Assembly: GCF_031844685.1 (NCBI RefSeq)
Contig: NZ_CP134605.1
Coordinates: 2,872,001-2,936,000 of the forward strand
Direction: 5' to 3'
Length of the DNA stretch: 64,000 nucleotides
Source of the DNA: Streptomyces sp. ITFR-21
GTDB taxonomy: Bacteria > Actinomycetota > Actinomycetes > Streptomycetales > Streptomycetaceae
How positions within the stretch are numbered: the first letter of the stretch is position 1; each line of letters starts with the position of its first letter. Under the pieces are notes generated by a model, which did no database searches, had not been told where the DNA came from, and was given only the letters and a program-made list of their open reading frames with translations. The translations under genes were made by a program, and so were the position numbers. Below, in pieces: positions 1 to 64,000 of this stretch.

Positions 1-49
1 CGGCGACGCCGTCAACGACGCGCTGGACGTCCGCCTGCAACGCCGGTGA
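1..49 (+). CDS. C-terminal end of an ABC transporter permease (partial)
   Basis: Only the last 15 codons and a TGA stop are inside the window. The visible tail (GDAVNDALDVRLQRR) resembles the conserved end of DppC/OppC-type peptide permeases, which finish with a GDxLRDALDPRL-like motif. The gene lies 72 bp upstream of a fused peptide-transporter ATPase on the same strand, which is the expected operon order. The family call is an inference from 15 residues and this context. Confidence 0.45.
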   Translation, partial: GDAVNDALDVRLQRR

Positions 50-121
50 CCGCACCCCGGCCCGCCCCCGTGCCGGGGCGGGCCGGCGGGCGCGGCGCGG
101 GCGAGGAAGCCGAGGAGCGGC

Positions 122-2170
122 ATGCCCGACCTGCTTGAGGTGCACCACCTCACCACCCGCGTCAGGACCGGCCGCGGCGTCGTACGGGCGGTGGACGACG
201 TGTCGTTCACACTGGCGGCCGGCGAGACGCTGGGCCTGGTCGGCGAGTCCGGCAGCGGCAAGTCGATGACCGGGCTGTCGCTCATGGGACTGCTGCCGCC
301 CGGCGGCACGCTGCTGGCGGGCTCGTCGGTGCGGCTGGACGGGCGCGAGCTGGTCGGGCTGCCGGAGCGGGAGCTGCGGCAGGTGCGCGGCAACGACATC
401 GCCATGGTCTTCCAGGACCCGATGACCTCCCTGGACCCCACCAAGACCATCGGCCACCAGGTCGCGGAGCCCGCCCTGCTGCACCAGGGCCGCACCCGCG
501 CCCAGGCGGCCGAGCGGGCCGCCGAGGTGCTCGGCCTGGTCGGCCTGCCGCACCCCCGCGAGCGGCTGAAGGACTACCCGCACCAGCTGTCCGGGGGCCT
601 GCGGCAGCGGGTGCTGATCGCCATGGCGCTCGTCAACGAGCCCCGGGTGCTGATCGCCGACGAACCCACCACCGCCCTGGACGTCACCATCCAGGCGCAG
701 ATCCTCGCCCTGCTCGCCGACCTGCGCGCCCGGCTGGGCATGGCGATGATCCTCATCACGCACGACATGGGCGTCACGGCGGGCCACGCCGACCGCGTCA
801 ACGTCATGTACGCCGGCCGGATCGCCGAGAGCACCGGCACCGACCGGCTCTTCGGCGGCATGCGGCACCCGTACACCCAGAGCCTGCTGGCGTCCGTGCC
901 CCAGCTGGCCCAGGACCCGGCGCGGCAGCTGCCCACCATCCCGGGGCTGCCGCCGGACCTCGTCGCCCCGCCGGCCGGCTGCCGGTTCGCCGCCCGCTGC
1001 TCGTACGCAACCGAGCGGTGCCGGACCGAGGAGCCGGAGCTGACCGGTCCGCCCGAACACCGGTACGCCTGCTGGCACCCGACCGACGGGCCGCTGCCTC
1101 GCGGCGCCACCGCCGCCGTACCGCGCCCGGCCGCCGAGCCGGAGCCGGTGCCGAGCGGGCCGCTGCTGGAAGCGCGCGGCCTGGTGCGGGAGTTCCCGGT
1201 CCGCGGCGGCCGACTGCCCGGCCGCGGCAGAGCGGTCGTGCACGCCGTCTCCGACGTGTCCTTCACCCTCGGCCACGGCGAGACCTTCGGCCTGGTCGGC
1301 GAGTCCGGCTGCGGCAAGACCACCCTCGGCCGGCTGCTGGTCGGCCTGGACCGGCCGGACTCCGGCACGGTCGCGCTGGACGGCACCGACCTCGGCGTCC
1401 TGCGCGGCCGGGAGCTGCGCCGACGCCGCCGCGACCTCCAGATGGTCTTCCAGGACCCGTTCTCCTCGCTGGACCCCCGGATGCGGGTCGGCGGCATCCT
1501 GCGCGAACCGCTGCGGATCCAGGGCATCGGCACCCCCCGCGAGCAGAAGGCCCGCGTCGCCGAGCTGCTCACCGAGGTCGGCCTGCCCGAACGCGGCGCG
1601 GAGCTGTTCCCGCACGAGTTCTCCGGCGGCCAGCGGCAGCGCGTGGGCCTGGCCCGCGCCCTGGCCCTCACCCCGAAACTGATCGTCGCCGACGAGCCGG
1701 TCTCCGCGCTGGACGTGTCGGTACGGGCCCAGGTGCTCAACCTCATGAAGCGGCTGCAGGCGTCGCACCGGCTGTCGTACGTCGTCATCTCGCACGACCT
1801 CGCCGTGGTCCGCTACATCGCCGACCGGATCGGGGTGATGTACCTGGGCCGGCTGGTCGAGGTCGGCAGCGCCGACGACATCCACCTGCGGGCCGCGCAC
1901 CCGTACACCAGCGGCCTGTTGAGGGCGGTGCCGGTCCCGGACCCGGCGGCGGAGCGGGCCAAGGCCGGCACCGGGGTCAGCGGCGAGCTGCCCAGCCCGG
2001 CGGCCCCGCCCTCCGGCTGCCGCTTCCGCACCCGCTGCCCGCTGGCCCGCGAGCGCTGCGCCGAGGAGGTGCCGGCGCTGCGCTCCTTCGGCCCCGGCCA
2101 CACCGCGGCGTGCCACTTCCCGCTCCAGCGGCCGCTGCCCGACCCGCCGCGGCCGCCCGCCCGGGGCTGA
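122..2170 (+). CDS. Dipeptide/oligopeptide ABC transporter, fused DppD-DppF ATPase
   Basis: This 682-residue cytoplasmic protein contains two complete ABC ATPase domains that would power peptide (or nickel/glycoside) import. Domain 1 has Walker A GESGSGKS at 41-48, an LSGG signature near 157 and Walker B LIADEP. Domain 2, after about residue 350, has GESGCGKT, an FSGGQRQR signature and VADEP. Each half ends with the Cys-rich oligopeptide/dipeptide C-terminal segment (CRFAARC and CRFRTRC). Most bacteria encode the two halves as separate genes; the fused form is common in actinobacteria. The ATG at 122 follows a purine-rich GAGGAG site. The preceding permease fragment indicates an operon. The substrate cannot be read from the ATPase. 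Confidence 0.93.
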
Positions 2171-2880
2171 CCGGCCCTCCGGGGCTGACCGGCCCGACCG
2201 GCCCTCCGGCGGCCCGGCCGGGAAGGCGGCCCGGCGGAGGCGGGTACGGAAAGCGGGCGGTCCGTCCGCGCGCCGCGCCCCGGCCGCACCACCCCGGCCG
2301 CGCCGACGCGGCGCCTACGCGGGGGTCAGCTCCGCCAGCAGCTGGGTGCGGTCGTCGGTGGCGGCGGCGTCGTCGGGCGCGGCGAGCAGCAGGGCGTCGC
2401 AGGGGGACTGGAGGCGGTCGTGGCCGGCGGCGGCGTCTCTTCGGACTGCTTGCCCGGACAACCATCGAGCGGGGGCCTGCCCGGCGGGGAAAGCGGGGGC
2501 CCGGCCTGGGGCCGGGACCAGGGCCGGGGGCAGGGCCGGGGGCAGACCGGACAGCCGAGGGTGGGGGGGCCGACGGCGAAGGCCGGTGGATCGGACAGCG
2601 ACGCGCCCCGCGCTCCCGGGTGGGGGAGCCGGGGGCTGAGCCGCCACCCGGCGCAGACCCACCCCCAGGCCCCGGGCGCCCCGCGCCCACTGCGCCGCAG
2701 GCGACCGTACGGCCGGGCGCCACCGTATCCGCGCCGAAAGCCCCGGGCGGCCGGCCGACAGGCCAGATCTCGGCCCGCAGAGACCCGCTCCGGGCGCCCC
2801 GCGCCCGCAGGCGCCGCAGGCGACCGCGCCGCGTGCCGCGGCGAAAGCTGCGGGAGGGCCGACTAGGCTGGAAACGCCTC
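2171..2880. other. Intergenic region with low-complexity repeats and a gene remnant
   Basis: About 710 bp without an intact gene. It starts with short direct repeats of a GGGGCTGACCGGCCC-like unit just after the transporter stop, carries a decayed minus-strand gene end (listed separately), and has two degenerate 45-bp copies of the same GC-rich segment at about 2685 and 2787. No RNA gene is recognisable. Confidence 0.5.
2315..2430 (-). pseudogene. C-terminal remnant of an unidentified minus-strand gene
   Basis: The minus strand reads ...DRLQSPCDALLLAAPDDA... and ends at a TAG at 2315. Over about 35 codons every third position is G or C, as in genes of this genome, whereas the reading frame upstream loses that pattern and becomes Arg/Pro-rich. 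This suggests the preserved 3' end of a gene whose body was deleted. I cannot assign a family. Confidence 0.35.
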
Positions 2881-4701
2881 ATGTCCGATAAAACCGCTGA
2901 AACCGCCCACGCAGCCGTCCCGCCGGTCGTCCCGGCCCGGCGGCGGACCGTGCCGTGGGCGGCTGCGGTCTGCGCGGCGTTCTCGCTGGTCCAGCTGGTG
3001 CTGGTGGTTCCCGGCAGCGGGCTGGGCTGGGACGAGACCGTCTACACCAGCCAGGTGAGCGGCTCGGTGCCGGCTGCCTTCTTCAGCGCGCCGCGGGCCC
3101 GCGGCGTCTCCTTCCTCGCGGCGCCGGTCGCCGAGTGGACGGCTTCCACGGCGGCCCTGCGGGTGTGGCTGGCGGTGCTGTCGGGCGCGGGGCTGTATCT
3201 CGCCTTGCGGGCCTGGCGGTCGCTGCTGCCGCCGCCCGTACTCGCGCTGGCGGGCGGGCTGTTCGGCACGCTGTGGGTCAGCCTCTACTACGGACCGCAG
3301 GTGATGCCCAACCTGTGGAGCGCGTACGGGGGGTTGGCGGCCGTCGGCTGCTTCCTGCGGGCGGCCCGGGACCGTACCGACCGGTCCGCGCCGCTCGGGC
3401 TGGCACTCGCCGTCACGGTCACCGGGCTGATGCGACCGCCGGACGCCGTCTGGCTGGTGCTGCCGCTGGGCGTCCTCTCCGCGGCCGTCCCGGGCGCGCG
3501 CCGCCCGCTGGTGTGGGCCGCGCTCGCCACCGGGGCGGTACTCGGCTGCGGGGAGTGGGTCGTCGAGGCGTACGTCCGCTACGGCGGCCTCGCCGAGCGG
3601 CTTCACCGCGCGAGCGCCATCCAGGGCGGCACCGGCTGGAACTTCGCCGTCGACGACCAGATCAGAGCGCTCGACGGCCGCACCCTGTGCCGCCCCTGCG
3701 ACATCCCCTGGCACCATCGTGCCACCTCCGCCTGGTGGTTCGCCCTCCCCGTCCTCGCCGCCGGCGGCCTCCTCGCGACGGGCGACCGGCCCCCGCCGCA
3801 CGGAGGCCGCGGGCGGCCGGGCCAAGGGTCGCTTCCACAGCGGCGGTTCGGCCTCCGGCGGCAGGCCGCCGGCGACACGCCCGCCGCCCGCGACCGGCCC
3901 GGGACACCGGACCACCGTCCGCCGGGCCGTACCCCCTTGCCGCAACAGGGCCGCTCCGGGGGGTGGTTCGGTCCGCCGCGGACCGGGGCCGGGGACGTGG
4001 AGGGCGCCGGGGCGGCGGCCCGGGAGCAGGGGCGGGAGCGGGAGCGGGACCGAGGGCGGGGGCGGGAGCGGGAGCGGGACCGAGGGCGGGGGCGGGAGCG
4101 GGACCGAGGGCGGGGCGTGGGGCCGGCTGCCGTGCTGGTGGCGTCCTCGCTGGCCGTGCCGTACCTGTTCCTGATCGGCTACGCGGCACCGCGCTTCCTG
4201 CTGCCGAGCTACGCGCTGCTGGCGCCGCCCGTCGCCTCCTGCCTGTGGGCGCTGCTCACCGCCCGTGCCGGGCTGGCGCGCCCGCTGCTGACCACGGTGG
4301 TGGCTGCCGCGCTCTGCGGTCACGTCGCGATCCAGCTGAGCACCGCGCTGACCGACGTCCGCGCCAACCGCGCCATGCGCGGCGCCTACGACGCCGTTGC
4401 CACCCGCCTGCACACCGCGGGCCTCCGCCCGCCGTGCGTGCTGAGCGGGGACCACGCCGTGCCCGTGGCCTTTTACACCGGCTGCGCCTCCCGGCAGGTC
4501 GGCGGCCCGGACGGCAGCATCACCCCGGCCGGTCTGGCCGCGGCCGCCCGCACCGGCGCGGTCGCCGTCCTCGTGCCCCGCCACGGCCGGCCGCCGGCGT
4601 ACGCGCGCGCCTGGCGTGTCGTGCCGCTTCCGGACTCCGCCGCCTTCCCCGGCTACCACGGCTATGTGGCACCGCCGCCGCGCGGCCGACCCGGTCCGTA
4701 G
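2881..4701 (+). CDS. Polytopic membrane protein with a large low-complexity insertion
   Basis: Translation from the ATG at 2881 gives 606 residues. A first group of hydrophobic helices spans about residues 20-300, and a second group (VLVASSLAVPYLFLIGY, LLPSYALLAPPVASCLWALL, LLTTVVAAALCG) spans about 420-490. A soluble C-terminal domain follows. The topology resembles actinobacterial glycosyltransferase-like membrane proteins, but no catalytic motif is certain. Residues about 300-415 are an Arg/Gly/Pro-rich insertion ending in repeats of RERERDRGRG; this would sit in a loop between the helix groups. A TAGGCT hexamer lies 13 bp before the ATG with no clear ribosome site, so a leaderless or short-leader mRNA is possible. 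The function is not recognised. Confidence 0.7.
   Translation: MSDKTAETAHAAVPPVVPARRRTVPWAAAVCAAFSLVQLVLVVPGSGLGWDETVYTSQVSGSVPAAFFSAPRARGVSFLAAPVAEWTASTAALRVWLAVLSGAGLYLALRAWRSLLPPPVLALAGGLFGTLWVSLYYGPQVMPNLWSAYGGLAAVGCFLRAARDRTDRSAPLGLALAVTVTGLMRPPDAVWLVLPLGVLSAAVPGARRPLVWAALATGAVLGCGEWVVEAYVRYGGLAERLHRASAIQGGTGWNFAVDDQIRALDGRTLCRPCDIPWHHRATSAWWFALPVLAAGGLLATGDRPPPHGGRGRPGQGSLPQRRFGLRRQAAGDTPAARDRPGTPDHRPPGRTPLPQQGRSGGWFGPPRTGAGDVEGAGAAAREQGRERERDRGRGRERERDRGRGRERDRGRGVGPAAVLVASSLAVPYLFLIGYAAPRFLLPSYALLAPPVASCLWALLTARAGLARPLLTTVVAAALCGHVAIQLSTALTDVRANRAMRGAYDAVATRLHTAGLRPPCVLSGDHAVPVAFYTGCASRQVGGPDGSITPAGLAAAARTGAVAVLVPRHGRPPAYARAWRVVPLPDSAAFPGYHGYVAPPPRGRPGP
4020..4120 (+). repeat. In-frame GC-rich tandem repeat inside the membrane protein gene
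   Basis: Imperfect direct repeats built from GGGCGGGAGCGGGAGCGGGA units, with three GACCGAGGGCGGG junctions, encode the RERERDRGRG stretch. The period varies (roughly 36 then 30 bp), so copy number probably changes by slippage while staying in frame. Confidence 0.75.
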
Positions 4702-4832
4702 CGGAGCCACCGCTTCCGGCCGGCGCCGGAACCCCGCCGCGGCCACGGCCGGTCCGCGGCACCCACCGGACCCCACTACGCTCGGACACGGGTCGCGGGG
4801 GACCTCAACCGCCCCTGTTCTGAGGAGAGTTC

Positions 4833-5570
4833 ATGGCCTTCAAGCGCATCGTCATCAAGCTCAGCGGACGCGCCATCGCCGGGCAGGACGAGTACGGGTT
4901 CAGCGCGGACGCCCTGCACCACCTGGCGTCGGAGGTCGTCGCCGTGCGGAAGCTCGGCATCGAGGTCGCGATCGTGGTCGGCGGCGGCAACGTCTTCCGC
5001 GGCAACCGCTCGGAGACCTGGGGCATCGACCGGGTCGAGGCGGACAACATCGGCATGATGGGCACCGTCATCAACAGCCTTCTGCTGCGCGGCAAACTGA
5101 CCGCCCTCGGCCAGGAGAACGTCCGGGTGATGACCGCCGTGCCGATCGACGCGGTGGCCGAGCGGTACATCCGGCTACGCGCGATGCACCACCTGGAGAA
5201 GGGCGCGGTGGTCATCCTCGCCAGCGGCAACGGCCAGCCCTTCCTCACCACCGACTACCCGAGCGTCCAACGGGCCCTGGAAATCGGCGCCGACGGGATA
5301 CTCGTGGCCAAGCACGGCGTCGACGGCGTCTACGACAGCGACCCCCGCACCAACCCCGGCGCCCGCCGTTACGAGCAACTCACCTACCAGGACGTGCTGG
5401 AGCACGAGCTGCGCGTGATGGACCAGTCGGCCTTCATCCTCGCCCGGGACCACGCCATGCCGCTGCACGTCTTCGACATCGAGAAGCCCGGACTGATGGC
5501 GGCCATCTGCGGGGGCGAGCACCACGGCACGGTGATCAACCAGTACGTGGAGCAGTCCGTCTACGCGTGA
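4833..5570 (+). CDS. UMP kinase (PyrH-type) paralogue
   Basis: This 245-residue amino-acid-kinase-fold protein should phosphorylate UMP to UDP with ATP. Seen: KLSG near residue 10, the nucleotide-binding GGGN loop (VVGGGNVFRG) near 50, the UMP-site segment NIGMMGTVINSLLL, and the TTD motif followed by RALEIGADGILVAKHGVDGVYDSDP-like sequence. The length matches bacterial UMP kinases (about 240). A strong GAGGAG lies before the ATG. The housekeeping pyrH of streptomycetes sits with rpsB-tsf and frr, none of which is here, so this is probably a second, divergent copy. HG occurs where canonical enzymes usually have T(K)VDG spacing. Confidence 0.85.
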   Translation: MAFKRIVIKLSGRAIAGQDEYGFSADALHHLASEVVAVRKLGIEVAIVVGGGNVFRGNRSETWGIDRVEADNIGMMGTVINSLLLRGKLTALGQENVRVMTAVPIDAVAERYIRLRAMHHLEKGAVVILASGNGQPFLTTDYPSVQRALEIGADGILVAKHGVDGVYDSDPRTNPGARRYEQLTYQDVLEHELRVMDQSAFILARDHAMPLHVFDIEKPGLMAAICGGEHHGTVINQYVEQSVYA

Positions 5571-6337
5571 GGCACCGCGGGCGGCGGCCGGCGTCGTACG
5601 ACCGGGGTCCGTATCCGCGGGCCCGTATCCGCGGACCGGCGTCCCAGGGGCCGGGCCCCCGGGACCGCACCTCGGGGGGCGCGCACCGGGACCCGCGCCC
5701 TGGGGACCCGCGTCCGAGAACCCCGCGCCCCGGCACCCGCACGCATGCGCGGGTCCACCGCCCCGGAACCCCGCGCCCCAAGCCGCGTCCGAGAGTCGGC
5801 AAACCGGCAAGCTGGCGAGCCGCCTCCCGACCCCCGCCTCAGGGTGCCCGACCGCGCCCCGCGCCCGCACCCCTTGCCCGCCCGCGGGCCCGCCCGGCCC
5901 ACCCCGCCGCCGGCCCACCGCGCCCGGCGCTTCCGCGCAGCGGACCCCCGTGTTGGACAGAACTTCGCGAGAGCGCTCCCAGAGCGGCCGGCCGGTGCCA
6001 TGAGCGGCTTCCCCCGAGGCGCGGCACGCGGGAGATCCCCACTGGTCCAGACCTATTGACACCACACGGGCCGGTCTGCCGTCATGTCTGGTGGCCGGCC
6101 AGCTCCCCCTCGCCCCCAACGAGCTTTCCGACCTGGGCATATACCCTCCACCACCTGTCGAACGGCTGCAGCCTTCTCCCCCTGGCCGTGCCAGCGCGCC
6201 CACCATCCGCACAGGGGAGCGCTCTCCTGCCGCAGAGGCAGGTGGCCAACCGAAAGAATTCGGTCATGACGCGACGGCCGGACCGGCCCGGGGCCCGCGA
6301 GCCCCGGGCCGGTCCGGCGGCACCGGCCGGTGCCGGG
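5571..6337. other. Gene-free GC-rich interval downstream of the UMP kinase
   Basis: About 770 bp with no convincing coding frame. The first half is a run of short CCGGGACCCGCGCC-like repeats, consistent with slippage-prone spacer. The distal part is slightly less GC-rich and ends in the terminator of the minus-strand regulator gene. Overlapping open frames here are only by-products of high GC. Confidence 0.5.
6278..6317 (-). terminator. Perfect 16-bp stem terminator after the GlxA-type regulator
   Basis: Positions 6278-6293 are perfectly complementary to 6302-6317, with an 8-nt loop. It begins about 20 bp past the stop codon of the minus-strand regulator gene. No T-run follows, which is usual for Streptomyces terminators. 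Confidence 0.75.
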
Positions 6338-7351
6338 CTAGACCGGTGCGCCGTCGGTGGAGCGGGTGAAGGCGGCCCGGTACGCGCTCGGGGTGAGGCC
6401 GGTACGCCGGGACAGGTGCTGCCGCAGCGAGTCGGTGGTGGCAAGGCCGCTGCGCCGGGCCACCTGGTCCATGGACAGGTCGGTGCTCTCCAGTAACTCC
6501 TGCGCCCGGTTGAGGCGTTGGTGCAGCAGCCACTGCAACGGGCTGAGGCCGGTCTCCGCGTGGAATCTGCGGGTCAGGGTGCGGACGCTGCTGCGGGCGT
6601 GTTCGGCCAGCGCTGCCCGGGTGAGCGGTTCGTGCAGCCGCTCCAGCGCCCAGGCACGGGTGCCGGCGAGCGAGGTACCCGTCTCGGGCGGCAGCGGCGT
6701 CTCGATGAACTGGGCCTGCCCGCCCGGCCGTACGGGCGCCGCCACCACATGGCGGGCGGCGGCGTTGGCCGCGGTGGCCCCGTAGTCGAGCCGGATCAGG
6801 TGCAGGCACAGGTCTATGCCGGCCGACATTCCGGCCGAGGTCAGCACGTTGCCGTCCTGGACGTACAGCACGTCGGGCCGCAGCCGCACCGCGGGGAAGC
6901 GGCGGCGGAACTCCTCGGACTTGGCCCAGTACGTCGTCGCGTCCCGCCCGTCGAGCAGTCCTGCCTGGGCGAGCACGAAGGCACCGGTGCAGATCGAGGC
7001 GATCCGCCGGCCCGCCTGCGCCGCCCGCCGCAGTGCCGCGAGGACGCGCGGGTCGGTCTCCTCCCGGGCGCCGGTGCCGGTGACGATCACGGTGTCGGCG
7101 TCCTCCACGGCCTCCAACCCGTGTTGGACGCCGACTTGGAGACTGCCGTCGGTGAGCAGCGGTCCGGGCCGGGCCGCGCAGACCCGTACCTCGTATCCGG
7201 GGCGGCCGACCACCTCCAGTTGTCCGAGGACGAGTTCGGGAATGGAAAGATCGAAGGTGTTGGCCGGTGGGACGGCGACGACGGCGACCCGGTGGGCGGC
7301 GGATTCGGACCGAACGGTCCGTCCCGTCCGTACCTCTGACATCACGGGCAT
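6338..7351 (-). CDS. GlxA-family transcriptional regulator (DJ-1/PfpI plus AraC HTH)
   Basis: The 337-residue cytoplasmic regulator has an N-terminal DJ-1/PfpI-like amidotransferase fold (about 15-190) with the nucleophile-elbow Cys in SICTGAFVLAQAGLLDG. A C-terminal double helix-turn-helix AraC domain (about 225-325) contains SVRTLTRRF and RSGLATTDSLRQHLSRRTGL. Such proteins usually activate metabolic or developmental genes; in most, the DJ-1 domain senses rather than catalyses. An alternative ATG is three codons downstream. It is divergent from the NAD(P)-binding protein gene at 7481, its likely target, with an inverted repeat between them. Confidence 0.92.
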   Translation of the reverse strand: MPVMSEVRTGRTVRSESAAHRVAVVAVPPANTFDLSIPELVLGQLEVVGRPGYEVRVCAARPGPLLTDGSLQVGVQHGLEAVEDADTVIVTGTGAREETDPRVLAALRRAAQAGRRIASICTGAFVLAQAGLLDGRDATTYWAKSEEFRRRFPAVRLRPDVLYVQDGNVLTSAGMSAGIDLCLHLIRLDYGATAANAAARHVVAAPVRPGGQAQFIETPLPPETGTSLAGTRAWALERLHEPLTRAALAEHARSSVRTLTRRFHAETGLSPLQWLLHQRLNRAQELLESTDLSMDQVARRSGLATTDSLRQHLSRRTGLTPSAYRAAFTRSTDGAPV

Positions 7352-7362
7352 GGCCCGAACCT

Positions 7363-7381
7363 CCAGATGTTTGGCATCTGG
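7363..7381. promoter_or_regulatory. Candidate operator between glxA-like regulator and epimerase gene
   Basis: A perfect 7-bp inverted repeat, CCAGATG-TTTGG-CATCTGG, lies 12 bp upstream of the regulator start in the 129-bp divergent promoter region. Its position suggests autoregulation and control of the neighbour. The regulator assignment is inference. Confidence 0.45.
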
Positions 7382-7480
7382 GCCACTACCCTACCCGGCC
7401 GCCGCGCGCACAGAGTAGTCAGTGTGTCACCGGGAGCATTGCCCGGCGGCCCAACGCACCTCCGCAATCAGGGAGTACGC

Positions 7481-8407
7481 ATGTCCTTTCACGTCATCGT
7501 CGGCGCCGGGGCCACTGGATCGGTTACCGCCCGCCTGCTGGCCGAGGCCGGTGAGCGGGTCCGGCTGGTCAGCCGACGCGGCGACGGACCGCCCCATCCG
7601 CAGATCGAACGGATCTCCGCCGACGGCAACGACACCGCCCGGCTCACCGAACTCACCGAGGGCGCCACCACACTGTTCAACTGCGCGATGCCGCCCTACT
7701 ACCGCTGGCCCGCCGAATGGCCGCCGCTGGCCGCCGCCTTGCTGACCGCCGCGACCCGCACCGGCACCGACTACGTCATGCTCGGCAACATCTACGGCTA
7801 CGGGGAGGTCGACGGCCCCATCACCGAGGACCTGCCGCTGGCGCCGGTCTCGGAGAAGGGGAGGGTGCGCGCCGCGATGTGGCACGACGCCCAAGCCGCC
7901 TACGCGGCCGGCCGGGTGCGGGTCACCGAGGTCCGCGCCAGCGACTTCCTCGGCGCCGGAGCCACCTCCCTGTACGCGGGGATGACGGCGCCGATGGTGC
8001 TGGCCGGCGAGTCGGCCCCCTACCCAGGCGACCTCGACGCCCCGCACAGCTGGAGCCACATCGGCGACGTGGCCCGCACACTGGTGGCCGCCGCGGGCAA
8101 CGACGACTCCTGGGGCCGGGCCTGGCACGTACCGTCGGTCTCGGACGGCTCGGTACGCGAGGTGTCGGCCCGGCTGGCCGCCGCCGCCGCGGCACCGGCC
8201 CCGCGACTGCGCCGGATGCCGCCGGCCGAGCTCCAGGAGCTCGGCCGCACCAGGCCCGGCCTGGCCGAGGTCACCGAGATGCTCTACCTGTACGACCGCC
8301 CCCTGTACCTAGACAGTTCGGCGACCGAGAAGTCCCTGGACCTGCAAGCCGCCCCACTGGACACGGCGCTGTCCGAGATGGTCACCGAGTGGTGGGCCAC
8401 GCGCTGA
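7481..8407 (+). CDS. NAD-dependent epimerase/dehydratase family protein
   Basis: This is a 308-residue Rossmann-fold protein of the atypical short-chain dehydrogenase type. The N-terminus VIVGAGATGSVTARLL gives a GxGxxG nucleotide-binding loop, followed by an Arg pair (SRRG) that could favour NADP. The sequence GNIYGYG occurs where extended SDRs carry the YxxxK region. The open frame extends upstream to 7367, but the ATG at 7481 with GGGAG nine bases before it is the better start. The gene is divergent from the GlxA-type regulator. The substrate is unknown; nucleoside-sugar or flavonoid-type reductases are related folds. Confidence 0.85.
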   Translation: MSFHVIVGAGATGSVTARLLAEAGERVRLVSRRGDGPPHPQIERISADGNDTARLTELTEGATTLFNCAMPPYYRWPAEWPPLAAALLTAATRTGTDYVMLGNIYGYGEVDGPITEDLPLAPVSEKGRVRAAMWHDAQAAYAAGRVRVTEVRASDFLGAGATSLYAGMTAPMVLAGESAPYPGDLDAPHSWSHIGDVARTLVAAAGNDDSWGRAWHVPSVSDGSVREVSARLAAAAAAPAPRLRRMPPAELQELGRTRPGLAEVTEMLYLYDRPLYLDSSATEKSLDLQAAPLDTALSEMVTEWWATR

Positions 8408-8485
8408 GCCCGGCAGGGCCGCGCCGGGCAGGCGCCTCCCGCAGGGCCCGTGTCCCCTGTCACGCGGCTGCCGTACCCTGGCCGT

Positions 8486-8956
8486 ATGGGCGGGAACACG
8501 GCTGGTCGGATGGGAGTCGTCACCGCGCTGGTGCGTTCCTCGTTCCTGGTGAACGCCGTGTACGCGGAAGCGGCCAGGGAGTACGGGATCACGCCGCAGC
8601 AGGGGCAGTTGCTGTGCGTGCTGATGGTCCACCCCTACGGGATGAGCGAACTCGGCGCCACCCTGGGCCTGGCGAAGTCGAGCCTGACCGGCCTGGTGGA
8701 CCGGACCGCGCAGCGCGGCCTGGTCCACCGGGTGCCGGACCCGCTCGACGGGCGGGCGCAGCGTGTCGCGCTCACCGCGACGGGTGGTGAACTCGTCGGA
8801 AGGTTCTACGCGGAGACCTGCCGGCGGATCGACGAGCTGCCGGCCGGTCTGAGCGCGTCCGACCGCGACCACCTGGCCGGCCTGCTCGGCCAGGTGGTGC
8901 TGGACAACAAGGTGCCGGTGGTGTTCGGCGAGGCGGACGGGCCCCGCGCGAGGTAG
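8486..8956 (+). CDS. MarR-family transcriptional regulator
   Basis: The 156-residue winged-helix protein shows the MarR pattern: an N-terminal dimerisation helix, then ITPQQGQLLCVLMV, recognition region GMSELGATLGLAKSSLTGLVDR, and wing VPDPLDGRAQRVALTATG (the conserved D-x-R of MarR wings). The start at 8486 is favoured; an in-frame ATG at 8510 is also possible. It is convergent with the FAD oxidoreductase gene, 17 bp between stops. Paired TTCG-n5-CGAA operators in front of that oxidoreductase gene are its likely targets. Confidence 0.88.
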   Translation: MGGNTAGRMGVVTALVRSSFLVNAVYAEAAREYGITPQQGQLLCVLMVHPYGMSELGATLGLAKSSLTGLVDRTAQRGLVHRVPDPLDGRAQRVALTATGGELVGRFYAETCRRIDELPAGLSASDRDHLAGLLGQVVLDNKVPVVFGEADGPRAR

Positions 8957-8973
8957 CGGGCCGGGTTCCCGGG

Positions 8974-10089
8974 TCAGCCGGTGCCGAACAGCTCGACGAA
9001 CCGGCCGATGAACAGGTCCGCGCCCTTGTACCGGGCGACCGCCTCGGCCGGCAGCAGCGACGGCCCGTCGGGCGTGGGCACCTGGCCGACGCCGCCGTTG
9101 GGGCCGAGCGGGAGCAGCATGGAGGGGACGGGCGACGGCTGGTAGACCGCGGCGGGTTCCTCGCCCCGCAGTTGGGCGAGGATGTTGGCCGCCACCACCT
9201 CGGCGTGCCGCATCGCGTACCCGGCCATCTTGGCCTCGGCGAGGTCGGTGACGTCGCCGAGCGCGTAGATCCGCGGGTGGCCCTCGACGTTGAGCGTCCC
9301 GGTCACCCGGATCCGGCCCTGCGGGGTGCGGGTGGTGACCTTGCCGTCGGCGAGGTAGTCGCCGTTGGTGCGCACGCCATGGCAGCGGAACCAGATGTCG
9401 GCGGTGATCGTGCCGTCTGAGGCGGCGCCGGTGCCGACGGGGCCCTCGGTGTCGAGGGTGAAGGTCCGGGCCACGCCCGGCCCGGTCGGCGGTTGTTCGG
9501 CGAGGCTGGTTCCCAGGCGCAGGTCGATGCCCAACTCGTTCAGCTGGCGGTGCAGTTCGGCGCGCAACGCGGCCGTGAAGGCGGGCACGAGCCGCTCTGC
9601 GGGATCGACCACGGTCACCCGCTTGTCCGGCCACACCGCCTTGATCTCGCCGGCCAGTTCCAGCCCCACCGGCCCGGCCCCGACGATCAGTACCCGTGCG
9701 GCGCCCGCCAGTTCCCCGTGGGTGGCGCGCAGCCGCGCCAGCGCCTCGGCCGCGGAGTCGGTGTCCGTCTTGGCCGGGTACGGGTAGTCCGACCCGGATG
9801 CCAGCACCAGGTAGTCGGCCGCGATCCGCTCCCCCGACCCCAGCGTCACCCCTGCCGGGTCCACCGCGACGGCCCGCTCCCGCACCACCCGTCCGCGCCG
9901 CAGCAGCCGGTCGTACGGGAAGAAGATGTTCGCCGCCCAGTCCGGCCGCACCAGCGCGCGCAGCGTCCCCGCGGAGTGCACGAACGCGTCCCTGGGCTCG
10001 ACCAGGACGACGTCCGCCTCCCCGTCCAGCGCCTTGGCGACGGCGGCGCCGCCGTACCCCCCACCGATGACCACGACGGTACGACCCAT
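8974..10089 (-). CDS. FAD-dependent NAD(P)H oxidoreductase (NDH-2/AIF-like)
   Basis: This 371-residue pyridine-nucleotide-disulphide-type flavoprotein begins with VVVIGGGYGGAAVAKAL, the FAD-binding GxGxxG. A second dinucleotide loop, VLIVGAGPVGLELAGEIK, lies near residue 150, and the late FAD motif IYALGDVTD near 270. This arrangement fits type II NADH:quinone or AIF/FSP1-like oxidoreductases; there is no CxxC redox pair. No membrane-anchoring C-terminus is obvious. It is convergent with marR and preceded by two inverted-repeat operators, so it is probably induced by a ligand (for example a quinone) of the MarR protein. Confidence 0.9.
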   Translation of the reverse strand: MGRTVVVIGGGYGGAAVAKALDGEADVVLVEPRDAFVHSAGTLRALVRPDWAANIFFPYDRLLRRGRVVRERAVAVDPAGVTLGSGERIAADYLVLASGSDYPYPAKTDTDSAAEALARLRATHGELAGAARVLIVGAGPVGLELAGEIKAVWPDKRVTVVDPAERLVPAFTAALRAELHRQLNELGIDLRLGTSLAEQPPTGPGVARTFTLDTEGPVGTGAASDGTITADIWFRCHGVRTNGDYLADGKVTTRTPQGRIRVTGTLNVEGHPRIYALGDVTDLAEAKMAGYAMRHAEVVAANILAQLRGEEPAAVYQPSPVPSMLLPLGPNGGVGQVPTPDGPSLLPAEAVARYKGADLFIGRFVELFGTG

Positions 10090-10121
10090 GGCTGTCCCCG
10101 ATTCCGTGTCCTGGCGATGTA

Positions 10122-10160
10122 GTTCGCCCTGCGAACAATATTAGTTCGGATGACGAACTA
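10122..10160. promoter_or_regulatory. Tandem inverted-repeat operators of MarR type
   Basis: Site 1 is GTTCG-CCCTG-CGAAC (10122-10136). Site 2 is TAGTTCG-GATGA-CGAACTA (10142-10160), a perfect 7-bp inverted repeat. Their centres are 22 bp apart, two helical turns, so dimers would bind the same face. They lie 33-71 bp upstream of the oxidoreductase start codon. Assignment to the nearby MarR gene is inference. Confidence 0.6.
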
Positions 10161-10326
10161 CAACCCGGCGGGTGTCCGCCGGTCGCCTCTCCGGCGCGGG
10201 CCGGCCGCCCGCCGCGGCGGTCCCGGACCGGCGCGCCCGGCGACCCGGCCGCGGGCCGTACCGCCGCCCGGCCCGCGCACCGGCTACCGTGGCGGCCGAG
10301 CGTGCCGCCGTCCCACAGGAGCGAAG

Positions 10327-10764
10327 ATGACGACCTTGCAGGAAGCCGTAGCCATCGGGCGGGAACAGCACTATCTGGCCGTGGTCTCCACCCTGCGCGC
10401 CGACCACACCATCCAGAACTCCCTGGTCAACGCCGGGATGCTGCCCCACCCGCAGACCGGTGAACCGGTGCTCGCCCTGGTCACGTACGGCAGGGTGAAG
10501 CTCGCCAACCTGCGCGCCAGGCCGCGGCTCACCGCGACCTTCCGCAGCGGGTGGGAGTGGGCCTCCGTCGAGGGCCCCGCCGAACTCGCCGGCCCCGACG
10601 ACCCCCGGCCCTGGCTCGAACCGGCCGCGCTGCCCACCCTGTTGCGGGAGATCTACACCGCGGCGGGCGGACAGCACGAGGACTGGGACGAGTACGACCG
10701 GGTGATGGCCGAGCAGCGGCGTACGGCCGTGCTGATCGCTCCCGCCCGGATCTACAGCAACTGA
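10327..10764 (+). CDS. PPOX-class (pyridoxamine oxidase-fold) F420/FMN-dependent enzyme
   Basis: Translation from the ATG at 10327 gives 145 residues with the split-barrel pattern of TIGR03618-like PPOX proteins: AIGREQHYLAVVSTLRADHTIQNSLVNAG, then VTYGRVKLANLRARPRLTATFRSGWEWASVEGPAELAGPDD. Such proteins bind F420 or flavin and reduce or protect small substrates. A purine-rich GGAGCGAAG site lies before the ATG; the open frame continues upstream to 10150 but with poor coding character. It ends 13 bp before the convergent L,D-transpeptidase gene. Confidence 0.82.
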   Translation: MTTLQEAVAIGREQHYLAVVSTLRADHTIQNSLVNAGMLPHPQTGEPVLALVTYGRVKLANLRARPRLTATFRSGWEWASVEGPAELAGPDDPRPWLEPAALPTLLREIYTAAGGQHEDWDEYDRVMAEQRRTAVLIAPARIYSN

Positions 10765-10777
10765 CCGCGCCCCGCGG

Positions 10778-11776
10778 TCAAACGGCGGCCGTCGTGATCT
10801 GCCCGGCGCCGCTGTCCTGGAGCCACTGCGGCCAGGACAGGTTGTAGTCGGCGTAGCCGTTGCTGCCGGCCGCCTTGCCGCGCGGGGAGCCGGTGATGGT
10901 GACGGGGTCGCCCTGCTTCACGAAGTCGTAGAACCACTTGGCGTCGGCCATCGACAAGTGCACGCAGCCGTGCGAGCCGTAGCTGTGGCCGGGGTACGGG
11001 TCGCCGGTCGAGTAGTGGATGTACGTGCCCGAGGTGGTCAGGTGCACGTCCCACGGCAGGGTCAGGTCGTAGTAGTCGGGCGAGCCCTTGTCGCAGCTGA
11101 TGCCGACACTGCACGAGGTCATCCGGACCTTGGCGGCCTTGTCGATGACGGCCATCGTGCCGTCCCAGGAAGGCCATGTCGGGCTGCCCGCGTCGATCGG
11201 GAAGGTCTTGATGACCGTCCCGTTGTGCGAGACCTTCAGGGTGTGCGTCTTGGCGTTCACCATGGTCTCGTTGTCGTCGCCGATGGTGAACGAGTGGTGG
11301 TAACTGTGCGTGCCGTAGCGGCCGTTGCCGTTCGGCACACCGGTCATGTCGGCGTCGACCGACACCTTCGTGCCGGGCTTCCAGTACGTCTGCGGCCGGA
11401 AGTCGACCCGGGTGCTGCTGAACCAGTGCCAGGCTCCGACGGTCGGCTGCGACGTGCTCACCTTCAAATGGTTCTCGATGCCGGCCCGCGCCGAGGCAGC
11501 CACCGGGTCGGTGAACACCACCGAGATCGGCATCGCCACCCCCACCGTCGCCCCGGTCAGCGGCGTGATCGTGTCCAGCAGCATGGCCGGCCGCTTGGGC
11601 TTCGGCTTCGTCGGCTTCGGACTGGGTGTCGCACCCACCGTCACCGAGGAACTCTTCCCGTCGGCCACCCGCGCCGACGGATCCGCCTTCTTGTCGTTCC
11701 CCCCGCACGCGGTGGTGCCGGCCAGCACCGCACCGGCCAACAGTGCGATGCCTATGCTGGTCCTGACCCGACTCAT
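10778..11776 (-). CDS. Lipoprotein L,D-transpeptidase (YkuD/ErfK type with Ig-like domain)
   Basis: From the ATG at 11776 the protein is 332 residues and starts with a lipoprotein signal (hydrophobic IGIALLAGAVLAGTTAC, lipid-anchored Cys). A Pro/Lys-rich linker follows, then Ig-like folds typical of mycobacterial LdtMt2-type enzymes, and a C-terminal YkuD domain. The active-site motif SHGCVHL supplies the catalytic His and Cys. It would form 3-3 cross-links in peptidoglycan on the outside of the membrane. The open frame extends 16 codons upstream, but a signal peptide with an N-terminal MSRVR fits better. Confidence 0.9.
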   Translation of the reverse strand: MSRVRTSIGIALLAGAVLAGTTACGGNDKKADPSARVADGKSSSVTVGATPSPKPTKPKPKRPAMLLDTITPLTGATVGVAMPISVVFTDPVAASARAGIENHLKVSTSQPTVGAWHWFSSTRVDFRPQTYWKPGTKVSVDADMTGVPNGNGRYGTHSYHHSFTIGDDNETMVNAKTHTLKVSHNGTVIKTFPIDAGSPTWPSWDGTMAVIDKAAKVRMTSCSVGISCDKGSPDYYDLTLPWDVHLTTSGTYIHYSTGDPYPGHSYGSHGCVHLSMADAKWFYDFVKQGDPVTITGSPRGKAAGSNGYADYNLSWPQWLQDSGAGQITTAAV

Positions 11777-12026
11777 GCGCGTGCTCCACTCCTGTGCCTT
11801 CACCGGACGCCTCCGCATGTACAACGTCTACCCCGACCTCGCCGGTTGCACGTTCTCCGTAAAGCGGAAGCCAAGGCTGCCGCCCCGCACCGCCACCCTC
11901 CGTCATCCCCCCAGCTGACAGCCCCGCCCCCACCCCGGACGGTGACCCCTATCACGCACCGGAATTGGTCGGTTACGGCCCTCCGCCCCTTCGCGGCCCC
12001 TGCCGGAGCCGGGCGCCAGCCGCGCT

Positions 12027-12725
12027 CTACGCCCCGCCGGGGGCCGACGGCGGGCGCCGGCGTCCGGTGCGCAACTCGGTCAGCAGCGCTCGGCCCGACA
12101 GCGTAAAGGGGTGGTCCGGGCCCAGGCCCTGCTCTCGTCGGGCGACGACAGCGGCCGTCAGGTCGGTCGCGGTCCCACCGTCACCGAGCGCGGCCCGGGT
12201 CTGCGCGTACAGCTGCCGTGCCGCGAGAACCGTCGGGTGGTCGGGGCCGAAGCTCCGCTCGTACTCCTCGGCGACCTCGCGGATCTCCTCGTCGGCCGAA
12301 GCGAAACGGCCCAGCACGAAGAGCGCGCGGGCGTGGTTGTGCCGGGCGCTGACGGTGACCGGGTGCCGGAGGCCGAGGTACCGCGCGCAGTCCGCCGGCA
12401 GCGCCAGCAACGTGGCCTCCTCGGCGGCGATTTCGGCGCCGGTCAGCAGGGTGAGGAGGCCGGCCCGGGAGCGCGGTGTCAGCGGGTGCGCAGGTTTCAG
12501 CACCGCTCCCCTGCCGGCCACCGTGACCCGCAGGAGCACGAGGGCTTCCTCCCGCCTGCCGAGGTTGTTCAAAACGGGTTGCAGGCCCTGCGCACTGTCG
12601 AGCGTATCCGGATCATCGGCGCCGAAGAGCCGGACCTGTGTGGCGCGGGTACGGCGGAGCAGTTCCCGGGCTTCGGCGTACCCGCCCATCCGGAAGAGCG
12701 CCCGGCCGGCCGCCGGATCCGCGGC
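12027..12725 (-). pseudogene. 5'-truncated tetratricopeptide-repeat (NB-ARC/FxsT-like) gene remnant
   Basis: About 230 residues of TPR sequence remain (GRALFRMGGYAEARELL, FGADDPDTLDSAQGL, HPVTVSARHNHARALFVLGRF, FGPDHPTVLAARQLYAQTRAALGD), typical of C-terminal TPR arrays in large actinobacterial signalling proteins. Upstream of about 12725 the frame stays open to 12950 but is antisense to an unrelated metallophosphoesterase fragment, so the N-terminal part is missing. The stop at 12027 appears native. Expression is doubtful because no promoter or start is left. Confidence 0.65.
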
Positions 12726-12749
12726 CGGGCGGGAACCGCGGCCCGGCGG

Positions 12750-13125
12750 AAAGCCGACTCCGCGCACCGCCCGCACGAGGCACTGACCGTACGCGGCGCC
12801 GCCTCGCTGGTGGACCGGGTCAACGCGCTGTCCGGTGGCCCCTACACGGGAGCGCCGTTCCCGCTGGTGACGGCGACCGGCGACAACACCGACAACCACG
12901 AGCAGATCGATCACCGACAACGCCGACGGCACCCTGTCCCTCTTCACCACCCCGATCGAGTCCGCGGCCCCCTACACCACCGGCTTCGGCGACACCTCGG
13001 ACGCCGGACTGGCAGCGCGGTACCGGGAGTTGTCCTACAACGACCCCTACGCCACGCCCGCCGCCAAGCTCGGCGGCAGCGCGGACCACAACAGCGAACT
13101 GCTGCTGGCCAAGCCCGGCGTCCGA
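12750..13125 (+). pseudogene. TIGR03767-type metallophosphoesterase remnant with internal deletion
   Basis: Two pieces of one family are joined. The first (12750-12907) encodes HRPHEALTVRGAASLVDRVN through PLVTATGDNTDNHEQI, containing the metal-binding GDNTDN motif. The second (from about 12910, frame +1) encodes DGTLSLFTTPIES to YRELSYNDPYATPAA and DHNSELLLAKP, the C-terminal end of the same family. Most of the catalytic core between them is gone and the join shifts the frame. The N-terminus is also missing, truncated where the antisense TPR remnant begins. The gene is dead. Confidence 0.7.
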
Positions 13126-13147
13126 GCCGCCGACAGCCGGCCGGACG

Positions 13148-13990
13148 TCATCCGCCGAGCGCGACCGCCGTGCCCAGGACCGCGATCCCGCTGTCCGGGT
13201 ACGGCGGCACGGTGACCGTGATGACGCTCGGCCGGCCCAGGTCGTCGCCCTGGTGCACGGTCAGCGTCACCGGCGGGACGACCAGGCCCAACTCCCGCAG
13301 GTAGCCGCCGAAGGCCGCCGCCGCCGCGCCCGTCGCGGGATCCTCCACGACCCCGCCGGGCGGAAACGGGTTGCGGGCGTGGAAGACCGTCGCCGACTCG
13401 CGCCACACCAGGTCGACCGTCGTCCAGTCCAGCCGCGCCATCAACGCGCCGAGTACGTCCATGTCGTAGTCCAGCCGGGCCAGCCGGTCCCGGCTCCCGG
13501 CGGCGATCACCGGATGCCACGCCCCCGCGTACGCCGCCCGCGGCGGCAGTGCCGGATCCAGGTCCGCCGCCGACCACCGCAGCGCGCCCAGCAGTTCGGC
13601 CAGCTCCGCGGCTCCGATCGGTGCCGACTTCGGCGGTACGCTCACCAGCTCCGCGGCAAGCCGCCCGTCCGGCCCGACCGACGTCCCGACCCGGACCAGC
13701 CCGGCCCGGGTGTGGAAGGCCAACTCCCCCGGGCCGAAGCGCTCCGCGTACGCCACCGCCGTCGCGATCGTCGCGTGCCCGCAGAACGGGACCTCCGCCA
13801 GCGGGCTGAAGTACCGCACGTCCAGCCCGCCGTCCGTCCTCGGCACCACGAACGCCGTCTCGGAGTAGCCCGCCTCGGCGGCCACCGCGAGCATCGCCGG
13901 CTCGTCCGCCCCGGCCGCGTCGAGTACCACGCCGGCCGGGTTCCCCCCGGCCGGGTCGGCGCTGAAGGCCACATACCGCAGAACGTCCAT
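13148..13990 (-). CDS. PhzF-family isomerase/epimerase-like protein
   Basis: This 280-residue protein has the two-lobed diaminopimelate-epimerase fold of PhzF. It starts MDVLRYVAFSADPAGGNPAGVVLDAA (GNPAGV is diagnostic). SETAFV provides the Glu that acts as acid/base in PhzF, FCGHATIATAV is the second signature, and VVEDPATGAAAAAFGGYL is the C-terminal one. Members outside phenazine clusters have unknown substrates, and no phenazine genes are nearby. It is probably monocistronic; the sequence upstream holds a terminator for a decayed gene. Confidence 0.92.
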   Translation of the reverse strand: MDVLRYVAFSADPAGGNPAGVVLDAAGADEPAMLAVAAEAGYSETAFVVPRTDGGLDVRYFSPLAEVPFCGHATIATAVAYAERFGPGELAFHTRAGLVRVGTSVGPDGRLAAELVSVPPKSAPIGAAELAELLGALRWSAADLDPALPPRAAYAGAWHPVIAAGSRDRLARLDYDMDVLGALMARLDWTTVDLVWRESATVFHARNPFPPGGVVEDPATGAAAAAFGGYLRELGLVVPPVTLTVHQGDDLGRPSVITVTVPPYPDSGIAVLGTAVALGG

Positions 13991-14015
13991 GTCCCAACAT
14001 TAGCCGTGAAAGCAA

Positions 14016-14051
14016 GGGCCCCCACACGGCGTTTCGCCGGGCGGGGGCCCT
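14016..14051 (-). terminator. Hairpin terminator after a lectin-like gene remnant
   Basis: AGGGCCCCC at 14016-14024 pairs perfectly with GGGGGCCCT at 14043-14051, 18-nt loop. It sits 11 bp past the stop codon (14062) of a minus-strand remnant, so both gene end and terminator survived. Confidence 0.6.
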
Positions 14052-14061
14052 CGGGCAGCGG

Positions 14062-14145
14062 TCAGCGCCGGGTGCCGGCCGCCCGGACGGGGGCGCCGGA
14101 GGGGGCGACGACGGTGACGTTGCCGTCCTGCTCGACGGCCAGGTG
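14062..14145 (-). pseudogene. C-terminal remnant of a bulb-lectin-like protein
   Basis: The minus strand encodes LAVEQDGNVTVVAPSGAPVR followed by AAGTRR and TGA. The pattern (LxxxxDGNVxV...GT) matches the last repeat of B_lectin domains, and all third codon positions are G/C. Upstream of about 14145 this frame loses coding character while the plus strand gains it, so the rest has been lost. The family call rests on about 25 residues. Confidence 0.35.
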
Positions 14146-14310
14146 GGCGCCGGGGGTGTGACCCTGGTCGCCACCCCGGAGCACCGGCCCTCCCGGCGGC
14201 TGACGGTGGAGGTGCCCGGCGGGCTGGTCGCGATGTTCCCGGTAAACGACGACGGCACCCTGGCCTGCGACATCCGGCTCCGGCACGCGGAGACGTTCCG
14301 GCCGCGACGG
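14104..14310 (+). pseudogene. Unidentified plus-strand coding remnant
   Basis: A frame with near-perfect GC third positions encodes a segment including RRLTVEVPGGLVAMFPVND and DIRLRHAETFRP. It has no convincing start, then degenerates into Pro-rich sequence and a CCCGCA repeat. It may be a piece of a larger gene; I do not recognise it. Confidence 0.3.
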
Positions 14311-14360
14311 CCGCCGGTGCCGCCGTCCGCCCCGGTGCCGGGACCGGCCCGCCCGCCGCG

Positions 14361-14400
14361 CCCGCACCCGCACCCGCACCCGCACCCGCACCCGCACCCG
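14361..14400 (+). repeat. CCCGCA hexamer microsatellite
   Basis: Six and a half uninterrupted copies of CCCGCA. In frame it reads alternating His-Pro on the plus strand. It sits between decayed gene fragments and probably arose by slippage. Confidence 0.85.
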
Positions 14401-14514
14401 CCGGCTTACCGGACGACGCGGGGACCCGCATACCGCTCGTCCCAACGGCAAGCCCCTCCCCGGCCCCCGGGCACAGCCCGAGACCGCACGCGCACGCGGG
14501 TCCGGCCGGTGGGA

Positions 14515-15156
14515 CGCCGTCGTTGGTGTTGCGCGATGTGCGGCTGGGGGCCGGCGGGCCCGAGCTGGTCCGGCTGATGGCCCGCGCCGCCGCGCACGGC
14601 ATCCACCCGGCCGTGCACGCGATCGGCGACCGCGCAGACACCATCGCGCTGGACGCCTTCGACCGGGTCGGCGGTCCCGGCCGGATCGAACACGCCCAAC
14701 TGGTGGCCCGCCGCGACCTGCGCCGGTTCGCGCGGCCCGGCCTCGTCCTCGGCGTGCAGCCGGCGCACGCGGTGGACGACCGCGACGTCGCCGACCGGCA
14801 CTGGGCCGGCCGTACCGGGCGGGCCTACGCGTACGCCGAACTGCTGCGGGCCGGAGCCGCCCTGGAGATCGGCTCCGACGCGCCGGTCTCCCCGCTGGAC
14901 CCGTGGGTCGGGGTCGCCGCGGCCGTGCACCGCACCGGCGCCGACGGACGTCCCAGCTGGCATCCCGAGCAGGCCGTCACGCTGCCGGAGGCGCTCGCCG
15001 CCGCGGGCGCGGGGGCGCCGGCTGCCCCGGGTCGGCGACCCGGCGGACCTGATCCTCACCGACCACGACCCGGCAGCCGTCACCCCTGACCTGCTGCGTA
15101 CCCTCCCGATGGCCGGCACCCTGCTGGCCGGCCGGTGGACCCACCGGGCGCTGTGA
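14515..15156 (+). pseudogene. YtcJ-like amidohydrolase, truncated and frameshifted
   Basis: The C-terminal third of an amidohydrolase remains: GIHPAVHAIGDRADTIALDAF (metal-ligand His), RIEHAQLV, GVQPAHAVDDRDVA and EIGSDAPVSPLDPW (catalytic Asp region). Near 15015 the frame breaks; the family C-terminus (RVGDPADLILTDHDP then GTLLAGRWTHRAL and TGA at 15154) continues in another frame. The N-terminal metal-binding HxH half is absent. Non-functional. Confidence 0.75.
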
Positions 15157-15325
15157 GGGCCGTCGGGGAGCCGGTACGCACTCTGATACGCTGATCCAGC
15201 GACGTCCGGATGCCTGAGCGTGACCAAGCGGTCACACCGCGGCAGCGGAATACCGGTACGGAGCACGCGAGATCCTGTGCAAGAATTGCCTCGCGCCAAG
15301 GCGCGGAGCATGACGCACAAAGCAA

Positions 15326-15400
15326 GGTCCTGTGGAGCAGTTTGGAGTGCTCGCCACCCTGTCAAGGTGGAGGCCGCGGGTTCAAATCCCGTCAGGACCG
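15326..15400 (+). tRNA. tRNA-Asp (GTC)
   Basis: Acceptor GGTCCTG pairs with CAGGACC. The anticodon loop reads CTGTCAA, anticodon GTC, and the T-arm CGGGTTCAAATCCCG is canonical. 3' CCA is not encoded. Four bases later tRNA-Phe begins, so the two are probably co-transcribed. An identical copy lies at 19708. Confidence 0.97.
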
Positions 15401-15404
15401 CTGC

Positions 15405-15478
15405 GGCTGGGTAGCTCAGTTGGTACGAGCGACCGCCTGAAAAGCGGTAGGTCGCCGGTTCGACCCCGGCCCCAGCCA
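15405..15478 (+). tRNA. tRNA-Phe (GAA)
   Basis: Acceptor GGCTGGG pairs with CCCAGCC. The anticodon stem-loop CCGCCTGAAAAGCGG gives anticodon GAA, and the T-arm is GCCGGTTCGACCCCGGC. Only CC of the CCA end is encoded. A strong terminator follows 8 bp downstream. Confidence 0.96.
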
Positions 15479-15485
15479 CCGCACG

Positions 15486-15517
15486 ACGCAGGGCCCGTCC
15501 TCGGATGGGCCCTGCGT
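15486..15517 (+). terminator. Perfect 11-bp stem terminator of the tRNA-Asp/Phe unit
   Basis: ACGCAGGGCCC (15486-15496) pairs with GGGCCCTGCGT (15507-15517) around a 10-nt loop, followed by CGTTT. Confidence 0.85.
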
Positions 15518-15683
15518 CGTTTCCGTGCGGTGCCGCCCTGCCTGCGGCCCGCGCCCCGTCGCCCGCCCGTCGCGTCCCACCCGTTCCACCGGCCCCGCAC
15601 GGCCCGCGAAGTTCCGGCCGCGCGCCGGACCCGGCGGAAATGGTTCGCCGCCGCGCGCCGCCGGATGCGATGCTGGACCGCGT

Positions 15684-18600
15684 ATGTCTACCCAACCCTC
15701 CTCCGCCGAGCTGGCCCGACGGCTGCCCGCGCTGACCCTGCGCGACGAGCAGCGCCTCGGCCGCCGTCTCGACGGCGCCCGCCGCATCCGCAAACCCGAG
15801 GCACGGGACGCGGTGCTCGCCGAGATCGCCGCCGAGATCGACCGGGGCGAGCTGCGGCTGGCCGCGCGCCGGTCCGCCGTACCCGAGGTGACGTACCCCG
15901 AGCAGCTGCCGGTCAGCCAGAAGAAGGACGAGATCGCGGCGGCGATACGCGACCACCAGGTGGTGATCGTCGCGGGCGAGACCGGCTCGGGCAAGACCAC
16001 CCAGATCCCGAAGATCTGCCTGGAACTGGGCCGGGGCGTGCGCGGCCTGATCGGGCACACCCAGCCGCGCCGGATCGCCGCCCGCACCGTCGCCGAGCGC
16101 GTCGCGGAGGAGCTGCGCACCCCGCTGGGCGGCGCCGTCGGCTGGAAGGTCCGCTTCACCGACCAGGTCGGCGACGCCACCCTGGTCAAGCTGATGACCG
16201 ACGGCATCATGCTCGCCGAGATCCAGACCGACCGCGAGCTGCGCGCGTACGACACGATCATCATCGACGAGGCCCACGAGCGCAGCCTCAACATCGACTT
16301 CATCCTGGGCTACCTCGCCCAGCTGCTGCCGCGCCGGCCCGACCTGAAGGTCGTCATCACCTCGGCGACCATCGACCCGCAGCGCTTCTCCCGGCACTTC
16401 GGCGACGCGCCGGTCATCGAGGTCAGCGGGCGTACGTACCCGGTCGAGGTGCGCTACCGGCCGCTGCTGGAGGAGGGCGGCGAGGACGCCGACCGGGACC
16501 AGATCGGCGCCATCTGCGACGCCGTGGACGAGCTGCAGGCCGAAGGCCCCGGCGACATCCTGGTCTTCCTCTCCGGCGAGCGCGAGATCCGCGACACCGC
16601 CGACGCCCTCGACAAGCACCTGACCCGCGGCGGCGGCGCGGTCCGGTCCGGCACCGAGATCCTGCCGCTGTACGCGCGGCTGTCGTCGGCCGAGCAGCAC
16701 CGCGTCTTCCAGCAGCACTCCGGACGCCGGGTGGTGCTGGCCACCAACGTCGCCGAGACCTCGCTGACCGTCCCCGGCATCCGCTACGTCATCGACCCCG
16801 GCACCGCCCGGATCTCCCGCTACAGCCACCGCACCAAGGTGCAGCGGCTGCCCATCGAGCCGGTCAGCCAGGCCAGCGCCAACCAGCGCAAGGGCCGCTG
16901 CGGGCGTACCTCCGACGGCATCTGCATCCGGCTCTACGACGAGGAGGACTTCCTCGGCCGGCCGGAGTTCACCGACCCGGAGATCCTGCGCACCAACCTC
17001 GCCTCGGTGATCCTGCACATGACGGCGGCCGGCCTCGGCGACATCGCGAAGTTCCCCTTCATCGACCCGCCGGACAGCCGCAACATCAAGGACGGCGTCC
17101 AGCTGCTGGAGGAACTCGGCGCGCTCGACCCGCAGCAGAAGGACCCCCGCAAACGGCTGACCGAGATCGGCCGCAAGCTCGCCCAGCTCCCGGTGGACCC
17201 CCGGCTGGCCCGGATGGTGCTGGAGGCCGACCGCAACGGCTGCGTCCACGAGGTGATGGTGATCGCGTCCGCGCTGTCCATCCAGGACCCGCGCGAGCGC
17301 CCTGCCGACAAACAGGCGCAGGCCGACCAGCAGCACGCCCGCTTCCGCGAGGAGACCAGCGACTTCCTCGCCTTCCTCAATCTGTGGGGCCATATCCGCG
17401 AGCAGCAGAAGAGCCTGTCCTCCGCCGCCTTCCGCCGCGTGTGCCGCGGCGAGTACCTGAACTTTCTGCGGATCCGCGAATGGCAGGACATCTACAGCCA
17501 GTTGCGCGCCGTCGCCCGCCAGCTCGGCATCGACGTCAAGGAACCGGAGCACACCGACCAGGCCGTCGACCCGCAGCGGGTCCATGCCTCGCTGCTGGCC
17601 GGGCTGTTGTCGCATCTCGGCCTGAAGGACACCGACAAGAACGAGTACCTGGGCGCCCGCAGCGCGAAGTTCGCGGTGTTCCCCGGTTCGGCGCTGTTCA
17701 AGAAGCCGCCGCGCTGGATCATGTCGGCCGAGCTGGTGGAGACCTCCCGGCTGTGGGCGCGGGTCAACGCCAGGATCGAGCCGGAGTGGGTCGAGCCGCT
17801 GGCCCAGCACCTGGTCAAGCGCAGCTACAGCGAGCCGCACTGGGAGAAGGACCAGGCGGCGGTGCTGGCGTACGAGAAGGTCACCCTCTACGGCGTCCCG
17901 CTGGTCGCCCGGCGCAAGGTGAACTACGGGCGGATCGACCCCGAGGTCTCCCGGGAGCTGTTCATCCGCAACGCCCTGGTCGAGGGGGACTGGCGGACCC
18001 ACCACCAGTTCTTCCACGACAACCGCAAACTGCTCGGCGAGGTCGAGGAGCTGGAGCACCGCGCCCGGCGGCGCGACATCCTGGTCGACGACGAGACGCT
18101 GTTCGACTTCTACGACTCCCGGCTGCCCGAACACGTGGTGTCCGGGGCCCATTTCGACTCCTGGTGGAAGCAGAAGCGCCGCGAGGAACCGGAGTTGCTC
18201 AACTTCGAGCAGTCCATGCTGATCAACGAGAACGCGGAGGCGGTCACCAAGGCCGACTACCCGGACTCCTGGCGGCAGGGCGCGCTCACCTTCAAGGTGA
18301 CGTACCAGTTCGAGCCCGGCGCCGACGCGGACGGCGTGACCGTGCACATCCCGCTCCAGGTGCTCAACCAGGTCACCGCGGACGGCTTCGACTGGCAGAT
18401 CCCCGGGCTGCGGGAACAGGTCGTCACCGAGCTGATCCGCTCGCTGCCCAAGCCGATCCGGCGGCACTACGTACCGGCGCCGAACTACGCACGCACGTTC
18501 CTCGACCGGGTGGCCGCCGGGCCCGACCCGCTGCCGGCGGTGCTGGCCCGGGAGTTGCAGCGGATGGTCGGTGTACCGGTCGCCGCGGCGGACTTCGACC

Positions 18601-19658
18601 TCACCAGGGTGCCCGAGCACCTGAAGATCACCTTCCGGGTGACCGACGAGCGCCGCCGCAAGATCGCCGAGGACAAGGACCTGGACGCGCTGCGGCTGCG
18701 GCTCAAGCCGAAGACCCGGGAGGCCATCACCCGGGCCTTCGAGCAGGTCTCGGACCCGGCGCTGGCCACCATGGAGCAGCGCACCGGCCTGCGGGACTGG
18801 ACGGTCGGCGCGCTGCCCAGGACCTTCGAGACGCGCCGCGCCGGGCAGCCGGTGAAGGCGTATCCGGCGCTGGTGGACGAGGGCGACTCGGTGGCGGTCC
18901 GGCTGTTCGACACCGAGCCGGAGCAGGCCGAGGCGATGTGGCGCGGCACCCGGCGGCTGATCCTGCTCAACGTGCCGGTGAACCCGGCGAAGTTCGTCGC
19001 CGACCGGCTGTCCAACCAGCAGAAGCTGGCGCTGTCCCGCAACCCGCACGGCGGCGTCCAGGCGCTGTTCGAGGACTGCGCGACCGCGGCGGCGGACCGG
19101 CTGATCGCCGCGAACGGCGGGCCCGCCTGGGACGAGGCGGCCTACCGCAAGCTGTACGAGGCGGTGCGGGCGGAGCTGGTCGAACTGACCGTGCGCGGCG
19201 TGGAGCGGGTCCAGCAGGTGCTGGCCGCCTGGCACTCCTGCGAGCGGCGCCTGAAGGACACCAGGAGCCTGGTGCTGGTCGCCAACCTCCAGGACGTGAA
19301 GGAGCAGTTGGCGGGGCTCGTGCACGCCGGTTTCGTCACCGACACGGGGCTGCCGCGGCTGCCGGACCTGATGCGGTATCTCGTCGCGATCGACCGCCGG
19401 CTCCAGCAGATGCCGACGGGGGCGGCGCGGGACACCAGCAGGATGGAGAAGGTCCGCGAGATCCAGGCGGAGTACGCCGACCTGCTCGCCGCGCAGCCGC
19501 CCGGCCGGCCCCTGCCGCCCGCGGTCCGCGACATCCGCTGGATGATCGAGGAACTGCGGGTCAGCTACTTCGCGCACGCCCTGGGCACGGCGTTCCCCGT
19601 CTCCGACAAGCGCGTCTTCAAGTCCCTCGACGACGCGTGGTCCCTCACCCGCCCCTGA
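15684..19658 (+). CDS. hrpA: ATP-dependent RNA helicase HrpA
   Basis: The 1324-residue DEAH-box helicase is of the usual HrpA length. Walker A GETGSGKT lies at 99-106, motif II DEAH at 195-198 and SAT (ITSATID) soon after. Motif VI NQRKGRCGR falls near 410, followed by the helicase-associated and OB-fold domains and a long HrpA-specific C-terminus (DUF3418 type). HrpA unwinds mRNA structures and resolves stalled or collided ribosomes. The start is the ATG at 15684 (MSTQPSSAELARRLPALTLRDEQRL-like). The gene sits exactly between two identical tRNA-Asp genes. A long antisense open frame covers it but is a shadow of codon bias. Confidence 0.97.
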   Translation: MSTQPSSAELARRLPALTLRDEQRLGRRLDGARRIRKPEARDAVLAEIAAEIDRGELRLAARRSAVPEVTYPEQLPVSQKKDEIAAAIRDHQVVIVAGETGSGKTTQIPKICLELGRGVRGLIGHTQPRRIAARTVAERVAEELRTPLGGAVGWKVRFTDQVGDATLVKLMTDGIMLAEIQTDRELRAYDTIIIDEAHERSLNIDFILGYLAQLLPRRPDLKVVITSATIDPQRFSRHFGDAPVIEVSGRTYPVEVRYRPLLEEGGEDADRDQIGAICDAVDELQAEGPGDILVFLSGEREIRDTADALDKHLTRGGGAVRSGTEILPLYARLSSAEQHRVFQQHSGRRVVLATNVAETSLTVPGIRYVIDPGTARISRYSHRTKVQRLPIEPVSQASANQRKGRCGRTSDGICIRLYDEEDFLGRPEFTDPEILRTNLASVILHMTAAGLGDIAKFPFIDPPDSRNIKDGVQLLEELGALDPQQKDPRKRLTEIGRKLAQLPVDPRLARMVLEADRNGCVHEVMVIASALSIQDPRERPADKQAQADQQHARFREETSDFLAFLNLWGHIREQQKSLSSAAFRRVCRGEYLNFLRIREWQDIYSQLRAVARQLGIDVKEPEHTDQAVDPQRVHASLLAGLLSHLGLKDTDKNEYLGARSAKFAVFPGSALFKKPPRWIMSAELVETSRLWARVNARIEPEWVEPLAQHLVKRSYSEPHWEKDQAAVLAYEKVTLYGVPLVARRKVNYGRIDPEVSRELFIRNALVEGDWRTHHQFFHDNRKLLGEVEELEHRARRRDILVDDETLFDFYDSRLPEHVVSGAHFDSWWKQKRREEPELLNFEQSMLINENAEAVTKADYPDSWRQGALTFKVTYQFEPGADADGVTVHIPLQVLNQVTADGFDWQIPGLREQVVTELIRSLPKPIRRHYVPAPNYARTFLDRVAAGPDPLPAVLARELQRMVGVPVAAADFDLTRVPEHLKITFRVTDERRRKIAEDKDLDALRLRLKPKTREAITRAFEQVSDPALATMEQRTGLRDWTVGALPRTFETRRAGQPVKAYPALVDEGDSVAVRLFDTEPEQAEAMWRGTRRLILLNVPVNPAKFVADRLSNQQKLALSRNPHGGVQALFEDCATAAADRLIAANGGPAWDEAAYRKLYEAVRAELVELTVRGVERVQQVLAAWHSCERRLKDTRSLVLVANLQDVKEQLAGLVHAGFVTDTGLPRLPDLMRYLVAIDRRLQQMPTGAARDTSRMEKVREIQAEYADLLAAQPPGRPLPPAVRDIRWMIEELRVSYFAHALGTAFPVSDKRVFKSLDDAWSLTRP

Positions 19659-19707
19659 CAACCGGTTCGACCCCACCCCCTGACCTGCTGTACAGTCTGA
19701 CTCGCGA

Positions 19708-19782
19708 GGTCCTGTGGAGCAGTTTGGAGTGCTCGCCACCCTGTCAAGGTGGAGGCCGCGGGTTCAAATCCCGTCAGGACCG
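19708..19782 (+). tRNA. tRNA-Asp (GTC), second copy
   Basis: Identical over 75 nt to the tRNA at 15326. The flanks differ upstream, so only the gene itself is duplicated. Anticodon GTC. It is followed by a hairpin terminator and then by a relic of its own 3' end. Confidence 0.97.
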
Positions 19783-19796
19783 CATCGACACATGAG

Positions 19797-19826
19797 AGGC
19801 CCGCCTACGGCACCGTACGCGGGCCT
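19797..19826 (+). terminator. Terminator of the second tRNA-Asp
   Basis: AGGCCCGC (19797-19804) pairs with GCGGGCCT (19819-19826), with extra TAC/GTA pairing inside the loop. TT follows. Confidence 0.75.
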
Positions 19827-19888
19827 TTCGCATGCCCGCCCCCAGCGGGCCGCGCCACGCGGCGCCGGGGGCCAGCGGACACGGCGAC

Positions 19889-19949
19889 ATCCCGTCAGGA
19901 CCACGACGATACGAGGGGCCCGCGTACCGCACCGTACGCGGGCCCCTCG
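19889..19949 (+). repeat. tRNA-Asp 3'-end relic with duplicated terminator
   Basis: The 14 bases ATCCCGTCAGGACC at 19889-19902 repeat the 3' end of tRNA-Asp (19768-19781). They are followed, as in the intact copy, by a hairpin with the same ACCGTACGCGGGCC half (19913-19949). Both units then continue into a shared GGCCGCGCCACGCGGCGCCG segment. This is a degenerate tandem duplication of tRNA tail plus terminator, either a past integration scar or a decayed third tRNA-Asp. Confidence 0.7.
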
Positions 19950-20458
19950 CACGCCCGCCGGCGTACGACGACGGGCGCCGGCCCCCGCCTCCGGCAGGCC
20001 GCGCCACGCGGCGCCGGGGGCGCCCGCCCGCGGCGGCCCGCGCACGCCCCTCGCTCGCGCGAACGCCCCCCAGTGCCGCGGCAGTTGGCGGATCCGGCCG
20101 AGCCCGTCCACGAAGTCGGAGGCGGGCTCCTCGCGTTGGCGCCCCGGGCAGGCGGCCCCGGCGGCGGGCTCTTCGGGTCGCGGCCCGCAGGGCACCGCGT
20201 GGTCGGGCAAGTACCCTGCGTGGCGCGGGAGTTCACTACCGTACGGGTGGGAAGATCCACAAGCGCGCAGAGATGTGACGGGAGTCACTGAAGGTCCTTC
20301 GAAACCGGGGGAATCCGAACCCCTGCGGAAGGGCCGCAATTTAATATGTGCAATGGTACCCAGCGGGGGGACGACTCCGGCGTTGGCGAGCAGCAGCCCC
20401 GAAGACCCCACAGACCCCGCCGCCCCCGACCGGACACCGCGCCCGAAGACGCGAAAAA
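19950..20458. other. Gene-free interval with a structured element at 20292-20335
   Basis: I see no convincing coding region. At 20292-20335 an extended hairpin forms: GGTCCTTC pairs with GAAGGGCC, and GGGG/CCCC pair inside it. The minus-strand version contains GGGGTTCGGATTCCCC, which looks like a tRNA T-arm. A short GTGAC-GGGA-GTCAC inverted repeat lies at 20274-20287. The element could be part of the bldC 3' untranslated region or a tRNA-like relic. Confidence 0.4.
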
Positions 20459-20495
20459 GGGACCGCATCGGACCCGGCGGAGTCCGATGCGGTCC
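20459..20495 (-). terminator. Strong hairpin terminator downstream of bldC
   Basis: A long near-perfect stem is formed by 20459-20473 and 20481-20495 (GGGACCGCATCGGA against TCCGATGCGGTCCC). On the minus strand it follows bldC, and TTTTTC follows the stem, giving a classical intrinsic terminator. Confidence 0.8.
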
Positions 20496-20629
20496 CGGTG
20501 GAACCAGTGAAGCCGGTGGAACCGTGAAGCTGTGCGTGCTACCCGTCGGCTCCCTGATGGGGGGCAGACAAGCCGCCGGGCTGGGCGGTCGGACGGGGTG
20601 GGGGACCCCGGAACCGCCCGAAAGGGCTG

Positions 20630-20836
20630 TCAGGCCTCGGTCCGCTGCTGCGGAATGCCCGCCAGCAGTGCGCGGACCTCCGCCTCGCGGTACCGGCGGT
20701 GGCCGCCGAGCGTGCGGATGGACGTGAGCTTGCCGGCCTTGGCCCACCGCGTGACCGTCTTGGGGTCGACGCGGAACATGGTCGCGACCTCGGCAGGGGT
20801 AAGCAACGGCTCGGCATCAGGGGTGCGAGCGGTCAT
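20630..20836 (-). CDS. bldC: Developmental regulator BldC (MerR-type HTH)
   Basis: A 68-residue protein with the length and sequence expected of BldC (SCO4091 in S. coelicolor): LLTPAEVATMFRVDPKTVTR then WAKAGKLTSIRTLGGHRRYREAEV. It is a lone MerR-like winged helix-turn-helix without an effector domain. BldC binds DNA cooperatively as head-to-tail arrays and holds back entry into sporulation. Linkage to hrpA and vdh, as in other streptomycetes, supports orthology. It is monocistronic, with a long upstream non-coding region and a strong terminator. Confidence 0.97.
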   Translation of the reverse strand: MTARTPDAEPLLTPAEVATMFRVDPKTVTRWAKAGKLTSIRTLGGHRRYREAEVRALLAGIPQQRTEA

Positions 20837-21330
20837 GAGCGGCCTCCTCGAGAGAACCGAACCAACGCGGTTCTTTCCTCTAAATTCTGCACCTTGACCC
20901 GCGTTGCCCGAAATGGCGGACGCGGGCCGAGTCGGTAATAGGACGAACGGCTTGTCCTCGGCACTACAACTACACCATCCGTCCAGCCACGTCGGCCAAA
21001 CCGATGGATTTGCCCTCTCAGGTGTTCAACCTCGACGGAAGCCGATGGACCATGCCATAACGGACAGTCACCCCAACGTGACGATCAGTCACAGCCCGAT
21101 CATCTGCAACATCCCCACCTTTGAAACGAGCCCGAGGAGGACCCGATGTCCCATTTTGGCATGACAGATGATGATGCAGGCAAGGGTTAAGTCATGTGCT
21201 CTGCGTCACGCTTGGGCCATTCTTGTCCCAAAGGGGCTCCTGGGGAAAGCACGCCCGACCGGCACCTGCACCACAACCGCACCACAACCGCCCTGCGGCC
21301 ACCCCGCGACGGCACCGTCAGAACCGGGGT
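20837..21330. promoter_or_regulatory. bldC upstream region, unusually AT-rich for this genome
   Basis: About 490 bp between bldC and the next gene end, conspicuously lower in GC (for example around 20880-21190, with GATGGATTTGCC and TGACGATCAGTCACAGCCCG tracts). No open frame looks coding. It probably contains the bldC promoter(s) and leader. Short inverted TGACNNTCAGTCA-like sequences occur near 21077-21092. Confidence 0.5.
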
Positions 21331-22176
21331 TCAGCTGGAGAACTGCAGCTCCCGCACCGCCCGCCACCGCTCGGTGAGCCGCTCGTAGGCCACCCCGGCC
21401 GCCGCCGAGTCGCCCTCCCGCAGCGCCGCGAGCCCCTCCGCGACGTCCTCCGCCGAGTGGTCCCCGGCCAGCTGGTCGGGACCCATCAGGTGCACCAGCC
21501 CGCCGTAGTCGAGTTCCACCATCGACCGCGGGTGGAACTCCTCCAGCCACCGCCCCACGTCGACCAGCCCGTCGATCAACGGGCCTTCCTCCAAGGCGTC
21601 CTTGAGCACCCGCAGCGTCCGCGCCACCCGCCGCCGCGCCTGCACCATCGGCGTCCGGTACCGCATCAGCGGCTCCTTGGACTCGCCCGCGCCGGCCGGC
21701 TCGTACTCCCGCTCGTCGTCGCCGACGAGCGCGAACCACCGCACCGGCACATGCCAGGTCGCCGAGCGGATCCACGGCCGCGCGTCCGGATTCCGCCCCC
21801 GCCACGCCTCGTGGTCGGCCGCGGCCTGGCTCCGTACGACCGGCGGCAGCATCGCGTCCAGCACCGGGTCCGGCAGCAGCTTCCCCGCGTGCTCCAGCGC
21901 CAGCCAGCCGCGCAGCCGGGTGCGCCACGGGCAGATATGGGTCACCCCGTCGATCAGCGCCACGAAGGCGTCCCGGCTCTCCTGCACCCGCACCGCGACC
22001 GGCGGCACGGCCACCAGGTCCGCCAGGGACTGCCGCAGTTCGTCCTGTGCGGACCTGGCAGCGCCCGCGGCCGCGTACCGGTACCAGTGGGTGCGTTCGG
22101 GCTCAGGGAAGGCCGTCAGGGGCTCATAGACCCGCAGATACGCCGCGTACGGCACCACTACCGGAGAACCGCCCAC
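21331..22176 (-). CDS. Conserved streptomycete protein of unknown function (bldC-vdh neighbour)
   Basis: 281 residues from the GTG at 22176, preceded by GAGGGAG. The conserved start of homologues resembles [20 protein letters not shown], so the upstream 27 in-frame codons are unlikely to be translated. The protein is soluble, rich in Arg, Trp and Glu, with no signal peptide or membrane helix and no recognised catalytic motif. It carries [15 protein letters not shown] and [17 protein letters not shown] segments. It stands divergent from vdh. Function not known. Confidence 0.82.
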
Positions 22177-22423
22177 ACCTGCTCCCTCGCCGCCGTACCG
22201 ACTCCCCGATCGTCCCACGCGGCACGGCACCCGGGAGGTGATCCCGGCCACTGCCACCGCGGCGCCGCCGGACTGCCGCCGACCGACCGCGGGGCCGGGC
22301 CCGGCCGGCCCCCGTGATCGGCCCGCCAGGGCCTACGCTGAGGCCATCACACCCTCCGCCACCCGTACGGGGGGCGCGACACCCGTGAACCACTGGGACC
22401 ACTGGACTATGGGAGTCACCACC

Positions 22424-23563
22424 GTGACCGACGTACGACAGACCGACCGGCCCGACGAGGACGTCGTGGCCGAAGGTGTCATCGCCAAACTGTTCCGATC
22501 GGAACTGGGCGGACACGAGCAGGTCGTTCTCTGCCAGGACCGCGCCTCCGGCCTCAAGGCCGTCATCGCGCTCCACTCCACCGCCCTGGGCCCGGCCCTC
22601 GGCGGCACCCGCTTCCACGCCTACGAGTCCGACGAGGCCGCGCTGGCGGACGCGCTCAACCTCGCCCGCGGCATGTCGTACAAGAACGCGCTGGCCGGGC
22701 TCGACCACGGCGGTGGCAAGGCCGTGATCATCGGCGACCCCGACGTCCTGAAGTCCGAGGAGCTGCTGCTCGCCTACGGCCGGTTCGTGGCCGCGCTCGG
22801 CGGGCGCTACGTCACCGCGTGCGACGTCGGCACCTACGTCGCGGACATGGACGTGGTGGCCCGGGAGAACCGCTGGACCACCGGCCGCTCCCCCGAGCAG
22901 GGCGGTGCCGGCGACTCCTCGGTACTGACCGCCTACGGCGTCTTCCAGGGCATGCGCGCCGCCGCGCGGGCCCAGTGGGGCGAGGCGTCGCTGCGCGGCC
23001 GGCGGGTCGGCGTCGCGGGCGTCGGCAAGGTCGGCCACCACCTGGTCGAGCACCTGCTGGACGACGGCGCCGAGGTGGTGGTCACCGACGTGCGCGCGCA
23101 GGCCGTGGAGCAGGTCACCGCCCGCCACCCGGGCGTCACCGCGGTGGCCGACACCGACACGCTGGTCCGCACCCCGCTCGACGTGTACGCGCCCTGCGCG
23201 CTCGGCGGCGCGCTGGACGACGCCACCGTGGCGGCGCTGACCGCGACCGTGGTGTGCGGCGCGGCCAACAACCAGCTCGCCCACCCCGGGGTGGCCAAGG
23301 ACCTCGCCGACCGCGGCATCCTGTACGCGCCGGACTACGTGGTGAACGCCGGCGGTGTCATCCAGGTCGCCGACGAACTGCACGGGTTCGACTTCGCGCG
23401 GGCGAAGGCCAAGGCGGCGAAGATCCACGACACCACCGCGGCGATCTTCGAGCGCGCCGCGGCCGACGGCGTCCCGCCCGCGGTGGCGGCCGACCGGCTC
23501 GCCGAGCAGCGGATCGCCGACCGTACACCGGCCGCTCACTGGCTGCGTCCGCGGAGCGCCTGA
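22424..23563 (+). CDS. vdh: Valine/leucine dehydrogenase (Glu/Leu/Phe/Val dehydrogenase family)
   Basis: 379 residues from GTG 22424, which has GGGAG eight bases upstream and gives a VTDVRQTDR start like known Vdh; an ATG at 22409 is the alternative. The N-terminal catalytic domain has [19 protein letters not shown] and the active-site Lys in [11 protein letters not shown]. The NAD domain has [18 protein letters not shown]. The enzyme deaminates branched-chain amino acids to 2-oxo acids, feeding catabolism and polyketide precursors. [10 protein letters not shown] and [14 protein letters not shown] are family signatures. Confidence 0.95.
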
Positions 23564-23830
23564 GAGCCCGCCGCGGCCCCGGCGTGACCGATAGCACGAC
23601 CCGATAGCAAGTTCGCGCTAGAAGAAGGTAAAATCGGGCCTGACCAGGCAGGACAGGGCGGAGAACGGGGCCTGTTCCGACGCGTGTCGTGCGGGCGGCG
23701 TACCGTGTGGCGTCGGAAGCAGGTACCGTTGAGGCCCTACGGACCGGTCTCCCTCCGGGAGACCGCTCCGATTCATGAACGCGTGTCAAGACTCGGGGCC
23801 GTTGAGCCCCGCCGTTGAGGGGGTCGAGCC

Positions 23831-24088
23831 ATGGGGCGCGGCCGGGCCAAGGCCAAGCAGACGAAGGTCGCCCGCCAGCTGAAGTACAACAGCGGCGGCA
23901 CGGATCTCTCACGTCTGGCCGAAGAGCTGGGCGCATCGCCGTCGAGGCCGGTTAATCCGGCGCCTGTCGAGGACGATGACGAAGAGACCGAAGACGACCC
24001 GTACGCTCAGTACGCGGATCTCTACAACGACGACGAAGAGGACGAGGACGAGTCCCAGCCGTCACCGTCGCAGCGCCGTCGCGCTTGA
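23831..24088 (+). CDS. DUF3073 small acidic protein
   Basis: 85 residues: basic N-terminus MGRGRAKAKQTKVARQLKYN followed by a highly acidic tail (EDDDEETEDDPYAQYADLYNDDEEDEDE-like). This charge pattern defines DUF3073, restricted to actinobacteria and usually next to purM-purF, as here. The basic head may bind nucleic acid; the role is unknown. It is convergent with purM, 77 bp between stops. Confidence 0.93.
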   Translation: MGRGRAKAKQTKVARQLKYNSGGTDLSRLAEELGASPSRPVNPAPVEDDDEETEDDPYAQYADLYNDDEEDEDESQPSPSQRRRA

Positions 24089-24165
24089 CGCCGCCGCCGC
24101 CGTAACGCTGACCCGGTCCGGGCCCCGCCCGGACCGGGTTTCGTCGGCTCCGTCGAGCAGGTGGG

Positions 24166-25233
24166 TCAGCTCGCGTAGTCTCCGGTCAGTTCCACGGCCG
24201 GGGTGTCGCTGTCGCGCGCCCTGACCCCGCCGGCCACCCACGCCCGGGTGCCCCGGTCGGCCAGCACGCTCAGCGTGACGTCCACCGACTGCGGCGGCAC
24301 CAGGGCGACCATGCCCACGCCCATGTTCAGGGTCTTCTCCAGCTCCGGGCGGGCTACCCCGCCCAGTTCGCCGACCACTCCGAACACCGGGCCGGGGGCC
24401 CAGCTGGAGCGGTCGACCGAGGCGTACAGTCCGGCCGGCAGGACCCGGGCCAGGTTGTTGGCCAGCCCGCCGCCGGTGATGTGCGCGAAGGCGTGCACCT
24501 CCGCGGTCCGGGCCAGCGCCAGGCAGTCCAGCGAGTAGATCCTGGTGGGCTCCAGCAGCTCCTCGCCCAGCGTGCGGCCGAACTCCGGCACATCCCGGTC
24601 CAGCGCCCAATCGGCCCGGTCGAAGAAGACGTGCCGGACCAGGCTGTACCCGTTCGAGTGAAGTCCGGAGGACTCGACGGCGATCACCACGTCGCCGTCC
24701 CGGACCCGGTCCGCGCCCAGCAGGGCGTCGGCCTCCACCACGCCGGTACCGGCGCCCGCCACGTCGAAGTCGTCGGCGCCCAGCAGGCCGGGGTGCTCGG
24801 CGGTCTCGCCGCCGACCAGCGCGCAGCCGGCCAGCACACAGCCCTCGGCGATGCCCTTGACGATGGCCGCCACCCGCTCCGGGTGAACCTTGCCGACACA
24901 GATGTAGTCGGTCATGAACAGCGGCTCCGCGCCGCACACCACCAGGTCGTCCACGACCATGCCCACCAGGTCGTGGCCGATGGTGTCGTAGACGCCCATC
25001 CGGCGGGCGATGTCCACCTTGGTGCCCACCCCGTCGGTGGCCGAGGCCAGCAGCGGGCGCTCGTAGCGCTTGAGGGCGGAGGCGTCGAAGAGCCCGGCGA
25101 AGCCGCCGATGCCGCCGACGACCTCGGAGCGGGTGGCCTTGCGCACCCACTCCTTCATCAGGGTGACGGCGCGGTCGCCCGCCTCGATGTCGACGCCGGC
25201 GGCGGCGTAACTGGCACCGGTGGTCTCAGACAT
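24166..25233 (-). CDS. purM: Phosphoribosylformylglycinamidine cyclo-ligase (AIR synthetase)
   Basis: 355 residues starting MSETTGASYAAAGVDIEAGD. PurM uses ATP to close FGAM to AIR, step five of IMP synthesis. Motifs: GFAGLFDASALKRY, SATDGVGTKVDIARRMG, GHDLVGMVVDDLVVCGAEPLF, VGGETAEHPG and HITGGGLANNLARVLP. The length is normal. It follows purF by 47 bp on the same strand and is probably co-transcribed. The frame is open far upstream of the true start, inside purF. Confidence 0.97.
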   Translation of the reverse strand: MSETTGASYAAAGVDIEAGDRAVTLMKEWVRKATRSEVVGGIGGFAGLFDASALKRYERPLLASATDGVGTKVDIARRMGVYDTIGHDLVGMVVDDLVVCGAEPLFMTDYICVGKVHPERVAAIVKGIAEGCVLAGCALVGGETAEHPGLLGADDFDVAGAGTGVVEADALLGADRVRDGDVVIAVESSGLHSNGYSLVRHVFFDRADWALDRDVPEFGRTLGEELLEPTRIYSLDCLALARTAEVHAFAHITGGGLANNLARVLPAGLYASVDRSSWAPGPVFGVVGELGGVARPELEKTLNMGVGMVALVPPQSVDVTLSVLADRGTRAWVAGGVRARDSDTPAVELTGDYAS

Positions 25234-25280
25234 GGCTGGCACTTTCGTGTCGGATGGGGAACGGCGTACGGGGCCGGGCC

Positions 25281-26798
25281 TCAGGGCCGGCGCAGAGCGT
25301 CCGCGGCGGCCGGGCCCCCGGCCAGCTCGGTCTCCAGGAGCTGCTTGCCCAGCAGCTCGGGGTCGGGCAGGTCCATCGGGTACTCGCCGTCGAAGCAGGC
25401 CCGGCACAGGTCGGGCTTGGCGATGGTGGTGGCCTCCACCATGGCGTCCAGGGAGATGTACGCCAGCGAGTCGGCGCCCATGGAGACGCCGATCTCCTCG
25501 ACGGTCATACCGTTGGCGATCAGCTCGGCGCGGGTGGCGAAGTCGATGCCGAAGAAGCACGGCCACTTCACCGGCGGCGAGGAGATCCGGACGTGCACCT
25601 CGGCGGCGCCCGCCTCGCGCAGCATCCGGACCAGGGCCCGCTGGGTGTTGCCGCGGACGATCGAGTCGTCCACCACGATCAGCCGCTTGCCGCGGATGAC
25701 CTCCTTGAGCGGGTTCAGCTTGAGCCGGATACCGAGCTGCCGGATGGTCTGCGACGGCTGGATGAAGGTCCGGCCGACATAGGAGTTCTTCACCAGACCC
25801 GAGCCGTACGGGATGCCGCTGGCCTCGGCGTAGCCGACCGCGGCCGGTGTGCCGGACTCCGGGGTCGGTATCACCAGGTCGGCCTCGACCGGGGCCTCCT
25901 TGGCGAGCCTGCGGCCCATCTCGACCCGGGAGAGGTAGACGTTGCGGCCCGCGATGTCGGTGTCGGGGCGGGCCAGGTAGACGTACTCGAAGACGCAGCC
26001 CTTGGGCCGGGCCTCGGCGAACCGGGAGGTCCGCAGGCCCTGCTCGTCGATGGCGACCAGCTCGCCGGGCTCTATCTCGCGGACGAAGCTGGCGCCGCAG
26101 ATGTCCAGCGCGGCGGTCTCGGAGGCGACCACCCAGCCGCGCTCCAGCCGGCCCAGCACCAGCGGGCGGATGCCCTGCGGGTCGCGGGCGGCGTAGAGGG
26201 TGTGCTCGTCCATGTAGACCAGGCTGAAGGCGCCCTTGACGCGGGGCAGCACCTTCATGGCGGCGGCCTCGACGGACAGCGGGCTGCCGTCGTCGGCGAC
26301 CTGCCCGGCCAGCAGGGCCGTCACCAGGTCGGTGTCGTTGGTGGCCGCGACCCTGGTGGCCCGGCCGGGGCCCTGCGGCATGGCGGCGACCATCTCGGCG
26401 AGCTCGGTGGTGTTCACCAGGTTGCCGTTGTGGCCGAGGGCGATGGAGCCGTGGGCGGTGGCGCGGAAGGTGGGCTGCGCGTTCTCCCACACCGAGGCGC
26501 CGGTGGTGGAGTAGCGGGCGTGCCCGACGGCGATGTGGCCGGTCAGGGAGCCGAGGGAGGTTTCGTCGAAGACCTGGGAAACCAGACCCATGTCCTTGAA
26601 GACCAGAATCTGGGAGCCGTTGCTCACTGCGATGCCCGCGGACTCCTGTCCGCGGTGCTGCAGTGCGTACAGCCCGAAATAGGTGAGCTTGGCGACCTCT
26701 TCGCCGGGGGCCCAGACACCGAAGACGCCACACGCGTCCTGGGGGCCCTTCTCACCGGGGAGCAGGTCGTGGCTGAGTCGTCCGTCACCACGAGGCAC
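25281..26798 (-). CDS. purF: Amidophosphoribosyltransferase
   Basis: 505 residues from GTG 26798 (MPRGDGRLSHDLLPGEKG). PurF makes phosphoribosylamine from PRPP and glutamine, the committed step. Removal of a 22-residue propeptide would expose nucleophile Cys23 (DA|CGVFGVW), as in the Bacillus-type enzyme. The glutaminase domain has LQHRGQESAG and GHNGNLVN; the PRPP site is VIRGKRLIVVDDSIVRGNT. Cysteines near the C-terminus (CFFGID, CRACF) fit the Fe-S cluster type. It is first in the purF-purM unit. Confidence 0.97.
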   Translation of the reverse strand: MPRGDGRLSHDLLPGEKGPQDACGVFGVWAPGEEVAKLTYFGLYALQHRGQESAGIAVSNGSQILVFKDMGLVSQVFDETSLGSLTGHIAVGHARYSTTGASVWENAQPTFRATAHGSIALGHNGNLVNTTELAEMVAAMPQGPGRATRVAATNDTDLVTALLAGQVADDGSPLSVEAAAMKVLPRVKGAFSLVYMDEHTLYAARDPQGIRPLVLGRLERGWVVASETAALDICGASFVREIEPGELVAIDEQGLRTSRFAEARPKGCVFEYVYLARPDTDIAGRNVYLSRVEMGRRLAKEAPVEADLVIPTPESGTPAAVGYAEASGIPYGSGLVKNSYVGRTFIQPSQTIRQLGIRLKLNPLKEVIRGKRLIVVDDSIVRGNTQRALVRMLREAGAAEVHVRISSPPVKWPCFFGIDFATRAELIANGMTVEEIGVSMGADSLAYISLDAMVEATTIAKPDLCRACFDGEYPMDLPDPELLGKQLLETELAGGPAAADALRRP

Positions 26799-27070
26799 GT
26801 TCAGGAGTCTAGGGCAGGAAAGTCCATCGGCCGAACGAGGGACGCTGACCGGGGATCGTTCTATGCGCGTCACCCCTTGGGGCACAAGGCCGTGTGACGT
26901 GCGTCCGGGCGGGCGCCCCGGGCGGCCGGGGCGCCGGATCCGCGGTCGCGGCGGCGCTTTCCCCCGCCCGCGGGCGGCGGCCCGAAACCCTGCGTGACCG
27001 GTCGACCGCCCGCTGCCCGCTCCGCCGACCGCGCGCCGCCCAGGCCGCCGATCGCCGGCCGCGCGCCGCC

Positions 27071-27874
27071 TCAGCGCATCACCGGCAGGTACGGCCCGAG
27101 GTCCGCGCGTTCGCCGCTCGCCGAGACGCGGGCGGCGGCCAGCGCCTCGCTCCAGGACAGCCGGCCGGTGGCGAGCCGCAGCCAGGTCAGCGGGTCGGTC
27201 TCCACCACGTTGGGCGGGGTGCCGCGGGTGTGGCGGGGGCCCTCGACGCACTGGACGGCCGCGTAGGGCGGGATACGGACCTCGACGCTGTTGCCGGGCA
27301 CCGCGGCCGCCAGGGCGTCCGCCAGCAGCCGTACGGCGGCGGCCAGCGCCCGCCGGTCCAGCGGGACGTCCACGCCGGTCGCGCGGGCCAGGTCGTCACT
27401 GTGCACCACCAGCTCGACCAGCCGGGTCACGGTGAAGTCCAGCGCCCGCATGCCGCCGAAGGGGTGGCCGGTGACCCGGTCGGCCCGCAGCGCCTCCCGC
27501 TCCTGGGCCGGCAGCAGCGCGGCCTCCTCGTCCAGGGCGGCCACCGGGTCGGCGGTACGCCCGGCCTGCTCCGTGGTGGCGGCGTCCAGCTGGTCGGCGA
27601 TGCCGGCCGTCGACCGCGCCCACAGGGTGGGCTCGGTCGGCTTGGTGCCGGGGGGCGCGGGCGCCTCGGCGAGCAGCTGCCGCAGCACGCCCACCTGCCG
27701 CACGATGTGGACCGCCAGGGTGCGGACGTCCCAGCCGGGCAGCCCGCTGGGCGCCGCCCACTGCTCGGGCGTCAGTTCCCGCACGGCCGCCCGCACGTGC
27801 CCGACCTGCGCGAGGAGCGCGGCCCAGGTCCTGGCGGGGTCGTAGGTACGGGGGCGGCGGCTCGCGGCGGGCAT
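27071..27874 (-). CDS. Maleylpyruvate isomerase-family / mycothiol-dependent DinB-like protein
   Basis: 267 residues with an N-terminal four-helix DinB-like domain (about 12-170; LTPEQWAAPSGLPGWDVRTLAVHIVRQV) and a C-terminal sterol-carrier-like domain (about 180-265). This is the TIGR03083 architecture. The conserved metal/thiol ligand His pattern (H55-type in VHIV, later VVHSDDLA) is present. Members transfer or isomerise using mycothiol, the actinobacterial thiol; the substrate is unknown. It stands upstream of purF, same strand, 272 bp away. Confidence 0.85.
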   Translation of the reverse strand: MPAASRRPRTYDPARTWAALLAQVGHVRAAVRELTPEQWAAPSGLPGWDVRTLAVHIVRQVGVLRQLLAEAPAPPGTKPTEPTLWARSTAGIADQLDAATTEQAGRTADPVAALDEEAALLPAQEREALRADRVTGHPFGGMRALDFTVTRLVELVVHSDDLARATGVDVPLDRRALAAAVRLLADALAAAVPGNSVEVRIPPYAAVQCVEGPRHTRGTPPNVVETDPLTWLRLATGRLSWSEALAAARVSASGERADLGPYLPVMR

Positions 27875-27979
27875 GCGGCGAGCGTAGCCCGCGGGCAGAC
27901 CGGACCGGCGCCGGAGGGCCGGGAGGCTCGGCCCGGCCCCCGCGGGAACGCCGGCCCGAGCCGGGCCGCGGCCGGAAAC

Positions 27980-28183
27980 TCAGCCCTGGCGCGGGCGCTC
28001 GAACGTCAGCAGCAGACCCTCGACGGCGCCGGGGCCGATCCGGCCCTTCACGTCGCCGCCGGTGATCTCCTTCAGCGCCCAGCCGTCCTCGGCGTACTTG
28101 TTGAGCGTCTTCTCCAGCTTTCCGCTGTCCAGGGCGTCGCCGATCAACGCTTCCCGGAAGGTGACGACCTTGTACTCGTACAT
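27980..28183 (-). CDS. DUF4177 small protein
   Basis: 67 residues: MYEYKVVTFREALIGDALDS, LNKYAEDGWALKEITGGDV and a final LLLTFERPRQG. The core (YKVV...L N YA DGW L I ...F R) is the DUF4177 fold, a short beta-rich domain of unknown function. A second DUF4177 protein occurs at 52104. It ends 105 bp before the TIGR03083-type gene on the same strand. Confidence 0.9.
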   Translation of the reverse strand: MYEYKVVTFREALIGDALDSGKLEKTLNKYAEDGWALKEITGGDVKGRIGPGAVEGLLLTFERPRQG

Positions 28184-28509
28184 GCTCGGGCCCCTCGCCG
28201 TTGCTCTCTTCGGTGGTACGCACACAGGTGTGCGGAGGACAGCCAACCATGCCCGCCGACACCCGGCGGGCGCCCCCCGGGTATCGGCGGCGGCCGGCCC
28301 CCGGCCGGGCCGCCGCCGGGTCGGGCGGACCGTCGGCTTTCGGCCGTAGGGCGGACCGGCGCCTCGGCCGCGCGCGTCTACACAGGGGTAGGCGGCGGGG
28401 CGATTGTGGTCCGCCGGACGGACGGGGAGACTGTCAGACGCCGCTCTCGCAGGCACCACCGTCCGACGTCCTCTTGCGGACCCGTCCCGCACCGAAAGGA
28501 ACACCGGCC
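28184..28509. other. Divergent intergenic region, no gene seen
   Basis: About 325 bp between the DUF4177 gene and the oxidoreductase gene. It should contain the promoters of both. No conserved motif or RNA gene is recognised, and the open frames crossing it lack starts with ribosome sites. Confidence 0.5.
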
Positions 28510-29463
28510 GTGAAGGTTCTGGGAGTAAACGAGTTAACCGGTCCCGACGCGCTCCAGGTCTTCGAGATCCCGACACCGGAGCCGGGCCCCGGGGAGATCC
28601 GTATCCGCGTGCACGCCGCCGCGGTCAACCACACCGACGTCTCCTTCATGACCGGCGCCGGCAGCGCCGGACGCGCCCTCGCCGGGCGCCGGCCGCCCCA
28701 CGTACCCGGCATGGACGCCGCCGGGGTGGTCGACAGGATCGGGCCGGAAACCGACGGACGGCTGTCGGTGGGCGACCGCGTCGTCGCCCTCGTCGTCCCC
28801 ACCGGCCCGCACGGGGGCGCCTACGCCGAGTACGTCGTGGTACCGGCCGCCTCCGCCGTCCCCGCCCCGGCGAACGTCGACTTCGCCGCCGCCGCCACCC
28901 TCCCCCTCAACGGTGTCTCCGCCCAACTGGCCCTGGAGAAACTCGACCTGCCGCCGGGCCGGACGGTGGCCGTCACCGGCGCCGCGGGCGCGGTCGGGGG
29001 GTTCACCGTGCAACTCGCCAAGGCCGCGGGACTGCGGGTCGTCGCCGACACCGGCCCTGCGGACAAGGAGCTCATCGAGTCCCTCGGCGCGGACCTCCTG
29101 GTCGACCGGGGGCCCGCGGTCGCCGCCACCATCCGGGCAGCGCTGCCCGACGGTGTCGACGGCCTCGTCGACGCGGCCGTGCTGGACGCGGCCGTGCTCC
29201 CGGCCATCGCCGACGGCGGCGCGCTCGCCGTGCTCCTCGGCTGGGACGGACCCGTCGAACGCGACATCACCCTGCACAAGGTCATCACCCGCACCGCGAA
29301 CACCGAGACCGACCGCCTCGACCTGCTCTGCCGGCAGGTGGAGGCCGGCCTGGTCACCCCGCGCGTCGCCCAGGTCTTCCCCGCCGACCAGGCGCGCGCC
29401 GCCCACACCCGCTTCGCCGCCGGGGGTCTGCGCGGCCGGCTCGTCCTGGACTTCTCCGCCTGA
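28510..29463 (+). CDS. Zinc-independent NADP-dependent quinone-type oxidoreductase (MDR family)
   Basis: 317 residues from the GTG at 28510, with GAAAGGA ten bases before it. A GroES-like N-domain (about 25-120: VHAAAVNHTDVSFMTG, VPGMDAAGVVDRIG) is followed by a Rossmann domain with VAVTGAAGAVGGFTVQLAKAAG, the AAxGxVG signature of quinone oxidoreductases. Catalytic zinc ligands of alcohol dehydrogenases are absent. It would reduce quinones or enones with NADPH. It is monocistronic, ending at a strong bidirectional hairpin. Confidence 0.9.
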   Translation: MKVLGVNELTGPDALQVFEIPTPEPGPGEIRIRVHAAAVNHTDVSFMTGAGSAGRALAGRRPPHVPGMDAAGVVDRIGPETDGRLSVGDRVVALVVPTGPHGGAYAEYVVVPAASAVPAPANVDFAAAATLPLNGVSAQLALEKLDLPPGRTVAVTGAAGAVGGFTVQLAKAAGLRVVADTGPADKELIESLGADLLVDRGPAVAATIRAALPDGVDGLVDAAVLDAAVLPAIADGGALAVLLGWDGPVERDITLHKVITRTANTETDRLDLLCRQVEAGLVTPRVAQVFPADQARAAHTRFAAGGLRGRLVLDFSA

Positions 29464-29518
29464 TCCCTCCTGTCCCCCCGGACCCGCCTGATCCGCCAGG
29501 CGCGACGACCGGCGCGAC

Positions 29519-29554
29519 GAAGGGCGCCCCCGGAGCTTTCCGGGGGCGCCCTTC
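29519..29554. terminator. Bidirectional perfect 16-bp hairpin between oxidoreductase gene and purL
   Basis: 29519-29534 and 29539-29554 are exact reverse complements around a GCTT tetraloop. It lies between convergent genes and should terminate both. Confidence 0.9.
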
Positions 29555-29632
29555 GCGTGGTGCCGGGGGCGGCGGGCGCTGCCCGACCGATGCCCCGCCG
29601 ATGCCGGGGCAGCAGTCGGGGCGGCGGGCGGA

Positions 29633-31882
29633 TCAGGCCAGCAGCGCCGGGATCGTCGCCTCGTGCGCGGCCCGCAGCTCCGTCAGCGGGATGGCGAACT
29701 CGCCCTGGACCTCGACCGCCTCGCCGTCGATGACGCCGATCCGCGCCGCCGGGAGGCCGCGCGCGCCGCACATGTCGCTGAAGCGGAGCTCCTCCGAGCG
29801 CGGGACGGCCACGACGGCGCGGCCCGCGGACTCCGAGAACAGGAAGGTGAAGGGCTCCACGCCGTCCGGGACGATCAGCCGGACACCGCGCCCGCCGCGC
29901 AGGCAGGACTCCGTGACGGCCTGGACGAGGCCGCCGTCGGACAGGTCGTGCGCCGCGTCGACCATGCCGTCGCGGGACGCCGAGACCAGGATCTCGCCGA
30001 GCAGCTTCTCCCGCTCCAGGTCCACCGCGGGGGGCAGCCCGCCGAGGTGGTCGTGGACGACCTGCGACCAGGCCGAGCCGCCGAACTCCTCCCGGGTGTC
30101 GCCGAGCAGGTAGACCAGGTGGCCCTCGTCCTTGAAGGCCATCGGGGTGCGCCGGGTCACGTCGTCGATCACGCCGAGCACCGCGACGACCGGCGTCGGG
30201 TGGATGGCCGCGTCACCGGTCTGGTTGTAGAGCGAGACGTTGCCGCCGGTCACCGGGGTACCCAGGGCCAGGCACCCGTCGGCGAGCCCGCGGGTGGCCT
30301 CGGCGAACTGCCACATCACCGCCGGATCCTCGGGGGAGCCGAAGTTGAGGCAGTCCGAGACCGCCAGCGGCTTCGCCCCGGTGGCGGCCACGTTGCGGTA
30401 CGCCTCGGCCAGCGCCAGCTGCGCGCCGGTGTACGGGTCGAGCTTGGCGAACCGGCCGTTGCCGTCGGTGGCCACCGCGACCCCGAGGTTGGTCTCCTCG
30501 TCGATCCGGATCACCCCGGAGTCCTCGGGCTGCGCCAGCACCGTGTTGCCCTGCACGAACCGGTCGTACTGGTCGGTGACCCACGCCTTCGACGCCTGGT
30601 TCGGCGACGCGACCACCGCCATGACCTGCGCGCGCAGCTCGGCGCTCGTCCCGGGCCGCGGCAGCCTGCCCGCGTCGTCCGCCTGGAGCGCGTCCTGCCA
30701 CCCGGGACGGGCGTACGGGCGCTCGTACGTGGGCCCCTCGTGCGCGACCGACCGCGGCGGTACGTCCACGATCTGCTCGCCGTGCCAGAAGATCTCCAGC
30801 CGGGTGCCCTCGGTCACCTCGCCGATGACGGTGGCGATGACGTCCCACTTCTCGCAGATCTCCAGGAAGCGGTCCACCTTGCCCGGCTCCACGATGGCGC
30901 ACATCCGCTCCTGCGACTCGCTCATGAGGATCTCCTCCGGCGAGAGCGTCGCGTCGCGCAGCGGCACGGAGTCCAGCTCCACCCGCATCCCGCCGGAGCC
31001 GGCCGAGGCCAGCTCGGAGGTGGCGCAGGACAGGCCCGCGCCGCCGAGGTCCTGGATGCCGGCCACCAGCTTCTCCCGGAAGATCTCCAGGGTGCACTCG
31101 ATCAGCAGCTTCTCCTGGAAGGGGTCGCCGACCTGGACCGCCGGGCGCCGCGAGGGTCCGGTCGAGTCGAAGGTCTCCGACGCCAGCACGGAGACGCCGC
31201 CGATGCCGTCACCGCCGGTCCTGGCCCCGTACAGGATCACCTTGTTACCGGCGCCGGACGCCTTGGCGAGGTGGATGTCCTCGTGCTTCATCACGCCCAC
31301 GCACAGCGCGTTGACCAGCGGGTTTCCCTGGTAGCAGGGGTCGAAGACGACCTCGCCGCCGATGTTGGGCAGTCCCAGGCAGTTGCCGTAGCCGCCGACG
31401 CCCGCGACCACGCCGGGCAGCACCCGCTTGGTGTCGGGGTGGTCGGCCGCACCGAACCGCAGCGGGTCCATCACCGCGACCGGCCGGGCGCCCATCGCCA
31501 GGATGTCCCGGACGATGCCGCCGACCCCGGTCGCCGCGCCCTGGTAGGGCTCGATGTACGAGGGGTGGTTGTGCGACTCGATCTTGAAGGTGACCGCGTA
31601 GCCCTGGCCGACGTCGACCACGCCGGCGTTCTCACCGATGCCGACCAGCAGCGCGTCGGTCCGCGGGGCCTTCTCGCCGAACTGCCTCAGGTGCACCTTG
31701 CTCGACTTGTACGAGCAGTGCTCGGACCACATGACCGAGTACATCGCCAGCTCGGCGCCGGTCGGACGGCGGCCCAGGATCTCCCGGATCCGCAGGTACT
31801 CGTCCTCCTTGAGGCCGAGGTCCTTCCAGGGCTGCGCCGCCTCCGGCGTCTGCTCGGCGTTCTTCACCGTGTCCAGCGTCAT
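29633..31882 (-). CDS. purL: Phosphoribosylformylglycinamidine synthase subunit PurL
   Basis: 749 residues, the small PurL type that works with separate PurS and PurQ. It begins [19 protein letters not shown] and has [44 protein letters not shown] and [11 protein letters not shown] motifs of FGAM synthases, with two ATP-binding AIRS-like halves. It converts FGAR to FGAM with ammonia from PurQ. The start overlaps the purQ stop by 4 bp, implying translational coupling. Confidence 0.97.
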
Positions 31883-32580
31883 GCGTCGACCAACTTCTTG
31901 AGTACCGAGGTGAAGAAGCCCAGCCCGTCGGTGCGGCCGGTGCCGGTCAGGGTCTCGACGGCGTGCTCGGGGTGCGGCATCAGGCCGACGACGTTCCCGG
32001 CCGCGTTGCTGACGCCGGCGATGTCGCGCAGTGAGCCGTTGGGGTTCCCGTAGCCGTCCGCGGCCGGGCCGCCGGCGTAGCGGAAGACCACCCGGCCCTC
32101 GGCCTCCAGCTCGTCCAGGGTGCGCTCGTCCGCGGTGTAGCGGCCGTCGATGTTCTTCAGCGGGATGGAGATCTGCTGGCCGGCCGCGTAGTCCGCGGTC
32201 CAGGCGGTGGCACTGGTCTCGACCCGCAGTCTCTGGTCGCGGCAGACGAAGTGCAGCTCGTTGTTGCGGAGCATCGCGCCCGGCAGCAGATGGGCTTCGG
32301 TCAGGACCTGGAAACCGTTGCAGATACCCAGAACCGGCATTCCGGCCTTGGCCTGTCCGATGATCGTTTCCATGACCGGCGAGAAACGGGAGATGGCCCC
32401 GGCCCGCAGATAGTCGCCGTAACTGAAGCCGCCGGGCAGAACCACCGCGTCGACCTGCTTGAGGTCCTTGTCGCGGTGCCACAGCGGCACGGCTTCGGCG
32501 CCGGCCACCCGTACCGCCCGCTGGGTGTCACGGTCGTCCAACGTACCCGGGAATGTGACCACACCAATGCGCGCAGTCAC
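31879..32580 (-). CDS. purQ: Phosphoribosylformylglycinamidine synthase glutaminase subunit PurQ
   Basis: 233 residues from GTG 32580. Class I glutamine amidotransferase with oxyanion segment [14 protein letters not shown], nucleophile Cys in [14 protein letters not shown] and the His-Glu pair in MPHPEHAVE. It supplies ammonia to PurL. It overlaps purS upstream (GTGA) and purL downstream (ATGA), each by 4 bp. Confidence 0.97.
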
Positions 32581-32822
32581 GACTCCACCTTTACATTGAA
32601 GTCCTCGATCACGGTGTTGGCGAGAAAGGTTTCCGCCATCTCCCGAATGCGGGCCAGCGCGGCGTCGTCAACCGGACCGTCGACCTCCAGTTCAAAGCGC
32701 TTTCCCTGACGTACGTCGGCGATCCCGTCGAAGCCCAGCCGCGGCAGCGCGCGCTGGACCGCCTGGCCCTGGGGGTCGAGGATCTCCGGCTTGAGCATGA
32801 CGTCGACTACGACGCGTGCCAC
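32577..32822 (-). CDS. purS: Phosphoribosylformylglycinamidine synthase subunit PurS
   Basis: 81 residues from GTG 32822 ([20 protein letters not shown]); GGAG lies 5 bases upstream of this codon, which is better spaced than the in-frame GTG at 32828. The small ferredoxin-like PurS dimer bridges PurL and PurQ. The core [20 protein letters not shown] matches the family. It is first gene of the purSQL operon. Confidence 0.95.
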
Positions 32823-33234
32823 TGGCACTCCCGGTGGTGTGGTGCGTGAGGTTCTGCCAGCCTACCCGCTAGCGGAATCTACGCGAGTAGATATCCCTGG
32901 ACACCCCACCCATCCCACCAGGATCACAGGATCACGTTTATGTATCGGCTGACGAAATGCATGGGAAAGTCGGGGCCGAAAACATAGGGTCCCGGTTGCG
33001 AGAAGGCTTGCGGTGGTCCCGCGCGGGGAATTAACTGCGACATCGGGTATCCCCGTAGCAACATTTCGTGACCCCCCGCACGTGTGACATCGCACATCGC
33101 ATCGCACAGAATGAAACTTGTCGACACCGACTGGTCGGCTCGCCCGCGGCCGTGCGGTACGGCCCGCGGCGCCCGCCGCGCCCGCCCCGCCGCCGCGCCC
33201 CCCGGGCCGATGGCGTAAGAAAGGACCCATCCCT
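32823..33234. promoter_or_regulatory. Divergent regulatory region of purSQL and lsr2
   Basis: About 400 bp, less GC-rich than its surroundings (around 32880-33115, including TAGATATCC and ATCACGTTTATGTATCGG). Promoters for the purS operon (leftward) and the Lsr2 gene (rightward) should lie here. Repeats such as ATCGCACATCGCATCGCAC at 33089-33107 occur. I recognise no riboswitch. Confidence 0.5.
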
Positions 33235-33552
33235 ATGGCGCAACGCGTACTGGTCACACTTGCCGACGACCTGGACGGCGGCGAAGCCGCGGAAACCATC
33301 GCATTCGGCGTCGACGGGCAGTGGTACGAGATCGACCTCTCGTCCAAGAACGCGGACAGGTTGCGCAAGGACCTCGCCCCCTACGTGGAGGCCGGCCGCC
33401 GGCGCACCCTTTCCGGCCGTGCCTACAAGCGCACCCCCATCGCCCCGACGCCCGCCACCGTGCGCGCCTGGGCTCAGTCGAACGGCTTCGAGGTCCCGGC
33501 CCGCGGCCGTATCCCCAAGAAGGTCTACGAGGCGTTCAACAGGGCGAGCTGA
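33235..33552 (+). CDS. Lsr2-family nucleoid-associated protein (LsrL-type paralogue)
   Basis: 105 residues: N-terminal dimerisation domain (MAQRVLVTLADDLDGGEAAE, TIAFGVDGQWYEIDLSSKNA) and a C-terminal helix-loop-helix with the minor-groove RGR motif (PARGRIPKKVYEAF). Lsr2 coats and silences AT-rich, often foreign, DNA. Streptomycetes carry two paralogues; the one near the pur genes is the shorter-studied LsrL. AAGGAC precedes the ATG. It is divergent from purS. Confidence 0.93.
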   Translation: MAQRVLVTLADDLDGGEAAETIAFGVDGQWYEIDLSSKNADRLRKDLAPYVEAGRRRTLSGRAYKRTPIAPTPATVRAWAQSNGFEVPARGRIPKKVYEAFNRAS

Positions 33553-33706
33553 CCGGTGGGTTGACCGGCCGGCCCGCCGGGCGGTCAACCCATCCGACAG
33601 GCAGCGCGGCGGCCCCGCGGCGGATTGGACAGCTCCCCCCTTCCTCCCGCTAGAGTGGGGACCACGCCGAGGGCAGGGCCGAAAAGGCCAGGTCAGCGGA
33701 GGTCAT

Positions 33707-33778
33707 GCGGGCGTAGCTCAGTAGTAGAGCGCCCCCCTTCCAGGGGGGAGGCGCAGTGTGCAATTCCTGTCGCCCGCT
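33707..33778 (+). tRNA. tRNA-Gly (TCC)
   Basis: 72 nt. Acceptor GCGGGCG pairs with CGCCCGC. The anticodon stem CCCCC/GGGGG holds loop CTTCCAG, anticodon TCC. CCA is not encoded. First of three tRNA-Gly genes in 600 bp. Confidence 0.93.
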
Positions 33779-33837
33779 CTGATCACTCTCTCTCGGTTCA
33801 CCGGTCTCCGGTGGACCGGGTAGAGTGGTCGAGTCCT

Positions 33838-33910
33838 GCGGACGTGGCTCAGTTGGTAGAGCATCACCTTGCCAAGGTGAGGGTCGCGAGTTCGAATCTC
33901 GTCGTCCGCT
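33838..33910 (+). tRNA. tRNA-Gly (GCC), copy 1
   Basis: 73 nt. Acceptor GCGGACG pairs with CGTCCGC; the anticodon arm TCACCTTGCCAAGGTGA gives GCC. CCA is encoded at 33911-33913. Identical to the gene at 34206. Confidence 0.97.
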
Positions 33911-33921
33911 CCACGCAGGCT

Positions 33922-33952
33922 GAGGACCCCGGTCGATCCGACCGGGGTCCTC
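33922..33952 (+). terminator. Terminator of tRNA-Gly(GCC) copy 1
   Basis: GAGGACCCCGGTCG pairs perfectly with CGACCGGGGTCCTC across a 3-nt loop. It is homologous to the hairpin after copy 2, with paired base changes. Confidence 0.88.
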
Positions 33953-34205
33953 GGCGTGTCCGCTCCCGAGCCCGCTTCCCCCGGGTCCGCGCGGCCGGGC
34001 GGCTTCCGCCGGGTGCCGCATCCGGCCAGCGCGGTTTCCGCCGGGGTGAGTCCGGTCGTCCCCGACCTCGCCCGGACGCGGTGTCGGACCCCGTGTCCGA
34101 CCCCTCTCCTGCGCCTCTCCGGCGCATCTCCGGCGCCTGCGGCCCCGGCCCGGAGAACCGGTTTCGGCCGCGCCCGCCGGATCATGTACAGTGTCTGCAC
34201 GCCCT

Positions 34206-34278
34206 GCGGACGTGGCTCAGTTGGTAGAGCATCACCTTGCCAAGGTGAGGGTCGCGAGTTCGAATCTCGTCGTCCGCT
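34206..34278 (+). tRNA. tRNA-Gly (GCC), copy 2
   Basis: Identical to copy 1, including encoded CCA (34279-34281) and the following GCAGGCTGA spacer, so tRNA and terminator were duplicated together. Confidence 0.97.
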
Positions 34279-34289
34279 CCACGCAGGCT

Positions 34290-34320
34290 GAAGGCCCCGG
34301 TCGATCCGACCGGGGCCTTC
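34290..34320 (+). terminator. Terminator of tRNA-Gly(GCC) copy 2
   Basis: GAAGGCCCCGGTCG pairs with CGACCGGGGCCTTC. Two positions on each arm differ from the copy 1 hairpin in a compensating way, so the stem has been kept by selection. It also faces the end of purC. Confidence 0.88.
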
Positions 34321-34348
34321 GGCGTACCCAGCACGCGTACCGGGCCGG

Positions 34349-35251
34349 TCAGTTCCAGCTGCCGCCGGTCAGGCGCTCGTACGCCTCCACGTAGCGGGCC
34401 CGGGACTGCTCGACGATCTCGGGAGGGAGCGGCGGCGGGGGCTGCTCGGACGCGCGGTCCCAGCCGGAGGCGTCGGAGGTGAGCCAGTCGCGGATGAACT
34501 GCTTGTCGAACGACGTCTGCGGGCGGCCCGGCTGCCACTGGTCGGCCGGCCAGTAGCGGGAGGAGTCGGGCGTGAGGACCTCGTCGGCGATGACCAGATT
34601 CCGCTGGTCGTCGTAGCCGAACTCGAACTTGGTGTCGGCCAGGATCAGTCCGCGGCTTCGGGCGATGTCCCGGGCCCGGGTGTAGACCGCGAGGGTGGCC
34701 TGACGCAGCCGGGCGGCGGTCTCCACACCGATCTGATGGGCCACCTCCTCGTACGACACGTTCTCGTCGTGCTCACCGACCGGCGCCTTGGTGGCCGGGG
34801 TGAAGATCGGCCCCGGCAGCTCGGAGCCGTCCACCAGGCCCTCGGGCAGGCCGAGTCCGCACACCGTGCGGTCCTTCTCGTACTCGGTCAGACCGGAGCC
34901 GGTCAGATAGCCGCGCGCCACGCACTCCACCGGGACCATCCGCAGCGAGCGGCACACCATGGTGCGGCCCGCCCACTCGGCGGGCGCGCCCTCGGGCACG
35001 TCGGTGGAGATCACATGACCGGGCACCAGGTCCTTGAGCAGATCGAACCACCACAGGGACAACTGGGTGAGGATGCGGCCCTTGTCCGGGATCTCGGTGG
35101 GCAGCACCCAGTCGTACGCGGAGGTGCGGTCGCTGGCCACCATCACCAACTCGCCGGCCGCGTTCTGGTAGAGGTCGCGCACCTTGCCGGTGTGCAGATG
35201 GACGAGGCCCGGCACGTGGCGGGGTTCGGGTTTGTCGACGAATCCGGACAT
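34349..35251 (-). CDS. purC: Phosphoribosylaminoimidazole-succinocarboxamide synthase (SAICAR synthetase)
   Basis: 300 residues. PurC ligates aspartate to CAIR with ATP. Motifs: HTGKVRDLYQ (nucleotide loop), VMVASDRTSAYDWVLPTEIPDKG-like segment, PVECVARGYLTGSG (signature) and LADTKFEFGYD with DEVLTPDSSRYW. The length of 300 fits the actinobacterial/eukaryotic-type long form. It converges on tRNA-Gly copy 2, whose terminator lies 28 bp beyond. Confidence 0.97.
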   Translation of the reverse strand: MSGFVDKPEPRHVPGLVHLHTGKVRDLYQNAAGELVMVASDRTSAYDWVLPTEIPDKGRILTQLSLWWFDLLKDLVPGHVISTDVPEGAPAEWAGRTMVCRSLRMVPVECVARGYLTGSGLTEYEKDRTVCGLGLPEGLVDGSELPGPIFTPATKAPVGEHDENVSYEEVAHQIGVETAARLRQATLAVYTRARDIARSRGLILADTKFEFGYDDQRNLVIADEVLTPDSSRYWPADQWQPGRPQTSFDKQFIRDWLTSDASGWDRASEQPPPPLPPEIVEQSRARYVEAYERLTGGSWN

Positions 35252-35499
35252 GGGTGGTCCTCCCCACTCGGTGGTTCAGCCACCGATTCTCCCGTACGGC
35301 GACGGCAGCGACGCGCAAGGGGCGGGCCCGCGGGTCGGGGGAGGCGGCGGGGGGCCTGAGGGATCCGGTGGGGGCGGCGTTGGCCGGCGGAGGCGGCGGC
35401 AGCCGGCGGGCCGGAGCCGGAGCCGCAACGGGTCCGGGTCGCGGCCCGCCGGCCGGGCGGCGGGGGCTTCGCCTCGCGGCGGAGGCACCGGCCGGCCGC

Positions 35500-36993
35500 T
35501 CAGTCCCGTTTGCAGATCCGGTCCAGGAGATTGGCCGTGGCGCGCTGGATACGGGGGTCCACATGGCCCGGCCGGTCCAGCGCGGGCGACCACGCGAAGG
35601 TGCCGGACGCGAAGACGTACGCGCCGCTGGGCGCCCGGTACAGCGAGGTCTCCTGGTGGCAGCGGCGGCCGTCGGCGGACTCGTACGGCGAATGGGCCAG
35701 CAAAATCCGCTCGGTGGACTCCGGCAGCGGGATACGCGGGAAGTAGCGGTCGGCCTCGCCCGCCACCAGACCCGGGATCTCGTCCCCCTCGCCTGCGCCG
35801 GTCGCCTCCCACAGCCAGTGGTCGGCGTTGCGCACCACCAGCGGGGAGGGCTGCGGCACCCGGCCGGCGTACTGCACACCCATCAGCAGCTGCTCAGGCT
35901 CCCCCTGGTCGCGCCACAGCGCGCTGCGGGTGCCCCTGCCGTCGCCGCGGTGCTTGCGGCAGGTCAGCAGCCGGTCCTGGTCGCCGGACGGAGAGGAGGT
36001 CAGTTCCACCTGCCAGTACATGGTGTTGGCCGACAGGAACACCAGCGAGGTGCCGGCCGCGCGGGCGGTCTCGGCGGCGCGGCGCATCGGTATCGACCAG
36101 TACTCGTCGTGGCCGGGGAAGACCAGGCCCCGGTAGCGGGTGGGGTCCACCCGCCCGGCGTGCAGATCACGGGCGTCGGCGTACGCCAGGTCGTATCCGT
36201 AGCGCTCGGCGAACCGCACGAAGTCGTAGGCGTGGCCGATGTGCAACGGCAGGCCCGCGCCGGCGTACGGGCGGTCGAAGGAGACCGTGGTGGCCGCCTC
36301 CTCCTCGCCGAGCAGCCGCCCCTCACCGTCCCACGCGTGGTACAGGCTGGCGCCGGTGTGGCCGTCCTCGGGATAGAGGTTGTACGCCTGCCAGGTGACG
36401 TCCGGCAGCAGCAGGAGCAGGTCGGCGGGGCGGGCGTCGGCGTCCTTGACGGTGAACGGGATGTGGCTGCGGTAGCCGTCGCCGGTGGTCAGGACGGCCA
36501 CGTACGCACCGGTCTTCCAGTACGGCGGGATCTGGAGCCGCCAGGACTGCCACCAGTGGTGGCAGGAGACCGTCCGGCACGCCGTGAGCGGCGCGGGCTG
36601 CACGATGCCGGACAGCCGGGGGCTCGTGGTGACCTGGGCGGCGCCGTCGCCGCCGTAGTGGCCGATCCGGTAGACGTCCACGGTGAACTCCTGCGGCGGG
36701 TCCACGGTGATCCGGAAGTCGATCGCGCCACCGGGCGAGGCGGCGCCTTCGGCGGCGAACCCCTTGATCTGCCGGCGCACGTCGTCCGCCGTGCGCGGCC
36801 CCGGCGGATGGGGCCGCCGCGGCGGCTTCCCGCTGCTCACGGCCAGGTCCACGTACCAGGGCACCACCTGCCCGTCCCCGTCCAGATACTGCGGCTCACC
36901 CCGCAGCCACGGCAGCGGCCCCTGTCCGAACGGATCCGACACGCCGTGCGCGAGCGCACCCGACTCCCACCGGCGAATCCGTCCCACGCCCAT
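35500..36993 (-). CDS. N,N-dimethylformamidase large-subunit-like protein
   Basis: 497 residues from the ATG at 36993, which has GAGGAGGG upstream; 25 further in-frame codons upstream are unlikely to be used. It contains an N-terminal beta-sandwich (YVDLAVSSGKPPRRP, DFRITVDPPQEFTVDVYRIG) and a C-terminal region with VTWQAYNLYPEDG, VSFDRPYA and FPGHDEYWS, the pattern of DMFase beta-subunit C-terminal domains. No signal peptide is apparent. The natural substrate is unknown. It is followed by purC 248 bp downstream on the same strand. Its 5' side borders the first repeat island. Confidence 0.82.
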   Translation of the reverse strand: MGVGRIRRWESGALAHGVSDPFGQGPLPWLRGEPQYLDGDGQVVPWYVDLAVSSGKPPRRPHPPGPRTADDVRRQIKGFAAEGAASPGGAIDFRITVDPPQEFTVDVYRIGHYGGDGAAQVTTSPRLSGIVQPAPLTACRTVSCHHWWQSWRLQIPPYWKTGAYVAVLTTGDGYRSHIPFTVKDADARPADLLLLLPDVTWQAYNLYPEDGHTGASLYHAWDGEGRLLGEEEAATTVSFDRPYAGAGLPLHIGHAYDFVRFAERYGYDLAYADARDLHAGRVDPTRYRGLVFPGHDEYWSIPMRRAAETARAAGTSLVFLSANTMYWQVELTSSPSGDQDRLLTCRKHRGDGRGTRSALWRDQGEPEQLLMGVQYAGRVPQPSPLVVRNADHWLWEATGAGEGDEIPGLVAGEADRYFPRIPLPESTERILLAHSPYESADGRRCHQETSLYRAPSGAYVFASGTFAWSPALDRPGHVDPRIQRATANLLDRICKRD

Positions 36994-37257
36994 CCCCGCC
37001 CTCCTCTCCCCCACGTGCCCCTCTGCCCTCGGCCCCGACCCGCCCTCGGCCCTGCCGCTGCGGAGCAACGGTGCCGCAGTCTCTTCTCAGCACATCACAG
37101 ATTGCGCCACAACGGTTACGGTTCGTGGCCTTTTTTTCCGATGACCCCCCAAACGGGGCGGAGGTTCCGACGGCGGTGACCCCCGACGGCTCGCCGTGTA
37201 GCCGGTGAGCCGCACGGCCCCCCGGGGCACCGACGTGCCCGACGGCACGCCCCTGTA

Positions 37258-37390
37258 GCCGGTGAGCCGAAGGGCGCGCCGGTGTCGAAAGGGAGAGCGC
37301 GCGCAGTGAGCGAGGTACGAGCGAGTGAGCACGGTCGACCGTCGACACCGGACCCAAGCGCCCGGAGGCGAACCGGCGGCAAAAAAAGGG
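37258..37390 (+). repeat. Interspersed inverted-repeat module, copy A (type I)
   Basis: Core of about 133 bp: GCCGGTGAGCCGAAGGGCGC, then arm CCGGTGTCGA, a variable loop rich in GAGCGAG units, palindrome CGGTCGACCG, the complementary arm TCGACACCGG, then CGCCCGGAGGCGAACCGGCGGC and an A7 run. The A-run marks one end in every copy. Confidence 0.9.
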
Positions 37391-37556
37391 ATTGGGCGGT
37401 GCCGTAACGCCGTACGGCACCCACCTTGGGGCACCCCCACCCCGCCGGGCACCCACCCCAAGGCACCCCAACACCTCTGGGCACCCACCCCACGCCACCC
37501 TCACGCTCGACAGCTCCGCCCCCACGTCCACCTCACGTGGTGCGTCGGGCCGTGTA

Positions 37557-37722
37557 GCCGGCGAGCCGAAGGGCGCGCCGGTGTCGAAAGGGAGAGCGCG
37601 CGGAACGAGCGCGGAACGAGCGCGGAACGAGCGCGGAACGAGCGCGGAACGAGCGAGTGAGCACCGTCGACCGTCGGCACCGGACCGGCGCGCCCGGAGG
37701 CGAACCGGCGGCAAAAAAGGGG
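37557..37722 (+). repeat. Interspersed inverted-repeat module, copy B (type I)
   Basis: Same ends as copy A, but the loop is replaced by five 11-bp units, the right arm is TCGGCACCGG and the A-run has 6. The copy stops 3 bp before the stop codon of the next minus-strand gene. Confidence 0.9.
37601..37655 (+). repeat. Five perfect 11-bp tandem units (CGGAACGAGCG)
   Basis: Five uninterrupted units inside the loop of repeat copy B. The other copies have only one or two degenerate versions of this unit, so it expanded here. Confidence 0.95.
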
Positions 37723-37724
37723 CG

Positions 37725-39350
37725 TCAGCCGCAGCGGAGGAGGTGGGTGGGGTGGATGCCGGTGGTGGTGAGCCAGGTGAGGAGGGGGGCCGGGTCGGCG
37801 GTTTCGACGAGGTGGTGGATGGGGGCGGCCAGGTCGGTGCGGCGGGAGCCGCCGAGGTGGAGGGTGGGGCCGTCGAGCCAGTCGAGGCCCGCGGTGGCGC
37901 CGACGGTGTCGACCGCGGCGCAGCAGACGACGGCGGTGACGTGGTCGGTGAGCAGCTCGCGGCCGGTGCGGGGCGGCAGCAGCGGGCAGACCGCGACCTC
38001 GCCGCCGGGCACCGCCAGCGTGGTGGGGCGGCCGGCGGCCGCCGCCGCCCGCGCCTCCGCCTCCGCTTCGGCGCTGAGCCGCGCCGCCAGCTCCTCGGCG
38101 GCGCCGGACGCCAACCGGTCGATGACGTCCGCGAGGGTCACGCCCGCCGCCCCCTCGGCATCGGCCGCCCGCCCGCCGACCAGTACGCGACCCCGGACCG
38201 GTGCGGGCCGCGCGTCGTCCAGCAGCCGTATGAGCCGGCCGGCCTCCGCCCGCCAGATGCCCGCGACGACCTCCTCCGGGTACCGCGCCCAGCTCACCGG
38301 CGCCCAACCGGGCCCCGGCCGCGCCGGACCGCCGTGGAAGATGCGCGCGGCCAGCAGGGACACCGCCTCGTCCACCACCCCCGGCTCCTCCAGCAGATCG
38401 CAGGCGGGTTGTTCGCCGAGCCGGGTCTCGAAGCCTTCCGCGAGCCGGTCCCGCCGGGACAGCTCGGTGAGCGCGGCGACCACCCCCGCGTCCAGCCGGG
38501 ACGGCCAACGGCCCATCCGCCAGGCGGGCAGCGCGACCCGGGTGAGCAGGCGGTCCCAGCCCGCGTAGGCGAGCCCGACCTGTTCCTGGGCGACGGTCCG
38601 CAGCCCGTAGTCCACCGCGAGCGCCCGTTCCGAGGCGGACGCGGCGACCCCGCGCTCCATCTCGGCCGCGTGCGTACGGCAGCCGTGCAGCAGCAGCCGC
38701 ACCACCCGGCCGAGGGCGCCGAACACCGGCCGCAGCGGCAGCGCGCCGCGCGCGCCGTCGGCGGCGACTCCGGCCGCCGCGTCGAGGCCGCGCAGGAAGC
38801 GCCGCGCGGCGGCTATCTCCGGGTCGGCGGCGGGACCCGTGCCGGCCACCACCGGGGCCAGCAGCGCCCGCAGCTCGGCGACCCGCATCCACCACACGAA
38901 CGGCGAGCCGACCACCAGCACCGGCGCGGTCCACCCGCCGCCGGGTGCCGGCGCCGCGCCCCGGCGTTCCTCCAGCCAGCTGTCGCAGTCCGGGGTCAGC
39001 GCTATCGCCGACGGCACCGGCACCGCCAGCCGCTCCGCGAGATCCCGCACCATCCGGTAGAGATCCGGCGCGGCCTTCTCGGCGACCGGGACCGTAGGGC
39101 TGACCGCCGGCCTGGCCCGTACGATCACCGCGCCCACCGCGGCGGCCACCGCCAGCACGACCAGCGCGGCGCCCGTCACCGCCCAGCACACGTCGTCCCA
39201 CGCCGGGCCGAGCCGCCCGGTCCCCCTGCCGACGTGCAGCACCACCGCGGCAGCGGCCGGCAGCAACGCGGCGGAAAGAGCGGTCGAGCGGACCCGCAGC
39301 ACGGCGAGCGCACGGGCCCGCGCGATGCCCTCACCTGCTTCTCCGGCCAT
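37725..39350 (-). CDS. Membrane protein resembling an M48 metallopeptidase without its zinc motif
   Basis: 541 residues from the ATG at 39350 (54 further codons upstream are open but look non-coding). TM helices lie at about 24-40 and 55-77. Residues 94-165 follow the M48/HtpX layout (APDLYRMVRDLAERLAVPVP, a LVVGSPFVWW strand, then ELRALLAP). Where M48 enzymes have LRAVLAHELGH, this protein has LRALLAPVVAG at 161-170, so both zinc-binding His and the Glu are missing. No other HExxH is seen. It is probably a catalytically dead homologue. The gene lies between repeat islands 1 and 2. Confidence 0.72.
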   Translation of the reverse strand: MAGEAGEGIARARALAVLRVRSTALSAALLPAAAAVVLHVGRGTGRLGPAWDDVCWAVTGAALVVLAVAAAVGAVIVRARPAVSPTVPVAEKAAPDLYRMVRDLAERLAVPVPSAIALTPDCDSWLEERRGAAPAPGGGWTAPVLVVGSPFVWWMRVAELRALLAPVVAGTGPAADPEIAAARRFLRGLDAAAGVAADGARGALPLRPVFGALGRVVRLLLHGCRTHAAEMERGVAASASERALAVDYGLRTVAQEQVGLAYAGWDRLLTRVALPAWRMGRWPSRLDAGVVAALTELSRRDRLAEGFETRLGEQPACDLLEEPGVVDEAVSLLAARIFHGGPARPGPGWAPVSWARYPEEVVAGIWRAEAGRLIRLLDDARPAPVRGRVLVGGRAADAEGAAGVTLADVIDRLASGAAEELAARLSAEAEAEARAAAAAGRPTTLAVPGGEVAVCPLLPPRTGRELLTDHVTAVVCCAAVDTVGATAGLDWLDGPTLHLGGSRRTDLAAPIHHLVETADPAPLLTWLTTTGIHPTHLLRCG

Positions 39351-39800
39351 CAGCGACTCACCCCCTGCGCTAGCGGCGACCGCCCTCGCGACGGCCTCTC
39401 CCCACTGTCGCACCGCCCGCCGACATCGCAATGCCGTACGGCTGATTGCCGCAATGTCCCGCGGTGCGCCCTTCCGGCACCATAGTTGGGGCACTGCTGA
39501 GGAGTCAGCCATATGGGCTAGGCATCACTCCATGGAGTGGCTTTGGGCAGAGAAGTGTTAGCCCCTCTTTGCCGCCGCTTCGGTGCCCCGGGGTGGACGC
39601 CAACCAGGGTGAGGGTTCGGTGGGGTGGGGTGGGTGCCGGCGGGTTGGGGTGCTGTCGGGTGGGTGCCGTAGGGGGGTGCGGTGCCCGTGGGGGTGCCTA
39701 CAGGTGGGTGCCCGGCGGGGTGAGGGTGCCCCGGGGTGGGTGCCGTGGGGGTGGGGGTGCCCTTTGGTGGGTGCCGTGGGGTGTTGGGGCGCCGTCTGTC

Positions 39801-39934
39801 CCCCTTTTTTTGCCGCCGGTTCGCCTCCGGGCGCTTGGGTCCGGTGTCGACGGTCGACCGTGCTCACTCGCTCGTACCTCGCTCACTGCGCGCGCTCTCC
39901 CTTTCGACACCGGCGCGCCCTTCGGCTCACCGGC
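39801..39934 (-). repeat. Interspersed inverted-repeat module, copy C (type I)
   Basis: Reverse orientation: starts with CCCC and T7, then GCCGCCGGTTCGCCTCCGGG, ends GGCTCACCGGC. Its loop matches copies A and G almost base for base. Confidence 0.9.
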
Positions 39935-40185
39935 TACACGGCGAGCCGTTGGCGGACCGGTAGACGTGGGGGCGGGCCGTCGGGCGTGTCGGTGCCCCGG
40001 GGTGGGTGCCGTACGGCGTCAGGTGAACGGACCGGCGAACCCTACGGCGCCACGCTGGGCAACCCAGCCCCCCGGGCCCGCGCCCCCTTGGGTGCCCCGA
40101 CGCCGTACGGCACCCACCAAAGGGGCACCCTCACCCCGCCGGGCACCCACCCTCGGCCACCGATCCGCCCGACGGTCCACCGGTA

Positions 40186-40310
40186 GCCGGCGAGCCAAAG
40201 GGCGCGCCGGTGTCGAAAGAGACGAACGACAAGCGAGGAACGAGCGCAGGAGAGAGGACCGTCGACACCGGACCCAAGCGCCCGGAGGCGAGAAGGCGGC
40301 AAAAAAAGAG
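40186..40310 (+). repeat. Interspersed inverted-repeat module, copy D (type II)
   Basis: Forward orientation with the type II right side (GGCGAGAAGGCGGC and A7) and a divergent loop (GAGACGAACGACAAGCGAGG). The arms CCGGTGTCGA/TCGACACCGG are unchanged. Confidence 0.9.
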
Positions 40311-40504
40311 GAAAGGACGGCGCCACAACGCCCAACAGCACCCACCCCACGGCACCCCCAACCCCACCGGGCACCCACCACGGGCACCCTCACGCCCAAC
40401 AGCACCCACCCCACGGGCACCCCTTGGGCGCCCCGGCTCCCTTGGGCGCCCCGGCTCCCTTGGGCGCCCCGACGCCGGTGCGCCCCCGGCCGCCTTCGCG
40501 CTTG

Positions 40505-41806
40505 TCAGGTTGCCGGTGTGTCGGCGGGAGCGGCCGCGGCGGAGGCGATGTCGGTGCGGTGGTGGGCGCCGTCGAGGGTGATGCGGTCGATCGCGCGGTA
40601 GGCGCGCTCGCGGGCCTTGGTGAGGGTGCGGCCGGTGGCGGTGATGGACAGTACCCGGCCGCCCGCGGAGAGGATCCGGCCGTCCGGGTCCCGGCGGGTG
40701 CCGGCGTGCAGGACGTAGGCGTGCTCGTCCTTCTCCGCGACGTCGGCCAGACCGGTGATGGGGTCGCCGGTGCGCGGGGTGCCGGGGTAGTTGTGGGACG
40801 CGATGACGACGGTGACCGCCGCGTCGTCGCTCCACCGCAGGGCGGGGAAGACGGCCAGCTGTCCGGTCGCGGCGGCCCGCAGCAGCGCGGCCAGCGGCGT
40901 ACGGAGCCGGGCCAGGACCACCTGCGTCTCGGGGTCGCCGAAGCGGGCGTTGAACTCGATGACCCGCACGCCGCGGGAGGTGATCGCCAGGCCCGCGTAG
41001 AGCAGCCCGGCGAAGGGCGTACCGCGCCGCCGGAGCTCGTCCACGGTGGGCTGGAGCACGGTCCGCTCGACCTCGGCGACCAGGTCGGGGGCGGCCCACG
41101 GCAGCGGCGAGTACGCGCCCATGCCGCCGGTGTTGGGGCCCTGGTCGCCGTCCAGCGCACGCTTGAAGTCCTGGGCGGGCTGGAGCGGCACGACGCTCTC
41201 GCCGTCGGTCACCGCGAACAGCGACACCTCGGGGCCGTCGAGGAACTCCTCGATGACCACCCGCCCCCGGGTACCGGCGCCCCCGGGCGCCGCCTCGACG
41301 CAGGCCAGCGCGTGCGCGCGGGCGGCGGCGAGGTCGCCGGTGACGACGACGCCCTTGCCGGCCGCGAGCCCGTCGTCCTTGACGACATAGGGCGCCCCGA
41401 AGGCGTCCAGCGCGGCGTCGACCTCCTCAGGCGTCACGCAGACGTACGAACGGGCGGTGGGCACTCCGGCCGCGGCCATCACCTCCTTGGCGAACGCCTT
41501 GGAGCCCTCCAGCGCGGCGGCCTCCCGGCCGGGCCCGAAGCAGTCGATGCCGCGGGCCCGTACGGCGTCGGCGACGCCCGCCACCAGCGGCGCCTCCGGT
41601 CCTACGATCACCAGGTCCGCGCCCAGGGACGCGGCGAGTCCGGCGACGGCGGGGCCGTCCAGGACGTCGACCGGGTGCAGCTCGGCCACGTCCGCGATGC
41701 CGGCGTTGCCGGGGGCGCAGTGCAGCGAGGTGACCTCGGGGTCGAGGGACAGGGAACGGCACAGGGCGTGTTCGCGGGCGCCGCCGCCGATGACAAGGAC
41801 CTTCAC
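40505..41806 (-). CDS. purD: Phosphoribosylamine-glycine ligase (GAR synthetase)
   Basis: 433 residues from GTG 41806 ([20 protein letters not shown]). ATP-grasp enzyme making GAR, second step of IMP synthesis. Motifs: [40 protein letters not shown] (ATP-binding), [12 protein letters not shown] and [14 protein letters not shown]. The last 15 residues are Ala/Thr-rich and longer than usual. The stop lies inside the edge of repeat island 2. The gene is enclosed by the two inverted repeat arms. Confidence 0.97.
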
Positions 41807-42027
41807 GCGCACCAGGGTAGTGGGCGGCAGGCGGGCAGGTCCGACGCGGGGAGCCGGGGCCGCGCTCACTCTTTCAGGCGACCGGAGGTTCGGTCTATAC
41901 CTGATCACACGGCGCGTCCGGGTGGGAATCCGTCGATCTACCCCCCACGCTCAGCCGTTCGGCGGTAAGAAGGGAACTTCGCACCGCGCGGTGCACAGGT
42001 CGACGAAGGCAGTGCGAGGAGCGTGCA

Positions 42028-42774
42028 GTGAGCCAGCCGGACATGTTTCCCGAGGAGGAGCCTCGGGAGGAGCCACAGCGGCGGGCGCTGCGTCACCGGC
42101 ACGAGGATCTGCGGGCTCTGCCGTTCCCGCTGGGCGACTGGGGCGAGCCGGCCGAGCGGCTGGAGGAGCTGTACCGGTGGGCGGAGACGGGCGCGCTGCA
42201 GACCGCCGACTGGTATCTGCACGACCGGCTGCGTAAGCGGCACGGCGCCCGGACCCTGCGGATCGCGGCGTCGGTACTGGCCGCGGTGGGCATGGCGCTG
42301 CCCCTGATCGAACTCACCGGCGCGGCGGGCTCGGTCTCGACCTGGGGGTTCCTGGCGCTGCTCGGGGCGGGCGTGTGCGTCGGCTTCGACCGGGTGCTGG
42401 GGCTGACCGCGGGCTGGATGCGGGACGTGGCCACCGCCCAGGCGGTCCAGCGGCGGCTGGACACCCTGCGGTTCGACTGGGCGTCGGAGAGCGTCCGCGA
42501 GGTGCTCGGGCCCACCGAGGGCACCGCGGCGGAGGCGGCCGAGCGCTGCCTGGTGATCCTGCGTCGCTTTTGCGACGACGTCGCCGACCTCGTACGGATG
42601 GAGACCTCCGACTGGATGGTGGACTTCGGCACGGGCACCGCCGGCGGCCCCCTCCGCACCCAGTCCACGGCCTGGTGGCCCACCCGCACCGACCCCTCCT
42701 CCCCCTCCCGCCTCCCCCACCCCCCGACCCGCCCCACCATGCCCCGCCAACGCCCCCCGGAAGGCCCGCGCTAG
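42028..42774 (+). CDS. Two-TM SLATT-type domain protein
   Basis: 248 residues. A soluble N-terminus (DLRALPFPLGDWGEPAERLE, LYRWAETGALQTADWYLHDR) leads into LRKRHGARTLRIAAS, two TM helices (about 77-99 and 107-125) and a cytoplasmic helical tail (AGWMRDVATAQAVQRRLDTL, FDWA). This is the layout of SLATT proteins, two-TM domains proposed to act as membrane-pore effectors in nucleotide-signalling defence systems. No SMODS or SLOG sensor is adjacent, and similar genes are widespread in streptomycetes, so a housekeeping role is equally possible. The C-terminal 35 residues are Pro/Ser-rich. Confidence 0.7.
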   Translation: MSQPDMFPEEEPREEPQRRALRHRHEDLRALPFPLGDWGEPAERLEELYRWAETGALQTADWYLHDRLRKRHGARTLRIAASVLAAVGMALPLIELTGAAGSVSTWGFLALLGAGVCVGFDRVLGLTAGWMRDVATAQAVQRRLDTLRFDWASESVREVLGPTEGTAAEAAERCLVILRRFCDDVADLVRMETSDWMVDFGTGTAGGPLRTQSTAWWPTRTDPSSPSRLPHPPTRPTMPRQRPPEGPR

Positions 42775-42870
42775 CACGTCTCCCCGTCACCCGGGGGGGT
42801 GGAAGCGGGGGTGCTTGGGTGGGGGTCCGGGAGCCCGTGGGGGGGTGCCGTACGGCGTTGGGGCGCCGTC

Positions 42871-42930
42871 CTTTCCCCTTTTTTTGCCGCCTTCTCGCCT
42901 CCGGGCGCTTCGATCCGGTGTCGACGGTCC
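42871..42930 (-). repeat. Interspersed module, copy E (truncated, type II)
   Basis: Only the T-run, GCCGCCTTCTCGCCTCCGGG and the first arm CCGGTGTCGA remain; the copy breaks at TCGACGGTCC and continues into a G-rich array. Confidence 0.85.
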
Positions 42931-43047
42931 ACGGGGGTGCCGTCGGGGGCAGCGGCACCGTGGGGTGGGTGCCCGCCCGTGGTGGGTGCCCGGTGGGGTT
43001 GGGGTGCCCGTGGGGGGGTGCCGTACGGCGTTGTGGCGCCGTCCTTT

Positions 43048-43179
43048 CCTCTTTTTTTGCCGCCTTCTCGCCTCCGGGCGCTTGGGTCCGGTGTCGACGG
43101 TCCTCGTCGTACGGTCGCTCCTTCGTCGCTTCCTTCTCCTCGTCTCTTTCGACACCGGCGCGCCCTTTGGCTCGCCGGC
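43048..43179 (-). repeat. Interspersed inverted-repeat module, copy F (type II)
   Basis: Complete reverse copy with type II right side and a loop of its own (CCTCGTCGTACGGTCGCTCC and CTTCTCCTCGTCTC). It is the inverted counterpart of copy D. Confidence 0.9.
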
Positions 43180-43398
43180 TACCGGTGGACCGTCGGGCGG
43201 ATCGGTGCCCGAGGGTGGGTGCCCGGCAGCGTGAGGGTGCCCCTTTGGTGGGTGCCGTCGGGCGTCGGGGCACCCAAGGGGGCGCGGGCCCGGGGGGCTG
43301 GGTTGCCTTGCGTGGCGCCGTAGGGTTCGCCGGTCCGTTCACCTGACGCCGTACGGCACCCACCCTCGGGCACCGATCCGCCCGACGGTCCACCGGTA

Positions 43399-43530
43399 GC
43401 CGGTGAGCCGAAGGGCGCGCCGGTGTCGAAAGGGAGAGCGCGCGCAGTGAGCGAGGTACGAGCGAGTGAGCACGGTCGACCGTCGACACCGGATCCAAGC
43501 GCCCGGAGGCGAGAAGGCGGCAAAAAAAGG
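43399..43530 (+). repeat. Interspersed inverted-repeat module, copy G (hybrid)
   Basis: The loop is identical to type I copies A and C but the right side is type II (GGCGAGAAGGCGGC). This mosaic suggests recombination or gene conversion between copies. Inverted counterpart of copy C. Confidence 0.9.
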
Positions 43531-43779
43531 GGGACAGACGGCGCCCCAACACCCCACGGCACCCACCCCACGGCACCCACCAAAGGGCACCCCCACCTCG
43601 CCGGGCACCCACCCACCCCGGGGCACCCCCACCCCGCCGGGCACCCACTCCACGGCACCGACACCTCCGCCGGCACCCCACTGGGGCACCCCACCCCGCC
43701 GGCACCCACCCCACCGCACCGACACCCCCGACCGCACCCCCCAAGGGCATCCCCACGCCCCCAGCCACCCCTTACTACT

Positions 43780-44439
43780 TCAGCTGAACACGATCATCGA
43801 CCCCTGCCCCAGCGACCGGGTCGCCGCCGCGTGGAGGCCGAGCCAGACGTGGTGTTCGCGGGCGAAGGGGCCGTCGGCGGGGGTGGGGGGGAGGCGGGCC
43901 GGTTCTTCGAGGGTGGTGTGGCGGTCGGGTGGGGCGGGGGCGGCCGGGGGGTTGGCGGGGTCGATGCCGATCGACGGGGCCACGAAGGTCAGCTCGCGCA
44001 GCAGCCCGTGGCTGGAGCCGAGCGGGCCGCCGTTCTCCAGGAGTTCGTCGTTGACGACCGGGTGCGGGAAGTCGAGCGGGACGTAGGCGCCCGCGTGGTC
44101 GTAGTGCCAGACGAGGTGCGAGCTCTGGGCGGTCGGCTCGAACATCTCCAGCAGCTGCTCGTAGTCGCTGCCCAGCGCGTCGACCGGGGTGACCTCCAGC
44201 CCCTGGAGGCTGAGCAGGTAGGCGCGGCGCAGGAAGTGCAGCGCGTCGTAGTCGAAGCAGGCGACCGGGCCGACGTCCCCGGACAGGCCGGGCATGTAGG
44301 TGTAGACGGGGACGGGCGGCTGCCCCGCGTCGCTCAACGCCTTGTCGTAACGGGCCAGTTCCTCGGAGAACGGGTTTTCCGGGCTGTGGCAGAGCACGTC
44401 CACGAGCGGCACCAGCCACAAGTCGCAGGCCACGAACAC
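43780..44439 (-). CDS. Conserved hypothetical protein upstream of repeat island 3
   Basis: 219 residues from a GTG at 44439 (FVACDLWLVPLVDVLCHSPE). It is soluble and acidic, with a conserved-looking core containing VACFDYDALHFLRRAYLLSL, QSSHLVWHYDHAGAYVPLDF and LRELTFVAPSIGIDPANPP. No signal peptide, TM helix or catalytic motif is recognised. It is transcribed toward the repeat island, 47 bp downstream of the GntR regulator gene, so the two may form an operon. I do not know its function. Confidence 0.75.
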   Translation of the reverse strand: MFVACDLWLVPLVDVLCHSPENPFSEELARYDKALSDAGQPPVPVYTYMPGLSGDVGPVACFDYDALHFLRRAYLLSLQGLEVTPVDALGSDYEQLLEMFEPTAQSSHLVWHYDHAGAYVPLDFPHPVVNDELLENGGPLGSSHGLLRELTFVAPSIGIDPANPPAAPAPPDRHTTLEEPARLPPTPADGPFAREHHVWLGLHAAATRSLGQGSMIVFS

Positions 44440-44486
44440 TCCATCCGGTCGGGGGCGTACAGCCTAATTCGACCGTGGCGGTCACG

Positions 44487-45173
44487 TCAGGAGCGTGTGG
44501 GCGCGAGCTTCTCGATCAGCGTACGGGTGTGCGCGTTGTACTCCAGGGTCAGTGCCCGCGCTGTGTCGGTGTCGCGGTCGGCCACCGCCTCGACGAGCTC
44601 CACGTGGCCGGCCCAGCACACCCCGGCGAGGTCCGGCAGCGCCCGCAGGTGCGGGACCGCGTAGATCCAGGTCTGGGTGCGGACCCGGTCCAGGAACTCG
44701 TTGATGTGCGGGTTGCCGCCCATGGCGCTGAGTTCCCGCCAGAACCGCAGGTCGCAGCCGATCAGTACGTCGATGACCCCGGATCGGGCGGCTCGGGCGG
44801 CGGCTTCGGCGCGGCGGCGTACGGAGGCGACGGCGTCGGCCGGCAGGTCGCCGATGCCGTGCTCGGCGATGACCCGGAAGAACGCCTCGACCACGAAGAC
44901 CCGGGCCTCGGTGAGCGAGCGGAAGTCGGCCGCGGTGAACCGCCGTACCTGGAAGCCGCGGTGCTGTTCGACCGCCAGCAGCCCTTGGGCGGCGAGGTCC
45001 ACCAGCGCCTCGCGTACGGGGGTGGCGGACACCCCGTAGGTCTCGGCGATCTCCTTGACGGTGAAGTGCCGGCCGGCCTGGAGGCGGCCGGTGAGCACCT
45101 CTTCCCGCAGGGCGTCGGCGATCTGCTGACGCAGGCTGCTGCGCCGCACCTGCGCTCCGCCGCCCTGCGGCAT
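44487..45173 (-). CDS. GntR-family transcriptional regulator (FCD/FadR subfamily)
   Basis: 228 residues from the ATG at 45173 with a strong GGGAGGAG; the frame is open 21 codons further. The N-terminal winged helix (QQIADALREEVLTGRLQAG, VKEIAETYGVSATPVREALV) is typical GntR. The C-terminal all-helical FCD domain (about 90-215) has the metal-ligand pattern D...H...H (LTEARVFVVEAFF, CWAGHVELVEAV, EYNAHTRTL). Ligands of this class are usually small organic acids. Target genes are not evident. Confidence 0.9.
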   Translation of the reverse strand: MPQGGGAQVRRSSLRQQIADALREEVLTGRLQAGRHFTVKEIAETYGVSATPVREALVDLAAQGLLAVEQHRGFQVRRFTAADFRSLTEARVFVVEAFFRVIAEHGIGDLPADAVASVRRRAEAAARAARSGVIDVLIGCDLRFWRELSAMGGNPHINEFLDRVRTQTWIYAVPHLRALPDLAGVCWAGHVELVEAVADRDTDTARALTLEYNAHTRTLIEKLAPTRS

Positions 45174-45363
45174 GCCTGTCTCCTCCCGGCCGGTCGGCGC
45201 GCGTACGCCGGGTCGTACAAACGTCTGGCCCCGCACACCATAGGCGAGCGGGGACGGGGCCGGGTTCCGGATTCGACCGCCCCTGACCGGTTGGCGCCCG
45301 TACGCCTATCCTTCGCGGTACGAGTTCGCCCCAGGAGCGAGCGGGTGCCGGGCGGGACACGCG

Positions 45364-46005
45364 ATGGACGAGCTGAGAGCAAACGATCCCCGCTGGATCG
45401 GCGCCTACCGCCTGCTCGGCCGGCTCGGCACCGGCGCCATGGGCCGGGCCACCTCGCCCGCTCCGAGCGCGGCCGTACGGTCGCGGTGACGGCCGTACGG
45501 CCGCGGTGAAGCTGGTACGGCCCGAACTCGGCGTCCACGACGAGTTTTGCGGCCGCTTCCGGCGCGAGGTGCTGGCCGCGCGGCGGGTCGGCGGGACGTG
45601 GACGGCGCCGGTGCTGGACGCCGGCACGAGGCCGAGGTGCCGTGGGTCGCGACCGGTTACGTGGCCGGTTCGTCGTTGCGGCAGATCGTCACCCAGGGGT
45701 ACGGGCCGCTGCCGGAGCGCCTCGGCGCGGGTGCTGGCGTCGGGGCTGGCCGACGCCCTGGAGGACGTCCACCGGGCGGACCTGGTGCACCGCGATCTCA
45801 GACCGTCCAAGGTGATGGTCGCCATCGACGGCCCCCGGGCGATCGACTTCCGCATTACCCGCGCCCTGGAGACCGTCGCGGACGGGAAGCTGACGCACAC
45901 GGGCGCGACGGTCGGCTCCCCCGCCTTCACGCCGGGAGATGTGCCGTACCGGGATGCGACGCCCGCCGCCGCGGACCTCGCGGGCGGACGACCCCGCGGC
46001 GGACG
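45364..46005 (+). pseudogene. Serine/threonine protein kinase gene with multiple frameshifts
   Basis: The kinase domain is readable only by switching frames. WIGAYRLLGRLGTGAMGR (glycine loop) is at 45388; VKLVRPELGVHDEFCGRFRR (Lys of VAVK) follows in a second frame, then VPWVATGYVAGSSLRQIV and finally LVHRDLRPSKVMVAIDGPRA with DFR in place of DFG. A near-perfect 20-bp duplication of GGCCGTACGGTCGCGGTGAC at about 45470 creates the first break. No transmembrane or sensor part remains. The gene is dead. Confidence 0.8.
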
Positions 46006-46038
46006 ACCCCGCCCACCGGTCGGCGGGCGGGGCGGGCC

Positions 46039-47322
46039 TCAGACGAAGGAGTTGATCTCGATCGTCTCGGTACGGCCCGGACCGACGCCGATCGCCGAGA
46101 TGGGCGCCCCGGACATCTCCTCCAGCGCCTTCACGTACGCCCGCGCGTTCTTCGGCAGGTCGGCGAAGGTCTTCGCCTTGGTGATGTCCTCCGACCAGCC
46201 GGGCAGGAACTCGTAGATCGGCTTGGCGTGGTGGAAGTCGCTCTGGCTGTAGGGCAGCTCGTCGACCCGCCGGCCGTCGATCTCGTAGGCGACGCAGACC
46301 GGGACGCGCTCCCAGCCGGTGAGGATGTCCAGCTTGGTGAGGAAGAAGTCGGTCAGCCCGTTCACCCGGGTGGCGTAGCGGGCGATGACCGCGTCGAACC
46401 AGCCGCAGCGCCGGTCGCGCCCGGTGGTGACCCCGTACTCGTGGCCGATCGTGCGCAGCTTGTCGCCGTCCTCGTCGAGGAGTTCGGTCGGGAACGGTCC
46501 GGCGCCCACCCTCGTTGTGTAGGCCTTGAGGATGCCGATCACCCGGGTGACCTTGGTGGGGCCGATGCCGCTGCCGGTGCAGGCGCCGCCCGACGTGGGG
46601 TTGGACGAGGTGACGAAGGGGTAGGTGCCGTGGTCGACGTCGAGAAGCGTGCCCTGGCCGCCTTCCATGAGCACGACCTTGCCGGCGTCGAGCGCGTTGT
46701 TGAGGACCAGCGCGGTGTCGGCGACGAAGGGCTTGATCCGCTCCGCGTAGCCGAGGTACTCCTCGACGATCTGCTCGCTGCTGATCGCCCGCCGGTTGAA
46801 GATCTTCACCAGGATCTGGTTCTTGTCCTGGAGCGCCGCGTCGACCTTCTGCAAGAGGATCGATTCGTCGAAGAGGTCCTGCACCCGGATGCCGACCCGG
46901 TTGATCTTGTCGGCGTAGGCCGGCCCGATGCCGCGCCCGGTGGTGCCGATCCGGCGCTTGCCCAGGAAGCGCTCGGTCACCTTGTCCAGGGTCTGGTGGT
47001 AGGGCGTGATCAGATGGGCGTTACCGCTGATCAACAGCTTGGAGGTGTCGATGCCGCGTTCGTTCAGCCCGCTCAGCTCGGAGAGCAGGACCGCCGGGTC
47101 GACGACCACGCCGTTGCCGATGACCGGCACACAGCCCGGTGACAGGATTCCGGACGGGAGGAGATGCAGTGCGTACTTCTGGTCGCCGACCACGACCGTG
47201 TGGCCGGCGTTGTTGCCGCCCTGGTAGCGGACCACGTAGTCCACTGAGCCGCCGAGCAGGTCGGTGGCCTTCCCCTTGCCCTCGTCACCCCACTGAGCAC
47301 CGAGCAGCACAAGTGCGGGCAC
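46039..47322 (-). CDS. purA: Adenylosuccinate synthetase
   Basis: 427 residues ([20 protein letters not shown]). PurA joins IMP and aspartate with GTP, the first AMP-specific step. Motifs: the P-loop GDEGKGK at 12-18, GGNNAGHTV, the IMP loop [31 protein letters not shown] and [11 protein letters not shown]. All catalytic residues are present. A hairpin lies in its leader. Confidence 0.98.
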
Positions 47323-47394
47323 AGGCGTACACCCCTTCCGGGCGGGGCATGTCCAACGTGCAGAGAGCCGTCGAACCTGCCTCGGAATAGACGA

Positions 47395-47422
47395 AGCCCC
47401 TGACGCAAAGGCGCAAGGGGCT
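47395..47422. terminator. Hairpin in the purA upstream region
   Basis: AGCCCCT (47395-47401) pairs with AGGGGCT (47416-47422). It lies between the divergent purA and lipid-kinase-like genes, about 70 bp before the purA start. It could be an attenuator in the purA leader; the loop and the following CTTGC do not form a recognised riboswitch. Confidence 0.4.
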
Positions 47423-47456
47423 CTTGCACCGGGATTTTACCTGAGGAAGGACCAAG

Positions 47457-48311
47457 GTGTCGGCCGAGTCTTCTGGGCATCCTCCCCCAGACTCCTTCCG
47501 GGGGTATCCCCTGCTCGTGGTCGTCGACCCGGCGGCGCGCGCCACCGACGGCGAGTCCGTGCGGATCGCCAAGGACGTGCTGTTCGCGGGCGGGGTCTCG
47601 GTGAAGATCGTCTTCCCCGAGTCCGCCGAGGAGGTGGAACGGGTGCTGGCGCACCGCGGCAAACGCCACCCGGTGGTGCTCGGCGACGACGCCGCGCTGC
47701 TGCGGACGGTCCGGCTGCTGCACCGGGACCGCACCTTGAAGGAGGTGCCGGTGTCGGTGGTGCCGATCGGGCCGCGCTCGGCGCTGGCCCGCGCGCTCGG
47801 GGTGCCGGACCAGGTGCCGGCCGCGGCGCGCGCGGTGCTGGACGGCATCGAGCGCGACCTCGACCTGCTGGTGGACGACAGCGGCGGCATCGTGCTGGGC
47901 GCGCTGAGCATCCCGTGCGGGCTGCCGTCGGCGCACACCGCGGCGCACTGGTGGACGCCGGTGGAGAAGACCGCCCGCTCACTGGTACGCACCCTGACCG
48001 CGCCGATCCCGGTCAACGGCCATCAGCCGCCGCGGATGCAGCGGCTGCGGGTGGAGGCCGACGGGGTGCTGCTGGCGGACCTGGACCAGCCGGTGCACGA
48101 GGTGTCGGTCCGGTGCGCGCCGACGGGCCTGGCCGAGATCTCGGTCCGCCGTACGCACGACGCGCCGGCCCAGGTGAGCACCCGGGCGCGTACCATCACC
48201 GTCTCCGGCCAGGACTTCCGCTACCGCGCGGACTCCGCGATCGCCGGGCCGGTACGCACCCGGACGTGGACGGTGGAGCCGGCCGCGTGGCGGCTGACGG
48301 TGCCGCGCTGA
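47457..48311 (+). CDS. Diacylglycerol kinase-like protein with degenerate active site
   Basis: 284 residues from GTG 47457 (GAGGAAGG upstream). The fold follows the lipid/DAG kinase family: LLVVVDPAARATDGES, then VVLGDDAALLRTVRLLH where the family has VVGGDGTVxEV, then VVPIGPRSALARALGVP where others have PLGTGNDFAR. The C-terminal beta-sandwich has VEADGVLLADLDQPVHEVSV. Loss of GGDGT and GTGND suggests it no longer phosphorylates lipids. It is divergent from purA, an arrangement I believe is conserved in streptomycetes. Confidence 0.8.
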   Translation: MSAESSGHPPPDSFRGYPLLVVVDPAARATDGESVRIAKDVLFAGGVSVKIVFPESAEEVERVLAHRGKRHPVVLGDDAALLRTVRLLHRDRTLKEVPVSVVPIGPRSALARALGVPDQVPAAARAVLDGIERDLDLLVDDSGGIVLGALSIPCGLPSAHTAAHWWTPVEKTARSLVRTLTAPIPVNGHQPPRMQRLRVEADGVLLADLDQPVHEVSVRCAPTGLAEISVRRTHDAPAQVSTRARTITVSGQDFRYRADSAIAGPVRTRTWTVEPAAWRLTVPR

Positions 48312-48410
48312 GGGCGGGGCGCCCGGCCATCCGCTGAACGGCCCGCCGGCCGCGTCGGCCGCGCCCCGCCCGGCCCCCGGACCAGCAGACCGCCGGCCCC
48401 GCCCCGCCTC

Positions 48411-49832
48411 TCACCAGCCGACCAGCAGCTCCGACACGCCGCGGATCACGTACCCCGGCCGCCAGCGCGGCTCGGCGAGCAGCTTCGCGTCCGGGGCCTG
48501 GCGCAGGAAGGCGCCGAACGACGCGCCGAGCTCCAGCCGGGCCAGCGGGGCGCCGAGGCAGTAGTGGATGCCGGCGCCGAAGGTGAGGTGGCGGTTGCCG
48601 TCGGCGGGGCGGGTGATGTCGAAGCGGCCGGGCGCCGCGAAGCGGGCCGGGTCGCGGTTGGCGGAGCCGAAGAGCAGCGCGACCTCGGAGCCGCGCGGGA
48701 CAGCCGTGCCGCCGACCTCGATGTCGTCCAGCACCCAGCGCTCGAACATCTGCAGCGGCGTGTCGTAGCGCAGCAGCTCCTCCACCGCGTCCCGCAGCCG
48801 CTGCGGCTCCGCGCGCAGCAGCCGCAACTGCTCCGGGTGGTGGAAGAGGGTCAGCCAGCCGACGGTGGTGGTGTTGACGGTGGCCTCGTGGCCGGCGTTG
48901 AGCAGCAGGACGACGGTGGAGACCATCTCCTGCTCGCTGAGGACGTCCCCGTCGTCCTGTACGGCGATGAGCGCGCTGATCAGATCGGTACCGGGGTCGG
49001 TGCGGCGGGCGGCGATCAGCTCGCGCAGATACCCGGAGAACTCCTCGCTGGCACGGACGGCCGCGGCGGCGGCCTCGGCGGTGGGGTTCAGCTCGAACAT
49101 CCCGGTGATGGCCGCAGACCAGGGCCGCAGCAGCGGGCGGTCGGCGGGCGGGATGCCCAGCATCTCGGCGATCACCGCGACCGGCAGCGGTTCGGCGACC
49201 CTGGCCAGCAGGTCGCCGCCGCCGTCGGCGCGGAAGGCGGTGACGAGTTCGCCGGCCAGCCGCTCGACAGTGGGCGCAAGGGCCTCGACCGTCCGCGGGG
49301 TGAACGCCTTGGCGACCAGCCGCCGCACCCGGGAGTGCGCGGGGGCCTCCAGGTCGAGCAGACCGTTGCCGTTGAGTGTGGTGAAGGGCTCGTGGCCGGC
49401 CGGCGGGGCCTGGCGGCCGAACTCCTCGTGCGTGAAGCGGTGCAGGTAGGTGCGGCCGAGACGGCGGTCGCGCAGCAGCGCGCTGACGTCGTCGTAGTGC
49501 GGGATCAGCCACTGGCCGGTCGGCTCGAAGAAGTGCGCCCGGCCGGCTGCCCGCAGCTCCTCGTACGCCGGATAGGGGTCGGCGACGAAGGCGGCGGACC
49601 AGGGGTCGAAGCGAGCGGAGGCGGTGGGCGCGGCGGAGGCGCCGGGCACGGCGGAGGCGGTGGATGCGCCGGGCGCGGCGGGCACAGTGGAGTCGGCGGG
49701 CTCGGCGGGCGCAGTGGGTGGGCTCGGCGGGGGCACGGCGGACGGGCCGGGCTCCGCCGACCGGGCACGGCCGGCCGGCGGGGCGGGCGGGCCGGGCGGC
49801 CGGCTCGGTGCGGGGTCCTGGGCGGGTGTCAT
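48411..49832 (-). CDS. Cytochrome P450
   Basis: 473 residues. Heme-binding motif FGAGIHYCLGAPLARLE near residue 415, I-helix oxygen-activating ALLLNAGHEAT-type segment (AGHEAT), and EELLRYDTP for the K-helix ExxR. The first 65 residues are Pro/Ala/Ser-rich and precede the P450 core (RFDPWSAAFVADPYPAYEEL). A soluble bacterial monooxygenase of the CYP107/CYP105-like kind; the substrate is unknown. Its start overlaps the stop of the upstream MBL hydrolase gene by 4 bp (ATGA), so the two are translationally coupled. Confidence 0.93.
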   Translation of the reverse strand: MTPAQDPAPSRPPGPPAPPAGRARSAEPGPSAVPPPSPPTAPAEPADSTVPAAPGASTASAVPGASAAPTASARFDPWSAAFVADPYPAYEELRAAGRAHFFEPTGQWLIPHYDDVSALLRDRRLGRTYLHRFTHEEFGRQAPPAGHEPFTTLNGNGLLDLEAPAHSRVRRLVAKAFTPRTVEALAPTVERLAGELVTAFRADGGGDLLARVAEPLPVAVIAEMLGIPPADRPLLRPWSAAITGMFELNPTAEAAAAAVRASEEFSGYLRELIAARRTDPGTDLISALIAVQDDGDVLSEQEMVSTVVLLLNAGHEATVNTTTVGWLTLFHHPEQLRLLRAEPQRLRDAVEELLRYDTPLQMFERWVLDDIEVGGTAVPRGSEVALLFGSANRDPARFAAPGRFDITRPADGNRHLTFGAGIHYCLGAPLARLELGASFGAFLRQAPDAKLLAEPRWRPGYVIRGVSELLVGW

Positions 49833-50665
49833 GGCGTCTCGATCAGTCCGTGGTCGCGCAGGTACTCCAACTGGGCCAGGACCGACAGCTCAGCGGCGGG
49901 CCACAGCGTACGGTCCACGTCCGCGTAGACGTGGGCGACGACGTCGGCGGCGCTCCGCAGACCCGCCTCGACGGCGGTCTCGACCTGCGCCAGGCGGTGC
50001 GCGCGGTGGGCGAGGTAGAACTCGACGGCGCCACGGGCGTCGGCGAGGACCGGGCCGTGGCCGGGCAGGATCGTGTCCACGCCGCCGTCGGTGGTGAGCG
50101 CCTGGAGGCGCCGCAGCGAGTCCAGGTAGTCGCCGAACCGGCCCTCGGGGTGCGCGACGACCGTGGTGCCGCGGCCCAGCACGGTGTCGCCGGTCAGCAC
50201 GGCCCGGTCGGCGGGCAGGTGGAAGGAGAGCGAGTCGGCGGTGTGGCCGGGGGTGGCGACCACCCTCAGTTCCAGGCCGCCGGTGGTGACGGTGTCCCCC
50301 GCCGTCAGCCCCTCGTCGCCGAGCCGCAGCGCCGGGTCCAGCGCGCGGACGGCGGTCCGGGTCAGCTCGCCGAAGCGCGCGGCGCCCTCGGCGTGGTCGG
50401 GGTGGCCGTGGGTGAGCAGCGTGAGGGCGATCCGCTTGCCGGACCGCTCGGCGACGGCGATCACGTTCGCCAGGTGGGCCTCGTCCAGCGGGCCGGGGTC
50501 GATGACGACGGCGAGCGGGGAGTCCGGCTCGGAGACGATCCAGGTGTTGGTGCCGTCGAGCGTCATCGGCGACGGGTTCGGGGCGAGTACGCAGTGCGCG
50601 CGGGCGGTGGCCGGGCCGCCGATGACGGTCTGCGGCTGCCCGGGCGGCGGGGTCGGGGCGGTCAT
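49829..50665 (-). CDS. Metallo-beta-lactamase-fold hydrolase (LACTB2/glyoxalase II-like)
   Basis: 278 residues. The metal motif is THGHPDHAEG (H86, H88, D90, H91), with the later ligands in VATPGHTADS and LTGDTVLG and PGHGPV. A C-terminal winged region (HRAHRLAQVETAV onwards) matches LACTB2-like hydrolases. Likely Zn-dependent thioester or phosphodiester hydrolase; exact substrate unknown. ATGA overlaps join it to the NUDIX gene upstream and P450 gene downstream. Confidence 0.92.
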   Translation of the reverse strand: MTAPTPPPGQPQTVIGGPATARAHCVLAPNPSPMTLDGTNTWIVSEPDSPLAVVIDPGPLDEAHLANVIAVAERSGKRIALTLLTHGHPDHAEGAARFGELTRTAVRALDPALRLGDEGLTAGDTVTTGGLELRVVATPGHTADSLSFHLPADRAVLTGDTVLGRGTTVVAHPEGRFGDYLDSLRRLQALTTDGGVDTILPGHGPVLADARGAVEFYLAHRAHRLAQVETAVEAGLRSAADVVAHVYADVDRTLWPAAELSVLAQLEYLRDHGLIETP

Positions 50666-51558
50666 CGGGCCTCCCGTCGGGGCGAGTCCGGCCCGGCCGG
50701 GATGGCCTGGGTGAACTCGTCGTGGCCGGGCCAGCTCAACACGACGGTGCCGTTCCCGTCCAGAGCGGCCCGGGCCAGCACCGGGGTGAGGTCGCGCCCG
50801 CCGACGGCGGCGAGGGCGTCGGCGGCGGAGTCGTACGGCAGCAGGGCGCGCAGCGTGGTGATGGTCGGCGGCAGCATGGCCAGCTCACCGCGGTCGTGGC
50901 CGGCGACGGCGTCGGCCGGACGCAGCCAGACGGTGCGGTCGGCCTCGCCGGAGACGTCCCGGGTGCGCTGCCCGGCGGGGAGCAGGGCGAGGAAGAACCA
51001 GGTGTCGTAGCGGCGCTCCTCGAACTCCGGGGTGATCCAGCGGGCCCAGGGGGCGAGCAGGTCGGAGCGCAGCACCAGTGCGCGGCGGGCCAGGAAGTCG
51101 GCGAAGGCCAGCTCGTGCCGGACCAGTGCGGCGCGGTCGGCCTCCCAGTCGTCGGCGGTGGTGTCGGCGACGACCGTGGCGGAGTCGGGGCCGGCCAGCA
51201 GCACGCCGGACTCCTCGAAGGTCTCGCGTACGGCCGCGCACACCACGGCCTGCGCCTGCGCCCGCGGTACGCCCAGGGCCGCCGCCCACACCTCGAGGTC
51301 GGGCCCGGCCCAGCCGACGGGCCGCCGGTCGCGCGGGTCGACCCCGCCGCCCGGGTACGCGTACGCCCCCGCGGCGAAGGCCATCCCCGAGTGGCGGCGC
51401 AGCATGTGCACGGCCGGGCCGCCGCCTCCCGGGGTGTCCCGCAGCAGCAGCACGGTGGCCGCGGGGCGCGGCGCCACCACGTCCAGCTCCCCCCGGGCGT
51501 ACGCCCGGATCCGCTCGGGCCACCCCGCGGGCAGCGCGCCCCCGCTCATCGGACTCAT
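50662..51558 (-). CDS. NUDIX hydrolase (NUDT19/RppH-unlike, large type)
   Basis: 298 residues. The Nudix box is split by an insertion: AYAYPGGGVDPRD at about 66-78, then AAVRETFEESGVLLAG (RExxEExGU). This arrangement is typical of actinobacterial homologues of CoA-diphosphatase NUDT19. The substrate may be CoA derivatives. First gene of the coupled NUDIX-MBL-P450 run. Confidence 0.9.
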   Translation of the reverse strand: MSPMSGGALPAGWPERIRAYARGELDVVAPRPAATVLLLRDTPGGGGPAVHMLRRHSGMAFAAGAYAYPGGGVDPRDRRPVGWAGPDLEVWAAALGVPRAQAQAVVCAAVRETFEESGVLLAGPDSATVVADTTADDWEADRAALVRHELAFADFLARRALVLRSDLLAPWARWITPEFEERRYDTWFFLALLPAGQRTRDVSGEADRTVWLRPADAVAGHDRGELAMLPPTITTLRALLPYDSAADALAAVGGRDLTPVLARAALDGNGTVVLSWPGHDEFTQAIPAGPDSPRREAR

Positions 51559-51599
51559 GGCCGGACTGTACGTGGCCGCCCGGCGCGGCGGCCACGGCC

Positions 51600-51633
51600 G
51601 GGGGAGGCGGACCCGCGGCTTTCCGCCTCCCCC
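51600..51633 (-). terminator. Hairpin terminator after the RidA gene
   Basis: GGGGGAGGCGGA (51600-51611) pairs with TCCGCCTCCCCC (51622-51633). It lies just past the RidA stop (51640) and separates the RidA/DUF4177 unit from the NUDIX operon. Confidence 0.85.
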
Positions 51634-51639
51634 GCGCGG

Positions 51640-52107
51640 TCAGTCCGTCAGCTCGACCTGCATCTCCAGCTCCACCGGGGCGTCCCGCGGGAGGGCCGTG
51701 ACGCCGACCGCGCTGCGGGCGTGCGCGCCCCGGTCGCCGAAGATGTCGCCGAGCAGCTCGCTGGCACCGTCGACGACGGCGGGCTGGCCGGTGAAGTCGG
51801 GGGTGGAGGCCACGTAGCCGACCACCTTGACGATGCGGGCGACCCGGTCGAGGTCGCCGACGACGGACTGCACCGCGGCCAGCGCGTTGAGCGCGCAGAC
51901 GCGGGCGAGTTCCTTGCCCTCCTCGGGGCTGACCTCCGCGCCGACCTTGCCGGTGGCGGGCAGCTTGCCGTGGACCATGGGGACCTGGCCGGAGGTGAAG
52001 ACGTACGACCCGGACCGTACGGCCGGCTGGTACGAGGCCAGCGGCGGCACCACTTCCGGCAGGGTGATGCCCAGGGCGGCGAGCCGTGCCGCGACCACGC
52101 CGCTCAT
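51640..52107 (-). CDS. RidA-family enamine/imine deaminase
   Basis: 155 residues. The trimeric RidA fold is recognised by SYQPAVRSGSYVFTSGQVPM, the LNALAAVQSVVGDLDRVARI helix and a C-terminal VELEMQVELTD. RidA hydrolyses reactive 2-aminoacrylate. The Arg expected in the substrate pocket (R105-type of E. coli) falls in the region ARSAVGVTALP, and the C-terminal Glu is present. Its ATG overlaps the stop of a DUF4177 gene by 3-4 bp. Confidence 0.93.
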   Translation of the reverse strand: MSGVVAARLAALGITLPEVVPPLASYQPAVRSGSYVFTSGQVPMVHGKLPATGKVGAEVSPEEGKELARVCALNALAAVQSVVGDLDRVARIVKVVGYVASTPDFTGQPAVVDGASELLGDIFGDRGAHARSAVGVTALPRDAPVELEMQVELTD

Positions 52108-52268
52108 GCCTGCTTCTCCCGCTTGAGGTACGCCACCAGCTGCTCGGAGTTGTTCGGACCCGGCACGACCTGCACCAGTTCCCAGCCGTCCTCGCCCCAG
52201 GTGTCGAGGATCTGCTTCGTCGCGTGCACCAGAAGCGGCACAGTCGCGTATTCCCAGTTCTTCGCCAT
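52104..52268 (-). CDS. DUF4177 small protein (54 residues)
   Basis: Starts MAKNWEYATVPLLVHATKQI and ends YLKREKQA. The core WEYATVPL, WGEDGWELVQVVPGP and LVAYLKR is a classic DUF4177 signature. Overlap with the RidA start (ATGA) shows coupling. Conserved next to the ArsA-like pair in streptomycetes, from what I recall. Function unknown; second DUF4177 gene in this window. Confidence 0.92.
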   Translation of the reverse strand: MAKNWEYATVPLLVHATKQILDTWGEDGWELVQVVPGPNNSEQLVAYLKREKQA

Positions 52269-52395
52269 ACGGCGACTGTAGTGCCTGCCCGATCACCCCC
52301 GTCCGCACCCGTCCGCACCCTGTGGACAACCGCCGGACCGCCCGACCGGACGGGCGGCGGAGTGCCCGGGGCGCCGAGTGGTTAGGCTCGGAAGG

Positions 52396-53544
52396 GTGAG
52401 CCCTCAACAGCCATCCGCCGTCAGGCTCCACATCGTGACGGGCAAGGGCGGCACGGGTAAGACCACGGTCGCCGCCGCCCTCGCGCTCGCCCTCGCGGCC
52501 GAGGGCCGCCGGGTGCTGCTGGCCGAGGTCGAGGAGCGGCAGGGCATCGCCCAGCTCTTCGAGACCGACGCGCTCCCGTACGCCGAGCGCCGGATCGCCT
52601 CGGCCTCCGGCGGCGGCGAGGTGCACGCCCTGGCCATCGACGCCGAGCAGGCGATGCTGGACTACCTGGACATGTTCTACAAGCTCGGCCGGGCCGGCCG
52701 CGCCCTGAAGAAGTTCGGCGCGATCGACTTCGCCACCACCGTCGCCCCCGGCCTGCGCGATGTGCTGCTCACCGGCAAGGTGTGCGAGGCGGTCCGGCGC
52801 AAGGACAAGGCCGGCTGGCCGGTGTACGACGCGGTGGTGCTGGACGCCCCGCCGACCGGCCGCATCACCCGCTTCCTGAACGTCAACGACGAGGTCGCGG
52901 GCCTGGCCAGGGTCGGCCCCATCCACAACCAGGCGCAGGCCGTGATGCGGGTGCTGAAGTCGCCGCAGACCGCGATCCACCTGGTGACGCTGCTGGAGGA
53001 GATGCCGGTCCAGGAGACGGTGGACGGCGTGGCGGAGCTGCGGGCGGCCGGGCTGCCGGTGGGCGCGGTGATCGTCAACATGGTGCGGCCGGTGCTGCTC
53101 GCCGACGCCGAGCTGGCCGAGCTCTGCGGCCGGCCGGAGGGCGCCGGAGGCGCCGGGACCGGCAGCGGCAGCGGCAGCGGCGGGAAGGCGGTCGGCGGGA
53201 ACGGCAACGGCGGCAAGGCGGGCAGTGCCGCCAAGCGCCGTACCGCCGTCGCCAAGGCGCTCTCCCAGGCCGGGCTCGGCGGCGCCCGCCGCGGCGGGAT
53301 GGCCGAACGCCTCGTCGACCCGCTGCTCGCCCAGGCCCGCGAGCACACCGAGCGCGTGGTGCTGGAGCGCGAGCAGCGCGCCGAGATCGCCGGCCTCGGC
53401 CTGCCGGTGCGGGAGCTGGAGCTGTTCGGCGAGGGCATGGACCTCGGCGGCCTCTACCGGCTCGCGGAGAGCCTGCGCAAGCAGGCGTCGGTGTTCACCC
53501 GGCCGCCGGGCACCGCGGACCCCGACCTGGACGGCGAGAACTGA
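52396..53544 (+). CDS. ArsA-like ATPase, first of a tandem pair
   Basis: 382 residues from GTG 52396; GTG 52378 is an in-frame alternative. The deviant P-loop is TGKGGTGKTT near 16-25, and VVLDAPPTGR provides the switch region. A Gly/Ser-rich linker (about 255-285) splits the domain. It resembles the Get3/ArsA membrane-traffic and arsenite ATPases, but no arsenical resistance genes are near. TAGGCT at 52384, six bases before the start region, suggests a leaderless mRNA. It probably acts as a heterodimer with the next protein. Confidence 0.9.
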   Translation: MSPQQPSAVRLHIVTGKGGTGKTTVAAALALALAAEGRRVLLAEVEERQGIAQLFETDALPYAERRIASASGGGEVHALAIDAEQAMLDYLDMFYKLGRAGRALKKFGAIDFATTVAPGLRDVLLTGKVCEAVRRKDKAGWPVYDAVVLDAPPTGRITRFLNVNDEVAGLARVGPIHNQAQAVMRVLKSPQTAIHLVTLLEEMPVQETVDGVAELRAAGLPVGAVIVNMVRPVLLADAELAELCGRPEGAGGAGTGSGSGSGGKAVGGNGNGGKAGSAAKRRTAVAKALSQAGLGGARRGGMAERLVDPLLAQAREHTERVVLEREQRAEIAGLGLPVRELELFGEGMDLGGLYRLAESLRKQASVFTRPPGTADPDLDGEN

Positions 53545-53546
53545 TC

Positions 53547-54896
53547 GTGAGCCTGGAGAGCCCCGTGCTGGAGATCGATCCGCTGCTCGACGACCCCAAG
53601 ACCCGCATCATCGTGTGCTGCGGCTCCGGCGGCGTCGGCAAGACCACCACTGCCGCGGCCCTGGGGCTACGGGCCGCCGAGCGCGGCCGTACCGCCGTGG
53701 TGCTGACCATCGACCCGGCCCGGCGGCTCGCCCAGTCCATGGGGCTCACCGAACTCGACAACACCCCGCGCGAGGTGGCCGGAATCGACCGGTCGGCCGG
53801 CGGCTCGCTGCACGCGATGATGCTGGACATGAAACGGACGTTCGACGAAGTCGTGGTCCAGCACTCCGACCCCGAACGGGCCAGGGCCATCCTGGGGAAC
53901 CCCTTCTACCAGTCGCTGTCGGCCGGTTTCGCCGGCACCCAGGAGTACATGGCGATGGAGAAGCTGGGCCAGCTGCGGGCCCAGGACGCGTGGGACCTGA
54001 TCATCGTGGACACCCCGCCGAGCCGCAGCGCCCTGGACTTCCTGGACGCGCCCAAGCGGCTGGGCTCCTTCCTGGACGGCAGGTTCATCAAGCTGCTCAT
54101 GGCGCCGGCGAAGGTGGGCGGCCGGGCCGGGGTGAAGGTGCTCAACATCGGCATGTCGATGATGACCGGCACCCTGAGCAAGGTGGTGGGCGCCGGGCTG
54201 CTGCGGGACGTGCAGACCTTCGTGGCCGCCATGGACACCATGTTCGGCGGTTTCCGCACCCGGGCCGACGCCACGTTCCGGCTGCTCCAGGCGCCGGGCA
54301 CCGCCTTCCTGGTGGTCGCGGCGCCGGAGCGGGACGCGCTGCGCGAGGCCGCGTACTTCGTGGAGCGGCTGGCCGCCGAGGACATGCCGCTGGCCGGGCT
54401 GGTACTCAACCGGGTGCACGGCAGCGGCGCCGACCGGCTCACCGCGGAGCGGGCGCTGGCCGCGGCCGAGGCGCTGGAGGACGCGGTGGCGGAGGCCGCC
54501 GAGGACAGCGCCCAAGGCGACGGGCACGCCCCTCAGGACGGCGCGCGGGCCACCGGGGACGGCGCGCAGGCCGCGGAAAAACCTGCCGGCGGCGGCATTG
54601 TCGATCTATCCGCCGGGAAGGCTGTGGCAGGCCCCGCCGACGGTGCCCGGCACTCCCAGGACCGTACGGAAGGAGACCCGCAGGTCCGTACCGAACGGCT
54701 CGTCGCCGGACTGCTGCGGTTGCACGCCGAACGCATGCAGGTGGTCGCGCGTGAACGACGCACGCGGGACCGCTTCGTGTCCGTGCATCCCGAGGTCCCG
54801 ATGGTGGACGTGACGGCGCTGCCCGGCGACGTACACGACCTCGAAGGGCTGCGAGCGATCGGCCTGCGGCTGGCCGGGCGGCCGGCCGCGGCCTGA
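53547..54896 (+). CDS. ArsA-like ATPase, second of a tandem pair
   Basis: 449 residues from GTG 53547, starting 2 bp after the previous stop. P-loop CCGSGGVGKTT with both Lys/Gly features, DTPPSRSALDFLDAP switch, and LVVAAPERDALREAAYFVERL. A Gly/Ala/Asp-rich insertion (about 310-375) separates the last helices (RTERLVAGLLRLHAERMQVV). Pairing of a short and a long homologue next to wblA is typical of streptomycetes. The role is unknown; membrane-protein targeting is inferred from homology. Confidence 0.9.
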   Translation: MSLESPVLEIDPLLDDPKTRIIVCCGSGGVGKTTTAAALGLRAAERGRTAVVLTIDPARRLAQSMGLTELDNTPREVAGIDRSAGGSLHAMMLDMKRTFDEVVVQHSDPERARAILGNPFYQSLSAGFAGTQEYMAMEKLGQLRAQDAWDLIIVDTPPSRSALDFLDAPKRLGSFLDGRFIKLLMAPAKVGGRAGVKVLNIGMSMMTGTLSKVVGAGLLRDVQTFVAAMDTMFGGFRTRADATFRLLQAPGTAFLVVAAPERDALREAAYFVERLAAEDMPLAGLVLNRVHGSGADRLTAERALAAAEALEDAVAEAAEDSAQGDGHAPQDGARATGDGAQAAEKPAGGGIVDLSAGKAVAGPADGARHSQDRTEGDPQVRTERLVAGLLRLHAERMQVVARERRTRDRFVSVHPEVPMVDVTALPGDVHDLEGLRAIGLRLAGRPAAA

Positions 54897-54923
54897 CCGT
54901 GGCGCCTTGCGCGGACCGGCCGG

Positions 54924-55250
54924 TCAGCCGGCCGCCGCGTACTCGTCGTCGATCGGCAGCAGCCCCGTGCTGCGCTCGTACTCGGTGCGCGCCGTCTCCA
55001 GCAGCCTCCGCCAGGAGGTCACCATCGGACGGCGGCGCAGGAGCGCTCTGCGTTCACGCTCCGTCATCCCCCCCCACACACCGAACTCCACCCGGTTGTC
55101 GAGCGCGTCGGCCAGGCACTCGGTCCGCACCGGGCACCCGGTGCACACCGCCTTGGCCCTGTTCTGGGCCGCGCCCTGGACGAAGAGCTCGTCCGGATCT
55201 GTCGTCCTGCACGCGGCTAGCGTGCTCCAGTCGGTTACCCAGCTGCTCAT
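54924..55250 (-). CDS. wblA: WhiB-like developmental regulator WblA
   Basis: 108 residues from the ATG at 55250. Four Fe-S ligand cysteines (C14, C36, C39, C45) in AACRTTDPDELFVQ and AVCTGCPVRTECLADALDN, followed by the GVWGG turn and a basic ERERRALLRRRP DNA-contact segment. WblA (SCO3579 in S. coelicolor) coordinates sporulation and lowers antibiotic production. It is convergent with the ArsA pair and divergent from the PBP gene, as in other streptomycetes. Confidence 0.97.
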   Translation of the reverse strand: MSSWVTDWSTLAACRTTDPDELFVQGAAQNRAKAVCTGCPVRTECLADALDNRVEFGVWGGMTERERRALLRRRPMVTSWRRLLETARTEYERSTGLLPIDDEYAAAG

Positions 55251-55632
55251 GCTGGCGCCGTCCTCTCCCGAATCGAGGCTCCCCCACGGCGGCAAACGGC
55301 ATATTCACCGCTGCCAGTTGGGACGTTACGGAAGGTAGGCGCGACGCAACAGCCCTTTCAGGCCCAATCTTGCATGGTCCGAATGGACTACGGGTACGCG
55401 GCAGATCACCCACGGGAGTGACTCTTGCAGAATCGGGCATACCAGGACGAATGGGAGTAGTTCGTCCATCTCGGAGCTCAAAGATCCCGGCATATGCCGA
55501 ATTTCGGACAGCTCTCATCACTCACAGGAGTGACAACAGGAGACAGGGGCGCGCACGACGATCGCGCCTGTCTGTTACAGAGTAACGAACAGATGGGCGC
55601 ACGTCCGGGAAATCGCAACGTAGGCTGCCCTC
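55251..55632. promoter_or_regulatory. Divergent wblA/PBP promoter region
   Basis: About 380 bp, noticeably AT-richer than the genome (55300-55620). It must hold the complex developmental promoters of wblA and the promoter of the penicillin-binding protein gene. A long UTR before wblA is common. No further gene is seen. Confidence 0.55.
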
Positions 55633-58008
55633 ATGGCTCACAAGCGTTCGGGCGGGGGGCTGTCGACGGCCCAGCAAGCCGCCAAGTTCCTCGGTGTCAG
55701 TGTGCTCGCCGGCGTCGTCCTGGCAGGGATCACCCTGCCGGCCGCCGGTGCCCTCGGCCTGTCCGCAAAGGGCACCGCCGCGGGCTTCGACGATCTGCCG
55801 GGTGAGCTCAAGCAACCCCCGCTGAGCCAGGCGTCGAAGATCCTCGACGCCAAAGGCGGCCTGATCGCCACCGTCTACTCCCGTGACCGTACGGTCGTCC
55901 CGATCACCCGGATGAGCCCGAACATCCTCCAGGCCATCGTGGACATCGAGGACGCCCGGTACTACGAACACGGCGCGCTCGACGTCAAGGGCATCCTGCG
56001 CGCGATGAGCAACAACGCCTCCGACGGCAACACCCAGGGCGCCTCCACGCTCACCCAGCAGTACGTGAAGAACGTCTTCGTGGAGGAGGCCGGCGACGAC
56101 CCGGACAAGGTCGCCCAGGCCACCCAGCAGACCGTCGGCCGCAAGATCAAGGAAATGAAGTACGCGATCCAGGTCGAGAAGGAACTCGGCAAGAAGAAGA
56201 TCCTGGAGAACTACCTCAACATCACCTTCTTCGGCGAGCAGGCGTACGGCATCGAGGCCGCCTCCGAGCGCTACTTCAGCACCCACGCCAAGGACCTCAC
56301 CCTGGACCAGGCGGCCCTGCTCGCGGGCCTGGTCCAGTCGCCCAGCCGCTACGACCCGGTCAACGACGAGCAGGAAGCGCTCACCCGGCGCAACACCGTG
56401 CTGGCGCGGATGGCCCAGCTGAAGGACATCACCGCGGCGCAGGCCGCCGCCGCCCAGAAGGCGCCGCTCGGCCTCAAGGTCAGCACTCCCAAGAACGGCT
56501 GCATCACCGCCGTCAACGGCGCCGGCTTCTTCTGCGACTACGTGCGGGAGACGTTCCTGCAGAACGCGGCCTTCGGCAAGACGAAGGAGGCGCGCGCCAA
56601 GCTCTGGAACACCGGCGGCCTGACCATCCAGACCACCCTCGACCCCAAGGCGCAGCGCTCGCTGCTCAAGGGCATCAACAAGCACGTCTACAAGAGCGAC
56701 GCGATCGCCTCGGCGATGACCATGGTCCAGCCGGGCACCGGCAAGGTCGTCGCCATGGGGCAGAGCAAGCCGTACGGCTTCGGCAAGAACGAGACGCAGA
56801 TCAACTACTCGGTCAACGCCGACATGGGCGGCGGCGGCGGTTTCGCCAACGGCTCGACGTTCAAGCCGATCACCGCCGCGGCGGCACTGGAGGCCGGCTA
56901 CAAGCCGACCCAGCAGTACCCGGCGCCCTACCAGATGCCGTACCCGGACGTCACCACCTGCGGCGGTGAGACCATCCACAGCACGGCGGGCACCCAGAAC
57001 GAGATGAAGTCCGAGGTCGGGCCGTTCCGGATGCCCGAGGCGCTCAAGCGGTCGATCAACACCTACTTCGTGGCCCTTGAGCACGACACCGGGCTCTGCC
57101 CGATCCTGAACGTGGCCGCCAAGCTGGGCATCTCCCGCGCCGACGGCAAGCAGATGGTCCAGGGTGCGTCCCTGACGCTGGGCACCAACGAGCTGTCGCC
57201 GCTGACCGTGTCCGCCGCCTACGCCGCCTTCGCCAACCGCGGCGTCTACTGCACGCCGATCGTGATCGACTCGGTGGTCACCTCGCAGGGCAAGCACCTG
57301 GCGGTCCCGAAGTCGCTCTGCTCGCGGGCGATGTCCCAGAACACCGCGGACACCCTGAACACCATGCTCGAAGGCGTCGTCGACGACGGTACGGGCACAG
57401 CCGCCAACCTTGAGGGCCGGCCGACGGCCGGCAAGACCGGTACCACCGACGACCGCCTGGACGCCTGGTTCGCGGGCTACACGCCGAACCTGGCCGCCGC
57501 GGTGTGGATGGGCGACCCGAACGGCGCCGGCAAGGGCGGCAAGCGGTTGTCGATGGTCGACCTCACCATCGGCCCGCGCTGGTACGACAAGGTGGAGGGC
57601 GCCACCGGACCGGCGCCGATCTGGAAGGACGCGGTCAGCGGCGCCCTCAAGGGACAGCCGGTGAAGGACTTCACCACCGTCGTGCTGAACATCCCGGACA
57701 AGGCCGAGGAGAACAGGACGCCCCCGCCCACCGACCCGTCCCACCCCGGGGACGACGGCGGCAAGAACGGCGGCCGCACCGGCGGCCCGGTCGGCCAGCC
57801 CGGCGGCGTGACGACGATGGGCACGACGACCGGGGCGATCGGCGGCGTGAACGCGGGAGCCGCGGGCGGTACGGCCGGCGGCGTGACCGTCGGCCCCGGC
57901 GCCAACCCGGCGGACGGCACCACCCAGGGCCCCGGCGGCGGCCCTGGCGGCGTGAGCTTCCCCCCGATCATCGGCCCTTCCGGGACGGACGCGGAGGCGG
58001 GGCAGTAG
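55633..58008 (+). CDS. Class A penicillin-binding protein (transglycosylase/transpeptidase)
   Basis: 791 residues. An N-terminal TM anchor (about 20-45) leads to a GT51 domain with catalytic E106 in DIEDARYYEHG, QGASTLTQQYVKN and GKKKILENYLNI. The transpeptidase domain has S408-TFK, S474-IN and K601-TG-TT. It polymerises and cross-links peptidoglycan outside the membrane. The C-terminal 95 residues are Gly/Pro-rich and disordered. Adjacent to wblA, as in S. coelicolor SCO3580. Confidence 0.95.
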   Translation: MAHKRSGGGLSTAQQAAKFLGVSVLAGVVLAGITLPAAGALGLSAKGTAAGFDDLPGELKQPPLSQASKILDAKGGLIATVYSRDRTVVPITRMSPNILQAIVDIEDARYYEHGALDVKGILRAMSNNASDGNTQGASTLTQQYVKNVFVEEAGDDPDKVAQATQQTVGRKIKEMKYAIQVEKELGKKKILENYLNITFFGEQAYGIEAASERYFSTHAKDLTLDQAALLAGLVQSPSRYDPVNDEQEALTRRNTVLARMAQLKDITAAQAAAAQKAPLGLKVSTPKNGCITAVNGAGFFCDYVRETFLQNAAFGKTKEARAKLWNTGGLTIQTTLDPKAQRSLLKGINKHVYKSDAIASAMTMVQPGTGKVVAMGQSKPYGFGKNETQINYSVNADMGGGGGFANGSTFKPITAAAALEAGYKPTQQYPAPYQMPYPDVTTCGGETIHSTAGTQNEMKSEVGPFRMPEALKRSINTYFVALEHDTGLCPILNVAAKLGISRADGKQMVQGASLTLGTNELSPLTVSAAYAAFANRGVYCTPIVIDSVVTSQGKHLAVPKSLCSRAMSQNTADTLNTMLEGVVDDGTGTAANLEGRPTAGKTGTTDDRLDAWFAGYTPNLAAAVWMGDPNGAGKGGKRLSMVDLTIGPRWYDKVEGATGPAPIWKDAVSGALKGQPVKDFTTVVLNIPDKAEENRTPPPTDPSHPGDDGGKNGGRTGGPVGQPGGVTTMGTTTGAIGGVNAGAAGGTAGGVTVGPGANPADGTTQGPGGGPGGVSFPPIIGPSGTDAEAGQ

Positions 58009-58160
58009 GGGGCGGCGCCTGGGACGCCGTGGGGAGCAGGTGGGCGCCTTAGGGGGCGGAGAGGGAGCAGGTGGGCGGCCTACGGCAGCTGACCGGAAGG
58101 GGTCGGCGCCTTAGGACGCCGGGGGAAACAGGTCGGCGCCTTAGGACGCCGGGCTCAGCA
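58009..58160 (+). repeat. Degenerate 30-bp tandem repeats downstream of the PBP gene
   Basis: 58101-58130 and 58131-58160 share GGTCGGCGCCTTAGGACGCCGGG with different last 7 bases. Two or three weaker copies (GGTGGGCGCCTTAGG at 58038; GGTGGGCGGCCTACGG at 58071) extend back to the stop codon. Each unit contains a GGCGCC-TTA-GGACGCC hairpin. Confidence 0.75.
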
Positions 58161-58185
58161 GGCGGCAAGCGGTAAGAAGTAGGCG

Positions 58186-58220
58186 GTAAGGGGCACCCGA
58201 CCCTGGTGGGTGCCCCTTAC
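58186..58220. terminator. Bidirectional terminator between PBP and yqeY genes
   Basis: GTAAGGGGCACCC (58186-58198) pairs perfectly with GGGTGCCCCTTAC (58208-58220). Confidence 0.85.
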
Positions 58221-58289
58221 GCATGCGCGGGACGAGCTTGGCGCGGGCCCGGTGCGCGGGCGGCCAGGGGGCTGCCGGCGGTCCGGAGG

Positions 58290-58751
58290 TCAGCCCGCGA
58301 GCTGGCGCTTGACCTCGGCGGCGACCCGGCCGCCCTCCGCGAGGCCCGCGACCTTCGGCCCCACGACCTTCATCACCGCGCCCATCGCCCGCGGCCCCGC
58401 CGCACCGGTCTCCGCGATGGCACCGCGGACGATCTCCGCCAGCTCCTCCTCGCCGAGCTGCTTCGGCAGGTACTCCGCCAGCACCTCGCCCTCGGCCTTC
58501 TCCCGCTCCGCCGACTCCGCCCGACCGCCCTGCGCGAACGCCTCCGCCGCCTCCCGCCGCTTCTTCGCCTCCCGGCCGATCACCTTCAGCACCTCGTCGT
58601 CGGACAGCTGCCGGGCGGTCGCACCGGCCACCTCCTCCTTGGTGATGGCGGTGAGCGTAAGGCGCAGGGTGGCCAGGCGCAGTTCGTCCCGGTCCTTCAT
58701 CGCCGCGTTGAGGTCGTGCTGCAGTCGCTGCTTGAGGCTGGTCGTGGTCAT
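58290..58751 (-). CDS. GatB/YqeY domain protein
   Basis: 153 residues of YqeY type: LKQRLQHDLNAAMKDRDELR, LTLTAITKEEVAG, DEVLKVIGREAKKRREAAEA, LAEYLPKQLGEEELAEIVRG and a final ARGMGAVMKVVGPKVAG-like helix pair. The YqeY module is the tail domain of the GatB amidotransferase subunit; standalone versions are proposed to interact with tRNA. Short single gene, divergent from the phosphoesterase gene. Confidence 0.95.
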   Translation of the reverse strand: MTTTSLKQRLQHDLNAAMKDRDELRLATLRLTLTAITKEEVAGATARQLSDDEVLKVIGREAKKRREAAEAFAQGGRAESAEREKAEGEVLAEYLPKQLGEEELAEIVRGAIAETGAAGPRAMGAVMKVVGPKVAGLAEGGRVAAEVKRQLAG

Positions 58752-59036
58752 GCCCTGGATTTTCGCACCCCGGGGTCACCGGTGCGCCGCATTAAGCGGT
58801 CCGCGGGGGCCGGGCACCCGGCCGCCGTAGGTCCGACCACGCGCGGTGCCCGGCCGTGCCCGTACGTACCCGCGTCCGTACGTATCGCTCGGCGCCGCAC
58901 GTTCGTACCCCCTTCCGCACCCGCGCCGCGGCCCCGCGTCCGTACGCTCGTCCGCGGCCCGGCCGCCCAGCACCCGTGCCGCCCGCACCGAGCACCGCGT
59001 GCGCCCGGGGCCCTCGGACTCTGACACGATGGACGT

Positions 59037-59960
59037 ATGCGCGCGCGATACGGAATCCCCCTGGGTGTGACGGCAGCCGGCGCGGCCTGCGTGGCGTACG
59101 CGGCCGGTTTCGAGGCGCGGTCCTTCCGCCTGCGCCGTGTGGAGGTCCCGGTGCTGCCCCCGGGGATGCGGCCGATCCGCATTCTCCAGCTCTCCGACAT
59201 CCACATGGTGTCCGGCCAGAAGAAGAAGCGCCGCTGGATCCAGTCGCTGGCCGGCCTGCGCCCCGACCTGGTGGTCAACACCGGCGACAACCTCTCCGAC
59301 CCCACCGCGGTCCCCGAAGTCCTCGACGCGCTGGGGCCGTTGATGCGGTTCCCGGGCACGTACGTATTCGGCTCGAACGACTACTACGGCCCCAGCTTCC
59401 GCAACCCGGCCCGCTACCTCGTCGAGAAGGCCCGCGGCCAGCACGGTCTGAACGGCAAGAACAAACACGCCCACGGCATCGTCCGCAACCCCTGGGGCGA
59501 CCTCCGCGACGCCTTCGACGCGGCCGGCTGGGTCGGCCTCAGCAACTCCCGCGGCCGCGTCAAGCTCGACCACGGCCCCGTCCTGGGCCTGACCGGCCTG
59601 GACGACCCGCACATCAAACGCGACCGCTACGCGGCCGTGGCGGGCGGCCCCGACCCGGACACCGACTTCAACCTGGCCCTCGTCCACGCCCCCTACCTGC
59701 GCGTCCTCGACGCCTTCGCGGCCGACCGCTACCCCCTCATCCTGGCCGGCCACACCCACGGCGGCCAGGTGTGCATCCCCTTCTACGGCGCCCTGGTCAC
59801 CAACTGCGACCTCGACACCGACCGCGTCAAGGGCCTCTCCACCCACACCGCCACCGGCTCCACCTCCTACCTCCACGTCTCCGCCGGCTGCGGCGCCAAC
59901 CGCTTCACCCCCATCCGCATCGCCTGCCCCCCGGAGGCCACCCTCCTCACCCTCACCTAG
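59037..59960 (+). CDS. Calcineurin-like metallophosphoesterase, membrane-linked
   Basis: 307 residues. A short hydrophobic N-terminus (IPLGVTAAGAACVAYAAGF) may anchor or export it. Di-metal motifs: LSDIHM (D-x-H), NTGDNLSD, GSNDYYG (in place of GNHD), HAPY, and AGHTHGGQV. GSND instead of GNHD is a usual variant in the UshA/YaeI-type streptomycete homologues. YaeI-like enzymes hydrolyse phosphodiesters at the membrane. Position two genes right of the PBP gene is conserved in streptomycetes. Confidence 0.93.
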   Translation: MRARYGIPLGVTAAGAACVAYAAGFEARSFRLRRVEVPVLPPGMRPIRILQLSDIHMVSGQKKKRRWIQSLAGLRPDLVVNTGDNLSDPTAVPEVLDALGPLMRFPGTYVFGSNDYYGPSFRNPARYLVEKARGQHGLNGKNKHAHGIVRNPWGDLRDAFDAAGWVGLSNSRGRVKLDHGPVLGLTGLDDPHIKRDRYAAVAGGPDPDTDFNLALVHAPYLRVLDAFAADRYPLILAGHTHGGQVCIPFYGALVTNCDLDTDRVKGLSTHTATGSTSYLHVSAGCGANRFTPIRIACPPEATLLTLT

Positions 59961-60066
59961 CCCCTTCCACGCGGACCCCCGCGTCCCCGCGGCCCCACCG
60001 CCTCCACCCCCGCCAAACCGGATTTCGCCTCCGGCCCCGGGTCCGCTAAAGTAAACCTCGTTGCAC

Positions 60067-60140
<74 letters not shown>

Positions 60141-60157
60141 CTGGTGAAACTGCAGGT

Positions 60158-60192
60158 GAGGGGCGGTCTTCCGATCAGGGAGACCGCCCCTC
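60158..60192. terminator. Hairpin between tRNA-Pro and the integrase gene
   Basis: GAGGGGCGGTCT (60158-60169) pairs with AGACCGCCCCTC (60181-60192). It terminates the tRNA and overlaps the last codons of the integrase gene, whose stop (60175) is inside the loop. Confidence 0.8.
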
Positions 60193-61772
60193 ACGGCGTT
60201 CCGCGGGGGTCTTGGGAGAAGATCTTGGTCGGGGGCTCTCTTCTTCCGCCTTCTGGCCTGGTCTTTCTCCCGATCTGAGGAGCACGTCGAGCGCCGCGAC
60301 CGGGGAGCCGGGGCTCATCTGGCGCCGGGTTTCCAGGGCCTCTTCCCACTGCTCGGTGAGCGCGTCCATGAGCCGGGCGCGCATGCGCGGGGTGACGTGG
60401 GAGTAGCGGGCCTGAACGGAGCCATCCTCGTGGCCGAGGCGCTCGTCCGTGAGCTTCGGGGGCGTCCCGACCTCTTCCATGATCGTCCGGTGGGTGTGCC
60501 GGAGGCCGTGGAGCGTAAGACCCGGGGCGATCGGCACCCAGCAGGCCTGGGCGCGCTGGGCGGCGCCCCTTCCTCGGGCGGGGATGCCGGGCCAGGGTTC
60601 GGCGAGCAGCGGCACGGGATGGGCGTCGCGGGGGGCTCGGGTCGGGTACGAGCCGGTGGTCGCCGGATAGAAGAGCCACGAGGCGAAGCCGCTGCGCCGC
60701 CAGTGGGGGGCGAGTTCGCCTGAGCTGGCGTTGCGGACGTACCCCAGCTCGGCGATGGCGGCCTCCACCCGGAGCCGCCAGTCCTCCGAAACGCTGTCGG
60801 GCCAGTTGAGGACATTGGAGACGGTCCCGGAGGAGACTCCCGCCCTGCGGGCGACGTCGACGTCTTCGCGCCGGGTCGGCGGGCGGCCCCGTTGGCGGCG
60901 CTGTAGCCGTTGAAGGCATACCGCAGTCCGTGACAGGGGCAGGGCTCCGGTCGCTTGGTGGCGACGTGCCGTGAGAGCAGCCGGGACAGGAAGTCCGGGG
61001 TGTTGATGGTCCGGTAGGAGTCGTCCTTGGGCGGGCACCGATGGAACTCGCCCCCGTCCAGCTCGTAGAGCTGCCACTCGACACGGAGTGAGCCGGGCCG
61101 GATGAACTGCGTCTCCAGACCCATGAGTTCGCCCCACCGGACACCGGTGTAGCCCTTGGTGACGAGGGCGACGAACTCGTCGTCCCGCCCGGTCAGCAGC
61201 GCAGCGCGCTCGGCGATGAGCAGGATGCCGAGCGCGTCGGTGATCACCTTCTCCGGTCCGTGGTTGCGGGAGCGCCCGGCCCGCTTGCCGCGTCCCCTGC
61301 GCCGGGCGGCGGGGTTCGTCTCGCGCAGTCCGTCGTCCACGGCGTCACCGAGGATCAGGTGCAGGGTGCTGCGCCAGGTCTTCAAGGTGGCGGCCGCATA
61401 TCCGCGCCCTCGCTCCTGCCATTCCCACTGCTCGACGTGGTGCCGGTTGACCTCGCCCACCTCCAGGTCGCTGAAGTACGGCAGCAGGTGCTCCCCGATG
61501 TGCCGCCGGTAGTTCTGCATGGTGGAGAGGGCCAGGTCCTGCAAGGTGAACCAGCGGTTGGCGTACTCCCCGAAGGTGATCCGCGCCGCAGCGGGGTCGT
61601 GCCACCGTCCGCCGCGTACTTTCGCCTCCTCCTCGTTGGCGGCCTGCTCGGCGGCCCGCTTCGTCCGGAAGCGCAGCAGCTCGCCGTTGCCGTCGGCGAG
61701 GGTGCGGTACTTGCCGGGTGCGATCTTGTAGCGGGCGCGCCAGTAGTCGCCGCGCTTCTCGCCGTATCCCAT
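60175..61772 (-). pseudogene. Tyrosine integrase with LacI-type HTH insertion, one frameshift
   Basis: Starts at ATG 61772 (AAGGAG upstream; MGYGEKRGDYWRARYKIAPG). The core-binding domain is at about 70-165 and the first catalytic Arg is in TGVRWGELMGLE. The frame then breaks near 60862, one base missing in GGCGCGAAGACGTCGACG. In the next frame a LacI-like helix-turn-helix (DVARRAGVSSGTVSNVLNWP) precedes the rest of the catalytic domain: HGLRHTH and LGHEDGSVQARYSHV (R, H and Y nucleophile). Total about 530 residues. The LacI-like insertion is, from memory, usual in this integrase subfamily. With the break, Arg I is separated from the other catalytic residues. Confidence 0.85.
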
Positions 61773-62124
61773 GTCTGGCTCCTTCCGGGGTGGTGGTCTG
61801 GGGTCCTGCGGGTGACCGCCGCCGTCGCGGCGGCCGGGCGTTGAGCCGAGGCTCGGCGGGAATGGGCGCGGCGCGGGCCGGTCGGTACGCCGACCTGGCG
61901 GAGGGCAGGGTGCCGGCGCCGGGCGGGGCAAGTGGCCGTTCCTCGAAGATGCGGATGATCTCCGCGAGGTGGTCGGCGGTGAAGCGGTAGCTGCCGCCGA
62001 GCCTTGTGAACGGAATCCGGCGCCGCCGGGCCTGCTCTTTGACCCACCACTCCGAGCAGCCGAGGACATCGGCGATCTGGGCGGGCCGGTAGAGCACGGG
62101 CAGCGGGGAAGCGGGAGGGGACAT
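61345..62124 (-). CDS. Excisionase-like HTH protein (Xis), C-terminal end uncertain
   Basis: The functional part is the first 70-80 residues: MSPPASPLPVLYRPAQIADV, LGCSEWWVKEQARRRRIPFT, RLGGSYRFTADHLAEIIRIF, a MerR/Xis-like winged helix. After an Ala/Pro/Arg-rich tail, the frame has no stop and overlaps the integrase gene as far as 61345. Normally such proteins stop before the integrase start at 61772, so a missed stop or frameshift in the tail is likely. Start ATG 62124. Upstream of integrase, as expected. Confidence 0.65.
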   Translation of the reverse strand: MSPPASPLPVLYRPAQIADVLGCSEWWVKEQARRRRIPFTRLGGSYRFTADHLAEIIRIFEERPLAPPGAGTLPSARSAYRPARAAPIPAEPRLNARPPRRRRSPAGPQTTTPEGARHGIRREARRLLARPLQDRTRQVPHPRRRQRRAAALPDEAGRRAGRQRGGGESTRRTVARPRCGADHLRGVRQPLVHLAGPGPLHHAELPAAHRGAPAAVLQRPGGGRGQPAPRRAVGMAGARARICGRHLEDLAQHPAPDPR

Positions 62125-62226
62125 GGCGGAACCTCGGGACGAGGGAAGGGCAGTAACAGAGCGCGCGATGGCTGCGGTTGCGCAGCGGGGACATTGCTCA
62201 GACACTTGGCGCGGACGGGCGCAAGG

Positions 62227-62286
62227 TCAGCAGGCGGTTCTCCAGTGCCGGTTGAGGTCCCGACACGGCACGACTGGCAAACGCAT
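62227..62286 (-). CDS. Tiny ORF (19 residues) with strong ribosome site
   Basis: MRLPVVPCRDLNRHWRTAC, preceded by GAAGGAGGGGCC and thus a good ribosome-binding site. It lies 100 bp upstream of the excisionase start on the same strand. It might be a leader peptide for the xis-int message. No protein family is known to me; the coding claim rests on the ribosome site. Confidence 0.4.
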   Translation of the reverse strand: MRLPVVPCRDLNRHWRTAC

Positions 62287-62758
62287 GGCCCCTCCTTCGT
62301 CGGCGTTGCGGGGGCGGTCGGTCAGCTGGCCGAGGTGCTGTTGTACCTCGCCGTCGCCGCCGTGGGGAAGCATGTTCGGCGACGAACTTCCCTGGTCGGC
62401 AGGTCGTCGCGGGACGTTAGCACGGAATCCCGGACAGCGACTTCGGTCCGTACGACCGCGCAGCCGCCGAGCGAGCGGGCACGAGCGCCGCGAGGCCGAA
62501 CCGGAAAAAGGGTGTACCGTCCGCTCCCACTGCCGGGTCGAACCGGCCCGCCGACAGAGGGAGGACACCATGCACACGCTTCACGCTCGCGCCGGCCTCC
62601 TCGCTCTCAGGAGGAACGTTCCGCCAGACCGGAAGGCGCCCAAGAGCAGTCGATCTTGGGCGAATCGCGTGGTACGTTCTGTCACCGACGAACTTAATAG
62701 GGTGACCCCGGCAGCGCGCCAACGCTCCGGGGTCCGGCACAAGGAGTCCAAGCTCCCC
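62287..62758. other. Divergent control region of the integrative element
   Basis: About 470 bp without a convincing gene (the open plus-strand frame starting at 62123 is continuous but lacks coding character until the ATG at 62759). It carries the two inverted repeats listed below and an AT-rich TTAATAG, so it probably holds the promoters for both strands and perhaps an origin. Confidence 0.5.
62638..62706. promoter_or_regulatory. Two inverted repeats upstream of the winged-helix gene
   Basis: GCCCAAGA (62638-62645) and TCTTGGGC (62654-62661) form a perfect 8-bp repeat with an 8-bp spacer. GTCACC (62681-62686) and GGTGAC (62701-62706) flank an AT-rich stretch. They are candidate operators for the element's regulators (Xis, KorSA-like or the winged-helix protein itself). 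Confidence 0.5.
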
Positions 62759-63676
62759 ATGCAGATTCATCGTAGCCGCCATGCGCGCGGCTTCACGGTC
62801 CTGCCCAACGCGTTGTTGCAGGACCGGCGGCTGTCCTACACCGCCCGCGGCCTGCTGGCTGACCTCCTCTCCCGGCCCGACGGCTGGCGCGAGGACGGCC
62901 GCCACATGGCCGACACCAGCCCGCAGGGCCGCCTCACCGTGGCGAAGGCCCTGCGCGAACTGACCGCCGCCGGTTACTACCGCGTCGAGCGGGTGCGCCG
63001 CCCGGACGGCACTTTCGTCAGCGAAAGTCATGTGTACGACACCCCGCACACCGCGTACGCGACCGCCCAGATGGTGCCGAGTGCCGTACTCCCGGGCTCC
63101 GGTCGATTGGCCGCCGATGACCGTGGCGCCCACCCCGTAAAGGACCGTGGGAAAGAACCCACCCTCCCCGCCCGGCGGGTGGCCTTGGGCGGGCGGCGGG
63201 AGACCCCGCCCGCACCCCCGAGCCCGGCACTCGCCGAGGCGGCAGCGGTGCTCCACACGGTGATCTCAGCGGAGCCCCGCCTACGCCTCGGCGCGGCAGA
63301 GGCGATGACGCTCGCACCGCTGGTGGGGCTCTGGCTGGAGCGTGGCCTGGGTCCGCGTGATCTCGGCTTCGCACTGCTGGGCGGCCTGCCCGAACGCGTC
63401 CACAGCGCGTCTGCGCTCCTGCGCGACCGTCTGACCCGCAAGCTGCCCCCGGCCGTCGAACCGGCCGCCGTATCGTCGCGGCCCCGCCGGTACGAGTGCT
63501 CGGCATGTGCGCGCCCGACGCAGCACGAGGGCACCTGCCGCACCTGCGCAGGCGCGGACGCCGTGCCGCCCGACGCCGTCGATGAGCGTGCTCGTACCGC
63601 TACCCGGGGCCGCGCCCTGGTCCGCGCCGCCCTCAGCGACCGCCACCCGGGCCCGCTGGCCGGCGCGAGAGCCTGA
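62759..63676 (+). CDS. Element-encoded winged-helix and zinc-ribbon DNA-binding protein
   Basis: 305 residues from ATG 62759 (GGAG upstream). N-terminal winged helix (RGFTVLPNALLQDRRLSYTA to LTVAKALRELTAAGYYRVER), as in replication-initiator/RepA-like and PadR-like proteins of actinomycete elements. The middle is Ala/Arg-rich. A C-terminal zinc ribbon has CSAC near residue 245 and CRTCAG about 15 residues on. Likely regulates or initiates replication of the excised element. Family not certain. Confidence 0.7.
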   Translation: MQIHRSRHARGFTVLPNALLQDRRLSYTARGLLADLLSRPDGWREDGRHMADTSPQGRLTVAKALRELTAAGYYRVERVRRPDGTFVSESHVYDTPHTAYATAQMVPSAVLPGSGRLAADDRGAHPVKDRGKEPTLPARRVALGGRRETPPAPPSPALAEAAAVLHTVISAEPRLRLGAAEAMTLAPLVGLWLERGLGPRDLGFALLGGLPERVHSASALLRDRLTRKLPPAVEPAAVSSRPRRYECSACARPTQHEGTCRTCAGADAVPPDAVDERARTATRGRALVRAALSDRHPGPLAGARA

Positions 63677-63813
63677 CCTCGTCTCTCGCGGCTGCCGCCG
63701 CTCCGCGCCCGTCCCTGCTCTGACGCGCGCCCCTCCCCCGACCCACCGGGTGATGCCGCCCGCCCGCGCTGACGCGCGCGCCGCGCCGCCCACCGCCACG
63801 CCTGGAGCTCCGC

Positions 63814-64000
63814 ATGCCCACGTCCACCCCGTCCCAGCCCGAGCGCCCCGCTCCGATACCGGACCGGACCCACCCCCGGTCGCTCCCCTTCGACCGCCTC
63901 GTGATCCTGCTGCTCGGCGCCTGCGGATGCATCCTCTCCTTCGACTCGCTGCGCCAGGTCGCCCTGGCCACCCACGTCCGCCCCGACCTGAGCTACCTCT
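63814..64000 (+). CDS. DUF2637 membrane protein (5' part only)
   Basis: 62 codons before the window end. After a hydrophilic start (MPTSTPSQPERPAPIPDRTH), the first TM helix LVILLLGACGCILSF is followed by DSLRQVALATHVRPDLSYL, the conserved start of DUF2637 proteins found on most actinomycete integrative elements and plasmids. The 3' end is outside. Continues the element. Confidence 0.8.
   Translation, partial: MPTSTPSQPERPAPIPDRTHPRSLPFDRLVILLLGACGCILSFDSLRQVALATHVRPDLSYL

Follow-up and report, generated by a model that had tools for sequence, protein, structure and literature searches.

Tandem units that a minority of Streptomycetaceae carry after tRNA-Asp are probably truncated tRNA-Asp copies with a palindromic module in place of the T-loop

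Why does the 3' end of an intact tRNA-Asp gene, together with the hairpin that follows it and the tail of that hairpin, appear again 121 bp further on? In the window (the whole stretch of DNA that was analysed, 64 kb), the 14-mer ATCCCGTCAGGACC occurs three times, always on the + strand: once in each of two tRNA-Asp genes and once in a relic. The copy within the second gene, which does not encode its CCA, lies at 19768-19781, and the exact relic begins 121 nt after it, start to start. An earlier note correctly recognized this duplication and offered two readings, namely a scar (att duplication) of an integrative element that had used tRNA-Asp, or a decayed tandem tRNA-Asp gene. Judging from the sequence, we consider it probable that this duplication represents a short and partly decayed example of the tandem arrays that follow tRNA-Asp in a small share of Streptomycetaceae genomes; their units are truncated tRNA-Asp copies that have a conserved palindromic module of ~30 nt where the gene has its T-loop and that end in a copy of local downstream sequence. 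The parts of the locus are listed in Table 1.

Table 1. Features of the tRNA-Asp locus and its surroundings in the window
Feature	Position	Strand	Basis
tRNA-Asp 1, 3 nt ahead of tRNA-Phe	15326-15401	+	ARAGORN
HrpA-type helicase gene, upstream of array	15525-19658	+	Pfam DUF3418, HA2, OB_NTP_bind, Helicase_C
Intact tRNA-Asp (GTC)	19708-19783	+	ARAGORN; Rfam RF00005, 62.2 bits
First terminator-type hairpin, GGCCCGC...GCGGGCC	19794-19833	+	Direct repeat; read by eye
First module	19847-19888	+	Alignment A1 of 59 units
Exact relic of tRNA-Asp 3' end, nt 59-72	19889-19902	+	Repeat search
Second terminator-type hairpin, 16-bp perfect stem	19912-19949	+	Inverted repeat
Second module, cut short; array end	~19996-20021	+	Direct repeat; by-eye comparison with A1
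BldC-like MerR-type regulator, convergent with array	20630-20836	-	ORF; Pfam HTH_17/MerR

The duplication extends well past the hairpin. The hairpin region aligns at 87% identity (19794-19840 with 19913-19959) and the stretch with the GGCCGCGCCACGCGGCGCCG tail at 83% (19835-19886 with 19984-20035), and the local alignment of the two window units scores 85, compared with 47 for the best of 1000 dinucleotide shuffles. Consequently, the argument that the earlier note had named against a duplication, a likeness confined to the hairpin and explained by two independent terminators, fails. Even though GC-rich terminators have a common composition, a chance likeness of two unrelated terminators is refuted by the shuffle test and by the recurrence of the pattern in relatives; in view of the exact 14-mer and the two similar flanks, we assign it practically no probability.

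Within the window, the first module consists of a remnant of the tRNA-Asp variable region and T-stem 5' strand (GGCCGCG), followed by a palindromic insert that replaces the T-loop. Compared with alignment A1, this module has diverged in the window genome, and GGCCGCG is all that remains of the tRNA remnants 5' of the tail. No third tRNA tail follows the second module. Since its own module has diverged and the array ends in a cut module, the window array may be a mere relic. Neither hairpin is on the list of the consensus terminator scan, and the first is without a run of T. No relic was found within 1 kb downstream of tRNA-Asp 1 in the window genome. Rfam gives 68 tRNA matches in that genome; among 67 called tRNA genes that had 300 bases or more of sequence behind them, a set outside which the array-heading tRNA-Asp falls, the only match besides true neighbouring genes was one with two mismatches, at 551 nt.

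The composition of a unit is clearer in the relatives. In A1, the T-stem 5' strand GGCCGCG is exact in 50 of the 59 aligned units, about 30 nt (CCCGCGGCGGAGCCGCAATCNGACACAGCAA) occupy the place of the gene's GGTTCAA, and tRNA sequence resumes at nt 59; 51 units share the gene's CAA immediately ahead of the tail, and much of the module pattern is missing from two (L153 and L160). Further upstream, the anticodon arm CGCCACCCTGTCAAGGTGGAGG stands ahead of the module with at most four mismatches in 17 of the 117 units collected, and several units that retain the arm intact resemble tRNA-Asp from GCTCGCC onward, past the D-loop. A copy of the local downstream sequence, either terminator or tRNA-Phe, ends the unit. 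The arm, the T-stem strand, the insert and the return to tRNA sequence at nt 59 together lead us to describe the unit as a 5'-truncated tRNA-Asp with its T-loop replaced. The decayed-gene reading came close to this truncated tRNA-Asp copy, since tRNA remnants precede the tail in the right order, and it overlooked the insert in the T-loop, the conservation of that insert and the recurrent array.

The recurrence was counted in several ways. A strict pattern (two exact tails separated by 90-120 nt) occurs in 26 of 394 genomes of the family, including 12 of the 35 genomes of the window genome's genus; in two further genomes of that genus, the first relic departs from the tail at a single position (L016 and L027). 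In a species-genome collection, 58 stretches match, of which 57 are titled Streptomyces or Actinacidiphila and one 'Actinobacteria bacterium'. With profile R1, a sequence-only profile of module and tail, 31 of 150 Streptomyces genomes (the genus of G352) yield units at E <=1e-6. At 18 genus loci without a relic, module remnants are at chance level (one seen vs 0.85 expected), so that former presence followed by later loss is without support. No description of Streptomyces tRNA-Asp tail arrays was found in the literature searched, the full text of which was covered in part.

Over the loci gathered, a script requiring an intact tRNA-Asp 3' part (at most two substitutions) and a module-like motif returned 88 distinct arrays with 117 units, a total that includes at least one doubtful unit (the third tail of L182, with three mismatches) and excludes L317. 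The arrays hold one relic in 66 cases, two in 17, three in 3 and four in 2, and unit length ranges from 78 to 248 nt with a median of 124. Of the 88 arrays, 83 are preceded by the end of an HrpA-type gene and three are followed by tRNA-Phe (the Asp1 cluster); the remaining two lie on contigs too short for their surroundings to be read. Owing to its two requirements, the script missed L160, where the module is unlike the motif, and L191 and L009, where the tRNA-Asp has an extra A; and because many loci were retrieved by the exact pattern, the locus set is biased toward exact first tails. At L009 and L191 (G018, Streptomyces sp. DvalAA-14), the extra A lies in the T-loop of the array-heading tRNA-Asp (TTCAAAATCC), and the other tRNA-Asp on the contig is normal. 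The extra base is possibly the beginning of decay or a sequencing error.

The units are copies of what stands beside them. Terminators are alike within an array and nearly unlike between species, and at L307 a variant tRNA-Asp gene (GTCCCGTCAGGATC) is followed by a relic with the same variants. At L180, L294, L298 and L317, the unit stands at the other tRNA-Asp (Asp1), ahead of tRNA-Phe, and in the last three of these tRNA-Phe sequence is also present after the relic; the second copy in L317 is decayed, since ARAGORN calls one tRNA-Phe there. Such local copying of tails, terminators and tRNA-Phe points to segmental tandem duplication and not to insertion of a foreign element. The proportion of exact tails declines away from the gene, from 80 of 88 first tails to 16 of 22 second, 3 of 5 third and 0 of 2 fourth tails. 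We suggest that tandem duplication would have yielded a truncated, module-bearing tRNA-Asp copy, and that unequal recombination may have expanded, contracted and homogenised the units against the intact gene.

An integrative element that once occupied tRNA-Asp and was later lost could also have left the tRNA 3' end duplicated, and tyrosine integrases are known to use the T-loop, where the duplicated part does begin, for crossover. However, the homology runs beyond an att core, through hairpin and tail, the units are tandem with up to four relics, and the sequence preceding the relic is itself derived from tRNA-Asp. None of the six window proteins tested with Pfam has an integrase domain, and one of them has no family match. 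In the window genome's genus (35 genomes, 34 with a match), five off-site 14-mers were found, all in sequence that looks coding by eye, and none was seen bounding an element. In Streptomyces (61 genomes, 51 with a 16-mer match), the two tRNA-Asp genes can stand 8-33 kb apart; tRNA calls and the tail search at six such wide-spaced places returned tRNA genes and known arrays only, with no element bounded by tRNA-Asp tails. This survey is informative for genomes with both genes on one contig, the off-site matches of G066 (at 4.80 Mb) and G454 being left out. In addition, viral contigs have no exact match to the module-tail sequence ACAGCAAATCCCGTCAGGACC, and the att-like case nearby, an exact repeat of 46 bp, employs tRNA-Phe. 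We therefore regard the att scar as a very unlikely explanation of the window feature, and we keep to the tandem array of truncated tRNA-Asp copies.

The att-like repeat at tRNA-Phe, beside tRNA-Asp, has its two copies 2.9 kb apart in L313 (reverse strand, ~780-830 and 3670-3720), and L314 has a repeat of 40 nt with at most two mismatches at ~687 and 5318, 4.6 kb apart. The gap between the two tRNA-Asp genes is ~33 kb in L310-L311 (G080) and ~19 kb in L312 (G422), and is often 4-7 kb in the other listed genomes; inside the L310-L312 gaps, no further tail of tRNA-Phe or of tRNA-Asp was found. A term search of an AICE paper (PMC3218068) gave neither tRNA-Asp nor tRNA-Phe.

To see which parts of a unit are kept, we compared units within and between arrays. 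For 27 pairs of neighbouring units, in 21 of which the tails compared are those of the real gene and of the first relic, 448 of 459 positions agree in the tail (17 nt; inflated for the first pair, since many loci were retrieved by the exact pattern), 1013 of 1074 in the module, 1251 of 1504 in the terminator and 322 of 578 in the linker. Between species, mean identity is 98.5% for the tail, 83.8% for the module (51.6% shuffled), 55.0% for the terminator (46.1%) and 29.9% for the linker (22.0%), in a sample that favours conserved modules, since modules were identified through a motif that spans part of their length. These means come from 600 random pairs among the first units of 86 arrays, units with an unrecognised module start being left out. 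Module and tail are thus better kept than terminator and linker. Either selection acts on module and tail, or gene conversion maintains the tail while something else preserves the module; conversion by the intact tRNA could hold the tail exact without selection.

The hairpins behave differently along an array. Their mean energy is -29.6 kcal/mol in the 88 first units, -23.7 in the 29 inner units and -26.6 in the 86 last units, compared with -17.2 for shuffled sequence, and 6 of the 29 inner hairpins are weaker than -15 kcal/mol as against 1 of 88 first hairpins, this one being L175, whose value of 0 is probably an artefact. The strength of the first-unit hairpins, and the position of the window array between tRNA-Asp and the convergent bldC-like gene, would suit an array in which terminators were multiplied to keep tRNA-Asp transcription out of that gene; yet module and tail persist in inner units whose hairpins are weaker, and four units stand at the Asp1-Phe cluster, which makes this purpose improbable.

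The same divergence between hairpins and the remainder of the unit would be expected if module and tail, freed from read-through transcripts, worked as an RNA that affects tRNA processing or acts in trans, and if the terminators were incidental. A precedent exists in the E. coli tyrT repeats, which, according to two papers, give rtT RNA with a tie to the stringent response (PMC2965389, PMC4986893). Against such an RNA, units are carried by a minority of species (31 of 150 by profile), and support from covariation is absent, as the RNAalifold consensus of module and tail has 11 pairs with almost no covariation. Two example units fold no better than shuffles once the terminator is removed (z 0.92 and -0.19); the window stretch folds with z -4.39, a value in which the second hairpin is included. 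We hold a functional RNA of this kind to be possible but doubtful. Under the duplication scheme favoured here, read-through transcripts might likewise carry module and tRNA tail as RNA, by analogy with rtT, and we are less sure of this step than of the others. The arrays may act as an RNA or as a reserve of terminators, or may be a by-product of recombination; of these ideas, a small RNA is the most testable.

To our knowledge, rtT RNA and the tyrT repeats have long stood in isolation, as a curiosity of E. coli. At tyrTV of K-12 MG1655, AAGGTTCGA is followed by an insert and then by ATCCTTCCCCCACCACCA, which is the tRNA from nt 59 to CCA; four tails and four matches to RtT (RF00391) are present. 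At proK of K-12, there is one unit, made of GGAGGTTCGA, an insert and tRNA-Pro's own ATCCTCTATCACCGACCA, RtT matches here as well, and the terminator behind the gene is copied behind the unit. RtT scores at these two loci are 101-138 bits. Like the Streptomycetaceae units, which hold a 3' end of the neighbouring tRNA that starts within the T-loop, both E. coli loci combine a local tRNA 3' end cut at nt 58/59 with a palindromic insert and a remnant of the T-stem 5' strand, which is AAGGTTCGA at tyrTV and GGAGGTTCGA at proK, and proK shares the duplicated terminator too. They differ in the tRNA, the phylum and the insert. Moreover, tyrTV has an upstream strand of 8-10 nt that complements the tail, which is absent from the 117 Streptomycetaceae units (mean longest complement 3.98 nt vs 3.84 shuffled).

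A third E. coli locus, argVYZQ of K-12, has three tRNA-Arg tails behind inserts, two between genes and one past the last gene. It resembles the Streptomycetaceae arrays in joining an insert to the local tRNA 3' end and departs from them in that whole tRNA genes alternate with units. An 8-nt upstream complement is present in one of its three units, the T-stem 5'-strand remnant TTCGA is absent before the insert, and there is no RtT match at gathering score (L326), the insert being RtT-like by eye. Among nine chosen E. coli tRNA loci, which do not amount to a census, units were found in these three and in none of the other six. With RtT at its gathering score of 45 bits, no match was obtained in six Streptomycetaceae loci, including L198 of the window genome, nor was there one in window positions 19600-20500 up to E=1. 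By layout, the Streptomycetaceae arrays thus appear to be an actinobacterial counterpart of the tyrT/rtT repeats, and by model score they lie outside Rfam RtT.

The module may also be related to repeats elsewhere in the genome. Of 13 genomes examined, 4 carry GCGGCGGAGCCGCNNNTNNNNACAGC at sites other than tRNA-Asp, with 19 copies in G163, and there it sits inside a palindromic intergenic repeat of ~70 bp in Streptomycetaceae, for which we know of no name. Its layout is GGGTGCGGG...GGTCGCGC[module]CCCGCGCCCC. Its inner part, GCGGCGGAGCCGCACATCGATACAGC, looks like the module of the arrays, as judged by eye and by pattern only, whereas the copies read have no tRNA tail. The consensus of this repeat was matched in 10 of 12 genomes, with up to 40 candidates scored per genome and at least that many matches in three of them; in the window genome, there are two matches, both in the part without the module. 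The repeat occurs with and without the inner module of ~28 nt (L222-L249 and L250-L279, from G163, G400, G352, G014, G026 and others), and several copies have AGTTC or something similar in its place. G415 has consecutive modules that lack the remainder of the repeat. For E. coli, relatives of rtT are described as members of the dispersed BIME repeats in PMC2965389.

The most surprising point is the shared cut. E. coli tRNA-Tyr, tRNA-Pro and tRNA-Arg and Streptomycetaceae tRNA-Asp are all cut at nt 58/59, that is, four tRNAs in two phyla, although the number of independent origins may be only two, since the E. coli units share similar inserts. We tentatively propose, as an idea more likely wrong than right, that the T-loop could be a recurrent landing or breakage place in both phyla, where tRNA 3' ends are fused to palindromic modules of REP-like type, so that the same layout would have arisen with different modules, each with the local tail. 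Were a specific process responsible, for instance the action of a transposase on hairpin loops or the copying of a tRNA fragment whose end is at nt 59, the units would form a general class. The nt 59 boundary is also known from retroviral primer sites and from 18-nt tRNA fragments.

A Streptomycetaceae counterpart helps to separate what is general in these repeats (the split T-loop, the local tail, the repeated copies) from what is accidental. It also cautions against reading every repeat of a tRNA tail downstream of its gene as an integration scar, and many natural variants with and without the array offer material for tests of function, S. olivaceus and S. seoulensis being examples of laboratory streptomycetes that have one.

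Two further observations were made in passing. In the window genome, stretches of ~500 nt at G000:C1:4551353 and 4661024 (L125 and L126), ~110 kb apart, look identical and each hold the 14-mer; they belong to a duplicated gene region. In the same genome, L121 (G000:C2:15900-29700) holds, within 14 kb, three tRNA-Leu (TAA) genes that differ from one another, on a 325-kb contig that carries other tRNA genes as well.
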